From Gammaproteobacteria bacterium (GTDB lineage Bacteria; Pseudomonadota; Gammaproteobacteria; Pseudomonadales; Azotimanducaceae), in NCBI GenBank assembly GCA_009840305.1, contig VXNY01000007.1, positions 1-64,000 on the forward strand: 64,000 nucleotides of DNA. The letters are read 5' to 3'. The position numbers were made by a program, and so were the translations under genes. Below the pieces are notes generated by a model. That model saw only the letters and a list, made by a program, of their open reading frames with translations. It ran no database searches and had not been told where the DNA came from. Shown here one piece after another: positions 1 to 64,000 of this stretch (position 1 is the stretch's first letter; every line of letters starts with the position of its first letter).

Positions 1-61
1 GCTCGGGCTTTAGTGCCAGGTATTAAACGATATGTTATGCCTCTATACGACATAGTCTTAT

Positions 62-132
62 TATAATTGGTGTGTAGTTTCGTACATAAGTCCCTTATAA
101 TTCTAGAACGTTCTCAGTACGTAAGAACGTAC
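62..132 (+). promoter_or_regulatory. Putative promoter and 5' leader of the first barrel gene
   Basis: Two perfect TATAAT hexamers lie at 62-67 and 96-101. Between them and the gene are a palindrome AGAACGTTCT (105-114) and a hairpin GTACGT-AAGA-ACGTAC (117-132). The hairpin lies in the probable leader and could be an operator or an mRNA-stabilising element. No convincing -35 element was found. This leader differs from those of the two downstream copies. Confidence 0.4.
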
Positions 133-155
133 ATCTACATAGAGGTATTTAAAAC

Positions 156-749
156 ATGAAAAAACTATTAGTACTACCGTTGGTGTTACTATCGTTCTGC
201 GTCATAGCAGATGACGAGCGAATCATGCTCGGGTCCTTTGAACGAGAAACAGCTGAGGCCGAAGACGATGTGTCCAGCGCTGATACCACGTTGAATGGTT
301 TTGGTGCAAGATTGTTTAGTTTCAAAAACGAGGGTATTTACCTTGGAGCTGGATTCTCTTACCTGACCGGCGACTCCGAATATTGTGTAGGGTCTAACTG
401 TGTTTCGGCCGACGCCACCGGAACATCGTTTTTCGGAGAGATCGGTCGGAGTATGGGTCATTGGACTCCCTTTGTCGGGTTGTCCTTCACTAGTTCGGAA
501 GTTGATTTAATGGGTGAATCTGACAGCGAAGAGACCTGGGGTCTAAGTGCGGGACTATGGCTACAAGTCGACACGTTCATGCTGAGAGGAGCTGTAGTTA
601 ACTTAGACGATGAAGACAATAGAGCGATCTCGGGTGGTGTCCTGTTTCCCGTTAGCGCCAACTTCACCTTAGGTGGAGAGTTTGGAATGAACCTGGATTC
701 CGAAGTAGACGGGTTCAAACTTTCGCTTCAAATCGGTCGAAAGTTTTAA
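156..749 (+). CDS. Small outer-membrane beta-barrel protein, copy 1
   Basis: The 197-residue protein starts with a classic Sec signal peptide (MKKLLVLPLVLLSF, cleavage near residue 19). The rest is alternating polar/hydrophobic strands ending in SLQIGRKF, a C-terminal aromatic as in outer-membrane barrels; about eight strands fit the length. The ATG at 156 follows an AGAGGT ribosome site. It is the first of three tandem paralogues, spaced about 930 bp apart. The family is OmpA/OmpW-like in architecture, but I recognise no named family and no function can be assigned. A conserved pair of cysteines in a loop (ExCxGxxCVS) could form a disulfide. Confidence 0.8.
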   Translation: MKKLLVLPLVLLSFCVIADDERIMLGSFERETAEAEDDVSSADTTLNGFGARLFSFKNEGIYLGAGFSYLTGDSEYCVGSNCVSADATGTSFFGEIGRSMGHWTPFVGLSFTSSEVDLMGESDSEETWGLSAGLWLQVDTFMLRGAVVNLDDEDNRAISGGVLFPVSANFTLGGEFGMNLDSEVDGFKLSLQIGRKF

Positions 750-1015
750 CTGACGCGAATTTCGTAAACTCGCGTTAATAGCTTCTTACGGGCCGCGCCT
801 GACTTGAGTGTTCGCGATCCGTTTACCTCCGTGCAACTTCGCCGTAAGCTTTGAAGTTGAATTGGTTTCTTGGATGATTCCAACTGAAGTGTCTCCGTTT
901 TTCTGACGGAGTTTCAGTTCCCAAGCTTCCATTTCATTTAGTGGGATGTCTGAAACGGTGCCGAGCAACGATTGCGTCGTACGAATTCTCAGTAATGTTC
1001 GACCGAAATCCGTAC

Positions 1016-1021
1016 TATAAT
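1016..1021 (+). promoter_or_regulatory. -10 element for barrel copy 2
   Basis: A perfect TATAAT lies 60 bp upstream of the ATG in a block (CCGTACTATAATT) that is conserved before copy 3. No good -35 match is present at 16-18 bp. Confidence 0.45.
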
Positions 1022-1080
1022 TTTGGACTACACTACTTTATTCAGTCGGTGAATAACCCATTCTTGAGGTGTTCAAAACA

Positions 1081-1683
1081 ATGAAAAAGCTATTGGTATT
1101 GCCGTTGGTGTTACTATCGTTCTGCGTCATTGAAGCAAACGAACGATACTTTCTCGTAAGCTATGATCAAGCAACAGCCGAAGCGAAAGACGATGTGTCG
1201 AGTGTTGATACCACCTTGGAGGGGGGTGGTTTTAGATTGCTTAGCTTCCAAGATGATGGTCGCTACATCGGGCTTAGAATTTCTTACGTGAGTGATAATT
1301 CTGAATCTAAAATTTGTGTACGAGGGCCTGACTGTGTTTCTTCCTTCTCTGCCATAGCCTCGTCTTTCGTAGAGGTAGGTTGGGATACAGGTCGTTGGAC
1401 TCCCTTTATCGGGTTATCCTTCACTAGCTCGGAAGTTCGTTTAATGGATGAATCTGACCGTGAAGAGAGCAGGGGTCTAAGTGCGGGATCGTGGTTGCAA
1501 TTCGACACTTTCTTGCTGCGAGGAGCGGTCGCTCACATAGACGACGAAGACAACAGAGCGATCTCGGGTGGTGTCCTGTATCCAGTTAGAACCAACCTCA
1601 CCTTAGGTGGAGAGATCGGAATGAACCTGAATTCCGATCTAGACGGGTTCAAAATTTCGCTTCAAATCGGTAGAACGTTTTAA
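1081..1683 (+). CDS. Small outer-membrane beta-barrel protein, copy 2
   Basis: This is a paralogue of the gene at 156, with a near-identical signal peptide and the shared motif IDDEDNRAISGGVL and C-terminal SLQIGRTF. I chose ATG 1081 over the in-frame GTG 1069 because GAGGT (1066-1070) is then correctly spaced as ribosome site and because copy 1 begins at the same residue. Expected length is 200 residues. Surface-loop segments (around residues 75-90) diverge most from copy 1, as expected for exposed loops. The function is unknown; outer-membrane location is inferred from signal peptide and strand pattern. Confidence 0.8.
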   Translation: MKKLLVLPLVLLSFCVIEANERYFLVSYDQATAEAKDDVSSVDTTLEGGGFRLLSFQDDGRYIGLRISYVSDNSESKICVRGPDCVSSFSAIASSFVEVGWDTGRWTPFIGLSFTSSEVRLMDESDREESRGLSAGSWLQFDTFLLRGAVAHIDDEDNRAISGGVLYPVRTNLTLGGEIGMNLNSDLDGFKISLQIGRTF

Positions 1684-1947
1684 CTAACGCAAATTTCGAA
1701 AACTCACACTTAGAGCTTCTTACGGGTCGCGGTTGACCTAAGTGTGCGCGGTCCGTTTGCCTCGGTGTAACTTCGCCTTACGCTTTGAAGTTGCCTTCGT
1801 TTCATGGATGATTCCAACTGTCGCGCTTCTGGTCCTTTGGCGGGTGTTTGTTCCTAAACTCTATTTCACTTAGAGAGATGACAGAAACGTTTCCGAGCAA
1901 CGTTTGTATCGCTTGACTACTCGGTTAAGTTAGACCGAAACCCGTAC

Positions 1948-1953
1948 TATAAT
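1948..1953 (+). promoter_or_regulatory. -10 element for barrel copy 3
   Basis: TATAAT in the duplicated block CCGTACTATAATT, in the same position relative to the gene as in copy 2. Confidence 0.45.
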
Positions 1954-2011
1954 TCTTGATTACATCACTGTTTTCAGTCGGTGAATAACACATTCTGAGG
2001 TGTTCAAAACA

Positions 2012-2614
2012 ATGAAAAAACTGTTAGTACTACTGATGGCGTTACTGTCCTTCTGCATCCTAGCAGACGAACGAATCGTTATCGGGTCTTTTGAGCAAGA
2101 GTCAACTGAAGCCGAGAGCATATTGCATCGAGTCACGGTCAGTGAAGAATCAACTTTGAATGGATTTGGAGCAAGAATATTTGATTTCAGAGACGAGGGT
2201 CTCTACATAGGAGCTGGTTTCTCTTTCGTGACTGGGGACTCAGATCTTTGTGAAGGGTCAGACTGTGTCTCCGTAGATGCAACTAGAACTGGGTTTTTCG
2301 GGGAACTCGGCAGGAATTTTGGTCGATTAACACCGTTTTTCGGTGCCTCTTTCGATAGTAAAGAAATTGATGGAGGGGGTCATACTGACAGCGATGAGCC
2401 TTTTGGCATCAATGCAGGATTTTGGCTAGAACTCGATAAGTTAAAGATAAGAGGCGCAGGAGTGTACCTAGACGACGAAGAAAATAGAGCGATCACGGGC
2501 GGATTTCTATTTCAAATGGATAACAAATTTGCCTTAGGTGCAGAATTTGGAATGTTGGTGGCTGACGAAGTTGATGGGTTCAGATTTTCACTTCAATTCG
2601 GTAGAAAGTTTTAA
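2012..2614 (+). CDS. Small outer-membrane beta-barrel protein, copy 3
   Basis: This third paralogue (200 residues from ATG 2012) is the most divergent of the array. The ATG at 2012 is preferred to GTG 2000 because GAGG upstream (1997-2000) serves as the ribosome site. It has a signal peptide MKKLLVLLMALLSFCILA, a cysteine pair in CEGSDCVSVDA, the family motif YLDDEENRAITGGFL, and ends SLQFGRKF. Compared with copy 1 it carries a few extra residues near position 35. An outer-membrane barrel of unknown ligand is the best reading. Confidence 0.8.
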   Translation: MKKLLVLLMALLSFCILADERIVIGSFEQESTEAESILHRVTVSEESTLNGFGARIFDFRDEGLYIGAGFSFVTGDSDLCEGSDCVSVDATRTGFFGELGRNFGRLTPFFGASFDSKEIDGGGHTDSDEPFGINAGFWLELDKLKIRGAGVYLDDEENRAITGGFLFQMDNKFALGAEFGMLVADEVDGFRFSLQFGRKF

Positions 2615-3043
2615 CTTACTCGAATTTCGTAGTCTCACCCTAATCGACTCTGACGGGTGATCCAAGATCAGTGCGTTCCGACTGCACTGCGTTCGACGTT
2701 ACCACAACGTGTACGCCTATTGAGCTAGATTAAACTACAAGATGACCTGTATATCTAGGATATGTTGGTGTCGAGACGGTAGCATCGACTTTCAGCTTCG
2801 ATAGGAAGATTGTTAAGGTCGGCAACCAAAGTCCGACCTCCAAGGCACCCCCAGAATTGTCAATTCGAAGTACCGTGGGTAACGGTTTCACCACTCAATA
2901 AGACTGTTCGGACACTATTTGTCTAATATCTAAGCAAGCGTGGTTGAAAATGCCCCGATTTTGTACTTGTATACTCCGGATTTGATGCACTGTACCTGAG
3001 TTTACTCCGATCTATAGCGGTCGGACTCTTCAAGGAGAACAAC
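2615..3043 (+). other. Intergenic region, no gene recognised
   Basis: The first ~55 bp resemble the spacers of the barrel array. The rest shows no convincing open frame, repeat or RNA gene. A TATACT at 2970-2975 could serve the next gene but lacks a well-spaced -35 element. Confidence 0.5.
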
Positions 3044-3346
3044 ATGAACCACTACATCATCTACTACTCGCTCAACAACCAGAACTGGAATAGCTACATG
3101 GAAGTGGAGAATATGCTCGCAAAGTGCGGCGATGCTTGGAAGAAAAATTCAGACCCTACCTTTGTCAGATTAGACTCAGAGTTAGGTCTGAAAGCCATGC
3201 ATCACAGAATGCTCTTGACGTTGAACGTGAAAAACGGCGACACGTACTACATCGCGCAAATTCCTACAACGACCTACCAGAATGGTTCGACCAGACTCAA
3301 TCGATTAACTAATATGGAATTTGGTACGAAACTAAAGGCTGATTAG
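3044..3346 (+). CDS. Small hypothetical protein, possibly SinR/Cas2-like fold
   Basis: This 100-residue soluble protein has a good ribosome site (AAGGAG, 3031-3036) and no signal peptide. The N-terminus MNHYIIYYSLNN, followed by a helix with GDAWKKNSDPTFVRLDSEL and a later strand YYIAQIP, recalls the short alpha/beta ferredoxin-like proteins sometimes annotated SinR or Cas2-like. That likeness is loose and rests on pattern only. No cas genes or repeats are nearby, so a CRISPR role is not supported. Confidence 0.55.
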   Translation: MNHYIIYYSLNNQNWNSYMEVENMLAKCGDAWKKNSDPTFVRLDSELGLKAMHHRMLLTLNVKNGDTYYIAQIPTTTYQNGSTRLNRLTNMEFGTKLKAD

Positions 3347-3521
3347 GGTTTCGAGAATAACCTGGACACAGTCTTCTAATTTCTACCTTTGTTAGTCCAT
3401 CGTCCTTGCGCGCGGGCATCCGGCTTCAAATCTTGAAACGCAGATAGTTCGACAACCGAACTAATCCTGCATAGAAATAGAGATACAATTCTAAAACCCA
3501 AGTTAAAGTTGGTTTAGTGCG

Positions 3522-4704
3522 ATGAATCCAAGAGTATTGCTACTTGTACTTTGCGCCGCGACATTAGCAAGTTGCGCGTCAATTCACACTCCTGAACCTG
3601 GAAGTCCGCTTTATGAGCAATCTGTTAAAGAGACTCAACAAGTGATTCTCGAAGCTATCCAAAAACAAACTTTACTTAAAGCGCTTACGTACCCAATACT
3701 GTCAGCCAACGCAGATTTATGCGGGGCTCTAAGAACAACCAAGCTCGAGTTTCAGTGGATCACACTAAATGACCTTGGCAAAGTCGGTCGAATACAACGA
3801 GATGCGGGAGCGGCTATTGGTATCGGAACCTACCCTTACATCACAATAATTACCCCTGGATCGCCAGCTCACCAAGCTGGACTTCGACAAGGAGATACTT
3901 TGGTGTCGCTCAATGAATCCCCCATTGATGAAGACAAGGAGAGGAAATTCATCCCGTGGCTCGAAAGTGGAAGTGACGTCGTCCGCGCGTACCGACGAAA
4001 TTTCGATAGATGGCTCAACTGGACCGTACTTGGCGGTACGGCGGTATCGATTGAATACAAAAGAGGAGAAAATATCCATTCAATTGAAGTACAACCAAGG
4101 AAGCGCTGCGACTTCAATATTGTGATCGTCGATCACGAGGATTTGAGTTCGCGCGCAGTCGAAAACACGATTTTTCTGTCCTCTGCTCTTTTCGACTTTG
4201 CTGAAAGCGACGCGGAAATTCAGTTCATAATTGCGCACGAAATGGCGCACAAAATTTACCGTCACTCCCCTGGAAAACTCACACCGTTAAGAGCACTAGC
4301 TCTCGGCATTGATGCACTTGTTAACTATGGTCTCGTTGCAACTCAGGTCGTCGCGGGAATTATCTCCGGTGAAGAGTTGGAAGGACAAGTATGGGCTCCG
4401 GGCGCGATTTTTTCCCACCAAGACAATCCTCCCTACCGACACGTATTGGAACTCGAAGCGGATTACTTAGCAATGTACATGTTGGCTCGTGCAAACATTG
4501 ATGTCAGCGATATTGATATTTTTTTGGGAGCGAATTCCGTCTGACTCGCAACTCGCTGAGATTCATGTAACCGAAGAGGGACGTATCGAAAATATGTTGG
4601 CAATACAGGAAGAACTTAATCGGAAAATCAGTGCAGGAGCGACCTTGATTCCGTCAAAAGATCGGAAAGTGCAAAGCGATAGCGAAGGATCGGAAGAGAA
4701 TTGA
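3522..4704 (+). pseudogene. M48-family lipoprotein metallopeptidase with PDZ domain, frameshifted near the 3' end
   Basis: The N-terminus is a lipoprotein signal with lipobox LASC (Cys18). A PDZ domain follows at about residues 95-145 (GSPAHQAGLRQGDTL), then the zinc motif HEMAH (His239, Glu240, His243) and a later ELEADYLAMY segment that supplies the third metal ligand. Frame 1 ends at 4544 shortly after DIDIF. The next frame continues exactly as expected for this family (FWERIPSD...IENMLAIQEELNRKIS...LIPSK) to the stop at 4702-4704. The switch lies in a run of seven T (4519-4525); six would restore one frame. This is either a real frameshift, slippage-controlled expression or a sequencing error. 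The intact product would be periplasmic and lipid-anchored. Confidence 0.8.
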
Positions 4705-5058
4705 CGCGCGGTGTAGCAGGTGGGGTCAAATTGGCAGTTCAGGAAAGCTGGACCATCTTCCCCGATCTTAGAGTGCAGCTGAGACAAGTCCAAGATTGTC
4801 GGAACATATCAAGACTACGATGAAAAACTGTATTCGCGCACGAAAGCGTTTGGTCGGACTGTTATGACGCTTCTCGACTCGTCACGGTCGTTGGTTGCGC
4901 AGTTTAGAAGCCAGATTCTACAATCACAAGCCTTCTAGTGCGTAGAGACAGTTTCCGCTCTACTAATAGTCGCAATTTTCTTCGTCGTTTGATACGAACG
5001 AATGGTACGTTTATTGCATGCTGAGCACTTTCTAAATTTAAACTAAGGAATTTTCTGT
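4705..5058 (+). other. Intergenic region, no gene recognised
   Basis: 354 bp without a supportable gene. It must hold the promoter of the barrel gene that follows, whose ribosome site TAAGGA lies at 5044-5049. No terminator hairpin was found after the peptidase gene. Confidence 0.5.
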
Positions 5059-5649
5059 ATGAACATCCCAAAGAATGCAATTTCAAACACCTTAGGACTC
5101 CTCGTCATGGTATGCGCGACTCTTGGAGTCACTGCAGACGAACGCAAGTCCTACTTCGCTGTGGAGTATGGTCAGATTGCAAACAAATTTACCGATGTGT
5201 TCGAAGGGCCGTCGTTGCGCGCTTCGGTAGGCTTCAAGCTAAACCGTAATTTTGGTCTCGAAGCTGCCTACGAATTCAGCCCGGGTGGTACTGCAGCAAA
5301 CAATCTCTGGGATTTTGATTCCACGCCTACTCGGTACTTTGACGATATCAACACACTGAGCATTTTTGGAACTGCCGAATGGGACGTTCACTCTCGGTTT
5401 TCTTTCTTTACTAAAGTTGGTGTGACACGCGGATCGGTGGACTACACGATACCGGATGCGATTTATCAACCAAACTCAGGTACTATAACTGAAACCAACG
5501 TGGCACTAATATTAGGAGTCGCAGTGCCTACCAATAGCGCGTACGACCTCACTTTTTCGGTCAAGGAGAACTTCAGCGCCAATTTCTTCGGGTTAGGAGA
5601 TAGTTTCGACTCGTCAACTACATGCGTTGGCTTTCGTCGTCGTTGGTAA
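5059..5649 (+). CDS. Outer-membrane beta-barrel protein
   Basis: The 196-residue protein begins with an N-terminal signal peptide (cleavage near VTADE, residue ~28). A short barrel follows with typical alternating strands such as LRASVGFKLNRNFGLEAAYEF and FFTKVGVTRGS, the pattern of OmpA-transmembrane/OmpW-like eight-stranded porin-like proteins. The C-terminus FRRRW ends in an aromatic residue, as barrel-assembly signals require. It is a distant relative of the array at 156-2614 and of the proteins at 46120 and 9761. It stands alone with its own ribosome site. Confidence 0.75.
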   Translation: MNIPKNAISNTLGLLVMVCATLGVTADERKSYFAVEYGQIANKFTDVFEGPSLRASVGFKLNRNFGLEAAYEFSPGGTAANNLWDFDSTPTRYFDDINTLSIFGTAEWDVHSRFSFFTKVGVTRGSVDYTIPDAIYQPNSGTITETNVALILGVAVPTNSAYDLTFSVKENFSANFFGLGDSFDSSTTCVGFRRRW

Positions 5650-5809
5650 ACCCGGTATGACCACTTAAGGACAGTTGCACAGCGTTACAGTCAGAGTAGT
5701 CTAGGACATTGAGCTCCGAGGATCACACCTATACGAACAATTCGTACAACTTACGCAGCGGCGGGCTCTAGTCGTACAAATAAATTCAGACTAGCCTAAA
5801 TCGCTCGTC

Positions 5810-6553
5810 CTACCCCAAGATGCTGTAGTTGCCGTCCACGATTAGTCGAATGGAAACAAAGAGTCCTAACAACGGACACAATAGCCAAGGTGCGTTAGTT
5901 CCGAAAATATAGAGATAAAGGTCTCTTTTGGGGACGCTTTGGTGTCGTTTAGCGACGAAAAAACTAATCCAATAAACGCTTGTCATATAGGTCCACTGCC
6001 AACAAAGCATCAGCCCTACTATGCCCGCAACGTACGCAGGTACTATAGGTGCCGTGAATGTCGCATACAAAAACAATGTCGGTAGCAACGAGACGAATCC
6101 GTTGGCGATGTCGACGTTGAATCCGTACGTTCGACGATCTGCAAAGGATGGATCGTATTGTGCGTAGGTAGCCCATACGTCAGCCCAAGTCTTCGAACTA
6201 AAAGCCTGCTTTAAGGGTATCTTGGTGGCGAAAAATTCGACGTGTGGGAGTTTGCCTGTCTGGACTCGCCGTTCATGCCAATACGAGGTACGATTCTCAA
6301 CTCGAGTGCGTTGCCAAAACAAGCACGCTTCCCACCAACAAATTAGGATGTTGATTGAGAAGAAAACGCTCAGAATCGCGTAAATAATGCTGAGCTCTTC
6401 TTTTAGGTACAAGCGTGTTCCAAAACCACAAACGATCAAAACCGTAATACATAGAAGCGAGAACGACAATACACGGATTTTCGGTCCTTTAGAAGCTTCG
6501 ACTTCTTCGTTTATTCTCGTCTGGGGCGACGAGCTATCTACTTCTTGACTCAT
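5810..6553 (-). CDS. Polytopic membrane protein of unknown function
   Basis: 247 residues with a short charged N-terminus (acidic, residues 1-25) and about six hydrophobic segments, at roughly 28-47, 55-75, 150-170, 172-195 and 215-240. A conspicuous CWWEACLFW stretch sits in the second segment. I recognise no family. The gene starts at an ATG beside a TTAATG without a strong ribosome site. The next minus-strand gene upstream (6810-7181) is also a small membrane protein, but 256 bp separate them. Confidence 0.6.
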   Translation of the reverse strand: MSQEVDSSSPQTRINEEVEASKGPKIRVLSFSLLCITVLIVCGFGTRLYLKEELSIIYAILSVFFSINILICWWEACLFWQRTRVENRTSYWHERRVQTGKLPHVEFFATKIPLKQAFSSKTWADVWATYAQYDPSFADRRTYGFNVDIANGFVSLLPTLFLYATFTAPIVPAYVAGIVGLMLCWQWTYMTSVYWISFFVAKRHQSVPKRDLYLYIFGTNAPWLLCPLLGLFVSIRLIVDGNYSILG

Positions 6554-6809
6554 TAATGCGTTTGAGCGCTAGTTTAAGTGCCTGTCAGGAGAGAGTCCAA
6601 TACGAAACCGGCAGCGCTATATAGAGTTTCGGTCGTTGTATTTGTGCCATGATTTTGATGAATTAAATTCACAGCTCGCTCATGGGTCTAACGCGCTGAC
6701 TAGTCGTCGATAAGATTGTCAATCCTTCAGCAGAGAGTTAAGACGCTCGCTATCGTTATCCGCACTAACGGGAATATGCAATACCAAAATGTAGCTTGCC
6801 GGCAGTAAT

Positions 6810-7181
6810 CTACGTCGCAGCAGCCATGCGAAAATTCGTCCAACCCTTGTTGAAACGCCACAGCGCGACACTCACACCCAGAAGAACCGACACAAATATA
6901 AACCAAAAGTGTCTTGTGAGATAGAGCCCTACAAGAATAGAAATCGCACCATACTTGGTCATCGGTAAATCATGGCGAACAAAAATATCCTGATATGCTT
7001 CATTGATCGCTTGTAGTGTGGCGTTGGATATGCTCGCTAGCACGTGTTCGTGAAATAGAAGAGTGCTCAGAAACGGTATCGCAAACCAAGCAATTAAAAA
7101 TACGACGCCACAAACAACGATCGCTTTAAGCAAGCAGAGAATCAGTCCGACTGCCGGGTGAACGCCGAAACTGTTAGTCAT
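6810..7181 (-). CDS. Small membrane protein, unknown
   Basis: 123 residues with three predicted transmembrane segments (about 10-40 as one long or two short helices, and 85-108) flanking a polar middle that includes INEAYQDIFVRHD. The C-terminal end is basic and probably cytoplasmic. No family recognised. It lies downstream of the carboxylate-amine ligase gene on the same strand (223 bp gap), so co-transcription is possible but not shown. Confidence 0.55.
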   Translation of the reverse strand: MTNSFGVHPAVGLILCLLKAIVVCGVVFLIAWFAIPFLSTLLFHEHVLASISNATLQAINEAYQDIFVRHDLPMTKYGAISILVGLYLTRHFWFIFVSVLLGVSVALWRFNKGWTNFRMAAAT

Positions 7182-7404
7182 GGATTTTGGTGCGGTAAAT
7201 AGTAAAGGGTTTCAATTTCATAGAACAAGATGATGAACGCGTAACTTGAAACTCTGTGATGAAGTTTAACTACGAGGACACAAACGATTATAAAAATTTT
7301 TTGTAAGTCGGACTGTGATAATAAACATTGTCTCAAGACACAGATTCATGCAGCAGAAAATTTGGTGAAGCTTGTTCTCAAAAATAGTGAGGAAGGCTCT
7401 TAGG

Positions 7405-8550
7405 TCAAATGCTCTCGATAGTCTCCTGTACTGCAGTATCGACAACTTCGCGCAATGCCTCTTCAGTGGATGTTTGATTGAGTACGGCAAATCTGTATTG
7501 ATCGAGCTGCCGATCTGCGCTCGTTCCATTCTTCACAATGTTTCTGGCATGTTCAATCTCGCTAACACACTCTAGCGCTTCTGCGTCTTCGCGAAGCTCA
7601 GAAATTAGTTGATCCAATATGTCTGCGATATCTGTGCGCGTAGCGTCATTAGGGTCAGCTAGGAACGCGAAGATGCCGTATCGTTGCGCCTGAAAACGGT
7701 TCTCAAAAATAATCTCAGTCAGGATCTCATCGGATGCCAAGGACCCCGCAGACTTTGTTCTCATGACCTTTCGTATCAAACATGCATAGAGTGCTACTAG
7801 GGTCATCGCATCTTCCACTCGCGGACACACGTCACACACTCTCAATTCAATAGTGGGGTATTTGTTTGAGGGTCTTATATCCCACCACATTTCACCCGAG
7901 TCACCGATGAACCCCCACTTTTGAAGCTCTCGTTCTAGCGACTTAAACTCTTCATAACTTGATAGTGCTCTGGGTATCCCTGTGCGGGGGATTCCGGCCA
8001 AAAAGTTCATCCGAGAACTCTTGTACCCAGTCTCCAGTCCTTCCCGAAAAGGTGACGAAGTAGACAGTCCCAAGAACACAGGAAGATAGTGGCGCACGAT
8101 ATTCATAACCCTAATTCTCCCATCGGGGTCTCCAAATCCGGCATGAATGTGCATACCTCCAATCAACATTCTCCGAACGATTTCTTGATACAACATCGCG
8201 GAATTTTCATACCGTTCTTTGGGTGTGGGTCTCTGATCCTGCCAAGCAGCGAACGGGTGAGTCGATATCGCCACAATGTCACAGCCAAATTTTTTCGCAG
8301 TTGTATAGATTGTGCTTCGAGTCTCAAGTATGGCCTCGCGCACTTCCTTAATGGAGTGACAAACGCGAGTGTTGGTTTCGATTTGTGATCTTAGCAATTC
8401 CCGAACGACGTTGTGGGGTTCGGAATTTCTCTCACACTCGTCAAAGATTTGTGAATCGGGATCCGAGATCAAATCTCTCGTCTCTGGGTCAACAAGAAAT
8501 GCTTCTTCTTCGACTCCAAGTGTTATTTTTAGATCACCGTTATTTGCCAT
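7405..8550 (-). CDS. Glutamate-cysteine ligase family 2 (YbdK-type) carboxylate-amine ligase
   Basis: 381 residues, matching the usual length of the GCS2/YbdK family. These enzymes make amide bonds from carboxylates and amines using ATP, and are weak gamma-glutamylcysteine synthetases. Family hallmarks visible are the N-terminal GVEEEAFLVDPET (metal/ATP-binding glutamates), the middle MHIHAGFGDPDGR, and WWDIRPSNKYPTIELRVCD near residue 225. The start ATG at 8550 lacks a clear ribosome site. True glutathione synthesis in this genome probably uses another ligase with gshB (37882), so this enzyme's substrate is open. Confidence 0.88.
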   Translation of the reverse strand: MANNGDLKITLGVEEEAFLVDPETRDLISDPDSQIFDECERNSEPHNVVRELLRSQIETNTRVCHSIKEVREAILETRSTIYTTAKKFGCDIVAISTHPFAAWQDQRPTPKERYENSAMLYQEIVRRMLIGGMHIHAGFGDPDGRIRVMNIVRHYLPVFLGLSTSSPFREGLETGYKSSRMNFLAGIPRTGIPRALSSYEEFKSLERELQKWGFIGDSGEMWWDIRPSNKYPTIELRVCDVCPRVEDAMTLVALYACLIRKVMRTKSAGSLASDEILTEIIFENRFQAQRYGIFAFLADPNDATRTDIADILDQLISELREDAEALECVSEIEHARNIVKNGTSADRQLDQYRFAVLNQTSTEEALREVVDTAVQETIESI

Positions 8551-9036
8551 GCTACGCAGTCATTGAATGTTGTCTGTTTGATGAATCGGAATTTCGGTTC
8601 CCTGCCTATCGAAATATTTCAACTTCATGGTACAAGGGTAGTCGTTTACCAAGAATGAGGAGAGGTAATGTTAACGGGCGGGAAAACATACTTAACTCCA
8701 GTCTGTGATATAGTGAGGAATTCAAACTTGATGCAGTTTCGTTTTCAAGGCTTGGGGAAATCCATAAAGCAAGAGGAGATTCTTCGGAGGTTTATGAGCA
8801 ATACAATGAAGCTAGTGTTTCCATTGAGTAGGGACGGGTGACATCTACTTGTTAGTATTTGGTAGAACCTCGAAGACAAGCCGACTAGAACAGTTGAACC
8901 ACTAACTCCTTGCCTAAGAAATCTCCCTTTTGAGATACTCCCTGTCGTGCAGACTACTGGAACGTGGTAGCTAATTCTCGACAGAGTTAGGTGTGCAAAA
9001 TTCTGGAGTAGATTCGAAACACAGGAGCGTGAACAG
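8551..9036 (+). other. Intergenic region between divergent genes
   Basis: 486 bp between the divergent ligase and YccF genes. A short plus-strand frame (about 8716-8828) reads like a fragment of a tetratricopeptide repeat (LGEIHKARGDSSEVYEQYNEA) between stops, perhaps a relic. Nothing else is supportable. A GGAGCG ribosome site precedes the next gene. Confidence 0.4.
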
Positions 9037-9522
9037 ATGACATTCATAGGGAATGTATTTTGGTTTGTATTTGGAGGATGGGCTCTAGGGTTAGTCTATT
9101 TTCTCGGTTCTATCATCTTCTTTCCCGTGTTTTGGTACCTGTTTCCAATCTCGCGATATGCGTTTTGGCCATTTGGCAGACGGCCAATCTCGCGTGCGGC
9201 GGTGGAAAAGTACAAGAAGCTCCATCCAGAATCGTTTAGTGATGCGGGCAGCAAGCATAAAGTTGTATCTCTCACCGTTCGTCGCGTGTTGGGCATTATT
9301 TGGGCACTAACATTTGGTTGGGTTTTGGCTCTAATTTGTTTAATTAATGGCTTGATCAATTTATTACTGTGTATATTTGTCGTCACTATTCCCATATGTT
9401 TTCCAAACGCACTTGGATTGTTCAAGCTCGCAAGGGTGTCCTTCGTACCCTTTACTGTTCGAATACTCCGTAGCAAATTGGTAGAAGAGATCGAGGTCGA
9501 TATTCAAAGATCAAAGTTGTGA
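9037..9522 (+). CDS. YccF-domain inner-membrane protein
   Basis: 161 residues with two copies of the YccF (DUF307) domain. Copy 1 is around residues 3-50 (GNVFWFVFGGWALGLVYFL, then PISRYAFWPFGRR); copy 2 is around 85-135 (LGIIWALTFGWVLALICLI, then ICFPNALGLFKLA). Each copy holds two hydrophobic hairpin segments. The family is a conserved inner-membrane protein of unknown function, typically about 130-150 residues; the extra C-terminal tail here (IRSKLVEEIEVDIQ) is charged. The start ATG at 9037 follows CAGGAGCGTG. Confidence 0.85.
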   Translation: MTFIGNVFWFVFGGWALGLVYFLGSIIFFPVFWYLFPISRYAFWPFGRRPISRAAVEKYKKLHPESFSDAGSKHKVVSLTVRRVLGIIWALTFGWVLALICLINGLINLLLCIFVVTIPICFPNALGLFKLARVSFVPFTVRILRSKLVEEIEVDIQRSKL

Positions 9523-9760
9523 CGGTGGGGTGATCGTCGAGAAACCCGAACAAGCTCGAAGAATCGTCGAGGATTCGCGTGCTGGGCTTGGGGGAGTAAT
9601 CATGATTTTGCTGGCGACACGCTTCAAAAGTAACGACCGAAACATATCGAAAACCACAAGCGAAAGGACTGACACGACTCTCCCGAATAATTCAACGTCG
9701 AACATACCATGCCAATTCTCCTAAAATTCATTTTCAATTTCTTCGTCTAGGATTCCATCC

Positions 9761-10270
9761 ATAAAAAAACTTTCCTTAGTCTTCTTGCTCATCTTGGCAG
9801 TACCGGCCACGTCATAAACCATCAACAAGTGGTACCTAATGGGAGGACTGGGTAGATACACTACAACAGCGGTTGACACTCACACCATATGGCATATCGG
9901 TGCTGGAGTTCGGCTAAATCAACGATTTGGTTTCGAGCTAGACTTTTGGCCAGGAACTAGTGGCGAGTCGGCTTATGCGAACGACGACGACGTCTATTAC
10001 GTCTCATTCTCTACTACTATCAGAACACCGCATACTATTTTTCTAGGTCCTCATGTACACTTCGTGTTAAAAGGCGGAGTGTCGCAGTGGAGGTCTACAA
10101 ATCATGAGGAAGTAGGATTACCCAAGATAAAAAGAGGTGCTGTTTTCCTGGGTGGTGGGCTTGTGTTTAACGCAGAATCCAAAACTTCATTTGAGTTTTC
10201 CTCTACTCAGGTATTGGATAAGTTTGAGAAATCTGCTACGTTAAAAGCGAACCTGCGTGTTAGGTTTTAG
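9761..10270 (+). pseudogene. Decayed outer-membrane barrel gene
   Basis: Frame 2 from 9761 reads a perfect signal peptide (KKLSLVFLLILAVPATS) whose first codon is ATA instead of ATG. It is followed immediately by TAA at 9815-9817, then continues open to 10270 as a barrel body (HIGAGVRLNQRFGFELDFW ... LRVRF). The residues align with the intact protein at 46120, whose signal peptide is likewise followed by ATQ. Two lesions are inferred: loss of the start codon and a nonsense mutation, for instance CAA to TAA. The ATG at 9839 could in theory yield a 143-residue cytoplasmic fragment without export signal, which is unlikely to be useful. Confidence 0.7.
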
Positions 10271-10366
10271 TAGCTGATCGAATTCAAAAATTCTGCGATA
10301 AGCGAGTCTTAATTTTGCCTAGTGATGATCGATGATCTAGTTGTACGAGCAAAGTGGATAGTCTGA

Positions 10367-11131
10367 CTAGTACGAGAAAACCAAGGAGAGTCCGATTGAA
10401 CTCTTTCTATCGCCTGTTGTTGCCTCAAACTTGAGAGACATGACCCCGCGTCCGCGAGGACTAAGTGTTGTGTTGCCACTAAATAGAGGACTCTCAAAGT
10501 CTCTCTGAACGTACGTCGAGAACTCGGATCCCAACGAATTCATTTTCGCCCACCGTAACGCGGCCCCAATTTCGTAATTCTCGAACAAGCTATACCGAAT
10601 TCCAATCTTTCCTACCGATCCGTTTTCGTCATTGGTATGAGTAGTTCGAGTTTGTGGTCGATTCGAATCGAAAATGGAGAGCGGAGGTGCGAAAATGTCT
10701 CCGCTACCCCCACCAGTCACACTAGGACTAGATGACCTCGATGATGTGGTTTTAAACTCCGCGGAACTATTTCCCCCACCGAGCCGCAAGTATATTGAGA
10801 AGGTCTCTTTCGAATAGTGCAAGCCCAAACCCACAACGGTTTGGACAAGAGCGAGGGTGTACGCTGAGTCGTCTGACAAATTTCTAGATTGCGTGAAATC
10901 TACCCAAAAGTGAACCCCAAATTGATTGTCTTGTGACGAGTTTCGGTGCAAATTTTTGGCAACGTTAATGTCGCCAAAGAAGTTTAGATCGCCAGACAGA
11001 TACTCAGAATCTTGGTCGGAAAGAGAAATTCCCACGTCCCAATAGTTGTACGAGATATCCTCGGCGGGATATACCGCAAGTGTGCCGCACATTAAAAGAA
11101 CCGAGTACATACTTAGATGGCCTAATTTCAT
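10367..11131 (-). CDS. Outer-membrane beta-barrel protein
   Basis: 254 residues with an N-terminal signal peptide (hydrophobic residues 5-21, cleavage near YPAED). Amphipathic strands follow, with tyrosine and tryptophan girdles and a low-complexity Ser/Gly loop (SSRSSSPSVTGGGSG, about residue 130). The C-terminal segment ends SIGLSLVFSY, an aromatic barrel terminus. The family is unnamed to me. The next gene on the strand is the FxLYD-type lipoprotein 102 bp upstream, so the two may be co-transcribed with the surrounding surface-protein genes. Confidence 0.7.
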   Translation of the reverse strand: MKLGHLSMYSVLLMCGTLAVYPAEDISYNYWDVGISLSDQDSEYLSGDLNFFGDINVAKNLHRNSSQDNQFGVHFWVDFTQSRNLSDDSAYTLALVQTVVGLGLHYSKETFSIYLRLGGGNSSAEFKTTSSRSSSPSVTGGGSGDIFAPPLSIFDSNRPQTRTTHTNDENGSVGKIGIRYSLFENYEIGAALRWAKMNSLGSEFSTYVQRDFESPLFSGNTTLSPRGRGVMSLKFEATTGDRKSSIGLSLVFSY

Positions 11132-11233
11132 AACGGCATGCTATCTCTCTATTCTCCTAATCTGATTCCGCCTTAGCTTATTAAAGCATTACGAGAATCA
11201 AGACATTGGAACCACTCTTAGTGTTCCTGATAA

Positions 11234-11773
11234 CTATTCGTGATTTTCCTCGGAACCGTGTTCGCTACCACTAGATTCGCCGACTTCAGGGTGTGCGCCC
11301 CAAGTTTCAAACTCCTCTTCAAATACAAAGAGCGATACATCCATTGACTTTCCCGGCTCAAGATCGCTTGGTTCTGTCGGACCAAGTTCCGTTCCATTGG
11401 AAAGATGCACTTCAACCCTGACCTGTTTTAGTGTTTCGTCAGTAGTGTTCTCCACGGTTCCAATGAAAGCATTTGCTTCGCTATCGTAGTTCAAGACGAG
11501 GCGCGCGCCATTCCTAGTTTCGTCGTACGTATCAGTCTTCGCGTACTGCGTTCCTGATTCCTCGCCGGACTCTTCGTCTCCCATCTCTTCGCCTGAGTGC
11601 TCTCCACCTCCGGACGTCTCACTTTCGTGTTCTTCCTCATCAGACTCACCCGCGTCTACCTCCGCCGTCTCGTCCGCACTTGCATTGTCTTCTTCCGTAT
11701 TACAAGAACTCAATCCAAACACTAGGACCAAGATCAGTCCTAGTATTCCAAGGAACGAAATTTGTCTCTTCAT
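11234..11773 (-). CDS. Acidic lipoprotein with C-terminal FxLYD-like domain
   Basis: 179 residues with a lipoprotein signal ending LSSC (Cys24). A strongly acidic Glu/Gly/Ser linker spans about residues 25-80, and a C-terminal beta-domain (about 90-160) carries VENTTDETLKQVRVEVHLSNG, the pattern of FxLYD-type beta-sandwich domains. A clear ribosome site (CAAGGAGAAGAT-ATG) fixes the start. It is paralogous in its first 30 residues to the gene at 12061-12375 and in its C-domain to the decayed DNA between them. It is probably anchored to a periplasmic membrane face with the linker as tether; binding partner unknown. Confidence 0.7.
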   Translation of the reverse strand: MKRQISFLGILGLILVLVFGLSSCNTEEDNASADETAEVDAGESDEEEHESETSGGGEHSGEEMGDEESGEESGTQYAKTDTYDETRNGARLVLNYDSEANAFIGTVENTTDETLKQVRVEVHLSNGTELGPTEPSDLEPGKSMDVSLFVFEEEFETWGAHPEVGESSGSEHGSEENHE

Positions 11774-11879
11774 ATCTTCTCCTTGATCAAACTGTTAGTA
11801 AGCCGTCAGTTCAAAACCGAGCCACATCATACCAAATTTGGCGACCGAGCCCCACTGCTCTTTAGATTCTTCTCCACAT

Positions 11880-12060
11880 AGCCAAGTAAGAACGGGTAAA
11901 GTAAAAAAGAAGCGCCGAGAGTCAATTCTGACGTACCTAAGGGCAATACCGGTCGTGTTCTCCACGGTGTCACCGGGAATCCAACACACTTCAACCTCGG
12001 CAAGTAGAACGAGGCGAGTGCTAAATCGAGATTTATGCTAAGTGTTGGTCTTTTCGACTA
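11880..12060 (-). pseudogene. Remnant of a second FxLYD lipoprotein C-domain
   Basis: Directly after the stop codons of the 12061-12375 gene, the minus strand reads STRLVL, then VENTTGIALRYVRID. This aligns with RLVL...VENTTDETLKQVRVE in the intact neighbour at 11234. The frame is broken by TAA TAG at the junction. The gene at 12061 and this remnant together therefore look like a duplicated copy of 11234-11773 that lost its C-terminal domain. Confidence 0.6.
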
Positions 12061-12375
12061 TTACTCTGATTCCTCTTCGGACATGTCATCATCGGAAGTT
12101 TCTTCCATTTCATCCGCGTCCATGTCGGAGTCATCCATGTCCATGTCAGAGTCATCCATGTCGTCCATGTCCATGTCAGAGTCATCCGTGTCGTCCATGT
12201 CCATATCGGAATCGTCCATATCAGACTCTGCATTCTCCATGTTTTCTGCGTCAGCTTCTGCTTGTTCGGTTTCGTCAGCGCTTGTAGAGTCATCCTCCCT
12301 GTTACAAGAGCTGAGTCCCAACACTAAGACTAGGATCAATCCCAGCATTGCGAGGAACGTGTTGAATTTCTTCAT
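12061..12375 (-). CDS. Aspartate-rich lipoprotein, probably a truncated paralogue
   Basis: 104 residues with lipoprotein signal ending LSSC (Cys24), then an almost purely acidic tail built of DSDMDMDD repeats. The first 35 residues match the neighbour at 11234, and both genes share the same ribosome site type (AAGGAGATAAC-ATG). The folded C-terminal domain found in the neighbour is missing because TAA TAG follow directly. The product would be a lipid-anchored polyanionic tail, perhaps still able to bind cations. Whether it is functional or merely a transcribed relic cannot be told from sequence. Confidence 0.6.
   Translation of the reverse strand: MKKFNTFLAMLGLILVLVLGLSSCNREDDSTSADETEQAEADAENMENAESDMDDSDMDMDDTDDSDMDMDDMDDSDMDMDDSDMDADEMEETSDDDMSEEESE
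12107..12232 (-). repeat. Degenerate tandem repeat coding Asp/Met
   Basis: About four units of roughly 21-30 bp encode DSDMDMDD(T/M)DD variants. The GTCATCCATGTC-type units are nearly identical at the DNA level, so copy number could vary by slippage. Confidence 0.65.
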
Positions 12376-12402
12376 GTTATCTCCTTTTTCTGAAGTTAGG
12401 GG

Positions 12403-12738
12403 TTATAGTGTCCAACCAGAAACAAAACGGAAACCGAATCCGGTTATGTCTTGAGTGATTGGGTACGCAAATGATCCGTCGATCGGGAAGTTGATTTGCA
12501 ATATTCGCTGGAAACCAGGGTCTTCAAATGATTGAATGAATGCACCGAAACTTGTTCGAGAACCTGAAGTAACCGTCTCCAATTGCGTGGATACTCCCCC
12601 CGTATCGCCAGTATTCGTGGTTTGGGTTGTTTCCGAGTCTAAGTAATTGAAACCGCCAAAGATTGTGACGTCTTGGGCATTAGTTGAAAGTGAGAATGCG
12701 AGCATGCTCAATACCAAAGTTGTCGATATGAAAGGCAT
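12403..12738 (-). CDS. Short secreted protein resembling a truncated barrel
   Basis: 111 residues with a signal peptide (MPFISTTLVLSMLAFSLSTNA, cleavage before QD). A few beta-rich segments follow (TIFGGFNYLDSE near the start, GFGFRFVSGWTL at the end). It resembles the N- and C-terminal strands of the barrel proteins in this window, but is too short for a normal eight-stranded barrel. It could be an internally deleted relic or a small oligomeric protein. It ends 27 bp before the lipoprotein gene on the same strand, so the two probably share a transcript. Confidence 0.5.
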   Translation of the reverse strand: MPFISTTLVLSMLAFSLSTNAQDVTIFGGFNYLDSETTQTTNTGDTGGVSTQLETVTSGSRTSFGAFIQSFEDPGFQRILQINFPIDGSFAYPITQDITGFGFRFVSGWTL

Positions 12739-12891
12739 ACTTCAAACGCCCAATCCATGGTAAACGTATTCAAACGTAAAGTATACCTATGAGTTAGCAT
12801 GGAACAGGATTGCGAGCAATCTAAGGGACTAGTTTAAGTGAGCCAATAAAAAGTGTAACGAAGACGCACCAATCTCAATCTTTGTAGTTTA

Positions 12892-13023
12892 TTAGATCGC
12901 GTTTAATAAGGACAGTATCAAAAGAATGGTCAGAGACGCACCTCCAAGAAGCAGTGCCAACAAGGCGGCAACTAAGCCAATCTGTTCGAATTTCCTAAGT
13001 TTGTCAAACCTGTCTTTGTCCAA
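12892..13023 (-). CDS. 43-residue single-span membrane peptide
   Basis: A TTG start at 13021-13023 is preceded by AGGAA. The product has a charged amphipathic N-terminus (DKDRFDKLRKFEQ) and one long hydrophobic helix (GLVAALLALLLGGASLTILL). The next larger gene upstream (13311) has the same layout and a similar LDHLQKFSNRAALGALL segment, which supports a shared origin. Function unknown. Confidence 0.45.
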   Translation of the reverse strand: MDKDRFDKLRKFEQIGLVAALLALLLGGASLTILLILSLLNAI

Positions 13024-13310
13024 GGTTAAATTCCTGCTACTTCAAGACGTTACACGATGAGATCTAGCTTCGCAATATGTCGGTCGTTTTCAATGCGGTT
13101 TTTGAGAAAGATTGTACGAACAGCTATGATGTCGGATAGCCGGTTAAAGCTCTCGGCCGTTTCCTACGGAATCTTGTCGGCAGGCTAACATAGAGTTTGA
13201 ACAAATCCACGATCCGAACACGGGTCGAGGCTCTCGCTTGTACACTGAAAGTTCATTCTTCTGTTGTCGTTATTTCGCGATTCAGAATCGAATGATTAGC
13301 ACTACTCGCG

Positions 13311-13610
13311 CTAGATTGCGACAGTTTCATCTTGCCGCCACTTCTCCTTACTGTTCTTAACGATTCGTTTGAGCTTTCTGACAAACAGATACGAAGTACC
13401 GACTCCGAGAAAATAGCATCCCACGCCAAACCCAATTACGCCACTTGACCACCTTATAGACTCTAAATCTCCTTGCAGGCTTTCCAAATTAATGAAGAAA
13501 AGAACACAGACTACCCCGATTAAGAGTGCCCCCAATGCTGCTCGGTTGCTGAATTTCTGAAGATGATCCAATCGTCTATACAAGCCCTTCAATTCAAACT
13601 CACGATTCAA
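13311..13610 (-). CDS. Small two-span membrane protein
   Basis: 99 residues starting at TTG 13608-13610. The start is unusually well supported because AAGGAGGG lies seven bases upstream. The protein has a charged amphipathic N-terminus (YRRLDHLQKFSN), transmembrane segments at about 22-41 and 54-75, and a basic cytoplasmic tail (RKLKRIVKNSKEKWR). No family recognised. It resembles the 43-residue peptide at 12892 in its N-terminal half. Confidence 0.6.
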   Translation of the reverse strand: MNREFELKGLYRRLDHLQKFSNRAALGALLIGVVCVLFFINLESLQGDLESIRWSSGVIGFGVGCYFLGVGTSYLFVRKLKRIVKNSKEKWRQDETVAI

Positions 13611-13706
13611 TTTTGCCCTCCTTGTATGCTTGTTGATACATGAACAGTCCTGATCTAGTTGCGTCTAGGCGACCGACGAGAAGACTGGTATCCTCGTCAT
13701 ACTTTC

Positions 13707-14303
13707 TCAGCTTTTTGGAACCCAAAGAATATACCTATTTGTTCTCCTAGTGTATTCGTCGTACTCTTCCCCAAATACCCTTTCGAGGTGGGGCTCTTCA
13801 ATCTTTCGCACTTGTAGGTCAATACCTATAAACGCCAAGATGAAACTCATTGCCATGAATGTGTGTGGTACCAGAACCAGGAAACCTAGACCGACTATTA
13901 GCATGCCACAATAAATGGGATTTCGACTGTAAGAGAACATTCCGTGAGTGACTAGTTCGGTCTTTTCGGTTTCGTCAACACCGATTCGCCACGACTCTCC
14001 CATCTGATACTGCGAAACCATTGTGAGAGTAGCACCTAAACCACAAAGTGTTAGACCCACGATCTTACCGACAGTTGCGATCTCAAAGTGAGGTTTGAGT
14101 GTGCCAAGACTTTCGAGAATCACTATCGTTAAGACAGCAAGCAGAACGACAATTTGGAGATAGGTCGCTACTCTCTGTACTGGTGACGACAGTTGGGTCG
14201 ACACTCGAAGACCTGTATCCCCCGTTCGCTTCTTTTGAATTACAACCCGAAAGCCAAAAATCAATATCGCGAGCACGACATAGCAGAATAATGTAGTGTT
14301 CAT
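13707..14303 (-). CDS. Isoprenylcysteine carboxyl methyltransferase-like membrane protein
   Basis: 198 residues of the ICMT/phospholipid methyltransferase-like (PEMT) superfamily, integral membrane enzymes that transfer methyl from S-adenosylmethionine. Visible hallmarks are the SYSRNPIYCG motif (about residue 125), which binds the cofactor, and the terminal RKIEEPHLERVFGEEYDEYTR followed by RTNRYI. About five hydrophobic segments are present. In bacteria these proteins seldom have proven substrates, so the reaction is inferred by family only. The gene is monocistronic, facing away from the toxin-ATPase operon. Confidence 0.8.
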   Translation of the reverse strand: MNTTLFCYVVLAILIFGFRVVIQKKRTGDTGLRVSTQLSSPVQRVATYLQIVVLLAVLTIVILESLGTLKPHFEIATVGKIVGLTLCGLGATLTMVSQYQMGESWRIGVDETEKTELVTHGMFSYSRNPIYCGMLIVGLGFLVLVPHTFMAMSFILAFIGIDLQVRKIEEPHLERVFGEEYDEYTRRTNRYILWVPKS

Positions 14304-14683
14304 TCTTTTCCTTTACTGGGGACATGACGGTGCAAACTAGAAATGTAACCGTCTTTTCATGGGTCTCTCATTTCCAAGTGTGCAAGTCTTACTCTCCAAA
14401 CAATTTAGTTGATTCAAAGGTCAAGTTTCAAAAGAACGGCTAAGTACAACACGAAAGAGTTGCTCACGGTCGAAAATATCTTTGTCAAACCCTTGACCAA
14501 ACTCCTAATCGACTGTCCATCAAACTACGAAAACTTCTGAGAACACTTCCATCTGATCTGTGAAAACTCTAGTGGAAACCATCATATGATTGTATTATGC
14601 TATATTCTATTCATTATATTTGTGTAAAATTATCATTTGATAGGGTGTGTTGAGTATCAAGACAGACACAATGGAACAGTCTA
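14304..14683 (+). other. Intergenic region with AT-rich promoter segment
   Basis: The last 100 bp (about 14585-14645) are very AT-rich, with overlapping TATATT/TATTAT hexamers and a TTGTAT at 14590-14595. This is the likely promoter of the operon that follows and is divergent from the methyltransferase gene. No gene seen. Confidence 0.4.
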
Positions 14684-15067
14684 ATGAGCATCGACGATTC
14701 GATCCGCCAACAATTAATCATATTAGCGCGAAAACCGAAAGCCCAAGTTGTCTCGTTCACTCTGTCAAGTCCAACAGATTGGCGACCAGAAAGCGTACGC
14801 AGACCCGACGGAGAATTCAACACTCACTTCAATTCCAGCAGTGCCTGGGAATTCATCGCAACACAACTGGAGTCTGGATGTGAAGTCGAAATTGTCAATC
14901 TTCAAAAACCACCTGGTAAGAAAGCATACGTTATGACACTCGATCTGGGAAACAGTGAACGAGAGCTGTACGTCAAAGTACAACTGGGATCGGGAAAAAT
15001 TATTGGCCGAAGCTTCCATTACTCCGAACATCCAAAGAAGAGAGGAATTAATAGTGGGCACGAGTAA
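14684..15067 (+). CDS. Small toxin-like protein upstream of a YgiT/MqsA-type regulator
   Basis: 127 residues, soluble. The C-terminal half has WEFIATQLESGCEVEIVNL, then KPPGKKAYVMTLDL and ELYVKVQLGSGKIIGRSFH. From memory this pattern occurs in small proteins encoded beside YgiT-type zinc-finger antitoxins; I cannot confirm that by search. Position is the main evidence: it is first in a tight operon, overlapping the next gene by 14 bp, as toxins of MqsR/MqsA-type pairs are. RNase activity is only a guess. An upstream ATG at 14671 is out of frame. The start at 14684 has only a weak GGAA ribosome site. Confidence 0.6.
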   Translation: MSIDDSIRQQLIILARKPKAQVVSFTLSSPTDWRPESVRRPDGEFNTHFNSSSAWEFIATQLESGCEVEIVNLQKPPGKKAYVMTLDLGNSERELYVKVQLGSGKIIGRSFHYSEHPKKRGINSGHE

Positions 15068-15617
15068 ATTGACAAGAGAAACACAAACAAAACAAACTCA
15101 ACAAAGTTCATGTCCGCAATGCGAGGACAATAGAGTGACTACCTCAATTCAAGATTATGAATACGTCTACGGAACAGGAGAGTCGGAAGTTAAACTTAAA
15201 GTCAAGATTCCAGTTCATAGTTGCCTTCAATGCGAGCTGCAATATACAGATTGGGAAGCTGAGGAGATCAAACACAATGCGTTGTGTCTCCACTTTGGTG
15301 TCCTAAATCCGAACCAAATTAAGGAAATGCGCGAACGACACGGCATGTCGCGTAGCGCTTTTGCACAGTTGACAGGTCTAGGAGAAGCGTCGTTAAATCG
15401 ATGGGAAAAAGGTATCAACATTCAAAATCTAGCGCACGATCGATTCCTTCGCTTATTGAATGACCCTACCATCTTCAATCATTTGAAACGAACGGTGGCG
15501 AATGTCGAGGTGAAAAGGCAAGGAATGCCGGACAACGTCATTCCTTTCCCAAACATAAAGAATCGAGAGAAACTCGAGGCAGATCAACGTGGATTCAAGC
15601 TAAGAGCCTCTGGTTGA
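15054..15617 (+). CDS. YgiT/MqsA-type zinc-finger and helix-turn-helix protein
   Basis: 187 residues from GTG 15054. This start is chosen because AGAGGA lies at 15041-15046 and the overlap with the toxin-like gene is then short; an open frame extends to 14955 but would overlap it deeply. The N-terminal zinc ribbon has Cys20-x2-Cys23 and Cys57-x2-Cys60. The C-terminal XRE-type HTH (about residues 83-125) reads QIKEMRERHGMSRSAFAQLTG, then ASLNRWEKG. MqsA-family proteins are antitoxins and autorepressors. The tail beyond residue 140 is longer than in MqsA. It probably controls the whole operon. Confidence 0.8.
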   Translation: MGTSKLTRETQTKQTQQSSCPQCEDNRVTTSIQDYEYVYGTGESEVKLKVKIPVHSCLQCELQYTDWEAEEIKHNALCLHFGVLNPNQIKEMRERHGMSRSAFAQLTGLGEASLNRWEKGINIQNLAHDRFLRLLNDPTIFNHLKRTVANVEVKRQGMPDNVIPFPNIKNREKLEADQRGFKLRASG

Positions 15618-17470
15618 TGTATATCACGACTTTTTATTCTTTCAAAGGCGGGGTCGGTCGATCCATGGCACTAGTGAATGCGGGTATAGAACTCGCCCGA
15701 CGAAACCGACGAATTCTGTTCGTGGATTTCGACTTAGAAGCACCGGGTTTGGACACGTTCAAGGCATTGTCGCCGAACGAATCGAGCTTGGGTATTGTAG
15801 ACTTTGTCCACTCCTATTTATCGAGAGGAACTACGGACGACGTTGTCAAGTATGTGAGCAAATGTCACTTCGAAAGTAATGGGAAGGGAGAGATATGGCT
15901 TATGCCTGCGGGAGGTAAGAAAACAGACTATGCAAGCATGTTTCAGAACATTGACTGGGGAGATCTTTATGCGAACCAAGATGGATACCTTCTCATAGAA
16001 GATCTCAAGCAACAGTGGTTGAATGAAATTAAACCAGACTATGTTCTCATTGACTCACGTACCGGTCATACCGATGTCGGTGGCATTTGCACTCGACAAC
16101 TCCCTGACGCTGTAGCAATTTTCTACTTCCCAAACAAACAGAATTTGAGAGGCGTCAGCAAAGTAGTAAGTGAAATACGATCAGAAAGAGATGGTCCTAG
16201 GAAGAAAGACATTCAGTTACATTTCATAATGTCTAACGTACCGGACTTGGACGATGAACACCAGATTCTTGAGAAAGAGATTGAAGCGTTCAAGACTGAG
16301 CTTGATCTGAACGAGGACCCAATGATGGTTCACCGGTACGACAGCCTTTCATTGCTCAATCAAGAAATCTTTACGCAAAGCCGTCCAAAAAGTAGGCTGG
16401 CACGCGAATATCGAGAAATCGTAGACCAAATAATCTTCGAAAACTTGGGAGATCGTGAAGGGGCGTCAAAGTTTCTTGCGGAAATAGAGAGTAGGATGAA
16501 GCGCGAACCATGGTACGGTGAATCAGCGTTGCATGAAGTTCGAAAAAATTTCGAAGACATCGAGAAAAAGCACAGCAACGACACAGAAATCCTTTATCAG
16601 CTGGGATTGTTGTATCATCGAGAGCAAGAGTTAAGGCGAGCAATTTCCCTATATCAAAGGTCAATTGATTTAGGCTACGACGACGCCGAAATCTACTTGG
16701 ATAGAGCGCGCGCGCTTGCAGATCTTGGGGAAAAAGATGAAGCAAGCAGAGACGCTTTTCGTGCGTTGAATTGCCATGGGCTATCACCACGATTCATTAG
16801 CAGAGCGTTGAAATTGGTTGTCCGCGACGAATTTCTCGATGTGGCTAATTCCAATGCAGTGTCTTCGTTGAACGTTGAGCAAAGGGTTCGACTTATTTCG
16901 TTAATCTACTTTGAAAACGAGGCTCTGCGAAATTTAGCTCTACAGCTACTTCATCCGATCGTGGACATCAAACCACCGAAGATTTCTGACGACTGGTTGT
17001 TCAACGAGTTAGGGCTAATCTACATTTCTTCGGGAAAGTTCAAACTAGCGAGGGAATGGTTCTACAGTGTGATCGAAAAAGGAGAATACGACATCCGAAC
17101 TGCGTTCAATTTTGCAGTGGCGCATTGGGGTGAAATGGGTGAGTGTAGCGAGTCAGCGTTCAAGAAAGTTATCGACTTGCACGAATCAGAACCCGAAGAT
17201 GAAGACTTCATTGAAGATGCAAATTATCTTCAGTGTATTGCGTTGGCGTATTGGGCAAGCGGTGATCCAACCAAGGGTCTCGAATTCGCAGAACATACGG
17301 AATTTGCGATAGAAAAATATGAACGTACCTTTAGTTGTTGGCGATATCTCTATGTAAGCGACCGAGAGTTCTTGAAAGACATCAGTGAAATGAAGAAATT
17401 CATGAACGGAGATGTAAGCACAACTCCTCCTGTTTTCATAAACGAAAGCGAGATGGCTCTTGACATTTAA
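15617..17470 (+). CDS. KGGVGR-motif ParA/MinD-like ATPase with C-terminal TPR region
   Basis: 617 residues from ATG 15617, which overlaps the preceding TGA (TGATG). The deviant Walker A KGGVGRS occupies residues 10-16. FVDFDLEAPGLD (about 36-47) and DYVLIDSRTGHTD (about 140) complete a SIMIBI-class ATPase of roughly 270 residues. The second half holds helical repeats, clearest in ILYQLGLLYHREQELRRAIS and the following YLDRARALADLGEKDEA. The KGGVGR variant occurs in proteins of bacterial conflict and signalling loci, where the ATPase is fused or linked to effectors. Translational coupling to the zinc-finger protein makes a joint system likely. Confidence 0.85.
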   Translation: MYITTFYSFKGGVGRSMALVNAGIELARRNRRILFVDFDLEAPGLDTFKALSPNESSLGIVDFVHSYLSRGTTDDVVKYVSKCHFESNGKGEIWLMPAGGKKTDYASMFQNIDWGDLYANQDGYLLIEDLKQQWLNEIKPDYVLIDSRTGHTDVGGICTRQLPDAVAIFYFPNKQNLRGVSKVVSEIRSERDGPRKKDIQLHFIMSNVPDLDDEHQILEKEIEAFKTELDLNEDPMMVHRYDSLSLLNQEIFTQSRPKSRLAREYREIVDQIIFENLGDREGASKFLAEIESRMKREPWYGESALHEVRKNFEDIEKKHSNDTEILYQLGLLYHREQELRRAISLYQRSIDLGYDDAEIYLDRARALADLGEKDEASRDAFRALNCHGLSPRFISRALKLVVRDEFLDVANSNAVSSLNVEQRVRLISLIYFENEALRNLALQLLHPIVDIKPPKISDDWLFNELGLIYISSGKFKLAREWFYSVIEKGEYDIRTAFNFAVAHWGEMGECSESAFKKVIDLHESEPEDEDFIEDANYLQCIALAYWASGDPTKGLEFAEHTEFAIEKYERTFSCWRYLYVSDREFLKDISEMKKFMNGDVSTTPPVFINESEMALDI

Positions 17471-17643
17471 TAGTGTCGAAGTCTTGCTCTTACACTACCT
17501 TTTTTATTGGCTGCAAACAATGCAAGTCAATGTCTAACAGAAATCCTTCCGTCTTCAGTGTTACTTTGAGAATGACGCGGAGATGAGTTAGTTTCAAACC
17601 TAAATATTAAAATAATCTATCCGGAACCTAAGGACAACTTCAT

Positions 17644-18195
17644 ATGCGCAAAATCGATAGAGTCGAATTAAGCAAACTGCTCGAAGATGCTCTTGAAGGA
17701 GCGATTCAAGATACCAAGGATGTATCCGATCACAATAGAAGGAGTGCTCTATTTGTCAAGTACTTAGCAAACCAGTTTAGAGACTACTACTCAAACGATG
17801 AGTCTATAGTTCGCGTTGCGTCAGCAGGAAACCCACAAGAGTTCCTACACGATATTTCGATTAGTCAGATAGAAATAATTAACAGCCCCGTCCTCGAAGT
17901 TGAACTCGACAGAATCGTAAACGTTCTTTGGCAGATTGAAGTGGAAATGTCCAATGATGGAAGGGAGGTTATGTACGACTTAAACAAACTACGCGCGGGT
18001 ACGGTAGATAGCGACAAACTGTTTGTGGTGAGAAAGTCCTGGTCAGATACCGTAAACCTCACATGGCTCACAGAACAAGTACTAGGAATTGCTGAACACC
18101 AAACAGGTCGATTGTTTGTTGCGTTCATACCACATCCCGCGGACTGGGATGACGCCGAGCCTTCAGTCGACTTGCTAGGATACCCGTATATTTAA
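17644..18195 (+). CDS. Unknown protein with a possible PD-(D/E)xK-like core
   Basis: 183 residues with a ribosome site TAAGGA before ATG 17644. The family is not recognised. The middle reads EFLHDISI (Asp70), then LWQIEVEM (Glu99, Glu101), then YDLNKL and DKLFVV. An acidic residue, then ExE on a strand, then a helix-strand unit fits the restriction-endonuclease-like fold, though no family match can be claimed. It lies 173 bp after the ATPase gene on the same strand, so it could be the effector of that operon or an independent gene with its own promoter. Confidence 0.6.
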   Translation: MRKIDRVELSKLLEDALEGAIQDTKDVSDHNRRSALFVKYLANQFRDYYSNDESIVRVASAGNPQEFLHDISISQIEIINSPVLEVELDRIVNVLWQIEVEMSNDGREVMYDLNKLRAGTVDSDKLFVVRKSWSDTVNLTWLTEQVLGIAEHQTGRLFVAFIPHPADWDDAEPSVDLLGYPYI

Positions 18196-18293
18196 GAGTT
18201 AGTCGTCGAGTTTTTCGGTATTCTTCGAAACAAATAGGGAGTGCCCACTACCTAGTCGTTACCAGATTTAACTGGGAAATCCCCAGCACGCAG

Positions 18294-19772
18294 CTAGAGT
18301 TTTTTTAGTGCGTCATGCAATCCAACTAAAGCCAGTGTGTCGCGCTCACAGTAAGCGCGGAGATTTGCGAATGTCTGCTGCCGCTTCCGTTTGTCGCGAT
18401 TCTCTAATGCGTGCAAATAGAGAACAGAAGCCGTCTGTCCTTCAACAATCTCAAGATCATCGTAACCCATACATGGCACCAAAACCGGTAACACACTCTT
18501 AATCGAGAACGACCCACGAAATTCAGGGTGATAGATCGAAGTCTTTACGACTCGATGTAAATCAAACAATCTAGACGAGATTGCTGCGATTTCATCAGCG
18601 CGCTCGGGTATCGCGGTGGCCAAAGACTTCAGCACCGTTCGTTCGTAGTTAGAGTAAGTACAAATCGAACCTTCATCACCCACCGCTTCAATCAGCCGTT
18701 CGACGATATTGGGGCGCGGATCGTCATCCAGCTCATGCAAGTAATCGGTATGCCCTATCGTATCGTGTGCGCACTCAGTGTGTACGGAGAACAAAAACGG
18801 AATTGCGTCGTAAGGGCTAGTACCTGCAAAACGAGGAATCGGTGGCGCGAAGGTTTCGAAATCTAAGTATTTGACTGGATGTCTAATCTCCGCAAGCATA
18901 GCTGAAATATCACCATGGACCACTGGTTCTTGTTCCAATACAGCTTGATGCACGATACGCTGTAGGCTTGTAAGTGGAAAATCTTCTGGTACGTCCCGAA
19001 TTTCTTCGACACCGGCCTCGTTCAATTGCGCGCGCCGACTGCTCCGAAGCGATGGAAGTTCGTCTATACCGTGGTCGGGATGAACATCATCTCGGGAACA
19101 GTGCTCGTAGTAAGGGCAGTCATACGGTGTAAAGCAATGGTTTCCTGTCTGAATATTGGGTGGCTCCTCGGCACCGATCAAAGTCTGCATCATTCGAGCG
19201 TTCCCATTGACTGAATCCAGTATTTTTTCGCACTGTTCCAAGACATCGTGGAACTTGAACAATCTCTCGAGATCAAGTTTCTTCCCGTCGTAAACATACG
19301 ACCGATCCAAAGTCATAACTGTAGCTTCACGAACGTCCAAACCGGCTCCACGAAGTACGGATAGTTGAAACGCGACATCAAGAACAAAGACGTCCTTCAG
19401 ACTTGTAGCGGACTTAACTTCAACTAATCGCCACCCACCAGTCCCAAGCCGTTCGATAATGTCGGCGCGTGAGTATAACCCTTGATATTCAAAGGCAGCC
19501 TCAAAGAGAGTGGTCGTCGTACTCAGCTCAAGAACGCGACTAGTCTCGACTAATGCTTCCGCAATATGAATGTGGTCTTGCGCAACCAGATGACCGCCCT
19601 TGTACCGTCTGCAAGCCATTTCTCCAACTTTTTGCCCAGTGTCGAAGGTTGCTTGGAGAGAGAGACCAGGACCGGTAGCCAGATCTCGTGCGTGAACGTC
19701 GTTCCAGAGACGCAAATGGCATTGCGAGCCAGATAAAAAGCGAGACTTAGATAAAGTGGGACGGTTGCGCAA
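18294..19772 (-). CDS. DUF2779 family protein, predicted nuclease
   Basis: 492 residues. The N-terminal half resembles Cas4/RecB-type PD-(D/E)xK proteins: LSKSRFLSGSQCHLRLW at the start, a nuclease segment WRLVEVKSATSLKD around residue 115, and a cysteine group (CFTPYDCPYYEHC, about 213-225) that could bind an iron-sulfur cluster. The C-terminal half is the DUF2779 domain, with DEDD-exonuclease-like motifs KYLDFETFAPP, CTYSNYERTVL and AYCERDTLA. The apparent start is TTG without a clear ribosome site. It converges on the 17644 gene. DNA processing is likely; the biological role is unknown. Confidence 0.8.
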   Translation of the reverse strand: MRNRPTLSKSRFLSGSQCHLRLWNDVHARDLATGPGLSLQATFDTGQKVGEMACRRYKGGHLVAQDHIHIAEALVETSRVLELSTTTTLFEAAFEYQGLYSRADIIERLGTGGWRLVEVKSATSLKDVFVLDVAFQLSVLRGAGLDVREATVMTLDRSYVYDGKKLDLERLFKFHDVLEQCEKILDSVNGNARMMQTLIGAEEPPNIQTGNHCFTPYDCPYYEHCSRDDVHPDHGIDELPSLRSSRRAQLNEAGVEEIRDVPEDFPLTSLQRIVHQAVLEQEPVVHGDISAMLAEIRHPVKYLDFETFAPPIPRFAGTSPYDAIPFLFSVHTECAHDTIGHTDYLHELDDDPRPNIVERLIEAVGDEGSICTYSNYERTVLKSLATAIPERADEIAAISSRLFDLHRVVKTSIYHPEFRGSFSIKSVLPVLVPCMGYDDLEIVEGQTASVLYLHALENRDKRKRQQTFANLRAYCERDTLALVGLHDALKKL

Positions 19773-19929
19773 GATCGCAATTCTGGTTTTACGGACTTCA
19801 GCCTTACTGTACCTAGGGAGTAAGGTTATCGAACCAAACCGTCCGCAATTTGTACAAAAACGATGCTAGTACGTCATACTACAAAGTACGACGCGACACA
19901 TTTTTTTGTGAACTATTCCTTGAAATTTT

Positions 19930-20334
19930 TTACTTCAAGGCTTTCTGCTTCGCTTGGAAGTATGAGAACATGCCGATAAACCCCGCAAATAGGACGGCGA
20001 ACGCACCAATTCCATAGTACATAAGCTGCCGATTGCTCGAGACTACCTCCTCCAATTGATTATTCAATTCATTGGTAGTCTGCGTTATCCCAACGAGGGC
20101 TTCAGTTACCGTACTCTCTACGACGACCGCGATTGCCGCGTCGTCTGGCGCACTTAGATTGTCAAGGCGCGTATTCAATCGGCTCTCCAATCCATTGAAT
20201 TCTGCTCTAAGTTCTGCTTCCAAATCAAACAATTCTTGTTCGATGGGGTGTCGCTCTGGACCCGGATGTGCTCCTAACGAAATTACGAACACTGTTGCGA
20301 TAACCATAAGCACTAAAAGTTTTATTGAGTTCAT
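19930..20334 (-). CDS. Coiled-coil membrane protein, unknown
   Basis: 134 residues with ribosome site GGAGG right before ATG 20334. An N-terminal signal or anchor helix (about 4-22) is followed by an acidic helical region with heptad character (ELFDLEAELRAEFNGLESRL, then ELNNQLEEVVSSNRQL). A C-terminal transmembrane helix (about 106-125) is followed by a short basic tail. The two membrane ends with a coiled coil between suggest a periplasmic spacer. No family recognised. Confidence 0.6.
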   Translation of the reverse strand: MNSIKLLVLMVIATVFVISLGAHPGPERHPIEQELFDLEAELRAEFNGLESRLNTRLDNLSAPDDAAIAVVVESTVTEALVGITQTTNELNNQLEEVVSSNRQLMYYGIGAFAVLFAGFIGMFSYFQAKQKALK

Positions 20335-20501
20335 GTTGCCTCCTCCAACTACGCAATGTGCGTTCTACCTGTAGTTGCTCTTAGTATAGAGATTTTGTGG
20401 CGAATTCACGTAGTGGATTCTAGATTCTCAAGTTAATTGGCTCTGCTAACAGAATATTCGTGCTAGATACACGTTCTAGCCAATTTCGTTTGTTGTGAAG
20501 A

Positions 20502-20849
20502 CTAAGAAGTAATGAATGGGAGCATCGAAGCTGCTACGAGGGCAGCGTTGTTAACGTCATCTTGATCTTTTCTGGTTTTTGTTGTTTTGAATTCGATGCG
20601 CTCCCACGAGTCTCGATGTGGCAGATTGAGGTAACCCCGATTTCTTAACAACTTCATACAACTAGCGAGCATTTGACGCGGGTTCGGTTCTGTCGCAGGC
20701 AGCCCGCCGCGACGTTCATGTTCCCGCAATATCTTCTCTAAGTATTTTTAGAGTCCCCCTTTGTAGCCAACAGGAAAGAGGTCAGTGTTGAGCAGACATC
20801 TGTAGAGTAGATCCACGCTCAACGGAACATCTTTAACTTCTATGTTCAT
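20502..20849 (-). pseudogene. Interrupted small gene with in-frame TAA
   Basis: The minus strand reads MNIEVKDVPLSVDLLYRCLL ... GYKGGL, then TAA (20748-20750), then continues in the same frame as KYLEKILREHERRGG ... MKLLRNRGYLNLPHRDSWERIEF to 20502. Both halves have protein-like composition and together form 115 codons. A nonsense mutation in a small gene is the simplest reading. The family is unknown. Re-initiation at TTG 20729 would give 75 residues. Confidence 0.45.
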
Positions 20850-21116
20850 ATGAGGTAGTCTTATTGTTTAGCTCCGCGTGAGTGAGTAAATTCCAGAATC
20901 CATTGATTTTAGCGTCAAGAGACCAGTCTTATAGTTTTTAAGTACATTTCCGACTTTCCAACTAACAATTCCTTTGAGCTCAAGAAGCGCTCGATTGAAT
21001 CGACAATCAATAATGACACAAAGTTCGATTCACGCACAAGAGTAGGGACTTTACATTGACACCATTTCAACCAAAAAAATTGAAAATGCCCGTCGAAACG
21101 AGCCGTAACCACCTCT

Positions 21117-21122
21117 TATAAT
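21117..21122 (+). promoter_or_regulatory. -10 element for the 21184 gene
   Basis: Perfect TATAAT 62 bp before the start codon; no clear -35 partner. Confidence 0.35.
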
Positions 21123-21183
21123 GGAATGTTAGAGATCGATCAAAATAGACCAAAATTCCGGTAGTGTCAAAAAGAGGAAGCGT

Positions 21184-21633
21184 ATGACCGACCATCTTCA
21201 AACTCAATTGGCTCATGTCACGAACACGCTTTCGGATTGCAAAAGCAATCTGGAACAGTTGATCAGAAGAGATCCAACAAAAGCTATCCAATCTATGGCC
21301 AAGATACACAAAACGATTCTTGAGGTTGAAGTTCTCTCAAGTCACCTAATGATGGATACAGAGCGATTGATAGTGAAATCGAATCCCCCTCAAAGGTGGT
21401 GGCGGAAAAACGTTGATTCCTCGGGACCGCAAATAGTCTCGAATCGAGAATTGAAGAAAATGCACCGAGTTCACAATCAGATATCGGATACGGTGTACGA
21501 AAAACTGAAAAAAAGAAGTTTGGAAAAGCAGATACCGTTGACGCGTGAATCTCTACTTCGAGTTGTACAACAAAACGCTGCTATGCTTGGAGCTTCCTCG
21601 GCCGCAGCAACTGGAGCAATAACGGGAATTTGA
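21184..21633 (+). CDS. Hypothetical helical protein
   Basis: 149 residues, no signal peptide, predominantly helical and coiled-coil-like at the N-terminus (LAHVTNTLSDCKSNLEQLI and ILEVEVLSSHLMM). A basic middle (RWWRKN) follows, then a hydrophobic Ala/Gly-rich C-terminus (GASSAAATGAITGI) that could insert in membrane. The ribosome site AGAGGAAG and the TATAAT upstream support expression. No family recognised. Confidence 0.5.
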   Translation: MTDHLQTQLAHVTNTLSDCKSNLEQLIRRDPTKAIQSMAKIHKTILEVEVLSSHLMMDTERLIVKSNPPQRWWRKNVDSSGPQIVSNRELKKMHRVHNQISDTVYEKLKKRSLEKQIPLTRESLLRVVQQNAAMLGASSAAATGAITGI

Positions 21634-21802
21634 TAGCGACGACAGCGTAGTGTTGGATAGCTAGGGCACGACTCGGTAAACGGCTCTGGGCGATTGGCAG
21701 ACACATTGCCGGGGTGTGAACAACCCGCCGATTCTCGACCATCCCACCGATTGAACGTTGGTACGAATGCACAAAGTGGAACCATGTTCAAGCACAATTA
21801 AC

Positions 21803-22894
21803 CTATCGCCGATAAGACCAAAGTTCGCCTACTTCCAACGTCGCGATACCTCGAGTTGCCTCCCAAAAATTGTGTATGGTTTCACGTGTTCTGTCTTTAA
21901 ACCAAGCTGAGACCGGCCCCTTTTTGGTAAACTGTTCGATGAATAATTCAGTTGCCTCTAATTCCGATTCTTGAATAGAAACTCGACTGTCAGTAACAAG
22001 GACGAAGGCGACGCGAAATTCTTTCTGAGATTGTTCAAAGTTGGGTGTACGAGGTCCCAATTTTGTGATGATTTGATCGATACTCCATGTTGAAATCCGA
22101 CTAGCCGTAAAGATCTTATTGCCATTCTCATCTGTTTGATGTTGGCGCTCCTCGCCAGATTTATCATGCATCAACCACGAGCCATCCTCTGCTACCCATA
22201 TATCGGGAACTTCTTCCGGTGGTATCCATCCCGCTAAATACATTTCCAGCGGACTGTAAGGTACGGAAGTTCTCGCGCGTTGCGGTGCGAAGTTTCCTGC
22301 AGAATACTTCCCGTCTCCTAGAGATCTTAGTTGATCGCGCTGGAATCCACCAAGTTGGCCACCGACGCTACTGAATCCCCAATGTGAGGACATCACCCTC
22401 GGTATAACCTCAAGATCGGTATACCATAGGTGCAAGATCTCATGCAACAGCAAAGACTCTGCAAATATTCGATCGGGGTGAACTAAAGAGACAACTCCTC
22501 GAAGTCTGTGCTCAGAACCAAAAGTTTTCCCCACATCAATTACACTTGATCCAGTACCCAGTTCAGTATTCCTGACAACACTCATTGTTGCTCTACGACC
22601 GATCTCCCATTGATCCATGATTTTGTAGGGATTGTGAGCCATCAACACTAGTAAATCAAATTCATCCTCGTAGTGTCGGTAGAACTCCCGACAAAGAGCG
22701 ATCACTCGCGATTCATTAGCTCCAAAGTCGGTTTTCGAAGTGTCCATCACAACGAACGTTTTGAAATGTTGTATGATCCTCGCATCGGGTAACACATAGA
22801 CATTGGTGCATCCACTCAGAAGCGCCGAGTAGATCAGCGCGAGCATGCAAAAAGAAGCGCTTATACGCAATATAGCTGTAGAGTTGTGATTCAT
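21803..22894 (-). CDS. Lipoprotein with HExxH metallopeptidase-like motif (intact copy)
   Basis: 363 residues from ATG 22894, chosen because AAAAGGGAA precedes it and the next residues form a lipoprotein signal (lipobox LLSGC, Cys33). The upstream extension to 23017 lacks these features. A gluzincin-like motif LLHEILHLW (His151, Glu152, His155) is followed by an acidic DLEVIP, and later GGFQRDQLRSLGDGKYSAG and WEATRGIATLEVGELW, which are conserved in the paralogue next door. Zinc binding is predicted, but no named peptidase family is recognised. It would sit lipid-anchored in the periplasm or at the surface. Confidence 0.7.
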   Translation of the reverse strand: MNHNSTAILRISASFCMLALIYSALLSGCTNVYVLPDARIIQHFKTFVVMDTSKTDFGANESRVIALCREFYRHYEDEFDLLVLMAHNPYKIMDQWEIGRRATMSVVRNTELGTGSSVIDVGKTFGSEHRLRGVVSLVHPDRIFAESLLLHEILHLWYTDLEVIPRVMSSHWGFSSVGGQLGGFQRDQLRSLGDGKYSAGNFAPQRARTSVPYSPLEMYLAGWIPPEEVPDIWVAEDGSWLMHDKSGEERQHQTDENGNKIFTASRISTWSIDQIITKLGPRTPNFEQSQKEFRVAFVLVTDSRVSIQESELEATELFIEQFTKKGPVSAWFKDRTRETIHNFWEATRGIATLEVGELWSYRR

Positions 22895-22944
22895 TTCCCT
22901 TTTATGTCCATGGTTCGGTCGAGATTGTGGTGAGTCCATGCATG

Positions 22945-24132
22945 CTACCTCGCTGGTTTTCGAAACGACTGAAGATAACCTGCCTCCATCTTTGCCCTTC
23001 CCCTCGTAGCTTCCCAAAAATTGAGAGCTTTGTCGCCCATAGTAGATCTGAGCGTATAAGTAGTCGAAGGAGAATCATCGATACTGATGCGAAGCTGGTC
23101 AGGTGAAAAACTGTCCTTGCTAAATTTTTCGATAAATAGATCGGCAACAACTAATTCCTTAATGGTGAAAGAGTCGCCCACCATTGGAAACAATACGAAA
23201 GCGACGCGAAATTCTTTCTGAGAATGTTCAAAGTTGTGTACTCGAGGACCTATCTTTTCAATGACTTGCTCAATGGACCAAGACGAAATTTTGCTCGCAG
23301 TGAACACTCTGTTCACGTTATCATCTTTTTCTGTGATACAGTCTATGTCCAAAGTACCTGCGAGTGGGCTATCTTTGATTTCGCAGTCAGCTAGTTCTTC
23401 TTCGGTCAGTTCTTTTTTCGACCACTCACCGTCCTCCGCTACCCAAGTATCAGGTACATTGCTCGCGGGTAGCCACCCGGCCAAATACACTTCCAATTCG
23501 CTGTAGAATACAAAATTGGGTGCGCCATGCGGTTCAAATTGTCCGGCGGAATACTTCCCATCCCCCAATGACTGCAACTCATCGCTCTGAAAACCACCGA
23601 GCCATCCTCCAACGCTACAGTATCCCAAATATGCGGTAAAGTTGGACGGAATCACTTCGACATCTGACACCCACAAGTGCATGAATTCGTGCAAGAATGT
23701 TCCCCAGACTACGTGATTTGCATTCGCCAAGAAAGCTGCTCCCTTCAATCTTTCCTCAGATCCGTAAGCCTTACCATGATCTCGTACACTAACACCGGTG
23801 CCCTGTAGAGTATTTCGCGCTACAAACATCTTACCTTACACATCACGGCCCCATTTGTTGGAAAATCCATCCTGAGCTTGCGACACAAACACCTGCACAT
23901 CGACTGCGTCCTCATAGTGTTGATAAAACTCTCGACACATCCTGATCATACCCAAAGCGTTGACTTCATAGTCCTTCCTGTGTGTCTCCATAACGACAAA
24001 GTTGTCCAAGTGATCGGTAATTGTCGGGCGTGGTGCTAGGACAATGCAACCACTCATTAGCGTACAGCAAGTCAGCGCGAGTAAAAGTCGCATCGAACAA
24101 GAATCGAATTCTGAACTAGAAAGTCGTTGCAT
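22945..24132 (-). pseudogene. HExxH lipoprotein paralogue interrupted by in-frame TAA
   Basis: The reading frame 24132-23836 encodes a lipoprotein signal (LMSGC) and the first ~85 residues of a paralogue of the 21803 gene. TAA at 23836-23838 then interrupts, and the same frame continues GKMFVARN...HEFMHLW...YLQSFRKPAR to 22945. Aligned with the intact paralogue, the stop replaces a single residue with no insertion or deletion (W-14 residues-RN in both). The downstream part could only be made by re-initiation at ATG 23829 and would lack an export signal. It carries an insert rich in acidic residues (about 20 residues before VNRVFTASK). Confidence 0.8.
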
Positions 24133-24266
24133 CTCAGACTAATTCTAAAAATATTTTTGCTGTTGTAGGAGAGTAATCAGTCGTTTGAGTGCGTATCTAC
24201 ATCGCGATCAAAGGAAATAATGTTCTAGGTTCAAATAAGAATATTTCGTAGTTACGGAGTTCAATA

Positions 24267-24485
24267 ATGAGCTTGGATGCGAAGTTTGTATCGCAAAATT
24301 CGTGGACGTTCAATGTTGTTTCGACTACCAAAAACAAAGTAACTCAAAACCTGCCTGCTGCATTGAAGACGGAATCGCAGAGGAATGATTTACTGTGTCG
24401 TTCACGTGTCGAAAGCGTCAAAATCAGCGCACCGACGAGCGGACACTCAATAACACCGATATTCCCTAACCGAGCGTGCCGTTAA
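24267..24485 (+). CDS. Possible small hypothetical protein
   Basis: A 72-codon frame whose ATG follows GGAG at suitable distance. Composition is unremarkable and no motif is visible. It may be spurious. The surrounding 560 bp hold no other gene. Confidence 0.25.
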   Translation: MSLDAKFVSQNSWTFNVVSTTKNKVTQNLPAALKTESQRNDLLCRSRVESVKISAPTSGHSITPIFPNRACR

Positions 24486-24551
24486 CCTCGATGTTAACGA
24501 GAGATTTGTAGGACAGAAACTGTAGAAAAAATCTTCAAAACTCAAATGTGG

Positions 24552-24557
24552 TATAAT
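24552..24557 (+). promoter_or_regulatory. -10 element upstream of the ARPP-1-like gene
   Basis: TATAAT, about 140 bp before the TTG start, leaving a long leader. A GGAGGT at 24616-24621 within that leader is not followed by a usable frame. Confidence 0.3.
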
Positions 24558-24694
24558 GGTATACGTATCGAACTCACGCAATCTTTATTCAAAATAGCGC
24601 TCGAAGTCAGCGAAGGAGGTGCTACCGAAACCTAGCTTACATTAATTCAATTCTTAGTATCCCTTTTTACTGTTAATATTTATAGGATAATATA

Positions 24695-25702
24695 TTGAAT
24701 ACTTCTATATCCCCTTTTCCCTCTGAGTTACAAATTGGCAACCCAACGATGTACGACAATCTTGCAATCGTTCCGTTGTTAAACACCAACAATTCCCACC
24801 CAGATTACTTCACTCTGGACGAGGGCTTAGACGCTTCTCTGTTCGAAGTCGAAGAGTTGGATGGGGGCGCGCGCGTTAATGACATTCTCTTCCGCAATCA
24901 GTCTGACAAGTTTGCTTTGCTGTTTGAAGGCGAAGAATTTCTTGGCGCGAAGCAAAACCGAATCTTGAATGTGTCGATTTTCGTGACACCGAAAACCAAA
25001 CAGACAATTCCTGTTTCCTGCGTCGAGGCTGGTCGGTGGCGACACCAACACCAGAGTCGCTCAAAGCAACGGTTTCGAGCGGCAAATAGGATGCACTACG
25101 CACGAGGACGCGCGTTTGAGAATCAAGCAGTGTCTGCCAGTCTTGCTTCCTGCCACGAGTATCGCAGTGACCAATCCGGTGTTTGGAAGGACATTAGTCT
25201 CAAATCCAACCGAATGAAGGTGCATTCGGATTCATCCGCTTCGGCCGCTATGTACGTTTCCGCAGAGTCAAAAATCGAAGTCTATCTCAAGTCATTCAAG
25301 CACACGCCCAACCAAGTGGGATCCGTTTTCTTGATTGATGGTACAGTTTCAGGGCTTGAACTATTCGCTACTGAAGCCACCCACAGGAAGATGATTCAAA
25401 AGTTGATTCGAAGCTACGCACTCGATGCTATAGATTCTTCTATGACAAGCTCCAAGAGTGCTGAAGAGTCAACACGCAAGTTATCGAACAAGCAGTGTTT
25501 AGAAGCTACCGAAGAGTTTACCAACAAACTCCAGTCGTCTTGGACGAAACGATTTGACGGCGTATGTGTCGGTGAGAATTACCGATTCAAGGACGATTAT
25601 CTCACAGGTAGCGCTTTAGTGCACGAAGATCGACTTCTCCATCTGTGTGCGTTCGCGTTAGACCCGGAACTGTCTGCGACAGAAGCGGACGCAATCCACT
25701 AA
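24695..25702 (+). CDS. ARPP-1-type domain protein
   Basis: 335 residues starting at TTG 24695 after AGGA. The segment FALLFEGEEFLGAKQNRILN followed by IPVSCVEAGRWR (about residues 72-115) is the hallmark I associate with the ARPP-1 domain (ARG and rhodanese-phosphatase associated protein). That domain was proposed from comparative genomics to work in nucleotide-derivative or stress signalling, with no proven activity. Late in the protein GSVFLIDGTVSGLELFATE and YALDAIDSS are also typical. No rhodanese or ADP-ribosylglycohydrolase partner lies next to it. A good terminator follows. Confidence 0.75.
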   Translation: MNTSISPFPSELQIGNPTMYDNLAIVPLLNTNNSHPDYFTLDEGLDASLFEVEELDGGARVNDILFRNQSDKFALLFEGEEFLGAKQNRILNVSIFVTPKTKQTIPVSCVEAGRWRHQHQSRSKQRFRAANRMHYARGRAFENQAVSASLASCHEYRSDQSGVWKDISLKSNRMKVHSDSSASAAMYVSAESKIEVYLKSFKHTPNQVGSVFLIDGTVSGLELFATEATHRKMIQKLIRSYALDAIDSSMTSSKSAEESTRKLSNKQCLEATEEFTNKLQSSWTKRFDGVCVGENYRFKDDYLTGSALVHEDRLLHLCAFALDPELSATEADAIH

Positions 25703-25730
25703 ACATTTACTAACTTAGAGCAATATAAAT

Positions 25731-25760
25731 GAGCTCCGGTCCGGCCGGGGCTCTTTTTTT
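25731..25760 (+). terminator. Intrinsic terminator
   Basis: GAGCTCCGG-TCCGG-CCGGGGCTC forms a nine-pair stem with one G-U pair, followed by seven T (25754-25760), 28 bp after the ARPP-1-like stop codon. Confidence 0.85.
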
Positions 25761-26174
25761 AACTTCAGAGAAAAGACCTCACACATCTACGACAAATCAT
25801 TCCGTGACTGCAAGATTTGTTGTTGCAAAAAAACCGGCACGTGTTGAACTATCGACGCGACGCTTGGACGCAATGTTGCCAGCTTGTTCTACACAACCTA
25901 AAACTCAAAAGCAAAGGGGCACAATTCGTTTCTTTACGGTAAGATAAGTAAACGTGTAGTGGTAAGGGAGAGCGCGTCGGTTATTAATCCGATGATTGAA
26001 CAAGAAATTTCTTTGATTAACTGATCAAGTTATCTAGAGAGTCTTTTTAGTATTTACAATGTCGTTTGACTGTCTGACTGAATGCCCCTTCACTGGGATA
26101 GTTGTTCAGCGGCTACAGTCTGAAGACTAGCAACTGTAGTCGCCTACCTAGGCGATCTGTACAGGGACTATACA
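25761..26174 (+). other. Intergenic region upstream of the permease gene
   Basis: 414 bp with no supportable gene. A frame over 25729-25947 runs through the terminator and is rejected. The permease promoter should lie here, but no clear hexamers were picked out. Confidence 0.4.
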
Positions 26175-27938
26175 ATGAGTCTCAACGAATCCGACAACTA
26201 CTCAGGGAACCGCCGACATCCAAACTCAGCAATCCCCATTCCGCTAAGCTTCGGCGTCGCGGCGCAGATTGCTTGCCTAGTGTTACCGGGCATAGTTATG
26301 ATTCCCACGGTCGTATTTCGAACTGCCGGCCAACCAGAGGGAAACTTGCAGTGGGCAGTGTTTGCTTCCGTTGCAATATCTGGAATCACTGCGATTCTCC
26401 AAGCACAAAGAATTGGTCGATTTGGCGCGGGGTACATTCTCGCAGTTGGACCGTCCATCGCAGCAATTGCAGTCAGCATCGCCGCCCTAGCTGCCGGTGG
26501 TCCAGCGTTACTCGCTACTTTGGTTGTGTGTTACGCTCTGATTCAAGTTCTGTTTTCCACACATCTTTCAGTGTTACGACGCATACTCACACCTACGGTG
26601 ACCGGCACGGTTCTCATGCTCACACCGATCACGATTATGCCCATTCTGTTCAACCAATCGAACATCGGTACGAGTGACTCACCTCTAGTTGGTGCAGGGC
26701 TCAGTGCTTTGGTGACTATGGTTCTCATTGTGGGAATCACGTTGATCGGAAAGAATCGAACCCGGTTTTGGGGACCAGTTATCGGTATCGTCGTAGGTAC
26801 GATCGTTGGCGGCATGTTCGGTCTATATGACGTTGACCGCGTCGCCGCAGCGTCCTGGATTGGTATTCCAAAATTTGAAGCGGTGCTACTTGACTTGCAA
26901 TTCAAATCCGAATTTTGGGTGTTACTTCCTGCATTTATCTTGGTAGCTTTGATCTGCACAATGCAGACGATCAGTGGTGCTGTTGGTATTCAGCAGGTCT
27001 CTTGGGAGGCAAATCGAGCGGTGGACTTCCGCGCCGTACAAGGTGCCGTAGCAGGGGACGCGGTGGGTAACTTGCTATCGGGTTTAGCGTGTACCATGCC
27101 ACTCGGATTTCGACCTTCAGGCGCAGCTATGGTCGAGATTAGTGGTGTTAGTTCTCGCCGAATCGGTGTTGCGCTGGGTGTGCTTCTAATCTTTCTGGCA
27201 TTTGTTCCCAAAGCGCTTGCCGTATTACTTGCGATTCCCAGCCCGGTAGTGGCAGCGTTTATCACTGTTACGATGGCTACGATTTTTGTGATTGGCGCGA
27301 GAGTGATTATTCAGGATGGTATTGACTATCGCAAAGGACTGATCGTCGGCATATCCTTCTGGCTCGGTGTTGGATTTCAGACCCAAGCAATATTCCTAGA
27401 TCAAGCTCCTGAGTTTGTGCGCGCACTCTTGCAAAACGGCATGCTCGCAGGCGGCATTGTCGCCGTCGCGTTGACAATGTTCCTTGAACTCACCAAATCG
27501 CGCCGGCACCGTTTGGAAGTAGGATTCGATGACTCTGCCTTACGGGAGATGAGGGATTTCCTAGGCGCTCTAGCATTACGAAAAAATTGGAATACAGAGC
27601 TAGTAGAACGCCTGAACGCTGTCTGCGAAGAAATTTGGCTTACGTTGCATCGCAAAGAAGCACTCGGTAAAAAAGTTGGTAGGCGTTTACTACTAACGAC
27701 GTACAACGAGGACCGTGCGATCGTGTTGGAATTCGTCTCTTCAAAAGGTGAAGAAAACATTCAGGACCGGATAGCGTTGTTGGGTGAGGCGAATGCGGCT
27801 GCTATGGTCGAACAGGACATTTCATTACGGCTATTGCGTCATCTTGCCTCTTCCGTTCGTCATCAACAATACCACGAAACAGAGATCGTCACAGTTCGCG
27901 TGGACTATCGACAGAATCGGAGTGACGACGGAACGTAG
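26175..27938 (+). CDS. NCS2-family nucleobase permease with C-terminal HATPase-like domain
   Basis: 587 residues. Residues 20-440 form a 14-helix nucleobase-ascorbate transporter (NCS2/SLC23), a proton- or sodium-driven carrier for uracil or xanthine in the inner membrane. Evidence includes the helix-8/10 region ALICTMQTISGAVGIQQVSW and the later GLACTMPLGFRPSGAAMVEISG. Ordinary family members end at about 430-460 residues. Here about 140 cytoplasmic residues follow, with ERLNAVCEEIWLTLHRKE resembling the N-box helix of GHKL/HATPase domains of RsbW type. Ligand specificity is not certain. The fused domain could sense a nucleotide or regulate transport. Confidence 0.8.
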   Translation: MSLNESDNYSGNRRHPNSAIPIPLSFGVAAQIACLVLPGIVMIPTVVFRTAGQPEGNLQWAVFASVAISGITAILQAQRIGRFGAGYILAVGPSIAAIAVSIAALAAGGPALLATLVVCYALIQVLFSTHLSVLRRILTPTVTGTVLMLTPITIMPILFNQSNIGTSDSPLVGAGLSALVTMVLIVGITLIGKNRTRFWGPVIGIVVGTIVGGMFGLYDVDRVAAASWIGIPKFEAVLLDLQFKSEFWVLLPAFILVALICTMQTISGAVGIQQVSWEANRAVDFRAVQGAVAGDAVGNLLSGLACTMPLGFRPSGAAMVEISGVSSRRIGVALGVLLIFLAFVPKALAVLLAIPSPVVAAFITVTMATIFVIGARVIIQDGIDYRKGLIVGISFWLGVGFQTQAIFLDQAPEFVRALLQNGMLAGGIVAVALTMFLELTKSRRHRLEVGFDDSALREMRDFLGALALRKNWNTELVERLNAVCEEIWLTLHRKEALGKKVGRRLLLTTYNEDRAIVLEFVSSKGEENIQDRIALLGEANAAAMVEQDISLRLLRHLASSVRHQQYHETEIVTVRVDYRQNRSDDGT

Positions 27939-28056
27939 AAATATCCTTCTCTAACTTAAACCATCTCAATACACATTGAATGACTTCACTGAGGGCAAGT
28001 CACGTCGCGCTTAAAATTCCTGATTTCTTTTTAACAAAAATATTTGGGATCAAACT

Positions 28057-28359
28057 ATGTACTTTGTTGTTAGTGCCACACACAAGCCAGGTCGAGTGCA
28101 GTCAGGGAGTGAAGTTCAGTTAGCATTCGCGGACTATTTAAGTAGTCATCCTGAACATCCGGACGTTGTCGTCCACAACGCTGGTCCTACTCACGACGAG
28201 GATGTCAACACTGTTGATGGTTTTCTTTTAGTAGTAGATGCTTCCTCAATAGATTCCGTGAGAGCATTCATTGCAGATTGTCCCTACAGCAAGGCAGGAA
28301 CTCTTGCACAAACCCACATTAGGATGTGGGACTGGAGGACCGGTAAGCCTGACGGCTAA
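28057..28359 (+). CDS. YciI-family (YCII-related) protein
   Basis: 100 residues of ferredoxin-like alpha+beta type. Signs of the YCII-related family are MYFVVSATHKPG at the start, the middle GPTHDEDVNTVDGFLLVVDA (the conserved G-P... segment before a strand) and SIDSVRAFIADCPYSKAG, which matches the family's 'A..~~DPf..aG' block. Members are small cytoplasmic proteins with uncertain, possibly hydrolytic or dehydrohalogenase-like activity. It converges with the RiPP locus, 55 bp away, and I see no link to it. Confidence 0.75.
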   Translation: MYFVVSATHKPGRVQSGSEVQLAFADYLSSHPEHPDVVVHNAGPTHDEDVNTVDGFLLVVDASSIDSVRAFIADCPYSKAGTLAQTHIRMWDWRTGKPDG

Positions 28360-28414
28360 CCTAAATCCTTATAAAGGCAGAAGGCTTCGTGTTTGTTCAA
28401 GAACGCGGCAAGTC

Positions 28415-29125
28415 CTAATTTTTTATGAAATGACCTAGGTAGTGGCGGCTTTCGGCTTTTTCATGGTGAGGACGAACGCAAGCATCATGGACGAGACGTT
28501 CGGTACACCCTACATACGCGACGTTTGGTTGTTGACAAATTCGAAGACATGGAATACGACTCCCGGCGCGTCCAATGTACCTATCGGCAACTTCACAAGG
28601 ATGCAGGTCGCTTGATGAGTCCACATGCTCTGCCATTTCTTCTATCGGTACTAACACCAGAAAGACGTACCGATCCCCTGGTCCTCGATTCACGACGATG
28701 CGATTACGGCTCTTCCATCTGGATTGAATGTCGTGATCGTCCCATGTATCCAAATGTAATCCCAATCTATACCCAGTGGTTCTGTCTACAGTGATCGACG
28801 GACTATTGGCGTAATCGACAGAAGCATTCAGCACGCTAATCGGCGACAAACTGATAAAGGGTGAGAAGTCCAAAGTCCGATCAGAATCAGGATTGCAAGG
28901 GAATATCGCAACAAAATTCAGTTCATGCTCGATTGACAGTTCGTCGAGAGTTCCAGTGTATTTCTTGACCTCACTTTTGTTTAACTTTCGAAAATCTACC
29001 GGTAATTTTGCGAGAGGTCGATAGTCATCAGAGCTCGAAAACTGTTCCCCAACAGGAACGAGCGTGTCGCTGAAAGCTATTAAGTCATGGACCGACCCAA
29101 GTCTCGAGTCAAAAAAGATTTTCAC
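28415..29125 (-). CDS. Putative 2OG-Fe(II) oxygenase-like RiPP tailoring protein
   Basis: 236 residues from a GTG start. The core reads YRLGLHLDTWD (His124, Asp126), NRIVVNRGPGDRYVFL (about 141-155) and TERLVHDACVRP (His213). HxD plus a distal His is the metal facial triad of cupin-type 2-oxoglutarate/Fe(II) enzymes, and the NRI-N-G-DRY strand is typical of the subgroup found with cyclophane RiPPs. It is the last gene of the minus-strand cluster precursor > radical SAM > this. The proposed role is hydroxylation or other oxidation of the modified core. The start and any metal activity are unverified. Confidence 0.65.
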   Translation of the reverse strand: MKIFFDSRLGSVHDLIAFSDTLVPVGEQFSSSDDYRPLAKLPVDFRKLNKSEVKKYTGTLDELSIEHELNFVAIFPCNPDSDRTLDFSPFISLSPISVLNASVDYANSPSITVDRTTGYRLGLHLDTWDDHDIQSRWKSRNRIVVNRGPGDRYVFLVLVPIEEMAEHVDSSSDLHPCEVADRYIGRAGSRIPCLRICQQPNVAYVGCTERLVHDACVRPHHEKAESRHYLGHFIKN

Positions 29126-29224
29126 TAAAGATCATGCGGAGTCGATAGGCGAACGCCCGATCTCACCAGTTGCTATCTATATGATTGAGGGTCTGAAGAG
29201 TGTTGTCGGAATTAAAAAATTCGG

Positions 29225-30427
29225 CTAAACCAATTCGGCACTGAGGGTGGTCAGGGATTCACCCTGAAGGGCTAAGTGTCGCACCACATGGGTGTAGAAC
29301 TTGTCCAATCCTTCGCAGTAGACTGATGGATTGTCAAACCCATTCACACTACCGTATCTGTGTTCTGGTTGGCCACTTCCGCAGACGTCGCGCCAACAAC
29401 AACTCGAACACGCGGTAGCAGGCGTATTTTTACCGAACACAAAATCCTGAAATATTGGATCTTGAATAACCTCACCGATGTTGGTTTCTTTCACGTCTCG
29501 ATACTCGTACCCGCTCCAGAACTTAGTGGATCGAATCGTGTCCTCCGGTCCCATACCGCCTTCCGAAGACACTGTTACAAGAAGATTTTCTGGAGTGTAT
29601 CTCTCACTACTGAATAGAAAGTTGCCGTATCCATAAATTCGGGCTAAGAAGTGATCGATGATCCGAACGTTTACGGATTCATCATCGTTCACCATTTGAT
29701 CGAAGATGTCAATCAGAAAGTCACCATAAGCTTCTGCGTTGCCGTCAAAATTGTCGTGATTCATGTCCGGAAGCAGAAAATCGAAATGATCTACACCGAG
29801 ATCTTCCCGGAAGTGCGTGTAGATTTCTTTTGCGTCGAATTTGTCGTCCACCACCGACAGGATCATGGGCGATTGTGGGAGGTTTTCTTGACACAACTTT
29901 ATCCCGCGTGCGGTAGCTTCATAAGAAGATCTACCCTGATGATCGCGGCGGTGAGCATCGTTGTGCTTCTTCGCGCCGTCAAGACTGACACCTACCTGAA
30001 TGCCATACCTCTTAAATATCTCTATCCATTCCAGGTCGATAAGCATACCATTGGTTTGCACGGTCAGAGCTAAATTTACAATGGGGTCCAAATTTGATCT
30101 GATTTCTTGGCAAATATCATTGAAGCGGTCTTTCGGCATCAGAAGAGGTTCGCCACCGTGTAAGTGGATAACGATTCTCCGCAGCTGGTATTCTGCGGCG
30201 AATTCTTTCAGTCTCGCTACGAGCACGTTGATCGTGTCTTGGGATATGAGTGCCGAATGAGTCTCGTAGCTATCGTCTCCCGCATTGAAGAAGTAACAGT
30301 AGTCGCAGTCAAGATTGCAACGTTCGGAAATTTTTAGTGTGATCGCGAGGGTGTGCAGGTTGCGAAAATCAACCTTGACTCGATCAGAAGAAATAATTGT
30401 CTTCGATGTGTGTGCGTTTTCGTACAT
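29225..30427 (-). CDS. Radical SAM/SPASM peptide maturase, FxsB/cyclophane-forming type
   Basis: 400 residues. The radical SAM cluster motif is Cys37-x3-Cys41-x2-Cys44 (ERCNLDCDYCYFF), with HLHGGEPLL as the SAM-binding GGE. The C-terminal SPASM-type segment has ACSSCCWRDVCGSGQPEHRY followed by GFDNPSVYC. The HRY...FDNPSVYC signature is shared with maturases of FxsB/XyeB type, which crosslink an aromatic side chain to a residue two positions later. Upstream by 257 bp on the same strand lies the repeat-bearing precursor. The natural substrate is therefore predicted to be that peptide, with the Phe of each repeat as crosslinking site. Confidence 0.88.
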   Translation of the reverse strand: MYENAHTSKTIISSDRVKVDFRNLHTLAITLKISERCNLDCDYCYFFNAGDDSYETHSALISQDTINVLVARLKEFAAEYQLRRIVIHLHGGEPLLMPKDRFNDICQEIRSNLDPIVNLALTVQTNGMLIDLEWIEIFKRYGIQVGVSLDGAKKHNDAHRRDHQGRSSYEATARGIKLCQENLPQSPMILSVVDDKFDAKEIYTHFREDLGVDHFDFLLPDMNHDNFDGNAEAYGDFLIDIFDQMVNDDESVNVRIIDHFLARIYGYGNFLFSSERYTPENLLVTVSSEGGMGPEDTIRSTKFWSGYEYRDVKETNIGEVIQDPIFQDFVFGKNTPATACSSCCWRDVCGSGQPEHRYGSVNGFDNPSVYCEGLDKFYTHVVRHLALQGESLTTLSAELV

Positions 30428-30684
30428 TGATCTCAGCGTTGGCGCAATCTACACAGAAGAAACAAGGACCAAAATTAAATTCGGTGATCAATAATGAATT
30501 TGCTCCCCGTCGGTCTAAAGCAAGGCCATTAAACCAACTGAGGAAGCTGCTCTCTAACCTAACACCAATCTAGCGCAACCGCGACCTAATAATAACGGAA
30601 GCGAATCCACGTTGTTTTCTTAACAGGTGCTTCGCCTCAGGTCGCTGAAGCTTCGAATTCAGATGATTGGTCCTTTAGAAATTC

Positions 30685-31011
30685 CTAGCTCTTTGTTGCT
30701 CTTGATTCCGTACCTGGAGGAGCGGAGACGAAATTGCCTCCTGCACCGATCGATTCGGTTCCAGGTGGCGCCGAGACGAAATTGCCACCAGCTGTTACTG
30801 GTTCTGATCCAGGTGGAGCAGAAACAAAGTTGCCACCAGCCGCTACAGACTCCGTGCCGGGAGGAGCCGAGACGAAATTACCGCCAGCTTCGACATAGCT
30901 CGAAACTTTCTTCTGTAAATTCTGACCTAGCTCTTTACCTGATGCTTCCTTCTGATCGTGGGAGGAGATTCCCAATTTCTCACGGAGGCGTTGTAATTTT
31001 TGATCTTCCAT
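30685..31011 (-). CDS. RiPP precursor peptide with four identical core repeats
   Basis: 108 residues with ribosome site AAAGGTGA before ATG 31011. Residues 1-40 form a charged helical leader (QKLQRLREKLGISSHDQKE). Residues 43-106 are four repeats of exactly 16 residues, each with GGNFVSAPPG, then T/S-E-S/P and a variable tripeptide; Phe lies at 46, 62, 78 and 94. The DNA of the repeats differs at many synonymous sites while the ten-residue core stays identical, which indicates selection on the peptide. The adjacent FxsB-like maturase makes each Phe-Val-Ser a candidate three-residue cyclophane. There is no Cys and no signal peptide. The peptide's activity is unknown. Confidence 0.85.
   Translation of the reverse strand: MEDQKLQRLREKLGISSHDQKEASGKELGQNLQKKVSSYVEAGGNFVSAPPGTESVAAGGNFVSAPPGSEPVTAGGNFVSAPPGTESIGAGGNFVSAPPGTESRATKS
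30694..30885 (-). repeat. Four 48-bp tandem repeats inside the precursor gene
   Basis: Exact 48-bp period; each unit encodes the same GGNFVSAPPG core. Sequence differences are concentrated at third codon positions. Confidence 0.9.
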
Positions 31012-31044
31012 AAGTCACCTTTCGATGCAGTATTAAACCAATTC

Positions 31045-31050
31045 ATTATA
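31045..31050 (-). promoter_or_regulatory. Possible -10 element of the RiPP operon
   Basis: TATAAT on the minus strand, 34 bp upstream of the precursor ATG. No -35 consensus at the usual distance, so an activator may be needed. Confidence 0.35.
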
Positions 31051-31176
31051 TATTACAACCGCAACGCTCATTTCAGCTGTGTACATGTGTGGACACTTGT
31101 GTTTTAGCAATTCTCAAGGCTCGCAACACTAGAATTTCTATATTCATTTTGTTGGGCACGTATCCTTACACTACCT

Positions 31177-32430
31177 ATGTTATGTCACGAAAAATTGCGC
31201 GATTCAGATCCTGAAATCTGGGAGGCAATAACCGCAGAAGACCGTCGACAAGAAAGTCATATCGAGCTCTCCGCGTCGGAAAACTACGTATCTCCAGCGG
31301 TGCTTGAAGCACAGGGTTGTGGGATGACTAATAAATACGCCGAAGGTTATCCCGGTAAACGATATTACGGTGGTTGTGATTTTGTCGATCAAGTCGAATT
31401 ATTGGCGATTGATCGAGCGAAACGCCTGTTCGGTGCCGATTACGCGAATGTACAACCTCATTCCGGTAGTCAAGCTAATGCTTCGGTCTACTTAGCGTTG
31501 CTCGAACCCAATGACTTAATACTCGGTATGAGTTCGACTCAAGGTGGGCACACAACACATGGTTCTCCCGACAATTTTTCTGGTCGAATCTACAACGCGA
31601 TTCACTATGGAGTAAATCAGGATGATGGATTAGTGGACTACGACGATGCGTTTTCGAAAGCCCAAAAACACAAACCGAAAATCGTGGTGGCTGGGTTTTC
31701 CGCTTATAGTCGTACGTTGGACTGGGATAAGTTTCGTGAAATTGCGGACTCGGTCGACGCGTACCTGATGATAGATATGTCACATGTTGCCGGTCTAGTT
31801 GCTGCCGGTGTATATCCCAATCCAATCCCGCATGCAGATGTTGTAACTACCACCACTCACAAAACACTCGCGGGGCCGAGAGGGGGTTTGATCTTGACGC
31901 GCGCAAACTCAGAGGTCGAGAAGAAACTCAATTCTGCTCTTTTTCCTGGAACACAGGGCGGACCTTTGATGCATGTCATCGCAGCGAAAGCAGTCTGCTT
32001 CAAAGAAGCCGCCACACGTGAATTCCAAGAATATCAATTACAGGTAGTGGAAAATGCTCGCGCTATGGCCTTGAGGTTTAAAGATCGCGGCTATACCGTT
32101 ATCTCCGGCGGTACCGATATCCATATGTTTTTGGTAAACCTCACTGATAACGAAGTTCCTGGTGTAGCCGTTTTTGAAGCACTAAGTCGCGCCAAAATCT
32201 CAGTGAACAAAATTTCTGGTCAGAAAAATCCGCAATCTCCTAGAGAATCGCACCGTCTCCGCATTGGATCCGCGGCGGTGACTCGTCGGGGTTTTGGTAC
32301 ACAAGAGTGTTCAACTCTAGCAGATTGGATGTGTGACATTCTCGACGACTTCGCCAACGAGGATACGGTTGCGTCGGTCGGCCAGAGAGTACTTGAACTG
32401 TGTGAGAGATTTCCTGTTTATTCGCGGTGA
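31177..32430 (+). CDS. glyA: Serine hydroxymethyltransferase
   Basis: 417 residues, the normal length. This PLP enzyme interconverts serine and glycine with tetrahydrofolate, supplying one-carbon units. The active-site lysine lies in [16 protein letters not shown]. Also typical are [46 protein letters not shown] and the C-terminal [13 protein letters not shown]. The region [16 protein letters not shown] is slightly unlike the usual LTHGSPVNFSG. The start ATG 31177 has no obvious ribosome site. It is transcribed divergently from the RiPP precursor, and co-regulation is not indicated. Confidence 0.95.
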
Positions 32431-32638
32431 CTAAGCAGACTCAAGACTGTTTTGCTGCCGAGTTTGGAGGCGGGATTTCCGAGTAGATACTGACAACTCG
32501 TTCGAGTCAACTGTTGAGAGTGTCGATCCCCTTTAGGCTCGACTGAAGGTGCGACAATTGATTTACGGTGATCCATCAAACGTCACAGGTGTGAGCAATC
32601 GATTCAGCTAGCGCCCAACTTCGTTGCCATTCCTATGT

Positions 32639-33298
32639 CTACAAAGCTCCAGTTCCCAAGTGTATGAGTTCTGGAATCGTCGATACTGCGTAAAGGAAAT
32701 AGGGTATTAAACTGATTCTAACACAAAAAGACATCCCTTTATCTGTCCAAATTCTCAAACCCTGCACACATAGAACGACCGTCCACACAAGAGGCAATAT
32801 GATGAATATGACAATGATGGAGAAGAAGAAGAAGAGAGATGGATTTGTAGCATGACCCCAGACGCTCAACAAAGAACTCCCAACGACAGTCAACAGCATA
32901 GGAATATTTATCCAAGCAGTGAAACCAAGCCAGTGTTCCCACAATATGTCTATATGAAAGCATCGTCCGATGATGAAGAAGTATGTCCCTAGTAACACTA
33001 CGCAGACAAAGAGTCCTACAATCGTGACTGGGACGAAAAGTACGAGATACGGTATAGAAGAAAATTTAAACTCAACGAGCTCAGCGGGAATGTAGGAACC
33101 AGCCATCGCATTGACACCGACGATCAAGTAAAAAATCGGCAGTAGCACCCAAAGTATCAGTACAGGAACTATACAGACAAAGAGAACTGGGATCAATATC
33201 GGTGTGTCTGGAGGTTTAGTGAGTTCAAACACCTGCCTAGACGAAAATGTATAGACATTCCACACATGCATCCAAACGCTCTTATTCAGCGGATTCAT
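32639..33298 (-). CDS. Yip1-like polytopic membrane protein
   Basis: 219 residues with five long hydrophobic segments (about 33-60, 85-112, 125-148, 155-180, 190-212) after a polar N-terminus that reads TKPPDTPILIPVLFV. The layout (a soluble N-tail, then TM segments with RCFHIDILWEHWLGFTAWINIP between) is that of Yip1-domain proteins, whose bacterial members have unknown function. Aromatic residues and cysteines are frequent. It converges on glyA with 208 bp between, and no terminator was recognised. Confidence 0.65.
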   Translation of the reverse strand: MNPLNKSVWMHVWNVYTFSSRQVFELTKPPDTPILIPVLFVCIVPVLILWVLLPIFYLIVGVNAMAGSYIPAELVEFKFSSIPYLVLFVPVTIVGLFVCVVLLGTYFFIIGRCFHIDILWEHWLGFTAWINIPMLLTVVGSSLLSVWGHATNPSLFFFFSIIVIFIILPLVWTVVLCVQGLRIWTDKGMSFCVRISLIPYFLYAVSTIPELIHLGTGAL

Positions 33299-33979
33299 TT
33301 CAAACTTGCCCGTGTTCGTTAATCGACTGGAGATTTGCTAACTCTAAAGCCCGGTACTTGCAGTTCCGAGCCTGATCCACATCGAGTTGAGAAGTCTTCA
33401 GTTCCTCTTATCCCTTTCCTAAACGGCAATGGATGGTGAGAATAAGCAACTTGTCGGCATCACACTATTCTAGTCGTCTACTTTTGGTCATACACTGTGC
33501 GATGGAGATATAGGCACGTCGAGAAACCAGACTTCCAGCGAAGCTGTTCACAAACCAATTCAATCTAGAGCAAGTTCAATTCTCTCCAACGGTTCGTGCA
33601 ACACAACTAAAACCAAACTAGGTGCCAAAAAAACCTAGACGAAGTCTGTCATGGGAACGGAGTTCGGAAGCTTAGATGGAAAGTACGATAGACATTAAGA
33701 AATAAAGACATCACCGGAGCTGAGTGTCAGTCCAATCAACACAAGAAAAGGTACCAAAACCGGTAGTATCGACAAGAACTGGGGTGACTATAACGTTCGC
33801 GGTTGTTTTGACAGGCTTCGGTGTGAATACCTTAGCGTGTCTAGGTTTTTATAGTCGAATTGATCTCAGTCTTCATATTCGAAATTTCAAATGATTTGCT
33901 CTCGACAGGTAAGTCGCGCACCTCTTTATACAGGAAGTATCACATTTCTTATTGTCGATAGATAAATATAGTTATTTGT
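33299..33979 (+). other. Intergenic region, no gene recognised
   Basis: 681 bp upstream of the fic operator. Short frames on both strands around 33690-33860 are open, but neither has a plausible start or recognisable product. The DNA becomes AT-rich toward 33960. Confidence 0.45.
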
Positions 33980-34027
33980 GTTAGACGATAATGTATAGAA
34001 TAACTAGTACGTATATTATCGTCTAAC
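33980..34027 (+). promoter_or_regulatory. Perfect 13-bp inverted repeat, probable operator of the Fic gene
   Basis: GTTAGACGATAAT (33980-33992) and its exact complement ATTATCGTCTAAC (34015-34027) are separated by 22 bp, in AT-rich DNA 47-94 bp before the Fic start codon. Arm centres lie 35 bp apart, so two dimers or one dimer with half-sites on different turns could bind. The Fic protein has a C-terminal winged-helix-like region, so autoregulation is plausible. The arms could also form an RNA hairpin if transcribed. Confidence 0.65.
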
Positions 34028-34073
34028 AATAATAACGATTGATTGGTATTCATTAGAATGAGAATCACTGAAG

Positions 34074-35228
34074 ATGGCTAGCGACTACTCTACTCGCGCC
34101 GGTCGATATGAGAAACAAACCCAGGGGTTCCGTGCGTTCATTCCAGCACCTTTGCCCCCAAACCCTCGAATTCGACTTACCAGTACAGTCCTAAATGCTC
34201 TTTCTAAAGCAGAACAGTCTCTGGAACGTCTAAACGGTTCCATCCTTACTCTGCCAGCGCGTGACAAGTTCGTGCAAATGTACATTCGCCATGAAGCTGT
34301 CCTCTCGAGCAGGATCGATGGCATGAACGTTAGACTTCTTGACTTGTTAGCAGCGGAAGCTCGTATTTCAGCGAGTAAGTACAGCAACGAAATGCAGGAA
34401 GTACAGAACTACTGCACGGTTATGAAGCACGGTTTTGACCAAATCAACGTTATTCATTCGTTGACCTCAAGCACGAGAAAGATTCACAAACAGATGTTCC
34501 AACGCAAACATGCATCCAATCTCAATCTAGGCGTGTTCAGAACAGAACAGAATTGGGTTGGTCCTGCAGGTTGTAATGTTCATGACGCGACATTCGTACC
34601 GCCACCACCAGATCTAGTCGAGCCGCAAATGCAAGCTCTAGATCAGTTTGTTGCCACCGATGTCGGTCTACCACCCTTAGTAAAGATTGGATTGATTCAT
34701 GCACAGTTTGAGAACATTCACGCGTTGCGACAAGGTAATGGTCGAGTGAACAGGCTGTTACTGACACTGTTACTTCACAAGAGTAAGTTAGTGGAAAAAC
34801 CGGTCCTCAATCTATCTTGGTTCTTCAACCGCTACAGCTCCGAGTATTACGATAGTTTGCAGTCGGTGCGAGAAGATGGCAATTGGGAAGATTGGCTCTT
34901 GTTCTTTTTTAAAGCGGTGGCGCAAGTAGGTAAACATGCCGCGATCACTGTTCGTCGCATTTTGGAGACGCGAGAAGAAAACCGTTGTCTGATAAACGAC
35001 CAACTAGGTCGTTCGGTACCCAATGGACATCGACTACTTGATCGACTGTATGAGTTCCCGTTCGTTAGCGTCAACGAAGTTCGAGAGCTTACCGGGACTA
35101 CATTTGCATCGGCAAATGCTTTGGTTATGCGCATGGTTGACTGTGGATTGCTGAAGGAGTTCACCCAACGCCATCGTAATCGACGATACTTATTCTACAG
35201 CTATGTAAAGCTCTTCAAGGAACGTTAA
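34074..35228 (+). CDS. Fic-family protein with degenerate active-site and inhibitory motifs
   Basis: 384 residues in the usual order: N-terminal region with the inhibitory helix motif SSRIDG (78-83), the Fic domain, then a winged-helix-like C-terminus (SVNEVRELTGTTFASANALV). Fic enzymes transfer AMP or related groups from nucleotides to proteins. Their motif is HPFx(D/E)GNGRxxR. Here it is HALRQGNGRVNR (216-227): the catalytic His, GNGR and last Arg remain, but Phe became Leu and the metal-binding acidic residue became Gln. The inhibitory Glu is Asp82. Ordinary AMPylation may be lost or altered. The ATG at 34074 lacks a strong ribosome site. Confidence 0.85.
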   Translation: MASDYSTRAGRYEKQTQGFRAFIPAPLPPNPRIRLTSTVLNALSKAEQSLERLNGSILTLPARDKFVQMYIRHEAVLSSRIDGMNVRLLDLLAAEARISASKYSNEMQEVQNYCTVMKHGFDQINVIHSLTSSTRKIHKQMFQRKHASNLNLGVFRTEQNWVGPAGCNVHDATFVPPPPDLVEPQMQALDQFVATDVGLPPLVKIGLIHAQFENIHALRQGNGRVNRLLLTLLLHKSKLVEKPVLNLSWFFNRYSSEYYDSLQSVREDGNWEDWLLFFFKAVAQVGKHAAITVRRILETREENRCLINDQLGRSVPNGHRLLDRLYEFPFVSVNEVRELTGTTFASANALVMRMVDCGLLKEFTQRHRNRRYLFYSYVKLFKER

Positions 35229-35383
35229 CTGTTCGCTACATAAAGCCAATCATTTAATCTTAAATTCCCTACTCGCGTAATCGCTGCATTCACGGGACGT
35301 TCGGACTAGCCATAGAACTAAGATTGCCGAGTTGAAGTTTCGTAAACGGTTAAATTCACTACCGTGAATCCAGTGCTTGGAGA

Positions 35384-35734
35384 TTACCATGGTGGTCGGA
35401 TGAATGAAATGATAAGCTCTATTACGTCTGTAGCGTCCCACCTCCACCGCCGACGTTTTTCTGAGAGATCGTTCTCTTCGTGTTCATTTTCTGAACGGTC
35501 CGATGTTTCGAGTTTGTCTTTTGCAATAAACGCTAAACATCCACTGTTGAGTTGGCGAACGGCGATGCAACCCGACGGGATTGCTGCCGGTGGGTCGATG
35601 TCTTCATACCAGTTTTCTCAAGGTGCGGAAAATACTGGCTTGATTTTACCGTGATATATCGCGAGGTCTTCCACGATTTTGACCTCGACCGGGGTACCCT
35701 TCGCGCGAACTTGTTCGTCAGTCAATCTTGACAT
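35384..35734 (-). pseudogene. Interrupted small gene with in-frame TGA
   Basis: From ATG 35734 the frame reads MSRLTDEQVRAKGTPVEVKI ... KIKPVFSAP, then TGA at codon 39 (35618-35620). It continues in frame as ENWYEDIDPPAAIPSGCIAV ... ELIISFIRPPW to 35384, 116 coding residues in all. Both halves look protein-like. TGG to TGA or CGA to TGA would explain the stop. There is no hairpin evidence for selenocysteine. The family is unknown. Confidence 0.45.
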
Positions 35735-35897
35735 ATCGTCTATGCTCTAGTGGAGCCAACGCAACAATTCTCCTAACTTCATATTTGAGAAGGCTTCGAT
35801 ACGCTACTTTAACACATACCCCAACTTGCACTGTTTTCGTTTCTACGTTGTCTGGGTCTAATTCAGTGTCTAGTAATGTTACCCCAGAGTTCGTCTG
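35718..35897 (-). pseudogene. Open remnant overlapping the next interrupted gene
   Basis: A 59-codon frame without start codon reads GVTLLDTELDPDNVETKTVQ ... LLKYEVRRIVALAPLEHRRY and ends at a TGA that overlaps the ATG of the following frame in the way operon genes do. An ATG-led frame (MTDELWGNITRH) in another phase just upstream suggests a lost frame. Likely the 3' end of a decayed gene. Confidence 0.35.
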
Positions 35898-36005
35898 TCA
35901 TACATACTGTATTTAATCCTTCGATTTCGAGAATTCGAGACTTACAAGTCTGTTGCATATCGAGTTCGACAGCGACACAGTGAATAATCTAAGCCGATGT
36001 TCAAC

Positions 36006-37580
36006 CTACAAATCTCGAAGTATTTGTCGCGCCGAATTCTTGCCTGGTATTCCACTCACGCCTCCGCCAGGATGTGATCCAGCACCGCAGTGGTACAAGC
36101 ACGATATAGGTCCGCGATATGCAGCATGACCAAAGACTGGTCGATTAACCCACAATTGACTGGGACAGTGAGATAAGTGAAAGATGTCGCCTCGAGGTAG
36201 ACCAAACTTGCGCTCAAGATCTAAGGGCGTGAGAATTTGTCGATCAATCACTGAATCAGAGAAATTAGAAACATATCGATCGATTGTTTTGAAGACGGTG
36301 TCAGCCGCGCGCTCGCGATCTCTGTCCCAGTCCCGGTTGTAAGGAAAATATTGGCAGAACAAACTAGCTACGTGCTGACCAGTAGGGGCGAGAGAATCAT
36401 CGACAGTGGACGGTATCAACATCTCGATCACCGGTTCTTGGGACCAATCTTTAGTTCGCGCTTCTAAGTAGGCAGATTCCATGTAATCCAGAGTTGGACC
36501 GATTACGATCCCAGATTGGTGGTGATCTTGAATCTCGTCGCTTGGTTTACATACAAACTGCGGTAGTTCCGACAACGCTACGTTGATGCGCAATACTGCA
36601 GATTCGCTTCGTAAGTTCTCGATGTTCTGTATGAAATCCTCTTCGAGACTCCCTCTGTCGATTAGTTCCAGGTACAGTTGCTGAGGCGCTAAGTTTGCAA
36701 CTATTGCTCTAGCTCTACGCATCGATCCATCAGCTAACACCACACCGGTCGCTTTACCATTTTCAATGCACACCTCAACTATGTCTGCATTCGTTTCGAC
36801 AGAAACTCCAATATCTTCGGCTTGTTTGAGCATAGCCTGAGTTATTTCGCCCATTCCCCCGATTGGGTGTCCCCATATACCTCGTTGATTAGCAATTTCA
36901 CCAATGGTATGATGGAGTAATCCGTAAGCAGTACCTGAAGCGTGCAACGACGCAAAGTTTCCAACGACGGCGTCGAAGGCAACGGCAGCCTGAATGTGAG
37001 GATTCTCAAACCAGCTTCCAACGAGGTCTGCAATTGAGGAAAGGAAGAGCTTGGACAAGTCTCGACGGCGTTGTATGGACAGTCGCATCACCTCTCGAGT
37101 AGTTTCAAGGGTTTGGATCCATCCTCGAATTCCTGTTCCTTTGTTCGGAGGTGGCCGATGCATTTGAGGAATCACTACATCGCAAATTTCTCGAACCATA
37201 GCTTGAAACTTAGGAAGTGCTGAAGCGTCGTTTTCCGAAAAGCGATTGAATTCCCGTTGAGTGTCTTTTGGATCGTTGTAGATCGACAGAGACTCACCAT
37301 CTTGTAGCGGAAAAAAGTTTGCTAGCGGTCTTGGAACGATACGAAGACCGTGTTCAAACAACTTGAGGTCCCTAATAATTTCACTATCGAGCAAACCTAC
37401 AGTGTAGCTCGTTGTGGAATTGCGAAAGCCGGCATGAAACTCTTCTGTGACACATGCACCCCCAACAATATCGCGACGTTCCAAAATGCGGACCTTTAAG
37501 CCAGACATCGCGAGGTAGCAGGCACACACCAATCCGTTGTGCCCGGCGCCGAGCACAAGAACGTCGTCGCGTGCGTTCAT
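36006..37580 (-). CDS. Phytoene desaturase-like FAD-dependent oxidoreductase (PYROXD2-like)
   Basis: 524 residues from ATG 37580 (an in-frame GTG lies at 37595). The N-terminal Rossmann motif VLVLGAGHNGLVCACYLA, then LERRDIVGGACVTEE, is the GxGxxG...E dinucleotide site of the amine-oxidase/phytoene-dehydrogenase superfamily. The C-terminal CGAGSHPGGGVSGIPG is the second FAD-contact motif. Length and motifs match the COG1233 group related to human PYROXD2 rather than carotenoid clusters; no crtB or other carotenoid gene is near. The substrate is unknown. It is divergent from gshB. Confidence 0.85.
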   Translation of the reverse strand: MNARDDVLVLGAGHNGLVCACYLAMSGLKVRILERRDIVGGACVTEEFHAGFRNSTTSYTVGLLDSEIIRDLKLFEHGLRIVPRPLANFFPLQDGESLSIYNDPKDTQREFNRFSENDASALPKFQAMVREICDVVIPQMHRPPPNKGTGIRGWIQTLETTREVMRLSIQRRRDLSKLFLSSIADLVGSWFENPHIQAAVAFDAVVGNFASLHASGTAYGLLHHTIGEIANQRGIWGHPIGGMGEITQAMLKQAEDIGVSVETNADIVEVCIENGKATGVVLADGSMRRARAIVANLAPQQLYLELIDRGSLEEDFIQNIENLRSESAVLRINVALSELPQFVCKPSDEIQDHHQSGIVIGPTLDYMESAYLEARTKDWSQEPVIEMLIPSTVDDSLAPTGQHVASLFCQYFPYNRDWDRDRERAADTVFKTIDRYVSNFSDSVIDRQILTPLDLERKFGLPRGDIFHLSHCPSQLWVNRPVFGHAAYRGPISCLYHCGAGSHPGGGVSGIPGKNSARQILRDL

Positions 37581-37881
37581 CTTTGAGGACACCACGACAA
37601 ACAGCTAGCAGACGTGAAGCTGCTGCGTTTTGTTGTTACAGCATTGACAAGACAAAGTATTAGAAAGCAAGCCAGGGCTTTGTATCATAAAAACTGCGAT
37701 ATAACTCTTATATGCTTGATTGCCAGTCAAGCTATCGTGAGAAAATCAAATTCCTGCTTAAAGCAGTCCTCGCATTGTACAAGCATACCGCGCGCGCGTT
37801 TCCCAAACGGATCTGAGCACCGAAATACTCTGTTTCTCGAAGGGGGCATTAAATTTTAGCCTTCTCGTCTACAATCAATTC

Positions 37882-38859
37882 ATGACTGAAATCGCGTTTA
37901 TCGCTGATCCAATCCCATCTCTCAATGTCGCCAAAGATTCGACGATTGCGATGTTTCGTGCCGCGCTCCATCGAAATTGGCAGGTCTGGGTAATGGTACA
38001 ACGCGACCTTTATTGGGAGAATAACGAAGTGTATGCTTTCGTTACCCCTCTCGAAATGCACCACCCATTTCTTGACCGGCTGGATGCTTCAGTTCTCGGC
38101 GACGAACCTTGGTATCGCTACGAGGGAGAGAAGCAAAAACGTAAGCTTGCTTCCTTTCAAGCAGTTTTTATGCGTAAAGACCCTCCATTCGACATGAATT
38201 ACATTTACACGACCTATTTGCTAGATCATGTCGAAGCCCAAGGCGTGCTGGTCGTAAATAGACCGTCGAGTCTTCGGGACTTTAATGAAAAGTTCTACGC
38301 GACGCATTTTCCCGAGTTCACACCGCCTATGGTAGTCGCTCAAGACCTGGATACTTTAAAGCAGTTTTACTATGAGCACGGGGATGTTGTATTTAAACAA
38401 TTAGACGGTATGGGCGGTAAAGGGATCTTTAGAGTACGTGAAGATGACCCCAACCTCAATGCCGTATTGGAGACGCTGACAGCAAATGAAACCAGTCCCA
38501 TCATGGGCCAGAAATTTCTCCCCGAGATTGATGCTGGCGATAAGCGCATCTTGATCGTCGATGATGAGACCATCCCCTACGCTTTAGCACGCGTCCCTCC
38601 TGAAGGTGAGACTCGAGCAAATTTAGCAACCGGTGGAACCGGTATACCGCAACCATTGTCTCAAGAGGACTTAGAGATGGCTAATGCTTTAGCTTCAGAG
38701 TTCCAAAAGCAAGGACTTCTTTTCGTAGGAATTGATGTGATCGGTCCTTACCTAACTGAGATCAATATTACCTGTCCAACATGTATTAGAGAGCTTGACA
38801 AAGCCTATGACCTCGACATAGGTTCGTTGCTTATGGATGCTGTAGAACGCCACATGTGA
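37882..38859 (+). CDS. gshB: Glutathione synthetase
   Basis: 325 residues of the prokaryotic GshB ATP-grasp family, which joins gamma-glutamylcysteine and glycine using ATP. Marks of the family are IAFIADPIPSLNVAKDST at the N-terminus, FMRKDPPFDMNYIYTTYLLD, the glycine-rich KQLDGMGGKGIFRV, and the C-terminal TEINITCPTCIRELD (usually NVTSPTCIRE; a Cys replaces the usual Ser). Spacing to tonB is 59 bp. In pseudomonads and relatives the order is gshB, tonB, yqgE, ruvX; here the last two lie 18 kb away. Confidence 0.96.
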   Translation: MTEIAFIADPIPSLNVAKDSTIAMFRAALHRNWQVWVMVQRDLYWENNEVYAFVTPLEMHHPFLDRLDASVLGDEPWYRYEGEKQKRKLASFQAVFMRKDPPFDMNYIYTTYLLDHVEAQGVLVVNRPSSLRDFNEKFYATHFPEFTPPMVVAQDLDTLKQFYYEHGDVVFKQLDGMGGKGIFRVREDDPNLNAVLETLTANETSPIMGQKFLPEIDAGDKRILIVDDETIPYALARVPPEGETRANLATGGTGIPQPLSQEDLEMANALASEFQKQGLLFVGIDVIGPYLTEINITCPTCIRELDKAYDLDIGSLLMDAVERHM

Positions 38860-38918
38860 TCGTATAACGATAAGAAAACAAAGTAGAGTACAAAATTGAA
38901 AACAGTGAATCCAACCTC

Positions 38919-39779
38919 ATGAAGTTGGCTCACAACGACACGAGAATATTGGTGATCGCATTCGTCGGATCTTTGATCTTCCACACGTTCATCATCTTCG
39001 CAATAGATTTTCGGTTCGAGACGCGTGATCAAGAACCACGCGTACTAAATGTTCAGCTCGTTGCTCAATCTACGTCCACCGGTTCAGTAACCGGCACACC
39101 CCTGCAAGATCAGGACATTGCTGCGGACATCCTTGATTCAGTTGTTTCCAACTCCAAACCACATCCTGTAACAGACCATGAGAGCAGCCACCAAGAGAAC
39201 AGAGTTGCACAACCCAAAAGAAACACCAAACTCAGTTCTGATAGATCCACAGACACCACCGAACCGAAAATGCAAGTTACAGAAACACCACCTGCGGTGG
39301 TCAATGTTCTCGAACCAAATCCTACATCGAACGAGCTCCCAAAGATATCAATGCAAGACCTGCTCAAAACAGCTACGGCAATCGTCCGTGAACAATCCAG
39401 CGAACAAACCGTACGAAATATAACGGGTGACGAAACCACAAATATCGAAGAAGAGTATTACCTTAAAGCTTGGTTGAAAAAAGTTCAGAAGATTGGACAG
39501 CTGAACTATCCACAGGAAGCCGTCGAGAAAAAACTCTACGGGAAGTTGCGACTGTACGTTTCGATCAAGCCAGACGGTACCGTGAAAGAAACTCGAGTCG
39601 TTCGATCCTCAGGACATGAAGTACTCGACGAAGCGGCAAAACGCATCGTCGATTTAGCCTCGCCGTTTTCAGCGTTCCCACCATCAATGCGCGAGAACTT
39701 AGACTTACTCGAAATAGTCCGAGAATGGGAATTTCGTAAAGAAGCACTTGTCCCTTCAACGGATACTGATGAAGATTGA
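38919..39779 (+). CDS. tonB: TonB-family energy transducer
   Basis: 286 residues. One N-terminal transmembrane helix (about 11-29) is followed by a long periplasmic linker rich in Ser, Thr, Pro and charged residues (30-185). The C-terminal TonB domain reads LNYPQEAVEKKLYGKLRLYV, then SIKPDGTVKETRVVRSSGHE and LDEAAKRIVDLASPF. TonB couples the proton motive force of ExbBD to outer-membrane transporters. No exbBD is adjacent. This is the gshB-linked TonB-like protein (PA0406-like) rather than the main siderophore TonB, so the symbol is tentative. Confidence 0.85.
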   Translation: MKLAHNDTRILVIAFVGSLIFHTFIIFAIDFRFETRDQEPRVLNVQLVAQSTSTGSVTGTPLQDQDIAADILDSVVSNSKPHPVTDHESSHQENRVAQPKRNTKLSSDRSTDTTEPKMQVTETPPAVVNVLEPNPTSNELPKISMQDLLKTATAIVREQSSEQTVRNITGDETTNIEEEYYLKAWLKKVQKIGQLNYPQEAVEKKLYGKLRLYVSIKPDGTVKETRVVRSSGHEVLDEAAKRIVDLASPFSAFPPSMRENLDLLEIVREWEFRKEALVPSTDTDED

Positions 39780-39997
39780 TGGGAGCTGGTAATACACAAG
39801 TCTCCTGTTCACCGCAAATAACGTATCGCATATTCGAAATTGTGGCAATCTGTTTGTTCTAAGCAGGGGCTTAGAATCTTGCTCTATAAACAAAATAGTG
39901 ACCCTTTGAAGAACTTTTCATACGTAGTTCGTGCCATAATAGTTCTAGACACACCGTCCAATACTTTTAGATCCTAATCTAAGGAGGAGATTTTTCG

Positions 39998-42900
39998 ATG
40001 CAACGTATTCGTGTCGCCATTTCTTGCTTTGCCCTTGTGGGTTTAGTTTGCCTCAGCGTGTTTTTGCATCAGGTGATATTTAAACCGGAACATACTCAGG
40101 AAGTTTCAAATACAAAAGTTGAACGTACTTCCAAGCCAGACATTTCAAACTCCCAAACCCGAAACGCGAAGCAAGTAGTTGAGTTTCAGCGCTTCACGAG
40201 CGAATCTCCTGAATTAGTACCAGCTTCAAGTTCAAATCGTTCTTCCAGCGAAAGTACTGGATCGGTCAATCACGGATTAAAGACCGTTGAACTCACCGAC
40301 TTTCGCGGTGAAATGAAAAAGGGCAAACTCACGAAGAAACCGTCCGTCGACATTAGCGCTCATCCCAGCCTCCCGTGGTTTACCAAGGATGCGTCTGCTA
40401 TCGCGTTTCCAGATTCCAAAGAGAGCGCTAACCGAGACTATTTTTACGCATGGATACAACTCAACCCCAATCACTTAGATTCCATTAAACGCGACACTTT
40501 CGAATCGCTGCAAGTCGAAATATATGACGGAGGAAGTGAATATCGGCGCGTCAGACTACCTCGTGATACCGATATTTTGAAGAAATTACTAGCACATGAA
40601 ACGGTCCTCGCGCTTGGAAATAAACCGATTAGTGAAAAAGTCGGACCCAACTTCCGCGAGGAAATTTACACAAGCATTGCTTCTGAAACTAAAGAAGTGT
40701 TCATCACTCTGATGACTAAAACGAAACTCATGCACTGGCAACAAGAGATTGAAAACATCGGAGGGATCATCAAACATTGGGATCCAACTCTTCGCGTGTT
40801 AGTGGCATTCGTCCCTTACGGAAAGTTGGTTGAACTCGCCGAATGGGACTTTGTACAGGCGGTCGAACCTGCGGGAACAGTGGTACTAACACTGGACTCA
40901 GCCGTACCCGTGTCAGGCGTTGACGGACTTAGAACTCACCTTGGAACAAACGGGAGCTTTACTGGGATCACTGGTTCGAACATTACCATAGGAGTTATGG
41001 ATAGCGGATTGAATTTATCGCATCCAGACATCTCAGCAACACGAGACAGCATCTGTGGAGAGAGCTTTCAAAGCTTGGAGAATGGACAACTAGATAACGA
41101 TGATCTTTGGTTCGATGCTGATGGACACGGTACCCATGTCACTAGTATTTTCGCAGGTGCCGGTGTAGACGACCGCAGCAGAGCTGGATTTGCCCCCGGC
41201 GTGAGGCACATTCGATTCGCTAAAGCATTTGCTAAGGACTCTCCCTTTGCTTCGAACTCTTCCATACTCAAAGCCATGGAATACTTTACTGAAGAGTCTT
41301 CATGTGAATGGAACGGTGCTGAGTCGGCTGCGATGAAACCTAATGTTGTAAACATGAGCCTCAGTGGGATTACCAGTGACACAGGTTATCGCACCGGAGC
41401 GAAAAAACTCGATTGGGCCGTCTGGAACCACGACCAAGTGTACGTCGTTTCCCAAGGAAATGCACGCGAACGTTGTGCACTTTTTACAGGTTACTCGCAA
41501 TACGCTTCTGCAAAAAATTCGGTCTCAGTAGCATGGTTGACCGATTCATTGTTTGCAAACTATTGTACGAGTCTCGGACCCGCGGCCGACGGACGAATGA
41601 TACCGAATGTGGGTATGACGGGAGACGGAATACTAGCCGCAGATGGCGCTGGCGCAGAGTTTGGTTATACGAGTAAGAGTGGTACGAGTATGTCATCGCC
41701 TGCGGTTGCTGGCATAGCAACTCTCCTAATGGGAACGGACGACGGCTTTAAAACTAATCCTGCTCTAGTAAGGGCACAACTCATGGCCACCGCGATCAAA
41801 GCAGATGCCTATTTCGAAGACGCTACCTACGCCCCACGATCCAACACTAACGGCACTGGTGAAATTAACAATCAATACGGAATAGGGGCTGTTTCCGCAC
41901 GCACAGCTATAACCCAAGGTCCTAATGACGCATGGTCAAGTCACAGTGCAGTGAGTGAAATAGAAAACGACGAGTATGCCTACATCGAAATTGAAATACC
42001 CGAAAACACAGACCGTCTAGACATCGTCTTGACTTGGGATGAACCACCGAACGATAACGTCGGTTCGGCCGTCATGGCGGATCTTGATCTGTATCTCGGA
42101 CCGGATGAGGATTGCGATGTCACTGAATGTGGCGAATTTGTCTCCTCCTCACGTGTCGATAACTTGGAATACCTCGTCATCTCAAACCCAGTCGCCGGCA
42201 CGAAACGAATCACAGTAATACCACACAACATTTTTCAATTCACCCCCCGTATTGCCGTATCTTGGATGTTTATTGCTAATTCCACACCCCAGTTAGAAAT
42301 CGAGCTGGAATCTGACACTTTAAATACTGCCAATACTAGACGACCTCGCCTTGAATTCACGGTTTCCACGGATGGATTTGTTGCTGGTGGAGTCTCTTTG
42401 TACTTTGCGTGTCGGGAACAGAGTTCCGATGACTGTGACTATTGGTTGGATGAGGAGGACTCAAGATGGCAACCAGGTAGTCAAGTCTTGAGAGAGGATG
42501 GAACTTTTCAGGACTTGACTGGTGGCTATATTGGCGATCCACTGCTGATGGGAGAAGTTGTGTCGGGTGAAGATCAAGAGGTAACTTTAGTATTCCCACC
42601 GTCGCTTAAGACCGGTAGTCACCAGCTCTACATTTCCGCGGCAAGTGCGAACGCACACTCCGATGTCACTGCAGTCGATGTTCTAGTCGACAGCCAAGAA
42701 TTACCGTCGCAATCTTCCGCGATAACAAATGGTTACGCGACGACCGCTATCGAATTTACAGGCGATTCAGGCACTGTTTCTTTAGACCTGGCCGCAGGGG
42801 CGCGCCAGCCTGGGGAACTCGCTATTGATAAACAGGTACTGGAAGTAGCGTATGGTATACCACGGTATTTATTTATATCCCGCGTCTTCGCACAAGGGTA

Positions 42901-45900
42901 CGTTCTATCTCGGAGTGCGTGGTACAAGATTTCCTCGACTACCGCGGCTAAATACGCCATCCAGATTACCAGCCAAAATCCAAGAAACGCGAACGTCACC
43001 TTCCAAGTACTCACCGCTGACGAAATGTTTGAACCACTTGCGGGTAATATCTGGTCGACTGATGAGCACGAGTTCTACATACAACCCGATACAGATTATT
43101 ACTTGCGAGTAAATACTTACAACACGATACAAGTACCGGAGCTCGAGTTTTCCTGGCAAAAACTAGACACTAAGCCAGTTAACGACCAGTTTTCCGACAG
43201 TATTACAATCTCGGGGGCGAGTGGTGATGTAACAGGCAACAATGCCTACGCGACAGTCGAACTTGGGGAACCTGGAGGTCACATTGCTGTCGGTACGACT
43301 TGGTTTACCTGGACTGCACCCTCAGATGGCGTTTGGACCTTCGACGCAGATGCACCTTACTCCAACAACTCGCCGCAGGTGCTTGTCTACCTCGGTGATT
43401 CGGTCGACGATCTTCGTCTAGTCTCAGATTCTTCCTATTTCAATGCCGACGTACCAGTGTTAGAAAATCAAGAGTACAAAATCTGCGTAAGTTCCAACGG
43501 ACAAGCGATCGATTTTCAGGGAACTTATGAATTGTCTTGGGAGGAATCAACTAGTTCCCGTCTCATGCCTAACGATATGTTCGCCAATGCAATTGAGATT
43601 TCGGGTTCGCAGGGGAGCAGAATAACGTGTGATCCGTGCACTCGTGATCGTACAATCGAAATGGGTGAACCGAGCGAAACGACTTCTAACTCTCTTTGGT
43701 GGGCGTGGGAAGCTTCTAGAACGGGCAAATTCACGTTTCGCATCTCGAATGCTCAAGTCGATACTCTAAGTGCTTTCGTTGGTTCAACTCTCAGTACTCT
43801 CACTCATCTCGAAACCGCTCCGGAGTTTGTTCTTGACGCGACTAGTGGCACGACATACTACATTGTGGTCCATCGAAATAGTGGTTTAGAGTATTCGCGC
43901 GATAGATCCGAGAATGTTTCATTCCAATGGGGTGCTACTCCAGAGAATGACCGAATTAGTGCCGCATCTTCGCTCAGTGGTACGACCGGCTCTACAAGTA
44001 TGACGTTGAAATACGCCACAACGACACCGGATGAATCGCGCGCGAACGGCCTCACCTCCACAGGTGTTCATTCATCGGTTTGGGGATCTTGGACTCCTAC
44101 TGCCGGTTTTAATGGCTGGATGAAGTTTGAAACTGAAACATGGGAGGACGCAGAACTTCAAAGTGCCACCGATCAATATTTTCTAGCCATTCACAAACGC
44201 GATGACACTAATGATCGGTGGGATCTCATAGCTTCGACCGATCGATCATTCATTATCAGTGGAAGACCAGAGGCGATTTTTCAACCGGAAGCAGGGGCGG
44301 AGTATCTAGTGCAAGTCGCAATGCGAAGTAATGATACGGAGTTTTCTACCGGACAGACTGTGATAGACATTTCTTGGGATGAAGCGCGCGTTCCGTCTTG
44401 GCTGACTAGCAGCCAAGACTTCTACGAACTCGGAAGTCCTACAGGACACAACATAGAAGAACTGATTGATCCCACAGCAGGAGCGATCGTTGGTAGTAGC
44501 CTCGACAAATTGCTTATCACTGTCGAAGATGAAATGCTCGTACTTGGACTATCGGATGACACCGACGACCTCCATGTACTCGAAACAATTCCGTACGAAG
44601 ACGCCGACGGCGAAGCAGTTGATGTCCCTGTCCTGTCAGTGTTAGGTTGGAATGCGGCTCGCAGGGCACTGTATGCGCCCTTGAATACCGGCTTTGTGTT
44701 GTTCGAGGGATTAGATCAGTCTTCTCGGTCAGTTTCAACCTGTAGCGTTGTACAAGACTTCTCACAGAGTCCTACTCAGGTTTTGCATAGTGGTACTGGA
44801 CGATACGTTTATAAGATCGGAGAAGGCACGATTGCAGCATACCGAGTTGATGGTCCGTGCGAATTATCACTCATCCAAGTGGCTACAGCGTCGTTCGCAT
44901 CTCATGCGCTTAAAACGCAGCTATTGGAATTGGAGGGTGTACGTTTTGCAACGTTTGATCCAATCCAAAACTACCTGTATGCACTGTCCGACGATCGTCT
45001 ATTTACCTTTCCAATAGACAACGAAACCGGTATGCTCGGTAGCCCGACGACAATCACGAACGAGTCTTGGTTAACTAGTGCTGGACTCAGTGGAAACTCT
45101 AATCGATTCGACGGCGCTAGCATAACATTAGACGCCAGTGGTGATTTTCTGTTCGCGGTCGGAAGAAACAGTCCTGCAGTCGCCCTGTTTGACCTCACAA
45201 CGGCCCCCCCCAACCCCACGGCTATCGCGGCTATAGACAGCTATAACATTGATGAAATTTTTAATTTCTCAGTGTACTTCCCCTCTCATATTCGGCGACC
45301 AAATCGTTGGGATTCCGAGGATTGTGTTGTCAACAGCGTTCACAGAACCGAACAACCTACCATCGAAGTTTTTTGTCGCTTCGGTCGCGCCGGTCCTTTT
45401 GGCTATGCGCCGTCTATGAACTATGTGGTTACCTTCGACGAGTCCACTAGACAGCTTTATGTATCCGACTGGTCCTCGGAAGAACAACCGGATCGATACG
45501 GCAACCGACTACCACCATTTAGCGATCTGGTAGATGTGTTTGGCGTGAACACTCAGAATGGCAAATTTTCGTACTTAGTCGTCAATGACTGGAGAGAGTC
45601 CATACACCGCTTTGAACGAGTAACCGGTGCTAACGATTCAATTCCAACACCTGAGTTTGAGGTATACGACGAATACTTAGTACGGTTAGTTGCGATCGAC
45701 GTTGAGCCCAACGCGATCAAGCTAGGAAATCTGTCGTACACCGAGTGTACCGCATTCGATAACACTGGGGTTGACGGAGTCACCTATACTGTGCATAGCT
45801 CCTCATGGCAGGTCCGCAATGCTCTGGGTGAGTCGTGGTCCGATGTTGCAGAAACGACGCGAACGGACAATCAATTGTGTCCTTACGGCCCTCCCGACTC

Positions 45901-45994
45901 GAGGGACTATCGATTGGTATTTAATGTCACGATCGACGGAACGAGGGGGGACTACTCAAGTGACGTAATGGTTGTGCTCCCGTCGTCAAATTGA
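39998..45994 (+). CDS. Giant secreted subtilisin-like (S8) serine protease
   Basis: 1998 residues, strong ribosome site AAGGAGGAG. An N-terminal signal/anchor helix (9-28) and a propeptide-like region to about 320 come first. The S8 catalytic domain has Asp335 (GVMDSGLNLSHPD), His377 (DGHGTHV) and Ser564 (SGTSMSSPAVAG). A beta-domain (TDRLDIVLTWDEPP) follows. Three ~128-residue repeats then begin near 1062, 1192 and 1317 (NDxFxxAxxISGxxG...W), followed by a propeller-like region (about 1480-1900) with YVYKIGEGTIAAYRV-type blades, and a beta-sandwich tail. No type-IX or PEP-CTERM sorting signal is seen. It is the largest gene of the block splitting tonB and yqgE. Confidence 0.92.
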   Translation: MQRIRVAISCFALVGLVCLSVFLHQVIFKPEHTQEVSNTKVERTSKPDISNSQTRNAKQVVEFQRFTSESPELVPASSSNRSSSESTGSVNHGLKTVELTDFRGEMKKGKLTKKPSVDISAHPSLPWFTKDASAIAFPDSKESANRDYFYAWIQLNPNHLDSIKRDTFESLQVEIYDGGSEYRRVRLPRDTDILKKLLAHETVLALGNKPISEKVGPNFREEIYTSIASETKEVFITLMTKTKLMHWQQEIENIGGIIKHWDPTLRVLVAFVPYGKLVELAEWDFVQAVEPAGTVVLTLDSAVPVSGVDGLRTHLGTNGSFTGITGSNITIGVMDSGLNLSHPDISATRDSICGESFQSLENGQLDNDDLWFDADGHGTHVTSIFAGAGVDDRSRAGFAPGVRHIRFAKAFAKDSPFASNSSILKAMEYFTEESSCEWNGAESAAMKPNVVNMSLSGITSDTGYRTGAKKLDWAVWNHDQVYVVSQGNARERCALFTGYSQYASAKNSVSVAWLTDSLFANYCTSLGPAADGRMIPNVGMTGDGILAADGAGAEFGYTSKSGTSMSSPAVAGIATLLMGTDDGFKTNPALVRAQLMATAIKADAYFEDATYAPRSNTNGTGEINNQYGIGAVSARTAITQGPNDAWSSHSAVSEIENDEYAYIEIEIPENTDRLDIVLTWDEPPNDNVGSAVMADLDLYLGPDEDCDVTECGEFVSSSRVDNLEYLVISNPVAGTKRITVIPHNIFQFTPRIAVSWMFIANSTPQLEIELESDTLNTANTRRPRLEFTVSTDGFVAGGVSLYFACREQSSDDCDYWLDEEDSRWQPGSQVLREDGTFQDLTGGYIGDPLLMGEVVSGEDQEVTLVFPPSLKTGSHQLYISAASANAHSDVTAVDVLVDSQELPSQSSAITNGYATTAIEFTGDSGTVSLDLAAGARQPGELAIDKQVLEVAYGIPRYLFISRVFAQGYVLSRSAWYKISSTTAAKYAIQITSQNPRNANVTFQVLTADEMFEPLAGNIWSTDEHEFYIQPDTDYYLRVNTYNTIQVPELEFSWQKLDTKPVNDQFSDSITISGASGDVTGNNAYATVELGEPGGHIAVGTTWFTWTAPSDGVWTFDADAPYSNNSPQVLVYLGDSVDDLRLVSDSSYFNADVPVLENQEYKICVSSNGQAIDFQGTYELSWEESTSSRLMPNDMFANAIEISGSQGSRITCDPCTRDRTIEMGEPSETTSNSLWWAWEASRTGKFTFRISNAQVDTLSAFVGSTLSTLTHLETAPEFVLDATSGTTYYIVVHRNSGLEYSRDRSENVSFQWGATPENDRISAASSLSGTTGSTSMTLKYATTTPDESRANGLTSTGVHSSVWGSWTPTAGFNGWMKFETETWEDAELQSATDQYFLAIHKRDDTNDRWDLIASTDRSFIISGRPEAIFQPEAGAEYLVQVAMRSNDTEFSTGQTVIDISWDEARVPSWLTSSQDFYELGSPTGHNIEELIDPTAGAIVGSSLDKLLITVEDEMLVLGLSDDTDDLHVLETIPYEDADGEAVDVPVLSVLGWNAARRALYAPLNTGFVLFEGLDQSSRSVSTCSVVQDFSQSPTQVLHSGTGRYVYKIGEGTIAAYRVDGPCELSLIQVATASFASHALKTQLLELEGVRFATFDPIQNYLYALSDDRLFTFPIDNETGMLGSPTTITNESWLTSAGLSGNSNRFDGASITLDASGDFLFAVGRNSPAVALFDLTTAPPNPTAIAAIDSYNIDEIFNFSVYFPSHIRRPNRWDSEDCVVNSVHRTEQPTIEVFCRFGRAGPFGYAPSMNYVVTFDESTRQLYVSDWSSEEQPDRYGNRLPPFSDLVDVFGVNTQNGKFSYLVVNDWRESIHRFERVTGANDSIPTPEFEVYDEYLVRLVAIDVEPNAIKLGNLSYTECTAFDNTGVDGVTYTVHSSSWQVRNALGESWSDVAETTRTDNQLCPYGPPDSRDYRLVFNVTIDGTRGDYSSDVMVVLPSSN

Positions 45995-46119
45995 ACGATG
46001 TTGTTCACAAAGATTGCCTTGAAATCGACGAAGTTGGCAACCTCTTCCTAACACGATCTGTTCGTACAATGTTTCCTGGTAATTTCTAATTCAAACTTCA
46101 TAACCCAAGGTAGCATCCT

Positions 46120-46689
46120 ATGAAAAATGTACTGGTACTCTTCGCGCTGTTCATCGTAGTCGTCCCTTGTGCTACACAAGAGAGGCAGTTGTATGGATTT
46201 GGTGGTTTTTCCATGTTTGATGAGGAGCTCGAAACTGGCGTCGGCGATGGGGCTGGCTTACGGGTTGGGCTTGGGTTTCAATTCAATGAACGGTTTGGTG
46301 TTGAGGGATTCCTTGATCGCGCACCGGAGATAAGCCCAGACACCATACTCAGAAGCTTCGGTAGGACAGTGACTTCTTATAGCATCTCGACAGTTGGGAA
46401 CACATACATTTCAGTCGGCGGTACGCTTACGTTTCCGTTCAACAACAAGGTCTCCGGTATCGTGAAAGCTGGAGTATCCAACTACGCCGCCGAACTCGAT
46501 AGCTTTGTTGTTGACGAGATAGATTATTGTGCTCTAGGTGAGTGCGACGATAGTGGCGCTGACGTGTTCTTTTCTGGTGGTCTAATTCTTCAAATGCAAC
46601 AGAATACTGCAATTGAATTCTCATTTACCCAGTTTAACGGGGACGCTGAAGCTCTGACGTTCGGTGCAATTTTTAGATATCACTTTTAA
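46120..46689 (+). CDS. Outer-membrane beta-barrel protein
   Basis: 189 residues with a signal peptide (MKNVLVLFALFIVVVPCATQ). A short barrel follows with strands LRVGLGFQFNERFGVEGFL, TYISVGGTLTFPFNNKVSGI and the end TFGAIFRYHF (C-terminal Phe). A loop holds a Cys pair (YCALGECDDSG). It is the best intact match to the decayed copy at 9761-10270. It follows the giant protease by 125 bp with its own ribosome site and ends before a terminator, so it may be expressed alone or with the protease. Confidence 0.78.
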   Translation: MKNVLVLFALFIVVVPCATQERQLYGFGGFSMFDEELETGVGDGAGLRVGLGFQFNERFGVEGFLDRAPEISPDTILRSFGRTVTSYSISTVGNTYISVGGTLTFPFNNKVSGIVKAGVSNYAAELDSFVVDEIDYCALGECDDSGADVFFSGGLILQMQQNTAIEFSFTQFNGDAEALTFGAIFRYHF

Positions 46690-46802
46690 CGACAACCTTG
46701 CAAAACTTGAAGCAAAACAACAAGTCTTTGTTGGCGAAAGGTGTTCCGACATTGGGTGACTAGCTCGCAAACAAAGATTCGGTCGCACTAGATCATCTAG
46801 GG

Positions 46803-46828
46803 AAAGCCATCTTTACGATGGCTTTTTT
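46803..46828 (+). terminator. Intrinsic terminator
   Basis: AAAGCCATC-TTTAC-GATGGCTTT makes a nine-pair stem with T-run 46823-46828, about 114 bp after the barrel gene. Confidence 0.85.
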
Positions 46829-46868
46829 GCTACAGTCTTCTCCGCAAAAGAAAACTCGTAAATATCTT

Positions 46869-47800
46869 TTATCTACGGTCGCGAGGCACTTCTCGGTTTG
46901 GATAGGTAATCTTTTTAGTCTCTTCTTTGTCGACTCGTTCAACGATCACTTCGTCCGAATCGCTTTCGGGCGCATCGTCGTCATTGTCTTCTTCGGGCTC
47001 GACTATTGTAGGGGACGGCGGAGGTGAAGTTGTTCCGCTAGAGTCGTTCGGAGGACGCGTTACCGGATCGGACGGAGCCGGTGGAGTGAAAGGTGGAATT
47101 CGGGGAATAGGCGCTTTCCATAGCTCATCATCATCGTCGTCTTCCAGCCTCCAATCGGACCCACAATAGCCAATGGTTTACCGACATTGATTCTCAAGTT
47201 TACGTCGTGCAAAACCGGGACACCAGAGTCGTAGGCAAAGCCTAAATTTTGAACTTCGACGGATGTAATTTCGTTTGGGATGGTGTTGGTACTGTTTGAT
47301 CGCGAAACTATGTCGAATTGCGCATCCATAACCTCGAGCACACGTTCCACAGAAGCTTGTGCGGTTTGCATTTCAGGGACCCAAGCAGCCATTCCCCTCG
47401 CCGGTTCCAAGAAATACCGTACCCACATCATCAACGCAAGAAGACCCGTAACTACAAAGACTCCCTGCACGACTTCTATGCCACCGACCGCCAGGGTGAT
47501 GCCAGTGATCATTCTCCCCATAGTCATCACAATGGGCAGGTAGACCACCTATAGAGTGAGGTTTTCGACTGCGACATCAGTCAACCTACTGGTCGGCGAT
47601 CGAAAAACCAAAAAGACTGTTGCTGAACGTCGCCAAAAAGCATCGTCGCGAATGGTATAACTCGCATTCGACGGAACGTTGCAGACATGCATCACAAACC
47701 GCTGACTATAGCACTGGCAAGTAGCCCGGGCAACAAAATCAAAAATGCCCACAGTGTGAGGTCAGCATAGGGGACCGTTTTCGTGACCGTCTGCCCCCTT
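46869..47800 (-). pseudogene. Chimeric relic: ABC exporter fragment joined to cadherin-like lipoprotein 3' end
   Basis: Read on the minus strand, 47800-47145 is a damaged copy of the ABC exporter gene 53623-55467 (TLWA...; RRPVG-stop; VYLPIVMTMGRMITGITLAV...; LAIVGPIGGWKT). Stops and shifts are present, and about 345 bp is missing between RRPVG and the segment before VYLPIV. Precisely at Walker A it switches to the 3' end of the cadherin-like gene 50037-52289 (DDDDELWKAP ... REVPRDRR-stop, 47144-46869). The switch lies in GAAGACGAC (47136-47144), a nine-base word present in both parents (54263-54271 and 50298-50306). It looks like a duplicated segment shortened by microhomology deletion. Confidence 0.85.
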
Positions 47801-48017
47801 CCCCGTCTCTTTTAACCAAAAAAATGGACGCTAACGCTACTACTTATCAGCTGCACTTCGCGTTATAGCTTCGCTGACCTACGTTTCCAACTTAGAAGGT
47901 GTTGTTAAATGTGCCAGCACCCTTTCACAGAAGGATTGTTCAACTCAGTCAGGGTTCATTTTTGTACAGTATTTTCGACCGAACCAACATTCGTGCTCAC
48001 ATTGCGCTTGAAACTAA

Positions 48018-48725
48018 CTAGTTCGTGTAAATACCACCAATTGAGCACCACTCTCCATCTTCTACGCTTTGTACCGTGTTGGCATAATCCTCATAAAAAT
48101 CTGCATATACGAGGTGCGCCGCTGTAGCAAGGGTCTCAGTCGCTACCAGTAACGTTGGTATTACCTCTCTTCTTATTCGGCCTTTATATGCAGCATCGTA
48201 TACAGCGGCCACAATAATATCTATAAACTCAGAATCGAAACCTAGTGATGCTTGAAATCTATGATAAAAAGCCAAATACTGCATTCTCAATCTATAACCT
48301 CTTAGCCCGCCCTCAATATCAAAACAGGTTTGTATGTTAGCGTCTTGCCATGTTATTTCGACAGACGGCCATAATACGTCCAAACGGATACCCATGAATT
48401 CCTCAACAAGTTCGTCAAAATCCGACTCTTCTACAGCATCTTCAAGGTTTATGTCACTGGGAAGTTCTAAATCAGGGATACATCCGCCATGATAGCCATA
48501 TTGAAAGGGAACTCTAGGACAAATGTCTTTGATTCGAGGCAGCTCCTCACTCTGAATCGTGAGAAAAGGGTCAACGTCTTCATAATCCAAAATACCATCT
48601 CCATCCCAATCGTTAAAAGCATAACCCTCAACGTTAGGTGCATTACTCGGTATGTGAAGATGATAACTGAACCCTCCTGTATATGTAATTAGAAAGGAAA
48701 GTGAGATTGCTAACAGTACGCTCAT
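48018..48725 (-). CDS. Secreted protein with an EF-hand-like calcium loop
   Basis: 235 residues, with perfect ribosome site AAAGGAGGA before ATG 48725. An N-terminal signal peptide (about 1-19) is followed by DWDGDGILDYEDVDPF (about 39-54), which matches thrombospondin type-3/EF-hand calcium loops (DxDGDGIxDxxD). The rest is helical with aromatic residues (AFYHRFQASLGFDSEFIDII) and four cysteines. Base composition is more AT-rich than its neighbours, hinting at recent acquisition. Family not recognised. It is located between the chimeric relic and a hypothetical gene. Confidence 0.65.
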   Translation of the reverse strand: MSVLLAISLSFLITYTGGFSYHLHIPSNAPNVEGYAFNDWDGDGILDYEDVDPFLTIQSEELPRIKDICPRVPFQYGYHGGCIPDLELPSDINLEDAVEESDFDELVEEFMGIRLDVLWPSVEITWQDANIQTCFDIEGGLRGYRLRMQYLAFYHRFQASLGFDSEFIDIIVAAVYDAAYKGRIRREVIPTLLVATETLATAAHLVYADFYEDYANTVQSVEDGEWCSIGGIYTN

Positions 48726-48980
48726 TCGCGTCCTCCTTTAGTAAAGTACGATTGAGTTTGAAGGGGATATTCTATCAATGTGAAAGCAAGAAGCATCAGA
48801 AAACAGAAATTCTACATTTCTCTTGAAGGGTATCAAAACTTTTGTAAATTTTGGGTGTTTTCGGTGGTGTTTTTCGAAGTTTAGGGGTAGTCTCCCTGCC
48901 GGAGTGTCAAAATTTGTTGAAGGTTTGATGGATCTGGAGTATTTTTAACCTCTTAAAACCAAATCGAGGCACGGAAGCCC

Positions 48981-49394
48981 ATGAACGAGCAAAGTAAGAA
49001 AGTCGCGGTGACTCAATGCTTGGTAGTCATCGCTCAATTACTTCAGATCTGTCAGACAGTGTTCTTTCGATCAGAAGCAGAGTATCCGAAGTTAGCGCAA
49101 ATTAAACATTGCTTTCGCAAACATTTGACCATGGTGTTGTCGTTACTCAATTTTAAAAATCATTCGTTGTGTCAATGTCTGAAAGGACCAAATCCAGACG
49201 ACTGGCTGGAGTTCAGCGGGTTATTGCAGGATCAGCGTCAGCAGCGCGCACACGAAAATAATCTTGACTTGTTTGAAGTGGAGCAGATACCGACTAACTC
49301 GACCTGTGAGCAGCGGGGAGCTTTGGATGAGGTTCACGCAAGTGGTTTTGAAGGGGTATTTCGAGCACTGTTTCAATCGGTTGAAGACCATTAA
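48981..49394 (+). CDS. Hypothetical protein
   Basis: 137 residues, soluble, cysteine-containing (CLVVIAQLLQICQ and CQCLKGP). The N-terminal half is helical; the C-terminal half is Gln/Glu-rich (LLQDQRQQRAHENNLDLFEV). A weak GGAAG ribosome site precedes ATG 48981. No family recognised. The coding potential is moderate. Confidence 0.45.
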   Translation: MNEQSKKVAVTQCLVVIAQLLQICQTVFFRSEAEYPKLAQIKHCFRKHLTMVLSLLNFKNHSLCQCLKGPNPDDWLEFSGLLQDQRQQRAHENNLDLFEVEQIPTNSTCEQRGALDEVHASGFEGVFRALFQSVEDH

Positions 49395-50036
49395 TTGTGT
49401 CTGGAATTTTAGACCCTTGAAGGCTTGGTGTTAATCGCCTTGGATGTTACTGGGCATATTCATATAGCTTGATTCTTTATGCCCCTTGCCGTATCACCAC
49501 GCATCAAGAAGACGAACGGACGTACAGTCATCAAGTGATGGCCGCGGCGACGGTGCGTCCCAAAACTTCATCGTCGTAGCCGTTTGGTGTGGCTCTGCTC
49601 AGTTGAGTTAATGGAGCGAAAAAAATGACTGTGAGCAGCACGCAACGAAACCACGACAACACTGGAGAAATATTGCTTTCATCAAGCTCGTGCCGGTCCA
49701 CAAGAGGTTCAATAGCGACCCGCAACGACCCTTGAAGGAGCTCAAGAACGTGTGTTTCGAGATTGTCCGTTCAATGGCCCACATCCGGAAGTGAAAGGAA
49801 GGTCTTACAATGTCAACGAAAGACCAAACAAGGAGGCTGCCGGCTGGTAGGAGATTGGGTGACGACTCTACCTTTATCCAGAAAAAATAGTGCGCGTCAC
49901 ATCCTTTAAACACGGCATCGATGGCTCATCGAGAATTGCATTTTTTAGTCCATCCGAACGTTGACTGGGATGAATTTCGAACACGATTTCCAATTGCTAA
50001 TGTATAGTAATCGCAGAGAAAGCAGGAACAACACCG
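49395..50036 (-). other. Intergenic region with an open fragment
   Basis: 642 bp. A minus-strand frame 49770-49531 is open without ATG and reads LETHVLELLQGSLRVAIEPL ... ESNISPVLSWFRCVLLTVIF, protein-like with one hydrophobic helix. It may be the end of a lost gene. No other feature was found. Confidence 0.3.
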
Positions 50037-52289
50037 TTATCTGCGATCGCGAGGCACTTCTCGGTTTGGATCGGTAATCTTTTTAGTCTCTTCTTTGTCG
50101 ACTCGTTCGACGATCACTTCGTCCGAATCCCTAGTAGGTGTGGAGTCGTCGTCATCGTCTTCCGATTCGACCGGTGGTGCAGGTCGTGATGATTCGCCAG
50201 TATCTTTAGGTGGACGCGCTACGGGATCGCTTGGAGCTGGCGGTGGGTTGGACGGAACCCGAGGATTCGGTGCTTTCCAAAGTTCTTCATCATCATCGTC
50301 GTCTTCGACGACATGACGGGCAACTTGAAGCTGTCTGGTCTCAATTCTGATGAAGTCTTTTGGCGAAGAAGCTCCCTTATCATCTATTGCATATACTCGA
50401 ATACGACGCGAATGTCCGTCGATTACATCAGGCTTGTACACTACGTTTAGATTACACCACGCACCTTCCTCTGTCTCGCAGGCACCACCAGTAGTAAAAG
50501 ATATCGCATCCGTTACGCTTGTCCCATTCACTTTAATGCTATCGGCTCGACGGTTGTCGATGGTTTGAATCACGAATTGTTTTATAGTGCCATCTGGATC
50601 TCGAGCTCGCAAGGTGAAGTTCACGACGCCAGCTGTTCGATCATAACTAGGTGTGGGCAACTGCACCAACGGTGGCGAGTTCACTACTTCGATTGTGAAA
50701 CTAGCGAACGCGCTCAATCCCGTTCGATCGCGCACCTCTATACGATAGACGCTAACTCCGCGCTTAGTTGCTTCGAAGCGGAGATAGTCTAACTCGCCCA
50801 CCGTGCCACTATTCGGGTAGAACTTTCCATTAGCTCGCGGTGTTTGTCGAATTTCAAATCGGTCAATGTCGTTTTCGGTATCGGAGACTCTGACGTCAAT
50901 GTCTAGTCGCGAACCTACCGTAGTCTCAAATTCAGTCCTTCGCAAACGGATCGTAGGGGGATCGGGTTGTTCGGTTACAGTTACAGTAGTTGTAGCTTCC
51001 AGACTTCGATCTCCCTCATCATCAATCGCGACCCATTGAAACGAGTCATAACCAGAGAAATTTTCGTTCGGAACATATAGCCAACGGCCACTACCAATGT
51101 CATCGACCCGACCATTCGCGGGGGACTGAACGATCTTGTAAGACACGATAGTTCCATCGAGATCTTGTGCTCGTAGGTCAACGTATATGCCTGTGCTGTC
51201 TTCGACGGTGACCCAACTTGATGATTCCGACGTCGGACGATCATTAACAGAGTCGACGGAGATGGATACCACGGCCGGTTGTGAAACACCACCTTGATCG
51301 TCAATTGCGACGTAAGCGAACGAATCACTTCCAAAATAGTCCTTGTATGGCGTGTAAGTTCGTTTCGACCCAGATCCACTGAGCGTTCCATTTACGGGTA
51401 AGGTCGTGATACCATAACGCGATACCGTTCCATCTGAATCCGTAGCTATAAGCTCCACTTGAGTATCGGAATCCTCAAGCATCACTACATCCAAGTCTTC
51501 TACCTCAGGAAGAGAGTTATCAGGTACGTTGGTTGAGGAAATGTCTTCTGGTGTGGTCGTTACTGGCTCCGTTTGCTCGGGAGCAACTGCAGCGGTATCA
51601 CTGGTTGCTGATTCATTCTCAGCCGATACCTGTTCTGACGCACGTAGACTAACTCGAACCGACACCTTAGCATTATCGGAACGTAACCCTAAATCGTCAA
51701 TCGCGATATATTCAAAGCTATCGTTGCCAAGAAAACCTGTACTGGGTGTATATCGAAACTTTGCTCCATTTAATTCGACGGTACCGTACCCAGGAGGCGT
51801 CGCGATTTGGTAGTCAACCACTTGTCCGTCGACATCAATAGCTTGCGGTGGAATCATTACAGCCATATTTACGGTCGTAGATGCTTGAACAGGTTCCGCA
51901 ACTGGAGCGTCATTGACCGCAGCAATATCGATTTTCACGGTCGCGGGTTTAGAGACGCGACCATTGTTGCGTAGAGTCACATACTCAAACTCGTCACTGC
52001 CAGAGTAATTTGTTGGTGGCGTGTAGTAAATATTTGGGGGTGTCCCACTAATTGACCCGTGTTCAGGAAAAGTCGAAATTTGGTAGCTAACTTTACGATC
52101 AGAAGGTTTCGTAGTCGTAAGAGTGATCGATGCAGAGGAATCTTCTTCAATGTCAAACTCGAGCGCTACGGGATCAGGACCACGGGTACAACCAGTTTGT
52201 ATCAGTACACAAACGCCCAACAGCGAACAAATTCCAACTAATCGATAGTGATTGACGCCGCTCTTTGAGTTGAGTTCAAGATTTGCCAT
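50037..52289 (-). CDS. Cadherin-like tandem-repeat lipoprotein
   Basis: 750 residues, ribosome site AAGGAGGG. The lipoprotein signal ends LIQTGC (Cys34). At least four ~95-residue Ig/cadherin-like domains follow, each closing with a motif of type YTPxxxFxGxDSFxYxAIDDxG, and two further beta-domains (about 455-650). The C-terminal ~100 residues are a disordered acidic and Pro-rich tail (EDDDDDEELWKAP ... REVPRDRR). Such repeats bind calcium or partner proteins at the cell surface. It lies downstream of the barrel gene and the ABC exporter genes on the same strand. Its last 270 bp were copied into the relic at 46869. Confidence 0.85.
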   Translation of the reverse strand: MANLELNSKSGVNHYRLVGICSLLGVCVLIQTGCTRGPDPVALEFDIEEDSSASITLTTTKPSDRKVSYQISTFPEHGSISGTPPNIYYTPPTNYSGSDEFEYVTLRNNGRVSKPATVKIDIAAVNDAPVAEPVQASTTVNMAVMIPPQAIDVDGQVVDYQIATPPGYGTVELNGAKFRYTPSTGFLGNDSFEYIAIDDLGLRSDNAKVSVRVSLRASEQVSAENESATSDTAAVAPEQTEPVTTTPEDISSTNVPDNSLPEVEDLDVVMLEDSDTQVELIATDSDGTVSRYGITTLPVNGTLSGSGSKRTYTPYKDYFGSDSFAYVAIDDQGGVSQPAVVSISVDSVNDRPTSESSSWVTVEDSTGIYVDLRAQDLDGTIVSYKIVQSPANGRVDDIGSGRWLYVPNENFSGYDSFQWVAIDDEGDRSLEATTTVTVTEQPDPPTIRLRRTEFETTVGSRLDIDVRVSDTENDIDRFEIRQTPRANGKFYPNSGTVGELDYLRFEATKRGVSVYRIEVRDRTGLSAFASFTIEVVNSPPLVQLPTPSYDRTAGVVNFTLRARDPDGTIKQFVIQTIDNRRADSIKVNGTSVTDAISFTTGGACETEEGAWCNLNVVYKPDVIDGHSRRIRVYAIDDKGASSPKDFIRIETRQLQVARHVVEDDDDDEELWKAPNPRVPSNPPPAPSDPVARPPKDTGESSRPAPPVESEDDDDDSTPTRDSDEVIVERVDKEETKKITDPNREVPRDRR

Positions 52290-52470
52290 TGAGCCCTCCT
52301 TGTTGTGTTGTAGACAACGTTAGAGGATTTTAGTTGCTGAACCGCTACGTGTGTTGAATACTTTCGTGTCGGCTGGTTGCGTATTTGTTATCGGCGAATG
52401 GAGTCTGGTAACAAAGTCTTTTCAGTAACTCAATAAAAGTGTGTTCGTTTGGAATTGGGTTCAAAACCGG

Positions 52471-53385
52471 CTATTCAAGTAGCCACGTAATGGTCAATCC
52501 TACATGAAAGAATCTAAGGGTGTCTATTTCTCTCTTGCTGGCGTACCCTTCAGGGATCGAATGACTTCTAAGCACGTCTAAAGTTCCAGTGGCTTCAAAA
52601 GAATCGAGTTGTGTGAATTTCCCACGTAAACCGATGAGAGTCGAATCGTTAAATTTCCAATCCACACCCGCAAACATTTGAATCGTCGGTGCCGAATCAC
52701 TCAGTGTTTCGTGCACTGAACTTGTCGTGCCCGCTAGATTCCTTCTAACCTCCTCCGAGTTCGGTAACGTACTACCAGTACTAATTTGAGTCCAATCGTT
52801 GTTTCTAACCCAAATTCGGCCTCCGTATATTGAGGTGTTGAGAAGACCAAGACCGAAGCCTAGATAAGGCTGTGTCTTTTGTCCTGATCGAAGGTTGTAC
52901 CTCAAATTTGCAAAGATGGAGTTCGATGTGATCGTTCCAATGTGTTCTTGTGCCCTATAAATCTCGTTACTCAGCTTATCTCGGGCGACACCCGATCGAC
53001 TGCTGATCGATTGAGTTTGATCCAACACAGACTCACCGTACGAAAACTCAATCTCTAACGACCAATTCTTCAACATCCCCGAGCCATTGATGTGGCGTCC
53101 TAGGATGACAGTACTAGCGATTCCCGATCCGTTGTCAAAGTTCGTTAACCATCCCGTTCCGGCGGTGGGACAACCCGCAAGCAGTCTCGATTCCTCACTG
53201 GGATTTATGATCGGGTCACAAACACTACCTTGATCAGTCGATGACCCAAGATAGTCAAAGTTCGACGTCGTGTTGAAACCAACATTTGTGCTGATATACA
53301 CGCCCCTGAACCTCTCAGCGTTGACACCGCCAACCATGAGGCACAAGGTGAAGATGACCAGCAGCTTGGTTGTAGATCTCTTCAT
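52471..53385 (-). CDS. Outer-membrane beta-barrel protein
   Basis: 304 residues with signal peptide (MKRSTTKLLVIFTLCLMVGGVNA). OmpW/OmpA-like strands follow, including GVYISTNVGFNTTSNFDYLG, NLRYNLRSGQKTQPYLGFGL, MFAGVDWKFNDSTLIGLRGK and the end FFHVGLTITWLLE. Long loops with two cysteines (SVCDPIINPSE...LAGC) probably face outside. The length suggests eight to ten strands. A GAGGAA ribosome site precedes the ATG. It is placed between the ABC exporter and the cadherin-like lipoprotein, all on the minus strand, perhaps one surface-related unit. Confidence 0.75.
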   Translation of the reverse strand: MKRSTTKLLVIFTLCLMVGGVNAERFRGVYISTNVGFNTTSNFDYLGSSTDQGSVCDPIINPSEESRLLAGCPTAGTGWLTNFDNGSGIASTVILGRHINGSGMLKNWSLEIEFSYGESVLDQTQSISSRSGVARDKLSNEIYRAQEHIGTITSNSIFANLRYNLRSGQKTQPYLGFGLGLLNTSIYGGRIWVRNNDWTQISTGSTLPNSEEVRRNLAGTTSSVHETLSDSAPTIQMFAGVDWKFNDSTLIGLRGKFTQLDSFEATGTLDVLRSHSIPEGYASKREIDTLRFFHVGLTITWLLE

Positions 53386-53622
53386 TTTTTAGATTCCTCG
53401 TAAGTGTTATTTCAAGAAGTTTAAGGTTCGCACACATTGAATTGAGAGTAAGTGCACATTACTATTCGCTAGCGTCGCGTGTTTCCACGACGATAACCAA
53501 CATCGGATGGACATCCTTCAACTCGCAATTTCCTACTATCGGTCATACGCGACCTTGTCGCAACAGGAGGAAGACGCAACTTAGAGAGTTTGTTGGCTCT
53601 CAACAGTTTTCGACTGCGCATA

Positions 53623-55467
53623 CTAGTTTTTTGCTCGCTCCGCTAATTCAAAGCTTGATCGTACTGCCTCGCGCATACTCTGCTGCTGGTACATTTTTGC
53701 GTACAGTCCGTTTTGCCGAAGCAGTTCGATGTGAGAACCGAACTCGACGATTCGTCCAGATTCAACAAAAGCAATCTTGTCCACGTTTCGAATCGTCGAC
53801 AGACGATGCGCAATGATAAAACAAATACGCTCCCGAAGTAGCTGTTCAATACCCTGCTGAATGTGCTGTTCGGTGTCCGTATCGACAGAACTAGTGGCTT
53901 CGTCAAAAACCAAAATCTGTGGGTCGGACAACAAAGCACGCGCAATCGAAACTAGTTGTTTTTGACCAGCTGACAACTTACTGCCACCAGCTCCAGCATT
54001 GGTCTGATAGCCATCTTCCAGCACTTCGATGAAGTCGTGCGCGCCGGCTAGCCGTGCAGATGCTATTACTTCTTCGTCTGTGGCTTCAATGCGACCATAG
54101 CGAATGTTTTCAAGTATAGGACCGGAAAATACGTGTGCGTGCTGCAAAACCACCCCAAGTTGCGAACGATACCAATTGAGCGGAAATTCCCGGTAGTCGA
54201 TCCCGTTCACTTCGACAATTCCCGTTGTCGGTTCGTAAAACCGGCACAGAAGATTTACTAGAGTCGTCTTCCCGCCTCCTGTCGGACCCACAATCGCCAA
54301 CGATTCGCCGGCGTTGATTCTTAGGTTTATGTCGTGCAAAACAGGGACATCTGAGTCGTAAGCAAAGTCTAAATTTTGGACTTCGACCGATGTAATTTCT
54401 ATCGGGATGGTATAGGTGCTGTTTGTTCGCGAAACTATATCGGGTTGAGCATCCATAACCGCTAGCACACGTTCCGCAGAAGCTTGTGCGGTTTGCATTT
54501 CAGTGAACCAAGCTGCCATTTCCATCGCCGGTTCCAAGAAATACCGTACCCACATCATAAACGCGAGAAAAACCGTAACTGCGAAGACTCCCTGCACGAC
54601 TTCTATTCCACCTACCGCTAAAGTGATGCCCGTGATCATGCTCCCCGTAGTCATCACAATGGGGACGTAGACGGCCGATAGTGTCAGGTTTTCGACAGAG
54701 GAGTTGTAGAGTCTGTTCGTTGTTTGTTGGAGATCCTTGAGATGATTTTCTTGTTGGACGAACGACTTGCTTGTTAGCACGCCCATGATGCTTTCATTGA
54801 TCGTGCCTGTGAGAAATGAGTTTGTTGCGCGTACTTCCCGAGCAGTTCGTAATATAGATCTCCTGAGTTTCACGGTGATCCAAGCAATCACCGGAATAAA
54901 CACAAACGCGAACAAGGCTAGTTTCCAGTTCAATACTAGCATCACAATGGCAAACGACAGCATCATCGTGGTGCCCCACATGAAATCGAGAAATGCCCAC
55001 ACCAAGATATTGGACAGGCGTTCGCAGTCTGACATCAAACGCGACATCAGCCAACCTACAGGTCGGCGATCAAAAAAACGAAAAGACTGTTGTTGAATGT
55101 TGCGAAAAGCGTCGTCGCGAATGGTATAACTCGCGTTCGAGCGAACCTTGCAAACATACATCACGAAGCCGCTGACTACAGCACTGGCTAATAGCCCAGA
55201 CAACAAAAGCAGAATTGCCCACAATGTGAGATTTGCTTCGGGACCGTTTGCTTGAATGTCTGCAACCATCCCTATGACGATTAGACCGGGGAACATTTCG
55301 GTCGCTCCGGTGACCGCCCCGCAAAATGCAATAATTGATAAATGCAGTTTGTATCTTAGGATGTAACTGAACAACCTACGCCAGAGATGGAATTCCATCT
55401 GCGCTTTTTCGGTGTCTTGGAACTCGTCCTTTAGTTCGACAGAGTCTACAGAAGTACTATCAGCCAT
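53623..55467 (-). CDS. ABC exporter subunit, catalytically competent half (type IV, MsbA-like)
   Basis: 614 residues from ATG 55467, which overlaps the upstream gene's TGA by eight bases (ATGGCTGA). An upstream extension to 55566 is rejected. The transmembrane domain with six helices spans about 25-320. The ATP-binding domain follows with Walker A GPTGGGKTT, Q-loop LGVVLQHAHVF, signature LSAGQ (non-canonical), Walker B ILVFDEATSSVDT with catalytic Glu, and H-loop AHRLSTI. It pairs with the adjacent subunit as a heterodimeric exporter. The substrate (lipid, drug or peptide) cannot be told. Confidence 0.93.
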   Translation of the reverse strand: MADSTSVDSVELKDEFQDTEKAQMEFHLWRRLFSYILRYKLHLSIIAFCGAVTGATEMFPGLIVIGMVADIQANGPEANLTLWAILLLLSGLLASAVVSGFVMYVCKVRSNASYTIRDDAFRNIQQQSFRFFDRRPVGWLMSRLMSDCERLSNILVWAFLDFMWGTTMMLSFAIVMLVLNWKLALFAFVFIPVIAWITVKLRRSILRTAREVRATNSFLTGTINESIMGVLTSKSFVQQENHLKDLQQTTNRLYNSSVENLTLSAVYVPIVMTTGSMITGITLAVGGIEVVQGVFAVTVFLAFMMWVRYFLEPAMEMAAWFTEMQTAQASAERVLAVMDAQPDIVSRTNSTYTIPIEITSVEVQNLDFAYDSDVPVLHDINLRINAGESLAIVGPTGGGKTTLVNLLCRFYEPTTGIVEVNGIDYREFPLNWYRSQLGVVLQHAHVFSGPILENIRYGRIEATDEEVIASARLAGAHDFIEVLEDGYQTNAGAGGSKLSAGQKQLVSIARALLSDPQILVFDEATSSVDTDTEQHIQQGIEQLLRERICFIIAHRLSTIRNVDKIAFVESGRIVEFGSHIELLRQNGLYAKMYQQQSMREAVRSSFELAERAKN

Positions 55468-57301
55468 TCGCAGCCAGCTCCGTTTCGTATTGAATAGTCT
55501 CGTCAAGCAAACCCTGGATGTCGCACAATTCACGATAAGGACCAGGTTCTGCGAATAACTGGACATGAGTCCCTACCTGCACGATGTGACCGTGTTCCAT
55601 AACTACAATTCGATCGACATTACGAATCGTTGTCAATCGATGCGCAACGATGATGGTGGTCGGTTGGTGTTCTTTGGACGCTAAATTCGCCAGAATCTCA
55701 TTCTCCGTGTGAGTATCCACACCTGACAGAACGTCATCGAGGATTAACACCGGAGCTTTCGAAACAAGCGCGCGGGCTAAAGCCAAACGTTGTCGTTGTC
55801 CACCCGACAGGTTTACTCCACGTTCCCCGATACGCGTGTTATAACCGTTTGGAAAATCCATTATGGTTTCGTGCATTAGTGATTTTTTTGTCGCATCAAC
55901 GAGTTCTTGATCGTTTGCATCGCGTTTTCCTAACAACAAGTTTTCCCGTACCGTGCGTGAAAATAGGAACGGTTCTTGCAGTACACAAGCAATCTGTTGA
56001 CGCAACCAATCCACGTCAAAATCATGAATGTCCTTACCGTCCAACGAGATATATCCGTTCTTTATGGGATAGAAGCGTAGGAGCGCGCGAATGAGAGTTG
56101 ATTTGCCGGATCCAGGCGGACCAACAATCCCTATCTTCTCTCCTGGTTCGATCGTTAAATCAATACTTTTGAGATGTTCCGCGGTATCGTTGTAGGCAAG
56201 CGATACGTTTGCAAAGACGATTTGTCCCTGCGTGCGTGGTTCTTTTGGTCGCTGCTGAACAGGCTCTTGCTCGGCATTCAGAAGATATTTAACCCGTTCC
56301 AGGGACACGAGCGTCTTGCCGGCGTGCTCAACAACATCTATTAATTGGCGAATTCTCCACACGACAATACTCGAAAGAGTGATGAACACAAACAACTCCC
56401 CTGTCGTTAGTTGCCCCAACGAGAGTAGATAGCCGCCGCCGATAGTAACGATGCCTATCTGCACGGCACACACGAAATCACTGGTACCCCAATACCAGGA
56501 TTCGTAGTTCGTCATACGAATGTACTTGTCCCGATAGTTCTTGTTTTCACGATCAAAACGCTGGTACTCAAAGTCTTCTCGCGCGAAAGCCTGTACGACA
56601 CGAACCCCTGTGAGATTTTCTTGCAATACGGCAGTGAGTTTGCCCTCTGCCTCATCGGCAGCTTTGAACAACTTGGCAACAAATCGAAAGAAGAAAATTC
56701 CACCCGCAACAATGATTGGTAGGAGCATCACGCTGTAGAAGGTCAGCGTAGCATGACGCCACACCAAGATTGGTACCATCACAAAAACTAGGAGCAACGC
56801 CCGCGCGAGCGCATCAACATCGTTGTGCATGAACTGTCGTAAGGTTTCCACATCGGAAGTGCAGCGTTGCACCAGATCACCGACTTCTTCATGGTCAAAG
56901 AACTTCGCCTGTGCGTGATTTGTGTGGTCGTACAACGCTTCTCGTAGTCTGCGGGCGAACCCTTCGGATGCTACCGCAGAGAGTCGCCCTCGAAGAAATT
57001 GCAGTACGCTCGCAAAAATCGTAACAACCACACCTACAATCGCCGAGACTATCAGATAGCTCGCAAACGGCGTCGACGCACCGAAGTAATTTGCCAACTG
57101 CTGCAGATATCTGTTTGCAAATCCAAAATCCTGATTTTCAACCACATCAATCGCGTACATCGCGATTACTGGGACTGCCATCAAGCCAACTATCGCAAGT
57201 GTCGAGCACAACGTAGCAAGCACGTACAGCGTCCGATGCCCACGCGTTATGGACCACAAACTGTGGTATGAATGCTTGTTGTTATTAGGTGTGGTTGCCA
57301 T
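55460..57301 (-). CDS. ABC exporter subunit, degenerate-site half
   Basis: 613 residues: TM domain about 20-320, then NBD with Walker A GPPGSGKST, canonical signature LSGGQRQRLALARAL, and Walker B LILDDVLSGVDT in which the catalytic Glu is Asp. Combined with the non-canonical LSAGQ of the partner, this gives one degenerate and one consensus ATP site, the rule in heterodimeric exporters of TM287/288 type. It is first of the coupled pair. It diverges from yqgE with 254 bp between; the start ATG has a poor ribosome site. Confidence 0.93.
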   Translation of the reverse strand: MATTPNNNKHSYHSLWSITRGHRTLYVLATLCSTLAIVGLMAVPVIAMYAIDVVENQDFGFANRYLQQLANYFGASTPFASYLIVSAIVGVVVTIFASVLQFLRGRLSAVASEGFARRLREALYDHTNHAQAKFFDHEEVGDLVQRCTSDVETLRQFMHNDVDALARALLLVFVMVPILVWRHATLTFYSVMLLPIIVAGGIFFFRFVAKLFKAADEAEGKLTAVLQENLTGVRVVQAFAREDFEYQRFDRENKNYRDKYIRMTNYESWYWGTSDFVCAVQIGIVTIGGGYLLSLGQLTTGELFVFITLSSIVVWRIRQLIDVVEHAGKTLVSLERVKYLLNAEQEPVQQRPKEPRTQGQIVFANVSLAYNDTAEHLKSIDLTIEPGEKIGIVGPPGSGKSTLIRALLRFYPIKNGYISLDGKDIHDFDVDWLRQQIACVLQEPFLFSRTVRENLLLGKRDANDQELVDATKKSLMHETIMDFPNGYNTRIGERGVNLSGGQRQRLALARALVSKAPVLILDDVLSGVDTHTENEILANLASKEHQPTTIIVAHRLTTIRNVDRIVVMEHGHIVQVGTHVQLFAEPGPYRELCDIQGLLDETIQYETELAANG

Positions 57302-57555
57302 CTTTTTATTAAATTGCGGACCTACGACGCATTAGATTTCCGCGTCGCACTAGATTGAGTTACTGAACTTTAGCTAGTTGTTCCAACAGAATCCATCCTG
57401 TTCAACTAGAACGAAGGGTGTTCCTACCTTCGTGCAAAATCTACTCGGAAGGTGTGCTCAAATTTGCACCTACATACGACCTTGCAATAAAGGTCGAGTT
57501 CCAAAAATATTTACACTTCGCGCCGATCTTAAACTCATAAATATATCATTATTGA

Positions 57556-58128
57556 ATGGACGTTGATTCTCTCATAAACCATTTCTTACTCGCGCTCCCG
57601 ATCCAAACAGATTCTTACTTTGAAGATTCGGTTACGCTCCTAGTTAAACACGACCAAGAAGGCGCGATGGGTTTTATTGTCAATCGACCGACACCAGTGT
57701 CGCTGAAGGATGTCCTCATTCGCGTAGAGCTCAAGACCAAACTTGAAGTCAAGGGTATGATGCTCGAAGGCGGTCCAGTGAGTCGCACCTTCCCAAGTAT
57801 GATTCATACCAGTGAGTTCAGTACTGACGAAACATTCAAGGTTACCGAAGACATCTCAGTTACCATGCAAGAAAGTCACGGTGGTGTCTACGAAACCTTA
57901 AAGGCTATCGCCGAAGGCAAAGGCCCGCAAGAGTACCTGTTTCTCTTGGGATACGCTGGTTGGGGTCCCGGGCAACTAGAAAGTGAACTTGACGACAATG
58001 CTTGGGTTGCCTGTCCAGCCGACCGACAAATTTTATTCGATGAACCGTTTGAAAGTCGATTACAAAGACTTTCCGATCAACTGAACATGGACTTTGACAA
58101 GTTTGTGTTTCAAGGAGGTGACGCATAA
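57556..58128 (+). CDS. yqgE: YqgE/AlgH family protein
   Basis: 190 residues, family length 185-190. Typical motifs are FEDSVTLLVKHDQEGAMGFIVNRPT, LEGGPV near residue 75, and FLLGYAGWGPGQLESELDDNAW. It is a cytoplasmic protein of unclear function linked to alginate regulation in Pseudomonas (AlgH). It abuts ruvX with no gap (TAA then ATG). In related genomes this gene directly follows tonB; here an 18-kb block intervenes. Confidence 0.95.
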   Translation: MDVDSLINHFLLALPIQTDSYFEDSVTLLVKHDQEGAMGFIVNRPTPVSLKDVLIRVELKTKLEVKGMMLEGGPVSRTFPSMIHTSEFSTDETFKVTEDISVTMQESHGGVYETLKAIAEGKGPQEYLFLLGYAGWGPGQLESELDDNAWVACPADRQILFDEPFESRLQRLSDQLNMDFDKFVFQGGDA

Positions 58129-58539
58129 ATGCGCCGCCGGAAGGGTGCGTTGTCGTTCGATTTTGGGATGAAACACATCGGTGTCGCCAGTGTGGAAGTA
58201 ACTTCTCGAATTGTCGGTCCAAAATGCACTCTGTCCGCGAACCACGGGAAACCCAACGTCGATCAATTAGACTTTTTAGTTGACGCCTGGCAACCGACGG
58301 ATCTAGTCGTAGGGCTTCCGTTGAACATGGATGACAGCGAGTCCAAGATGTCAAAAGCCGCGCGCAAATTTGGACAGTTTCTCGAGAAAAGATTTCAGTT
58401 GCCCGTGCATTTCGTCGACGAACGCTTGAGTTCGTACGAAGCAGCTCAACGCGAGGGCACGCAAAACGCCGATCATGCACTCGCCGCAGTGGCTATTGGT
58501 GAAACTTGGTTACACGAGTTAATCGTTTCACGCCGTTAA
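58129..58539 (+). CDS. ruvX: RuvX/YqgF family Holliday-junction resolvase-like protein
   Basis: 136 residues with an RNase H-like fold. The first strand SFDFGMKHIGVA carries the catalytic Asp. LVVGLPLNMDDSESKMS is the conserved mid-segment, and VHFVDERLSSYEA with the later NADHALAAVAI provide the other acidic residues. The family acts in rRNA processing and possibly junction resolution. It starts on the base after the yqgE stop, so translation is coupled. Confidence 0.94.
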   Translation: MRRRKGALSFDFGMKHIGVASVEVTSRIVGPKCTLSANHGKPNVDQLDFLVDAWQPTDLVVGLPLNMDDSESKMSKAARKFGQFLEKRFQLPVHFVDERLSSYEAAQREGTQNADHALAAVAIGETWLHELIVSRR

Positions 58540-58546
58540 GTAACCT

Positions 58547-59269
58547 GTGTTCGTATCTTCCCCGGAAGTAGCAATTCCGACTTTGAGTATTGAACAACGG
58601 ATTAAGCACGTTGTCAATAAAGCCCGCACAAGCGCGCGTCGAGTTGGTCGAGATCCTGCGCAAATCAAGATCCTCGCGGTGAGTAAGCAAAAGACAGTCG
58701 CGGACATTCGCGGGTTGCTGATTCACGGTTTTCGCGATTTCGGAGAGAGTTATGTCGTCGAAGCGTTGCCGAAATTAGACGTGCTTGCATCCGCAGGGTG
58801 CACTTGGCACTACGTTGGAGTTGTACAGTCAAACAAAACCAAACGGCTAGCACAACACTTTGACTGGGTTCAATCGATCGATCGCATTCACGTTGGTAGG
58901 CGGCTAGCCGATGCTAGGGCGGAACTTTCAACTACAGCATTGAATGTCTGTGTACAAGTTAATATTGACGACGAACCTACGAAAGCTGGAGTATCAGTGG
59001 ACCAAGTTCCGGACTTGGTTGAGCAGTTGCAACAATTTCCACAGCTTCAGGTACGAGGGTTAATGGCGATACCAAACCCAAAAGCTCATCGAGATGCTAC
59101 ACGACATTCCTTTCGACGTATGCGTGAGTTGTTTGAAAAATTACAAGTCCAAACCTCCGCACACTGGGACACGCTGTCTATGGGTATGACTGGAGATTAC
59201 GAGATTGCGATCGAAGAAGGCGCGACGATGATCCGAATTGGGACCGCGCTATTTGGACCAAGAATTTGA
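58547..59269 (+). CDS. yggS: YggS-family PLP homeostasis protein
   Basis: 240 residues with an alanine-racemase-like TIM barrel but no second domain. The PLP lysine lies in ILAVSKQKT. Family motifs are DFGESYVVEALPKL, WHYVGVVQSNKTKRL (usually WHFIGxLQxNK), and the phosphate-binding end LSMGMTGDYEIAIEEGATMIRIGTALFG. It buffers and delivers pyridoxal phosphate. The GTG start at 58547 has no clear ribosome site and lies seven bases after ruvX. The stop overlaps proC. Confidence 0.93.
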   Translation: MFVSSPEVAIPTLSIEQRIKHVVNKARTSARRVGRDPAQIKILAVSKQKTVADIRGLLIHGFRDFGESYVVEALPKLDVLASAGCTWHYVGVVQSNKTKRLAQHFDWVQSIDRIHVGRRLADARAELSTTALNVCVQVNIDDEPTKAGVSVDQVPDLVEQLQQFPQLQVRGLMAIPNPKAHRDATRHSFRRMRELFEKLQVQTSAHWDTLSMGMTGDYEIAIEEGATMIRIGTALFGPRI

Positions 59270-60072
59270 CCTCGCGCGTTGCAATATTGGGTTGTGGGCA
59301 CATGGGATCAGCCATTGCTCATGGAATCATGAAGACAGACACTCTCGACGTATCTCTAATCGTCGCAGATCCCAATCTCAATAAACTCGAACAGTTCTCG
59401 AAGACGACTACGATCGCCACGAACGACAACACCGTCGCTGTACGAAACGCGGATACTGTTTTCATTGCTGTGAAACCTCATGATGTACAAACAGCTCTAA
59501 AGGAGTGTGCAGAACACCTTGACGACAAACTCATAATCTCTGTCGCGGCAGGTGTCCCGTTTGATCGATTATCAGATTGGCTTCCTGCCAACACACCAAT
59601 CGTACGTTGTATGCCGAATACACCGTCGTTGATTGGTGCTGGAGTGGCTGGAGTTTTCGCCAACGCTTACGTGACTTCACATCAAAGAGAATTCGTGGAC
59701 ACGTTATTGCAATCAATGGGACAAGTCGTTTGGCTGTCGACAGAGGACCAACTACATGTGGTCACAGCAATCTCTGGAAGCGGGCCTGCATACTTCTTTT
59801 ACATAATGGAAGCTATGATACAAGCAGGATGTAAATTAGAGCTTGATCGTACAACAGCCGAACAACTGGTCGTGGAAACAGCGTACGGCGCGGCTAATAT
59901 GGTGCGGACAACACGGCAAGCACCACAAACATTGAAGGAACAAGCTGAGACCCCCGGTGGAACTACAATTGCCGCCATGGCATCTCTCGATAATGAAAAC
60001 GTCCAGGCTTCGATCGCTACGGCGATAGAAAAAGCTTGTGCTCGGTCTGTCAACATCACAGAAGAGTTCTAG
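59266..60072 (+). CDS. proC: Pyrroline-5-carboxylate reductase
   Basis: 268 residues. Catalyses the NAD(P)H-dependent last step of proline synthesis. The Rossmann motif AILGCGHMGSAIAHGI starts at residue 6. IISVAAGVPFDRL and VRCMPNTPSLIGAGVAG are typical, as is the C-terminal signature ISGSGPAYFFYIMEAM and LKEQAETPGGTTIAAM. The TTG start overlaps the yggS stop by four bases. The yggS-proC-yggT order is a classic proteobacterial cluster. Confidence 0.95.
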   Translation: MTSRVAILGCGHMGSAIAHGIMKTDTLDVSLIVADPNLNKLEQFSKTTTIATNDNTVAVRNADTVFIAVKPHDVQTALKECAEHLDDKLIISVAAGVPFDRLSDWLPANTPIVRCMPNTPSLIGAGVAGVFANAYVTSHQREFVDTLLQSMGQVVWLSTEDQLHVVTAISGSGPAYFFYIMEAMIQAGCKLELDRTTAEQLVVETAYGAANMVRTTRQAPQTLKEQAETPGGTTIAAMASLDNENVQASIATAIEKACARSVNITEEF

Positions 60073-60077
60073 TCGCG

Positions 60078-60599
60078 ATGGACGTTATTCTTATCGTTGT
60101 ATTGAGATTGTTTGGGACTCTGTGCTTGCTCAGGTTCTTGTTCCAACTCGCCGGCGCTAACATGTACAACCCCCTTGTACAAGCGTTTGCGAGAATTACA
60201 AATCCGATACTTCAACCGTTGCGCCGCTTTTTGCCCAAGCATCGCCTCATCGATTTCAGTTCCGGACTCGTTGTTCTAATTGCCTTCGTCCTTATTCAGA
60301 CTCTAAGTTCTCCGGGTTCAATTAAAGCGGGAGCATTCCATTTACTTCTCATTGGCGGTGTTGTGATGGCGATTAAAGTCACCTGTTGGATATTCATTGT
60401 CGCAATTCTGTTGATGGTGATCATGAGTTGGGTTGCGCCGAATGTGTACTCACCGGCAACCGAACTGGCCCGGGTGCTAACGGAACCCGTCCTACGACCG
60501 CTTCGCAAGGTATTACCGGCGATGGCAGGATTCGACTTTTCTCCGATGCTAGCTATGATGGGACTGTTTTTCGTACTCTATTTATTGGCAAGGTTCTAG
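60078..60599 (+). CDS. yggT: YggT-family membrane protein
   Basis: 173 residues from ATG 60078, which lies five bases after proC. A longer frame to 60036 overlaps proC and is rejected. Two copies of the YggT unit are seen: NPLVQAFARITNPILQPLRRFLP and VYSPATELARVLTEPVLRPLRKVLPAMAGFDFSP, each beside transmembrane helices. The family has been linked to osmotic shock tolerance and to cell-envelope processes; the precise role is unknown. Confidence 0.92.
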   Translation: MDVILIVVLRLFGTLCLLRFLFQLAGANMYNPLVQAFARITNPILQPLRRFLPKHRLIDFSSGLVVLIAFVLIQTLSSPGSIKAGAFHLLLIGGVVMAIKVTCWIFIVAILLMVIMSWVAPNVYSPATELARVLTEPVLRPLRKVLPAMAGFDFSPMLAMMGLFFVLYLLARF

Positions 60600-60615
60600 A
60601 GAACCAGTACTGGTT

Positions 60616-61257
60616 ATGTCCACTCCTGTCAAAACAGATGAAAAGTCTCGAGTTGTAATCGCTACTCACAACCAGCACAAGTTCACCGAACTGAAGTCTA
60701 CTTTGAGCGAATTACCGTTTGAATTTTTACCATTGACGAATTGGTCTCAAGCGGCAGTGTCAGAAACCGGGAAGACATTCGTTGAAAACGCGGTGATAAA
60801 AGCTCGATACGCTAGCCAGCGTGCTGAAGTGCCCGCGATCGCGGATGATTCTGGACTCATTGTTCACTTGCTGAATGGCAAACCAGGGGTTCACTCGAGT
60901 CGTTACGCAGGTGAGTACGCCACGGACGAGGAAAACAACAACTTACTACTAGAACGAGTGAAGGCGAAAAGAAAGATCAACGAACCCGTGAAAGCTAGCT
61001 TTGTCGCAATTCTGGTCTACATAGAACATGCGGATGATGCAAGGCCAATTATTGCAGAAGGTAGCTGGCAAGGATCTATCATCGAAAGTCCTCGCGGTGC
61101 TAGTGGCTTCGGTTATGACCCGTTGTTTCTCCCTCTTGACTCAGACCTCACAGTTGCAGAACTCGGTCCTAGTGTCAAGAATCGGGATAGTCATCGTGCC
61201 AAAGCCGCTCGAAATTTAGTGCACTTGCTCTCCGACCGATTGAAAGATCGCTCCTAG
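60616..61257 (+). CDS. rdgB: Non-canonical purine NTP pyrophosphatase (RdgB/HAM1)
   Basis: 213 residues. It hydrolyses ITP, dITP and XTP to prevent their incorporation. Family motifs are VVIATHNQHKFTEL, TFVENAVIKARYAS, IADDSGLIVHLLNGKPGVHSSRYAG, SGFGYDPLFLP and the final NRDSHRAKAAR. It follows yggT with 16 bp between and precedes hemW, the usual order in gammaproteobacteria. Confidence 0.95.
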   Translation: MSTPVKTDEKSRVVIATHNQHKFTELKSTLSELPFEFLPLTNWSQAAVSETGKTFVENAVIKARYASQRAEVPAIADDSGLIVHLLNGKPGVHSSRYAGEYATDEENNNLLLERVKAKRKINEPVKASFVAILVYIEHADDARPIIAEGSWQGSIIESPRGASGFGYDPLFLPLDSDLTVAELGPSVKNRDSHRAKAARNLVHLLSDRLKDRS

Positions 61258-61346
61258 GTAACTTCGAGGACTTTTCAGTCCGCAACCCAAGCAACCGAAA
61301 CGTTCCCTCCTTTCAAAATAAGACCTCGACCTCGTCCCCATCATTT

Positions 61347-62441
61347 ATGAGCGGACTATACATACATATTCCCTGGTGCGTTAAGAAGTGTCCTTATTGT
61401 GATTTCAATTCGCACGAGAAAGACTCCAGATTTGATGAGAACCGATACGTCGCGCGCCTGATCGAAGATTTCGAAGAAGAAGTGCAACGCTGTGCCCAGC
61501 CGATTTCTACGGTGTACTTCGGCGGCGGTACTCCCAGTTTGTTTGCACCTCAATCCTTCGCCGAGATCCTTGCTCGACCTGAACTCACTGATGTAACTGA
61601 AGTTACCATGGAAGCTAATCCCGGCGCCGTTGAACACCACGATTTCGCGGAATATCGAGCTGCAGGTATCAATCGTTTATCCTTGGGCATTCAATCGTTC
61701 AACGACAATCAGCTACCCCTGTTGGGACGAATTCACGACGCGAATGAGGCTCGTGCGGCTTGTATCCGCGCACTAGAGGCCGGTTTTTCGAGTGTCAACT
61801 TAGATTTGATGTATGGTCTGCCTGAGCAATCAATCGATGACTCCCTCCAAGACCTGCAAACCGCAATCGCATTGCAACCCCAACACATTTCTTGGTATGA
61901 ACTTACATTGGAACCCAACACGGTGTTCGGAAAACATCCACCAAAGATACCACCACTCGAAGTAAGAATTGAGATGAGTACTCAAGGAATTGAAATGCTT
62001 GGAGAATCGGGTTATCAACGCTACGAAGTATCAGCATATGCTCGGGATCACCAAATGTGTGCCCACAACTACAACTATTGGACTTTCGGCAATTACATCG
62101 GTATTGGAGCTGGTGCACATGGCAAAATTTTGCGCGATGAGAGATTTCTCAGAACTAGAAAACCGAAAATGCCAAATTCTTACTTGAACGGTGTGGTTGG
62201 CACTGAAACGGTAATCGATTGCGGTGAGCTACCGGTGGAGTTCATGATGAATGTCTTACGTCTCACCGAAGGAGTACCGGACGCAAGTTTTACCGACCAA
62301 ACCAGATTACCACTCAGTCGAATCGAACCACAACTGCGAAGACTTCGATCTTGGGGGCTGATGGAATTGAATAGGATTCAGCTAACTCCTTTGGGATACT
62401 CACAGCTCGACAGTGTTGTTGCACAATTTCTGGCACACTAA
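61347..62441 (+). CDS. hemW: HemW, radical SAM haem chaperone
   Basis: 364 residues, about 15 shorter than E. coli HemW. The radical SAM motif is Cys11-x3-Cys15-x2-Cys18 (PWCVKKCPYCDFNSH). YFGGGTPSLF is the GGE-like segment, with MEANPG and GINRLSLGIQSFND following. The C-terminal winged-helix region (PLSRIEPQLRRLRSWGLMEL) is present. The fourth Cys found in HemN enzymes is absent, as is typical of HemW, which transfers haem rather than oxidising coproporphyrinogen. No ribosome site is obvious before the ATG. Confidence 0.95.
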   Translation: MSGLYIHIPWCVKKCPYCDFNSHEKDSRFDENRYVARLIEDFEEEVQRCAQPISTVYFGGGTPSLFAPQSFAEILARPELTDVTEVTMEANPGAVEHHDFAEYRAAGINRLSLGIQSFNDNQLPLLGRIHDANEARAACIRALEAGFSSVNLDLMYGLPEQSIDDSLQDLQTAIALQPQHISWYELTLEPNTVFGKHPPKIPPLEVRIEMSTQGIEMLGESGYQRYEVSAYARDHQMCAHNYNYWTFGNYIGIGAGAHGKILRDERFLRTRKPKMPNSYLNGVVGTETVIDCGELPVEFMMNVLRLTEGVPDASFTDQTRLPLSRIEPQLRRLRSWGLMELNRIQLTPLGYSQLDSVVAQFLAH

Positions 62442-62596
62442 AAGACGTCAATCAGTGTCCCACGGCCTTGTGATTGCTCTCAGATCGCCCGTCGGCCACT
62501 CGTTACAATTAGAGGATCACCGAACAACATCGCGAACTGCAAGCAAGTCTGGAAAAGTGGACTAAAACACTGCATTTGCGAAGAGGGGAAGAATCT

Positions 62597-64000
62597 ATGT
62601 ATCAAAGAGAACCCACACAAAGCACCACTACTGCAACTATAGGTCATTTCATTGGAGGTAAGGTCATACACCGCTCCGGTCGAACCTTACCAATCGAAGA
62701 TCCAGCGACCGGCAGCACTATCCGGGTCGCGGAACTAGCAGATAGCGACACTGTAGATGAAGCGGTCAATTTCGCGCAAAAAGCCTTTTCAGAGTGGCGA
62801 GCTACAACTCCTTTGAAACGTGCGCGGGTCATGTTCAAATTTAAGCAACTCTTGGAAGAGAATGCTGATGAAATTTGCAAACTCATTACTGAAGAACACG
62901 GTAAAACTTTAGAAGACGCAAGAGGAGAATTACAAAGAGGTATCGAAGTTGTTGAATATGCCTGTGGAATCCCTGAACTTCTTAAAGGTGAGCACACTCC
63001 GAGTGTGGGTACGAATATCGACAGCTGGTCTCAGTTTCAACCTCTAGGTGTCTCAGCGGGTATCACACCATTTAATTTTCCGGCAATGGTGCCGATGTGG
63101 ATGTATCCCATTGCTATTGCGTGCGGAAACGCCTTCGTACTCAAACCTTCCGAGCTTGATCCTTCAGCTTCGATGTTCTGCGCGACTTTACTTCGAGACG
63201 CAGGCCTTCCGGACGGCGTGTTCAACATTGTTAACGGAGACCGCGAAACGGTGGATGCGCTTCTAGCTAATCCCATAGTCCAGAGTATCAGCTTTGTTGG
63301 ATCAACCCCAGTCGCGGAACACGTATATGTGACCGGTACCAAGAATGGAAAACGTGTGCAAGCTCTGGGTGGCGCGAAGAACCATGCTATCGTCATGCCG
63401 GATGCGGATATGGATCAGGCAGCCAACGCCACGTTAGGTGCTGCCTACGGTTCTTGTGGTGAAAGATGTATGGCTATATCCGTCGTCGTATGCGTAGGAG
63501 AAGAAACCGCCTCTGAGTTCATCTCCAACATTCAACAAGGTCTAAATAACTTAACCGTAGACAGCGGGTTTAGTTCTGATAGCGACATGGGACCCCTCAT
63601 CTCAGACAGACACTTAGAACGAGTGCGAGATTACATTGAACTAGGAGTTGATGAAGGTGCTGAATTAGTGGTGGACGGGCGGAATCTGGTCGTTAGCGGC
63701 CACGAGAAAGGACATTTCCTGGGACCGTGTTTGTTCGATCGAGTCAATCCAAGCATGCGTATTTACCAAGACGAAATATTCGGTCCTGTTCTTTGTGTCG
63801 TTCGTGCTCACACACAAGAAGAAGCAATGGCAATAGTCGACGAACACCCTTACGGTAATGGCACATGTATCTTCACCCGCGATGGCGAAGCTGCACGTTT
63901 CTTTGCGGAAAACATCAAAGTGGGAATGGTTGGGATCAACGTTCCGTTGCCTGTTCCTGCGGCGGTTCATAGTTTTGGAGGCTGGAAACGATCGTTATTT
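62597..64000 (+). CDS. mmsA: Methylmalonate-semialdehyde dehydrogenase (CoA-acylating), 3' end outside the window
   Basis: 468 residues visible of an expected ~500. NAD- and CoA-dependent oxidation of (methyl)malonate semialdehyde to propionyl- or acetyl-CoA in valine and inositol breakdown. ATG 62597 follows GAGGGGAAG. Signatures are FIGGKVIHRSGRTLPIEDPA, GITPFNFPAMVPMWMYPIAI (typical of this subfamily), VQALGGAKNHAIVMPDAD and catalytic Cys291 in GERCMAISVVV. The frame is still open at 64000 within VPAAVHSFGGWKRSLF. Confidence 0.93.
   Translation, partial: MYQREPTQSTTTATIGHFIGGKVIHRSGRTLPIEDPATGSTIRVAELADSDTVDEAVNFAQKAFSEWRATTPLKRARVMFKFKQLLEENADEICKLITEEHGKTLEDARGELQRGIEVVEYACGIPELLKGEHTPSVGTNIDSWSQFQPLGVSAGITPFNFPAMVPMWMYPIAIACGNAFVLKPSELDPSASMFCATLLRDAGLPDGVFNIVNGDRETVDALLANPIVQSISFVGSTPVAEHVYVTGTKNGKRVQALGGAKNHAIVMPDADMDQAANATLGAAYGSCGERCMAISVVVCVGEETASEFISNIQQGLNNLTVDSGFSSDSDMGPLISDRHLERVRDYIELGVDEGAELVVDGRNLVVSGHEKGHFLGPCLFDRVNPSMRIYQDEIFGPVLCVVRAHTQEEAMAIVDEHPYGNGTCIFTRDGEAARFFAENIKVGMVGINVPLPVPAAVHSFGGWKRSLF

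Follow-up and report, generated by a model that had tools for sequence, protein, structure and literature searches.

Several described systems resemble the locus analysed here. In YhhABC, for example on Vibrio echinoideorum plasmid p1, a precursor, the cyclophane maturase YhhB and the 2OG-Fe(II) oxygenase YhhC are encoded in the same order as in our cassette, so that an architecture of precursor, cyclophane maturase and 2OG oxygenase is already known. In TvgABCDE, according to the available excerpts of PMC9062424, a repeat precursor is likewise accompanied by a radical SAM and an Fe/2OG enzyme, but its repeats are TVGG, on which TvgB forms a valine cyclopropane, its product is poly-cyclopropylglycine, and transporters are present. 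The available excerpts of PMC11002830 describe MscB, compared here by that description, as joining C4 of Phe to the beta-carbon of Ser, at residues i and i+2. The xye locus of Xenorhabdus has a different third gene, with no match to the oxygenase described below, and exporter genes. Among the papers listed by searches of the open-licence literature on triceptides, cyclophanes, sponge-symbiont RiPPs and MicC, there was no account of the present cassette.

On the minus strand of the window (the whole 64,000-nt stretch of DNA that was analysed), the open reading frames give a precursor, a radical SAM maturase and a 236-aa oxygenase-like protein as successive genes. These are the three frames of a preliminary description of the region, and their coordinates are borne out by the open reading frame list. 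The gaps between them are 257 nt (precursor to maturase) and 99 nt (maturase to oxygenase). The features are:

30685..31011, minus strand: precursor peptide, 108 aa, an open reading frame whose homologues adjoin the maturase in 11 of 11 carriers
30886..31011, minus strand: leader region, residues 1-42 (MEDQKLQRLREKLGIS...), kept among the 11 precursors as compared by eye
30856..30885, minus strand: core 1, GGNFVSAPPG, from the sequence
30808..30837, minus strand: core 2, GGNFVSAPPG, from the sequence
30760..30789, minus strand: core 3, GGNFVSAPPG, from the sequence
30712..30741, minus strand: core 4, GGNFVSAPPG, from the sequence
29225..30427, minus strand: radical SAM peptide maturase, 400 aa, related to XyeB, YhhB and FxsB, below every named family's cut-off
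30296..30319, minus strand: radical SAM cluster motif C37xxxC41xxC44, invariant in 8 aligned maturases
29315..29410, minus strand: C-terminal cysteines C340, C343, C349 and C371, invariant in 8 aligned maturases, with a putative auxiliary-cluster role
28415..29125, minus strand: MicC-family Fe(II)/2OG oxygenase, 236 aa, its function predicted from a profile match to MicC and the predicted fold
28748..28756, minus strand: putative iron ligands H124-x-D126, invariant in 15 aligned rows
28487..28489, minus strand: putative distal iron ligand H213, invariant in 15 aligned rows

We screened 206 genomes of the window's family for the maturase and found close relatives (65-94% identity) in nine, besides the window's own genome, six of the nine being of the same genus. 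Seven of the 18 listed genomes of the genus carry the gene, and it is absent at E<=1e-20 from the other 11, three of which are less than 90% complete. A profile built from an eight-row maturase alignment was scanned against genome contigs and the best 80 loci were kept; three of these hold maturases of 66-68% identity, two of them in genomes already in the family set, and the scan added locus L050 (genome G1203) as a further carrier, for a total of 11 genomes. Every one of these has the genes for precursor, maturase and oxygenase in that order on a single strand. When 22 genomes were searched for the precursor, all 11 maturase carriers gave a match (E no worse than 2.6e-11), and the 11 same-genus non-carriers gave none at E<0.1 (best E=0.126); this distribution makes the repeat peptide the likely substrate of the maturase, as had been suggested. 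Consistent pairing of maturase homologues with another substrate, or lack of the repeat beside the maturase in other genomes, had been named as grounds for refutation, and here the outcome depends on distance: the 11 close homologues (65-100% identity) always adjoin the repeat, whereas distant ones (at most 39%) adjoin other precursors.

In comparisons with the nearest homologues that give a usable dS, dN/dS came to 0.05-0.13 in six precursor pairs, 0.03-0.05 in five maturase pairs and 0.07-0.15 in six oxygenase pairs. These values point to purifying selection on all three genes over the measurable range, which is that of the nearest five or six homologues, dS being saturated or undefined against more distant ones. 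The sequences show that the three genes stay together and are conserved. The cassette is shared by uncultured relatives of the window's owner and looks like a genuine, conserved relative of the known cyclophane-peptide pathways, not like a novel type of system. A sponge origin of the related MAGs (isolate prefixes RHO1 and SB0675) was not confirmed by a literature search. Within the cassette we saw neither a protease nor a transporter gene, so the peptide would have to be cut and exported by enzymes whose genes lie elsewhere. The window's genome gave one C39-peptidase match, located in a different cluster; that this peptidase cuts the repeat peptide in trans is speculation. The precursor-maturase gap has a mean column identity of 65% within the genus. 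An RNA element in this 257-nt gap was considered and rejected, as there was no Rfam match at gathering level (window 26000-34000) and promoter- and terminator-like sites were no more frequent than in shuffled sequence.

The surroundings of the cassette are also partly shared. Divergently beside the precursor in the seven genus carriers lies a second serine hydroxymethyltransferase gene (window 31177-32430, plus strand), the window copy having the PLP-lysine motif. At E<=1e-100 there are two copies in each of the seven carriers, one in ten of the 11 non-carriers and none in the eleventh (77% complete), and in a 24-row tree the seven additional ones form the sister group to the remaining copies in six carriers. 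None was seen beside the cassettes of loci L048-L050, and the extra copy may be a lineage trait outside the cassette. After the cassette, in opposite orientation, the seven genus carriers have a YciI-like gene and an NCS2-type permease gene (window 26175-28359, plus strand); L050 has YciI-like and NCS2-type permease genes too (labelled by eye), with a Rieske-type oxygenase pair in between. This neighbourhood probably reflects a shared ancestral position.

The precursor does contain the four identical cores first reported, GGNFVSAPPG recurring at a spacing of 48 nt (16 residues). Across the 11 precursors the number of cores is 4, 4, 3, 3, 4, 4, 2, 1, 3, 3 and 3, a sum of 34, and their spacing is 16 residues within the genus and 11 or 22 outside it. 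GGNFVS is invariant in all 34 cores from the 11 genomes, and each of its six codons shows synonymous changes (Phe is TTC in 17 cores and TTT in 17; Ser is written in four codons). This constancy, taken with the synonymous variation and the low dN/dS, reflects selection on the residues and not recent copying; like the order of the trio, kept in all 11 genomes, it goes beyond chance. The Ala that follows is replaced by Ser in 2 of 34 cores, and Pro-Pro by Thr-Arg in a single core of the 34 (L048). Invariant cores, a conserved leader and linkage to the maturase together uphold the original interpretation of the region as a RiPP locus. Against library models the precursor reached 18.8 bits for thiovarsolin (NF033878, cut-off 35) and 19 bits for FdhF (cut-off 582), both below cut-off and taken as chance. 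The core had not been recognised from named families, and the literature agrees with this: in open-licence papers the strings GGNFVS, NFVSAPP and FVSAPPG occurred in only two, both unrelated by title. Vibrio YhhA is 47 aa long and ends YDRTHNRHNRGQ, against 108 aa for the window precursor, and Xenorhabdus xyeA (51 aa) has WVN, FAR and WDK motifs without the GGNFVS repeat. FxsA has its core, FxSxx, at the C-terminus, whereas the cores in the window are internal and repeated.

The maturase has CNLDCDYC as its radical SAM motif, and the string HRY...GFDNPSVYC was confirmed near its C-terminus. It had been labelled a radical SAM/SPASM enzyme; only four cysteines after the motif are invariant among the eight aligned maturases, fewer than the seven of a full SPASM domain. 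These four, C340, C343, C349 and C371, are likely to serve an auxiliary cluster. Against the NCBIfam models the enzyme scored 285.5 bits for XyeB (TIGR04496, cut-off 450), 270.2 for YhhB (445) and 256.6 for FxsB (TIGR04269, 370), these three top-scoring families all being named as cyclophane-forming, and its homologues in L050 (294.2) and L048 (274.2) also fall short of the XyeB cut-off of 450. Among PDB entries it is most similar to the radical SAM domain of ChlB (E=8.5e-45). On the family scores the maturase is a relative of cyclophane formers that passes no named family's cut-off.

Tree analysis places it more closely. In a 97-row tree, built by a quick method with all of the best 80 loci, the 11 cassette maturases form a single clade (support 100) on a stem of 0.78 changes per column, inside a 29-row proteobacterial XyeB group (97) and separate from a 40-row group that includes FxsB and HaaB (86). 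A slower 71-row tree, made without 26 of the best 80 loci (Actinomycetota by title), agrees, with support of 100/100 for the cassette clade, a stem of 0.74 and 94/98 for the XyeB group; both trees are midpoint-rooted only. XyeB (XncB) is thus both the best-scoring family, with its cut-off missed, and the one that shares a tree group with the window maturase, while YhhB stands apart from it in both trees. The label "FxsB-like" given initially, and with it FxsB membership, was rejected, because the FxsB score is below the cut-off, XyeB and YhhB score better, and the tree puts the maturase with XyeB, outside the group that holds FxsB. MscB belongs to IPR026335, which we take to be the FxsB family.

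The third protein had been described as carrying HxD...H and assigned to the 2OG-Fe(II) oxygenases, and both statements hold. The motif is formed by H124-x-D126 and H213, which align to H, D and H in MicC (PDB 9vkm), an alpha-ketoglutarate-dependent non-heme iron oxygenase. An alignment profile (A2, with the window protein as first row) matched MicC over residues 21-293 of 295 at E=2.2e-58, so that MicC is a full-length homologue of the family; the window sequence alone matched residues 112-218 at E=0.002. Of the eleven residues that never vary in the 15-row oxygenase alignment, MicC lacks R46, R142 and T208. The closest folds to an AlphaFold model of the window protein (pLDDT 89.1, pTM 0.86) are 2OG oxygenases; 9vkm was not among the fold matches listed, from a structure set extending to April 2026. 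Taken together, the profile homology, the fold and the invariant motif assign the third protein to the MicC family of Fe(II)/2OG oxygenases. Kinship with YhhC or XyeC was rejected for want of a match: the window protein matched no NCBIfam model at E<=1, that of YhhC (NF041706) included, and had no significant match to Vibrio YhhC, which as a positive control scored 253.3 on that model (cut-off 150). The window oxygenase has no Pfam match, and TvgC is IPR018724 in the available excerpts of PMC11002830, the two being set side by side by description only. A literature search did not find the gene context, substrate or primary paper of MicC.

Among the best 80 maturase loci, nine have an oxygenase-family gene directly downstream of the maturase, and six loci of this arrangement are from Bacteroidota. 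Oxygenase queries gave four distinct plasmid places (five records), two adjoining GrrM maturases (Nostoc, Streptomyces) and two not. No maturase-like frame was seen within the fetched 10.7 kb around the Streptomyces NBC_01454 and Methylocystis parvus plasmid homologues, nor a maturase on the 6.6-kb contig of a homologue in a same-class genome, whose gene lies near the contig end. An exclusive tie between oxygenase and maturase is ruled out by Streptomyces NBC_01454, the two near-identical Methylocystis parvus plasmids and the same-class contig. Carriage of the oxygenase by phages was likewise rejected, a phage collection having given no match.

The reading that we favour, with moderate confidence, is that of a triceptide-type RiPP cassette of three genes, in which a Phe-Ser ring is made in each core and the oxygenase then adds a hydroxyl group. 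As in triceptides, the precursor adjoins a maturase related to cyclophane formers (11/11 cassettes) and contains an aromatic-X-X motif, here F-V-S (34/34 cores). The maturase would recognise the conserved leader and act on every core, joining C4 of the Phe phenyl ring to the beta-carbon of the Ser at i+2; each repeat would thereby gain one strained three-residue ring, at -2 Da each. The Phe-X-Ser site put forward in the preliminary description has a precedent in MscB, as excerpted from PMC11002830. Since Phe-Val-Ser fits that reported bond, one ring per core is our best reading, and by this analogy an aryl to beta-carbon bond between residues i and i+2 of each Phe-Val-Ser is the most likely. 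The oxygenase would then hydroxylate the core (+16 Da). We would guess that the site probably lies within GGNFVS, because the L048 precursor has lost Pro-Pro yet its cassette keeps the oxygenase; for the same reason prolyl hydroxylation is unlikely to be the oxygenase's sole job. That the product acts as a secreted antagonist or a signal is a guess. Several observations count against this explanation. The maturase passes no named cut-off; members of the wider oxygenase family also occur apart from maturases; MicC does not keep R46, R142 and T208; and Val is as invariant as Phe and Ser, in all 34 cores, when a Phe-Ser ring by itself requires neither Val nor Gly-Gly-Asn.

The most far-reaching reading, although unlikely, is a separate peptide class, in which the maturase clade would modify GGNFVS in an unseen way (for example a ring plus a change to Val in one core) and a MicC-type oxygenase would finish the product, giving up to four identical doubly modified units per peptide in uncultured bacteria. 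Also unlikely is the idea that the maturase makes some other bond or change on the core, for instance at Asn, Gly or Ser alone, yielding a product unlike triceptides. The long stem of the 11-member maturase clade (0.74 and 0.78 changes per column), its scores below all named cut-offs and the invariance of Gly-Gly and Asn alongside Phe-Val-Ser would suit such a change, but the maturase is akin to several reported cyclophane formers and the core has an unvarying aromatic-X-Ser motif.

The main named alternative is that the maturase links the two Val methyls in NFVS to give cyclopropylglycine, as TvgB does, with the oxygenase playing the part of TvgC. In its favour are the Val kept in all 34 cores and the make-up of tvgABC, which in the available excerpts of PMC9062424 and PMC11002830 likewise combines a precursor of repeats with a radical SAM and an Fe/2OG enzyme. 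We regard it as rather improbable, for the three families that score best with the maturase are all cyclophane formers, TvgB being known here by description, and a Val target alone leaves the invariant Asn, Phe and Ser unexplained. The check for -2 Da per repeat that had been proposed would not tell a cyclophane from a Val cyclopropane (TvgB, excerpts of PMC9062424): both give -2 Da, and mass alone therefore cannot separate these readings.

It is improbable, too, that the third protein is a neighbour with its own job, such as a small-molecule oxygenase, instead of tailoring the peptide. Its homologues do occur away from maturases, and the gap before its gene, 52 nt in one genus cassette, measures 98-100 nt in the other six. 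Set against this are its place directly downstream of the maturase in 11/11 cassettes and in the six Bacteroidota loci, the adjacency of its family to GrrM on a Nostoc and a Streptomyces plasmid, and its rarity, a phylum-wide sample having matched in only one of 369 genomes, the window's own. Hardly credible is the notion that the repeat protein is an ordinary low-complexity protein: it passes no library cut-off and its weak matches look like chance, but the conserved leader, the invariant cores with synonymous change and the strict linkage to the maturase oppose it.

The cassette would test the choice of Phe-X-Ser, the one-by-one processing of repeats and the oxygenase's contribution to a strained ring. 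The eleven precursors, each holding between one and four nearly identical cores, form a compact natural substrate set for a maturase clade outside the named family models, and the oxygenase family has a solved member whose family's role in such loci was not found described in the literature searched.

Related loci show further arrangements. Behind one maturase, Chitinophaga ginsengisoli (L092 7236-10747) has four tandem MicC-family oxygenase genes and Chryseobacterium jejuense (L112 7233-8944) two; both loci have small upstream frames with YDK or YNR. Motifs of the His-Gly-Ser type, or repeated HDQTHS/HGQTHS ones, occur in precursor-like genes (L040 5814-5993, L030 1992-3890) that adjoin related maturases and HEXXH-type proteins. 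Locus L202 (5852-12870, genome G000, contig C11) holds genes presumably for the export of nitrile-hydratase-leader peptides, with an ABC transporter of the C39-peptidase type and a 430-aa protein whose start resembles such a leader. On a Streptomyces plasmid (L026 4016-12116), genes for lanthionine synthetase C and lantibiotic dehydratase surround a MicC-family gene and one for a GrrM maturase, possibly as a hybrid RiPP locus.
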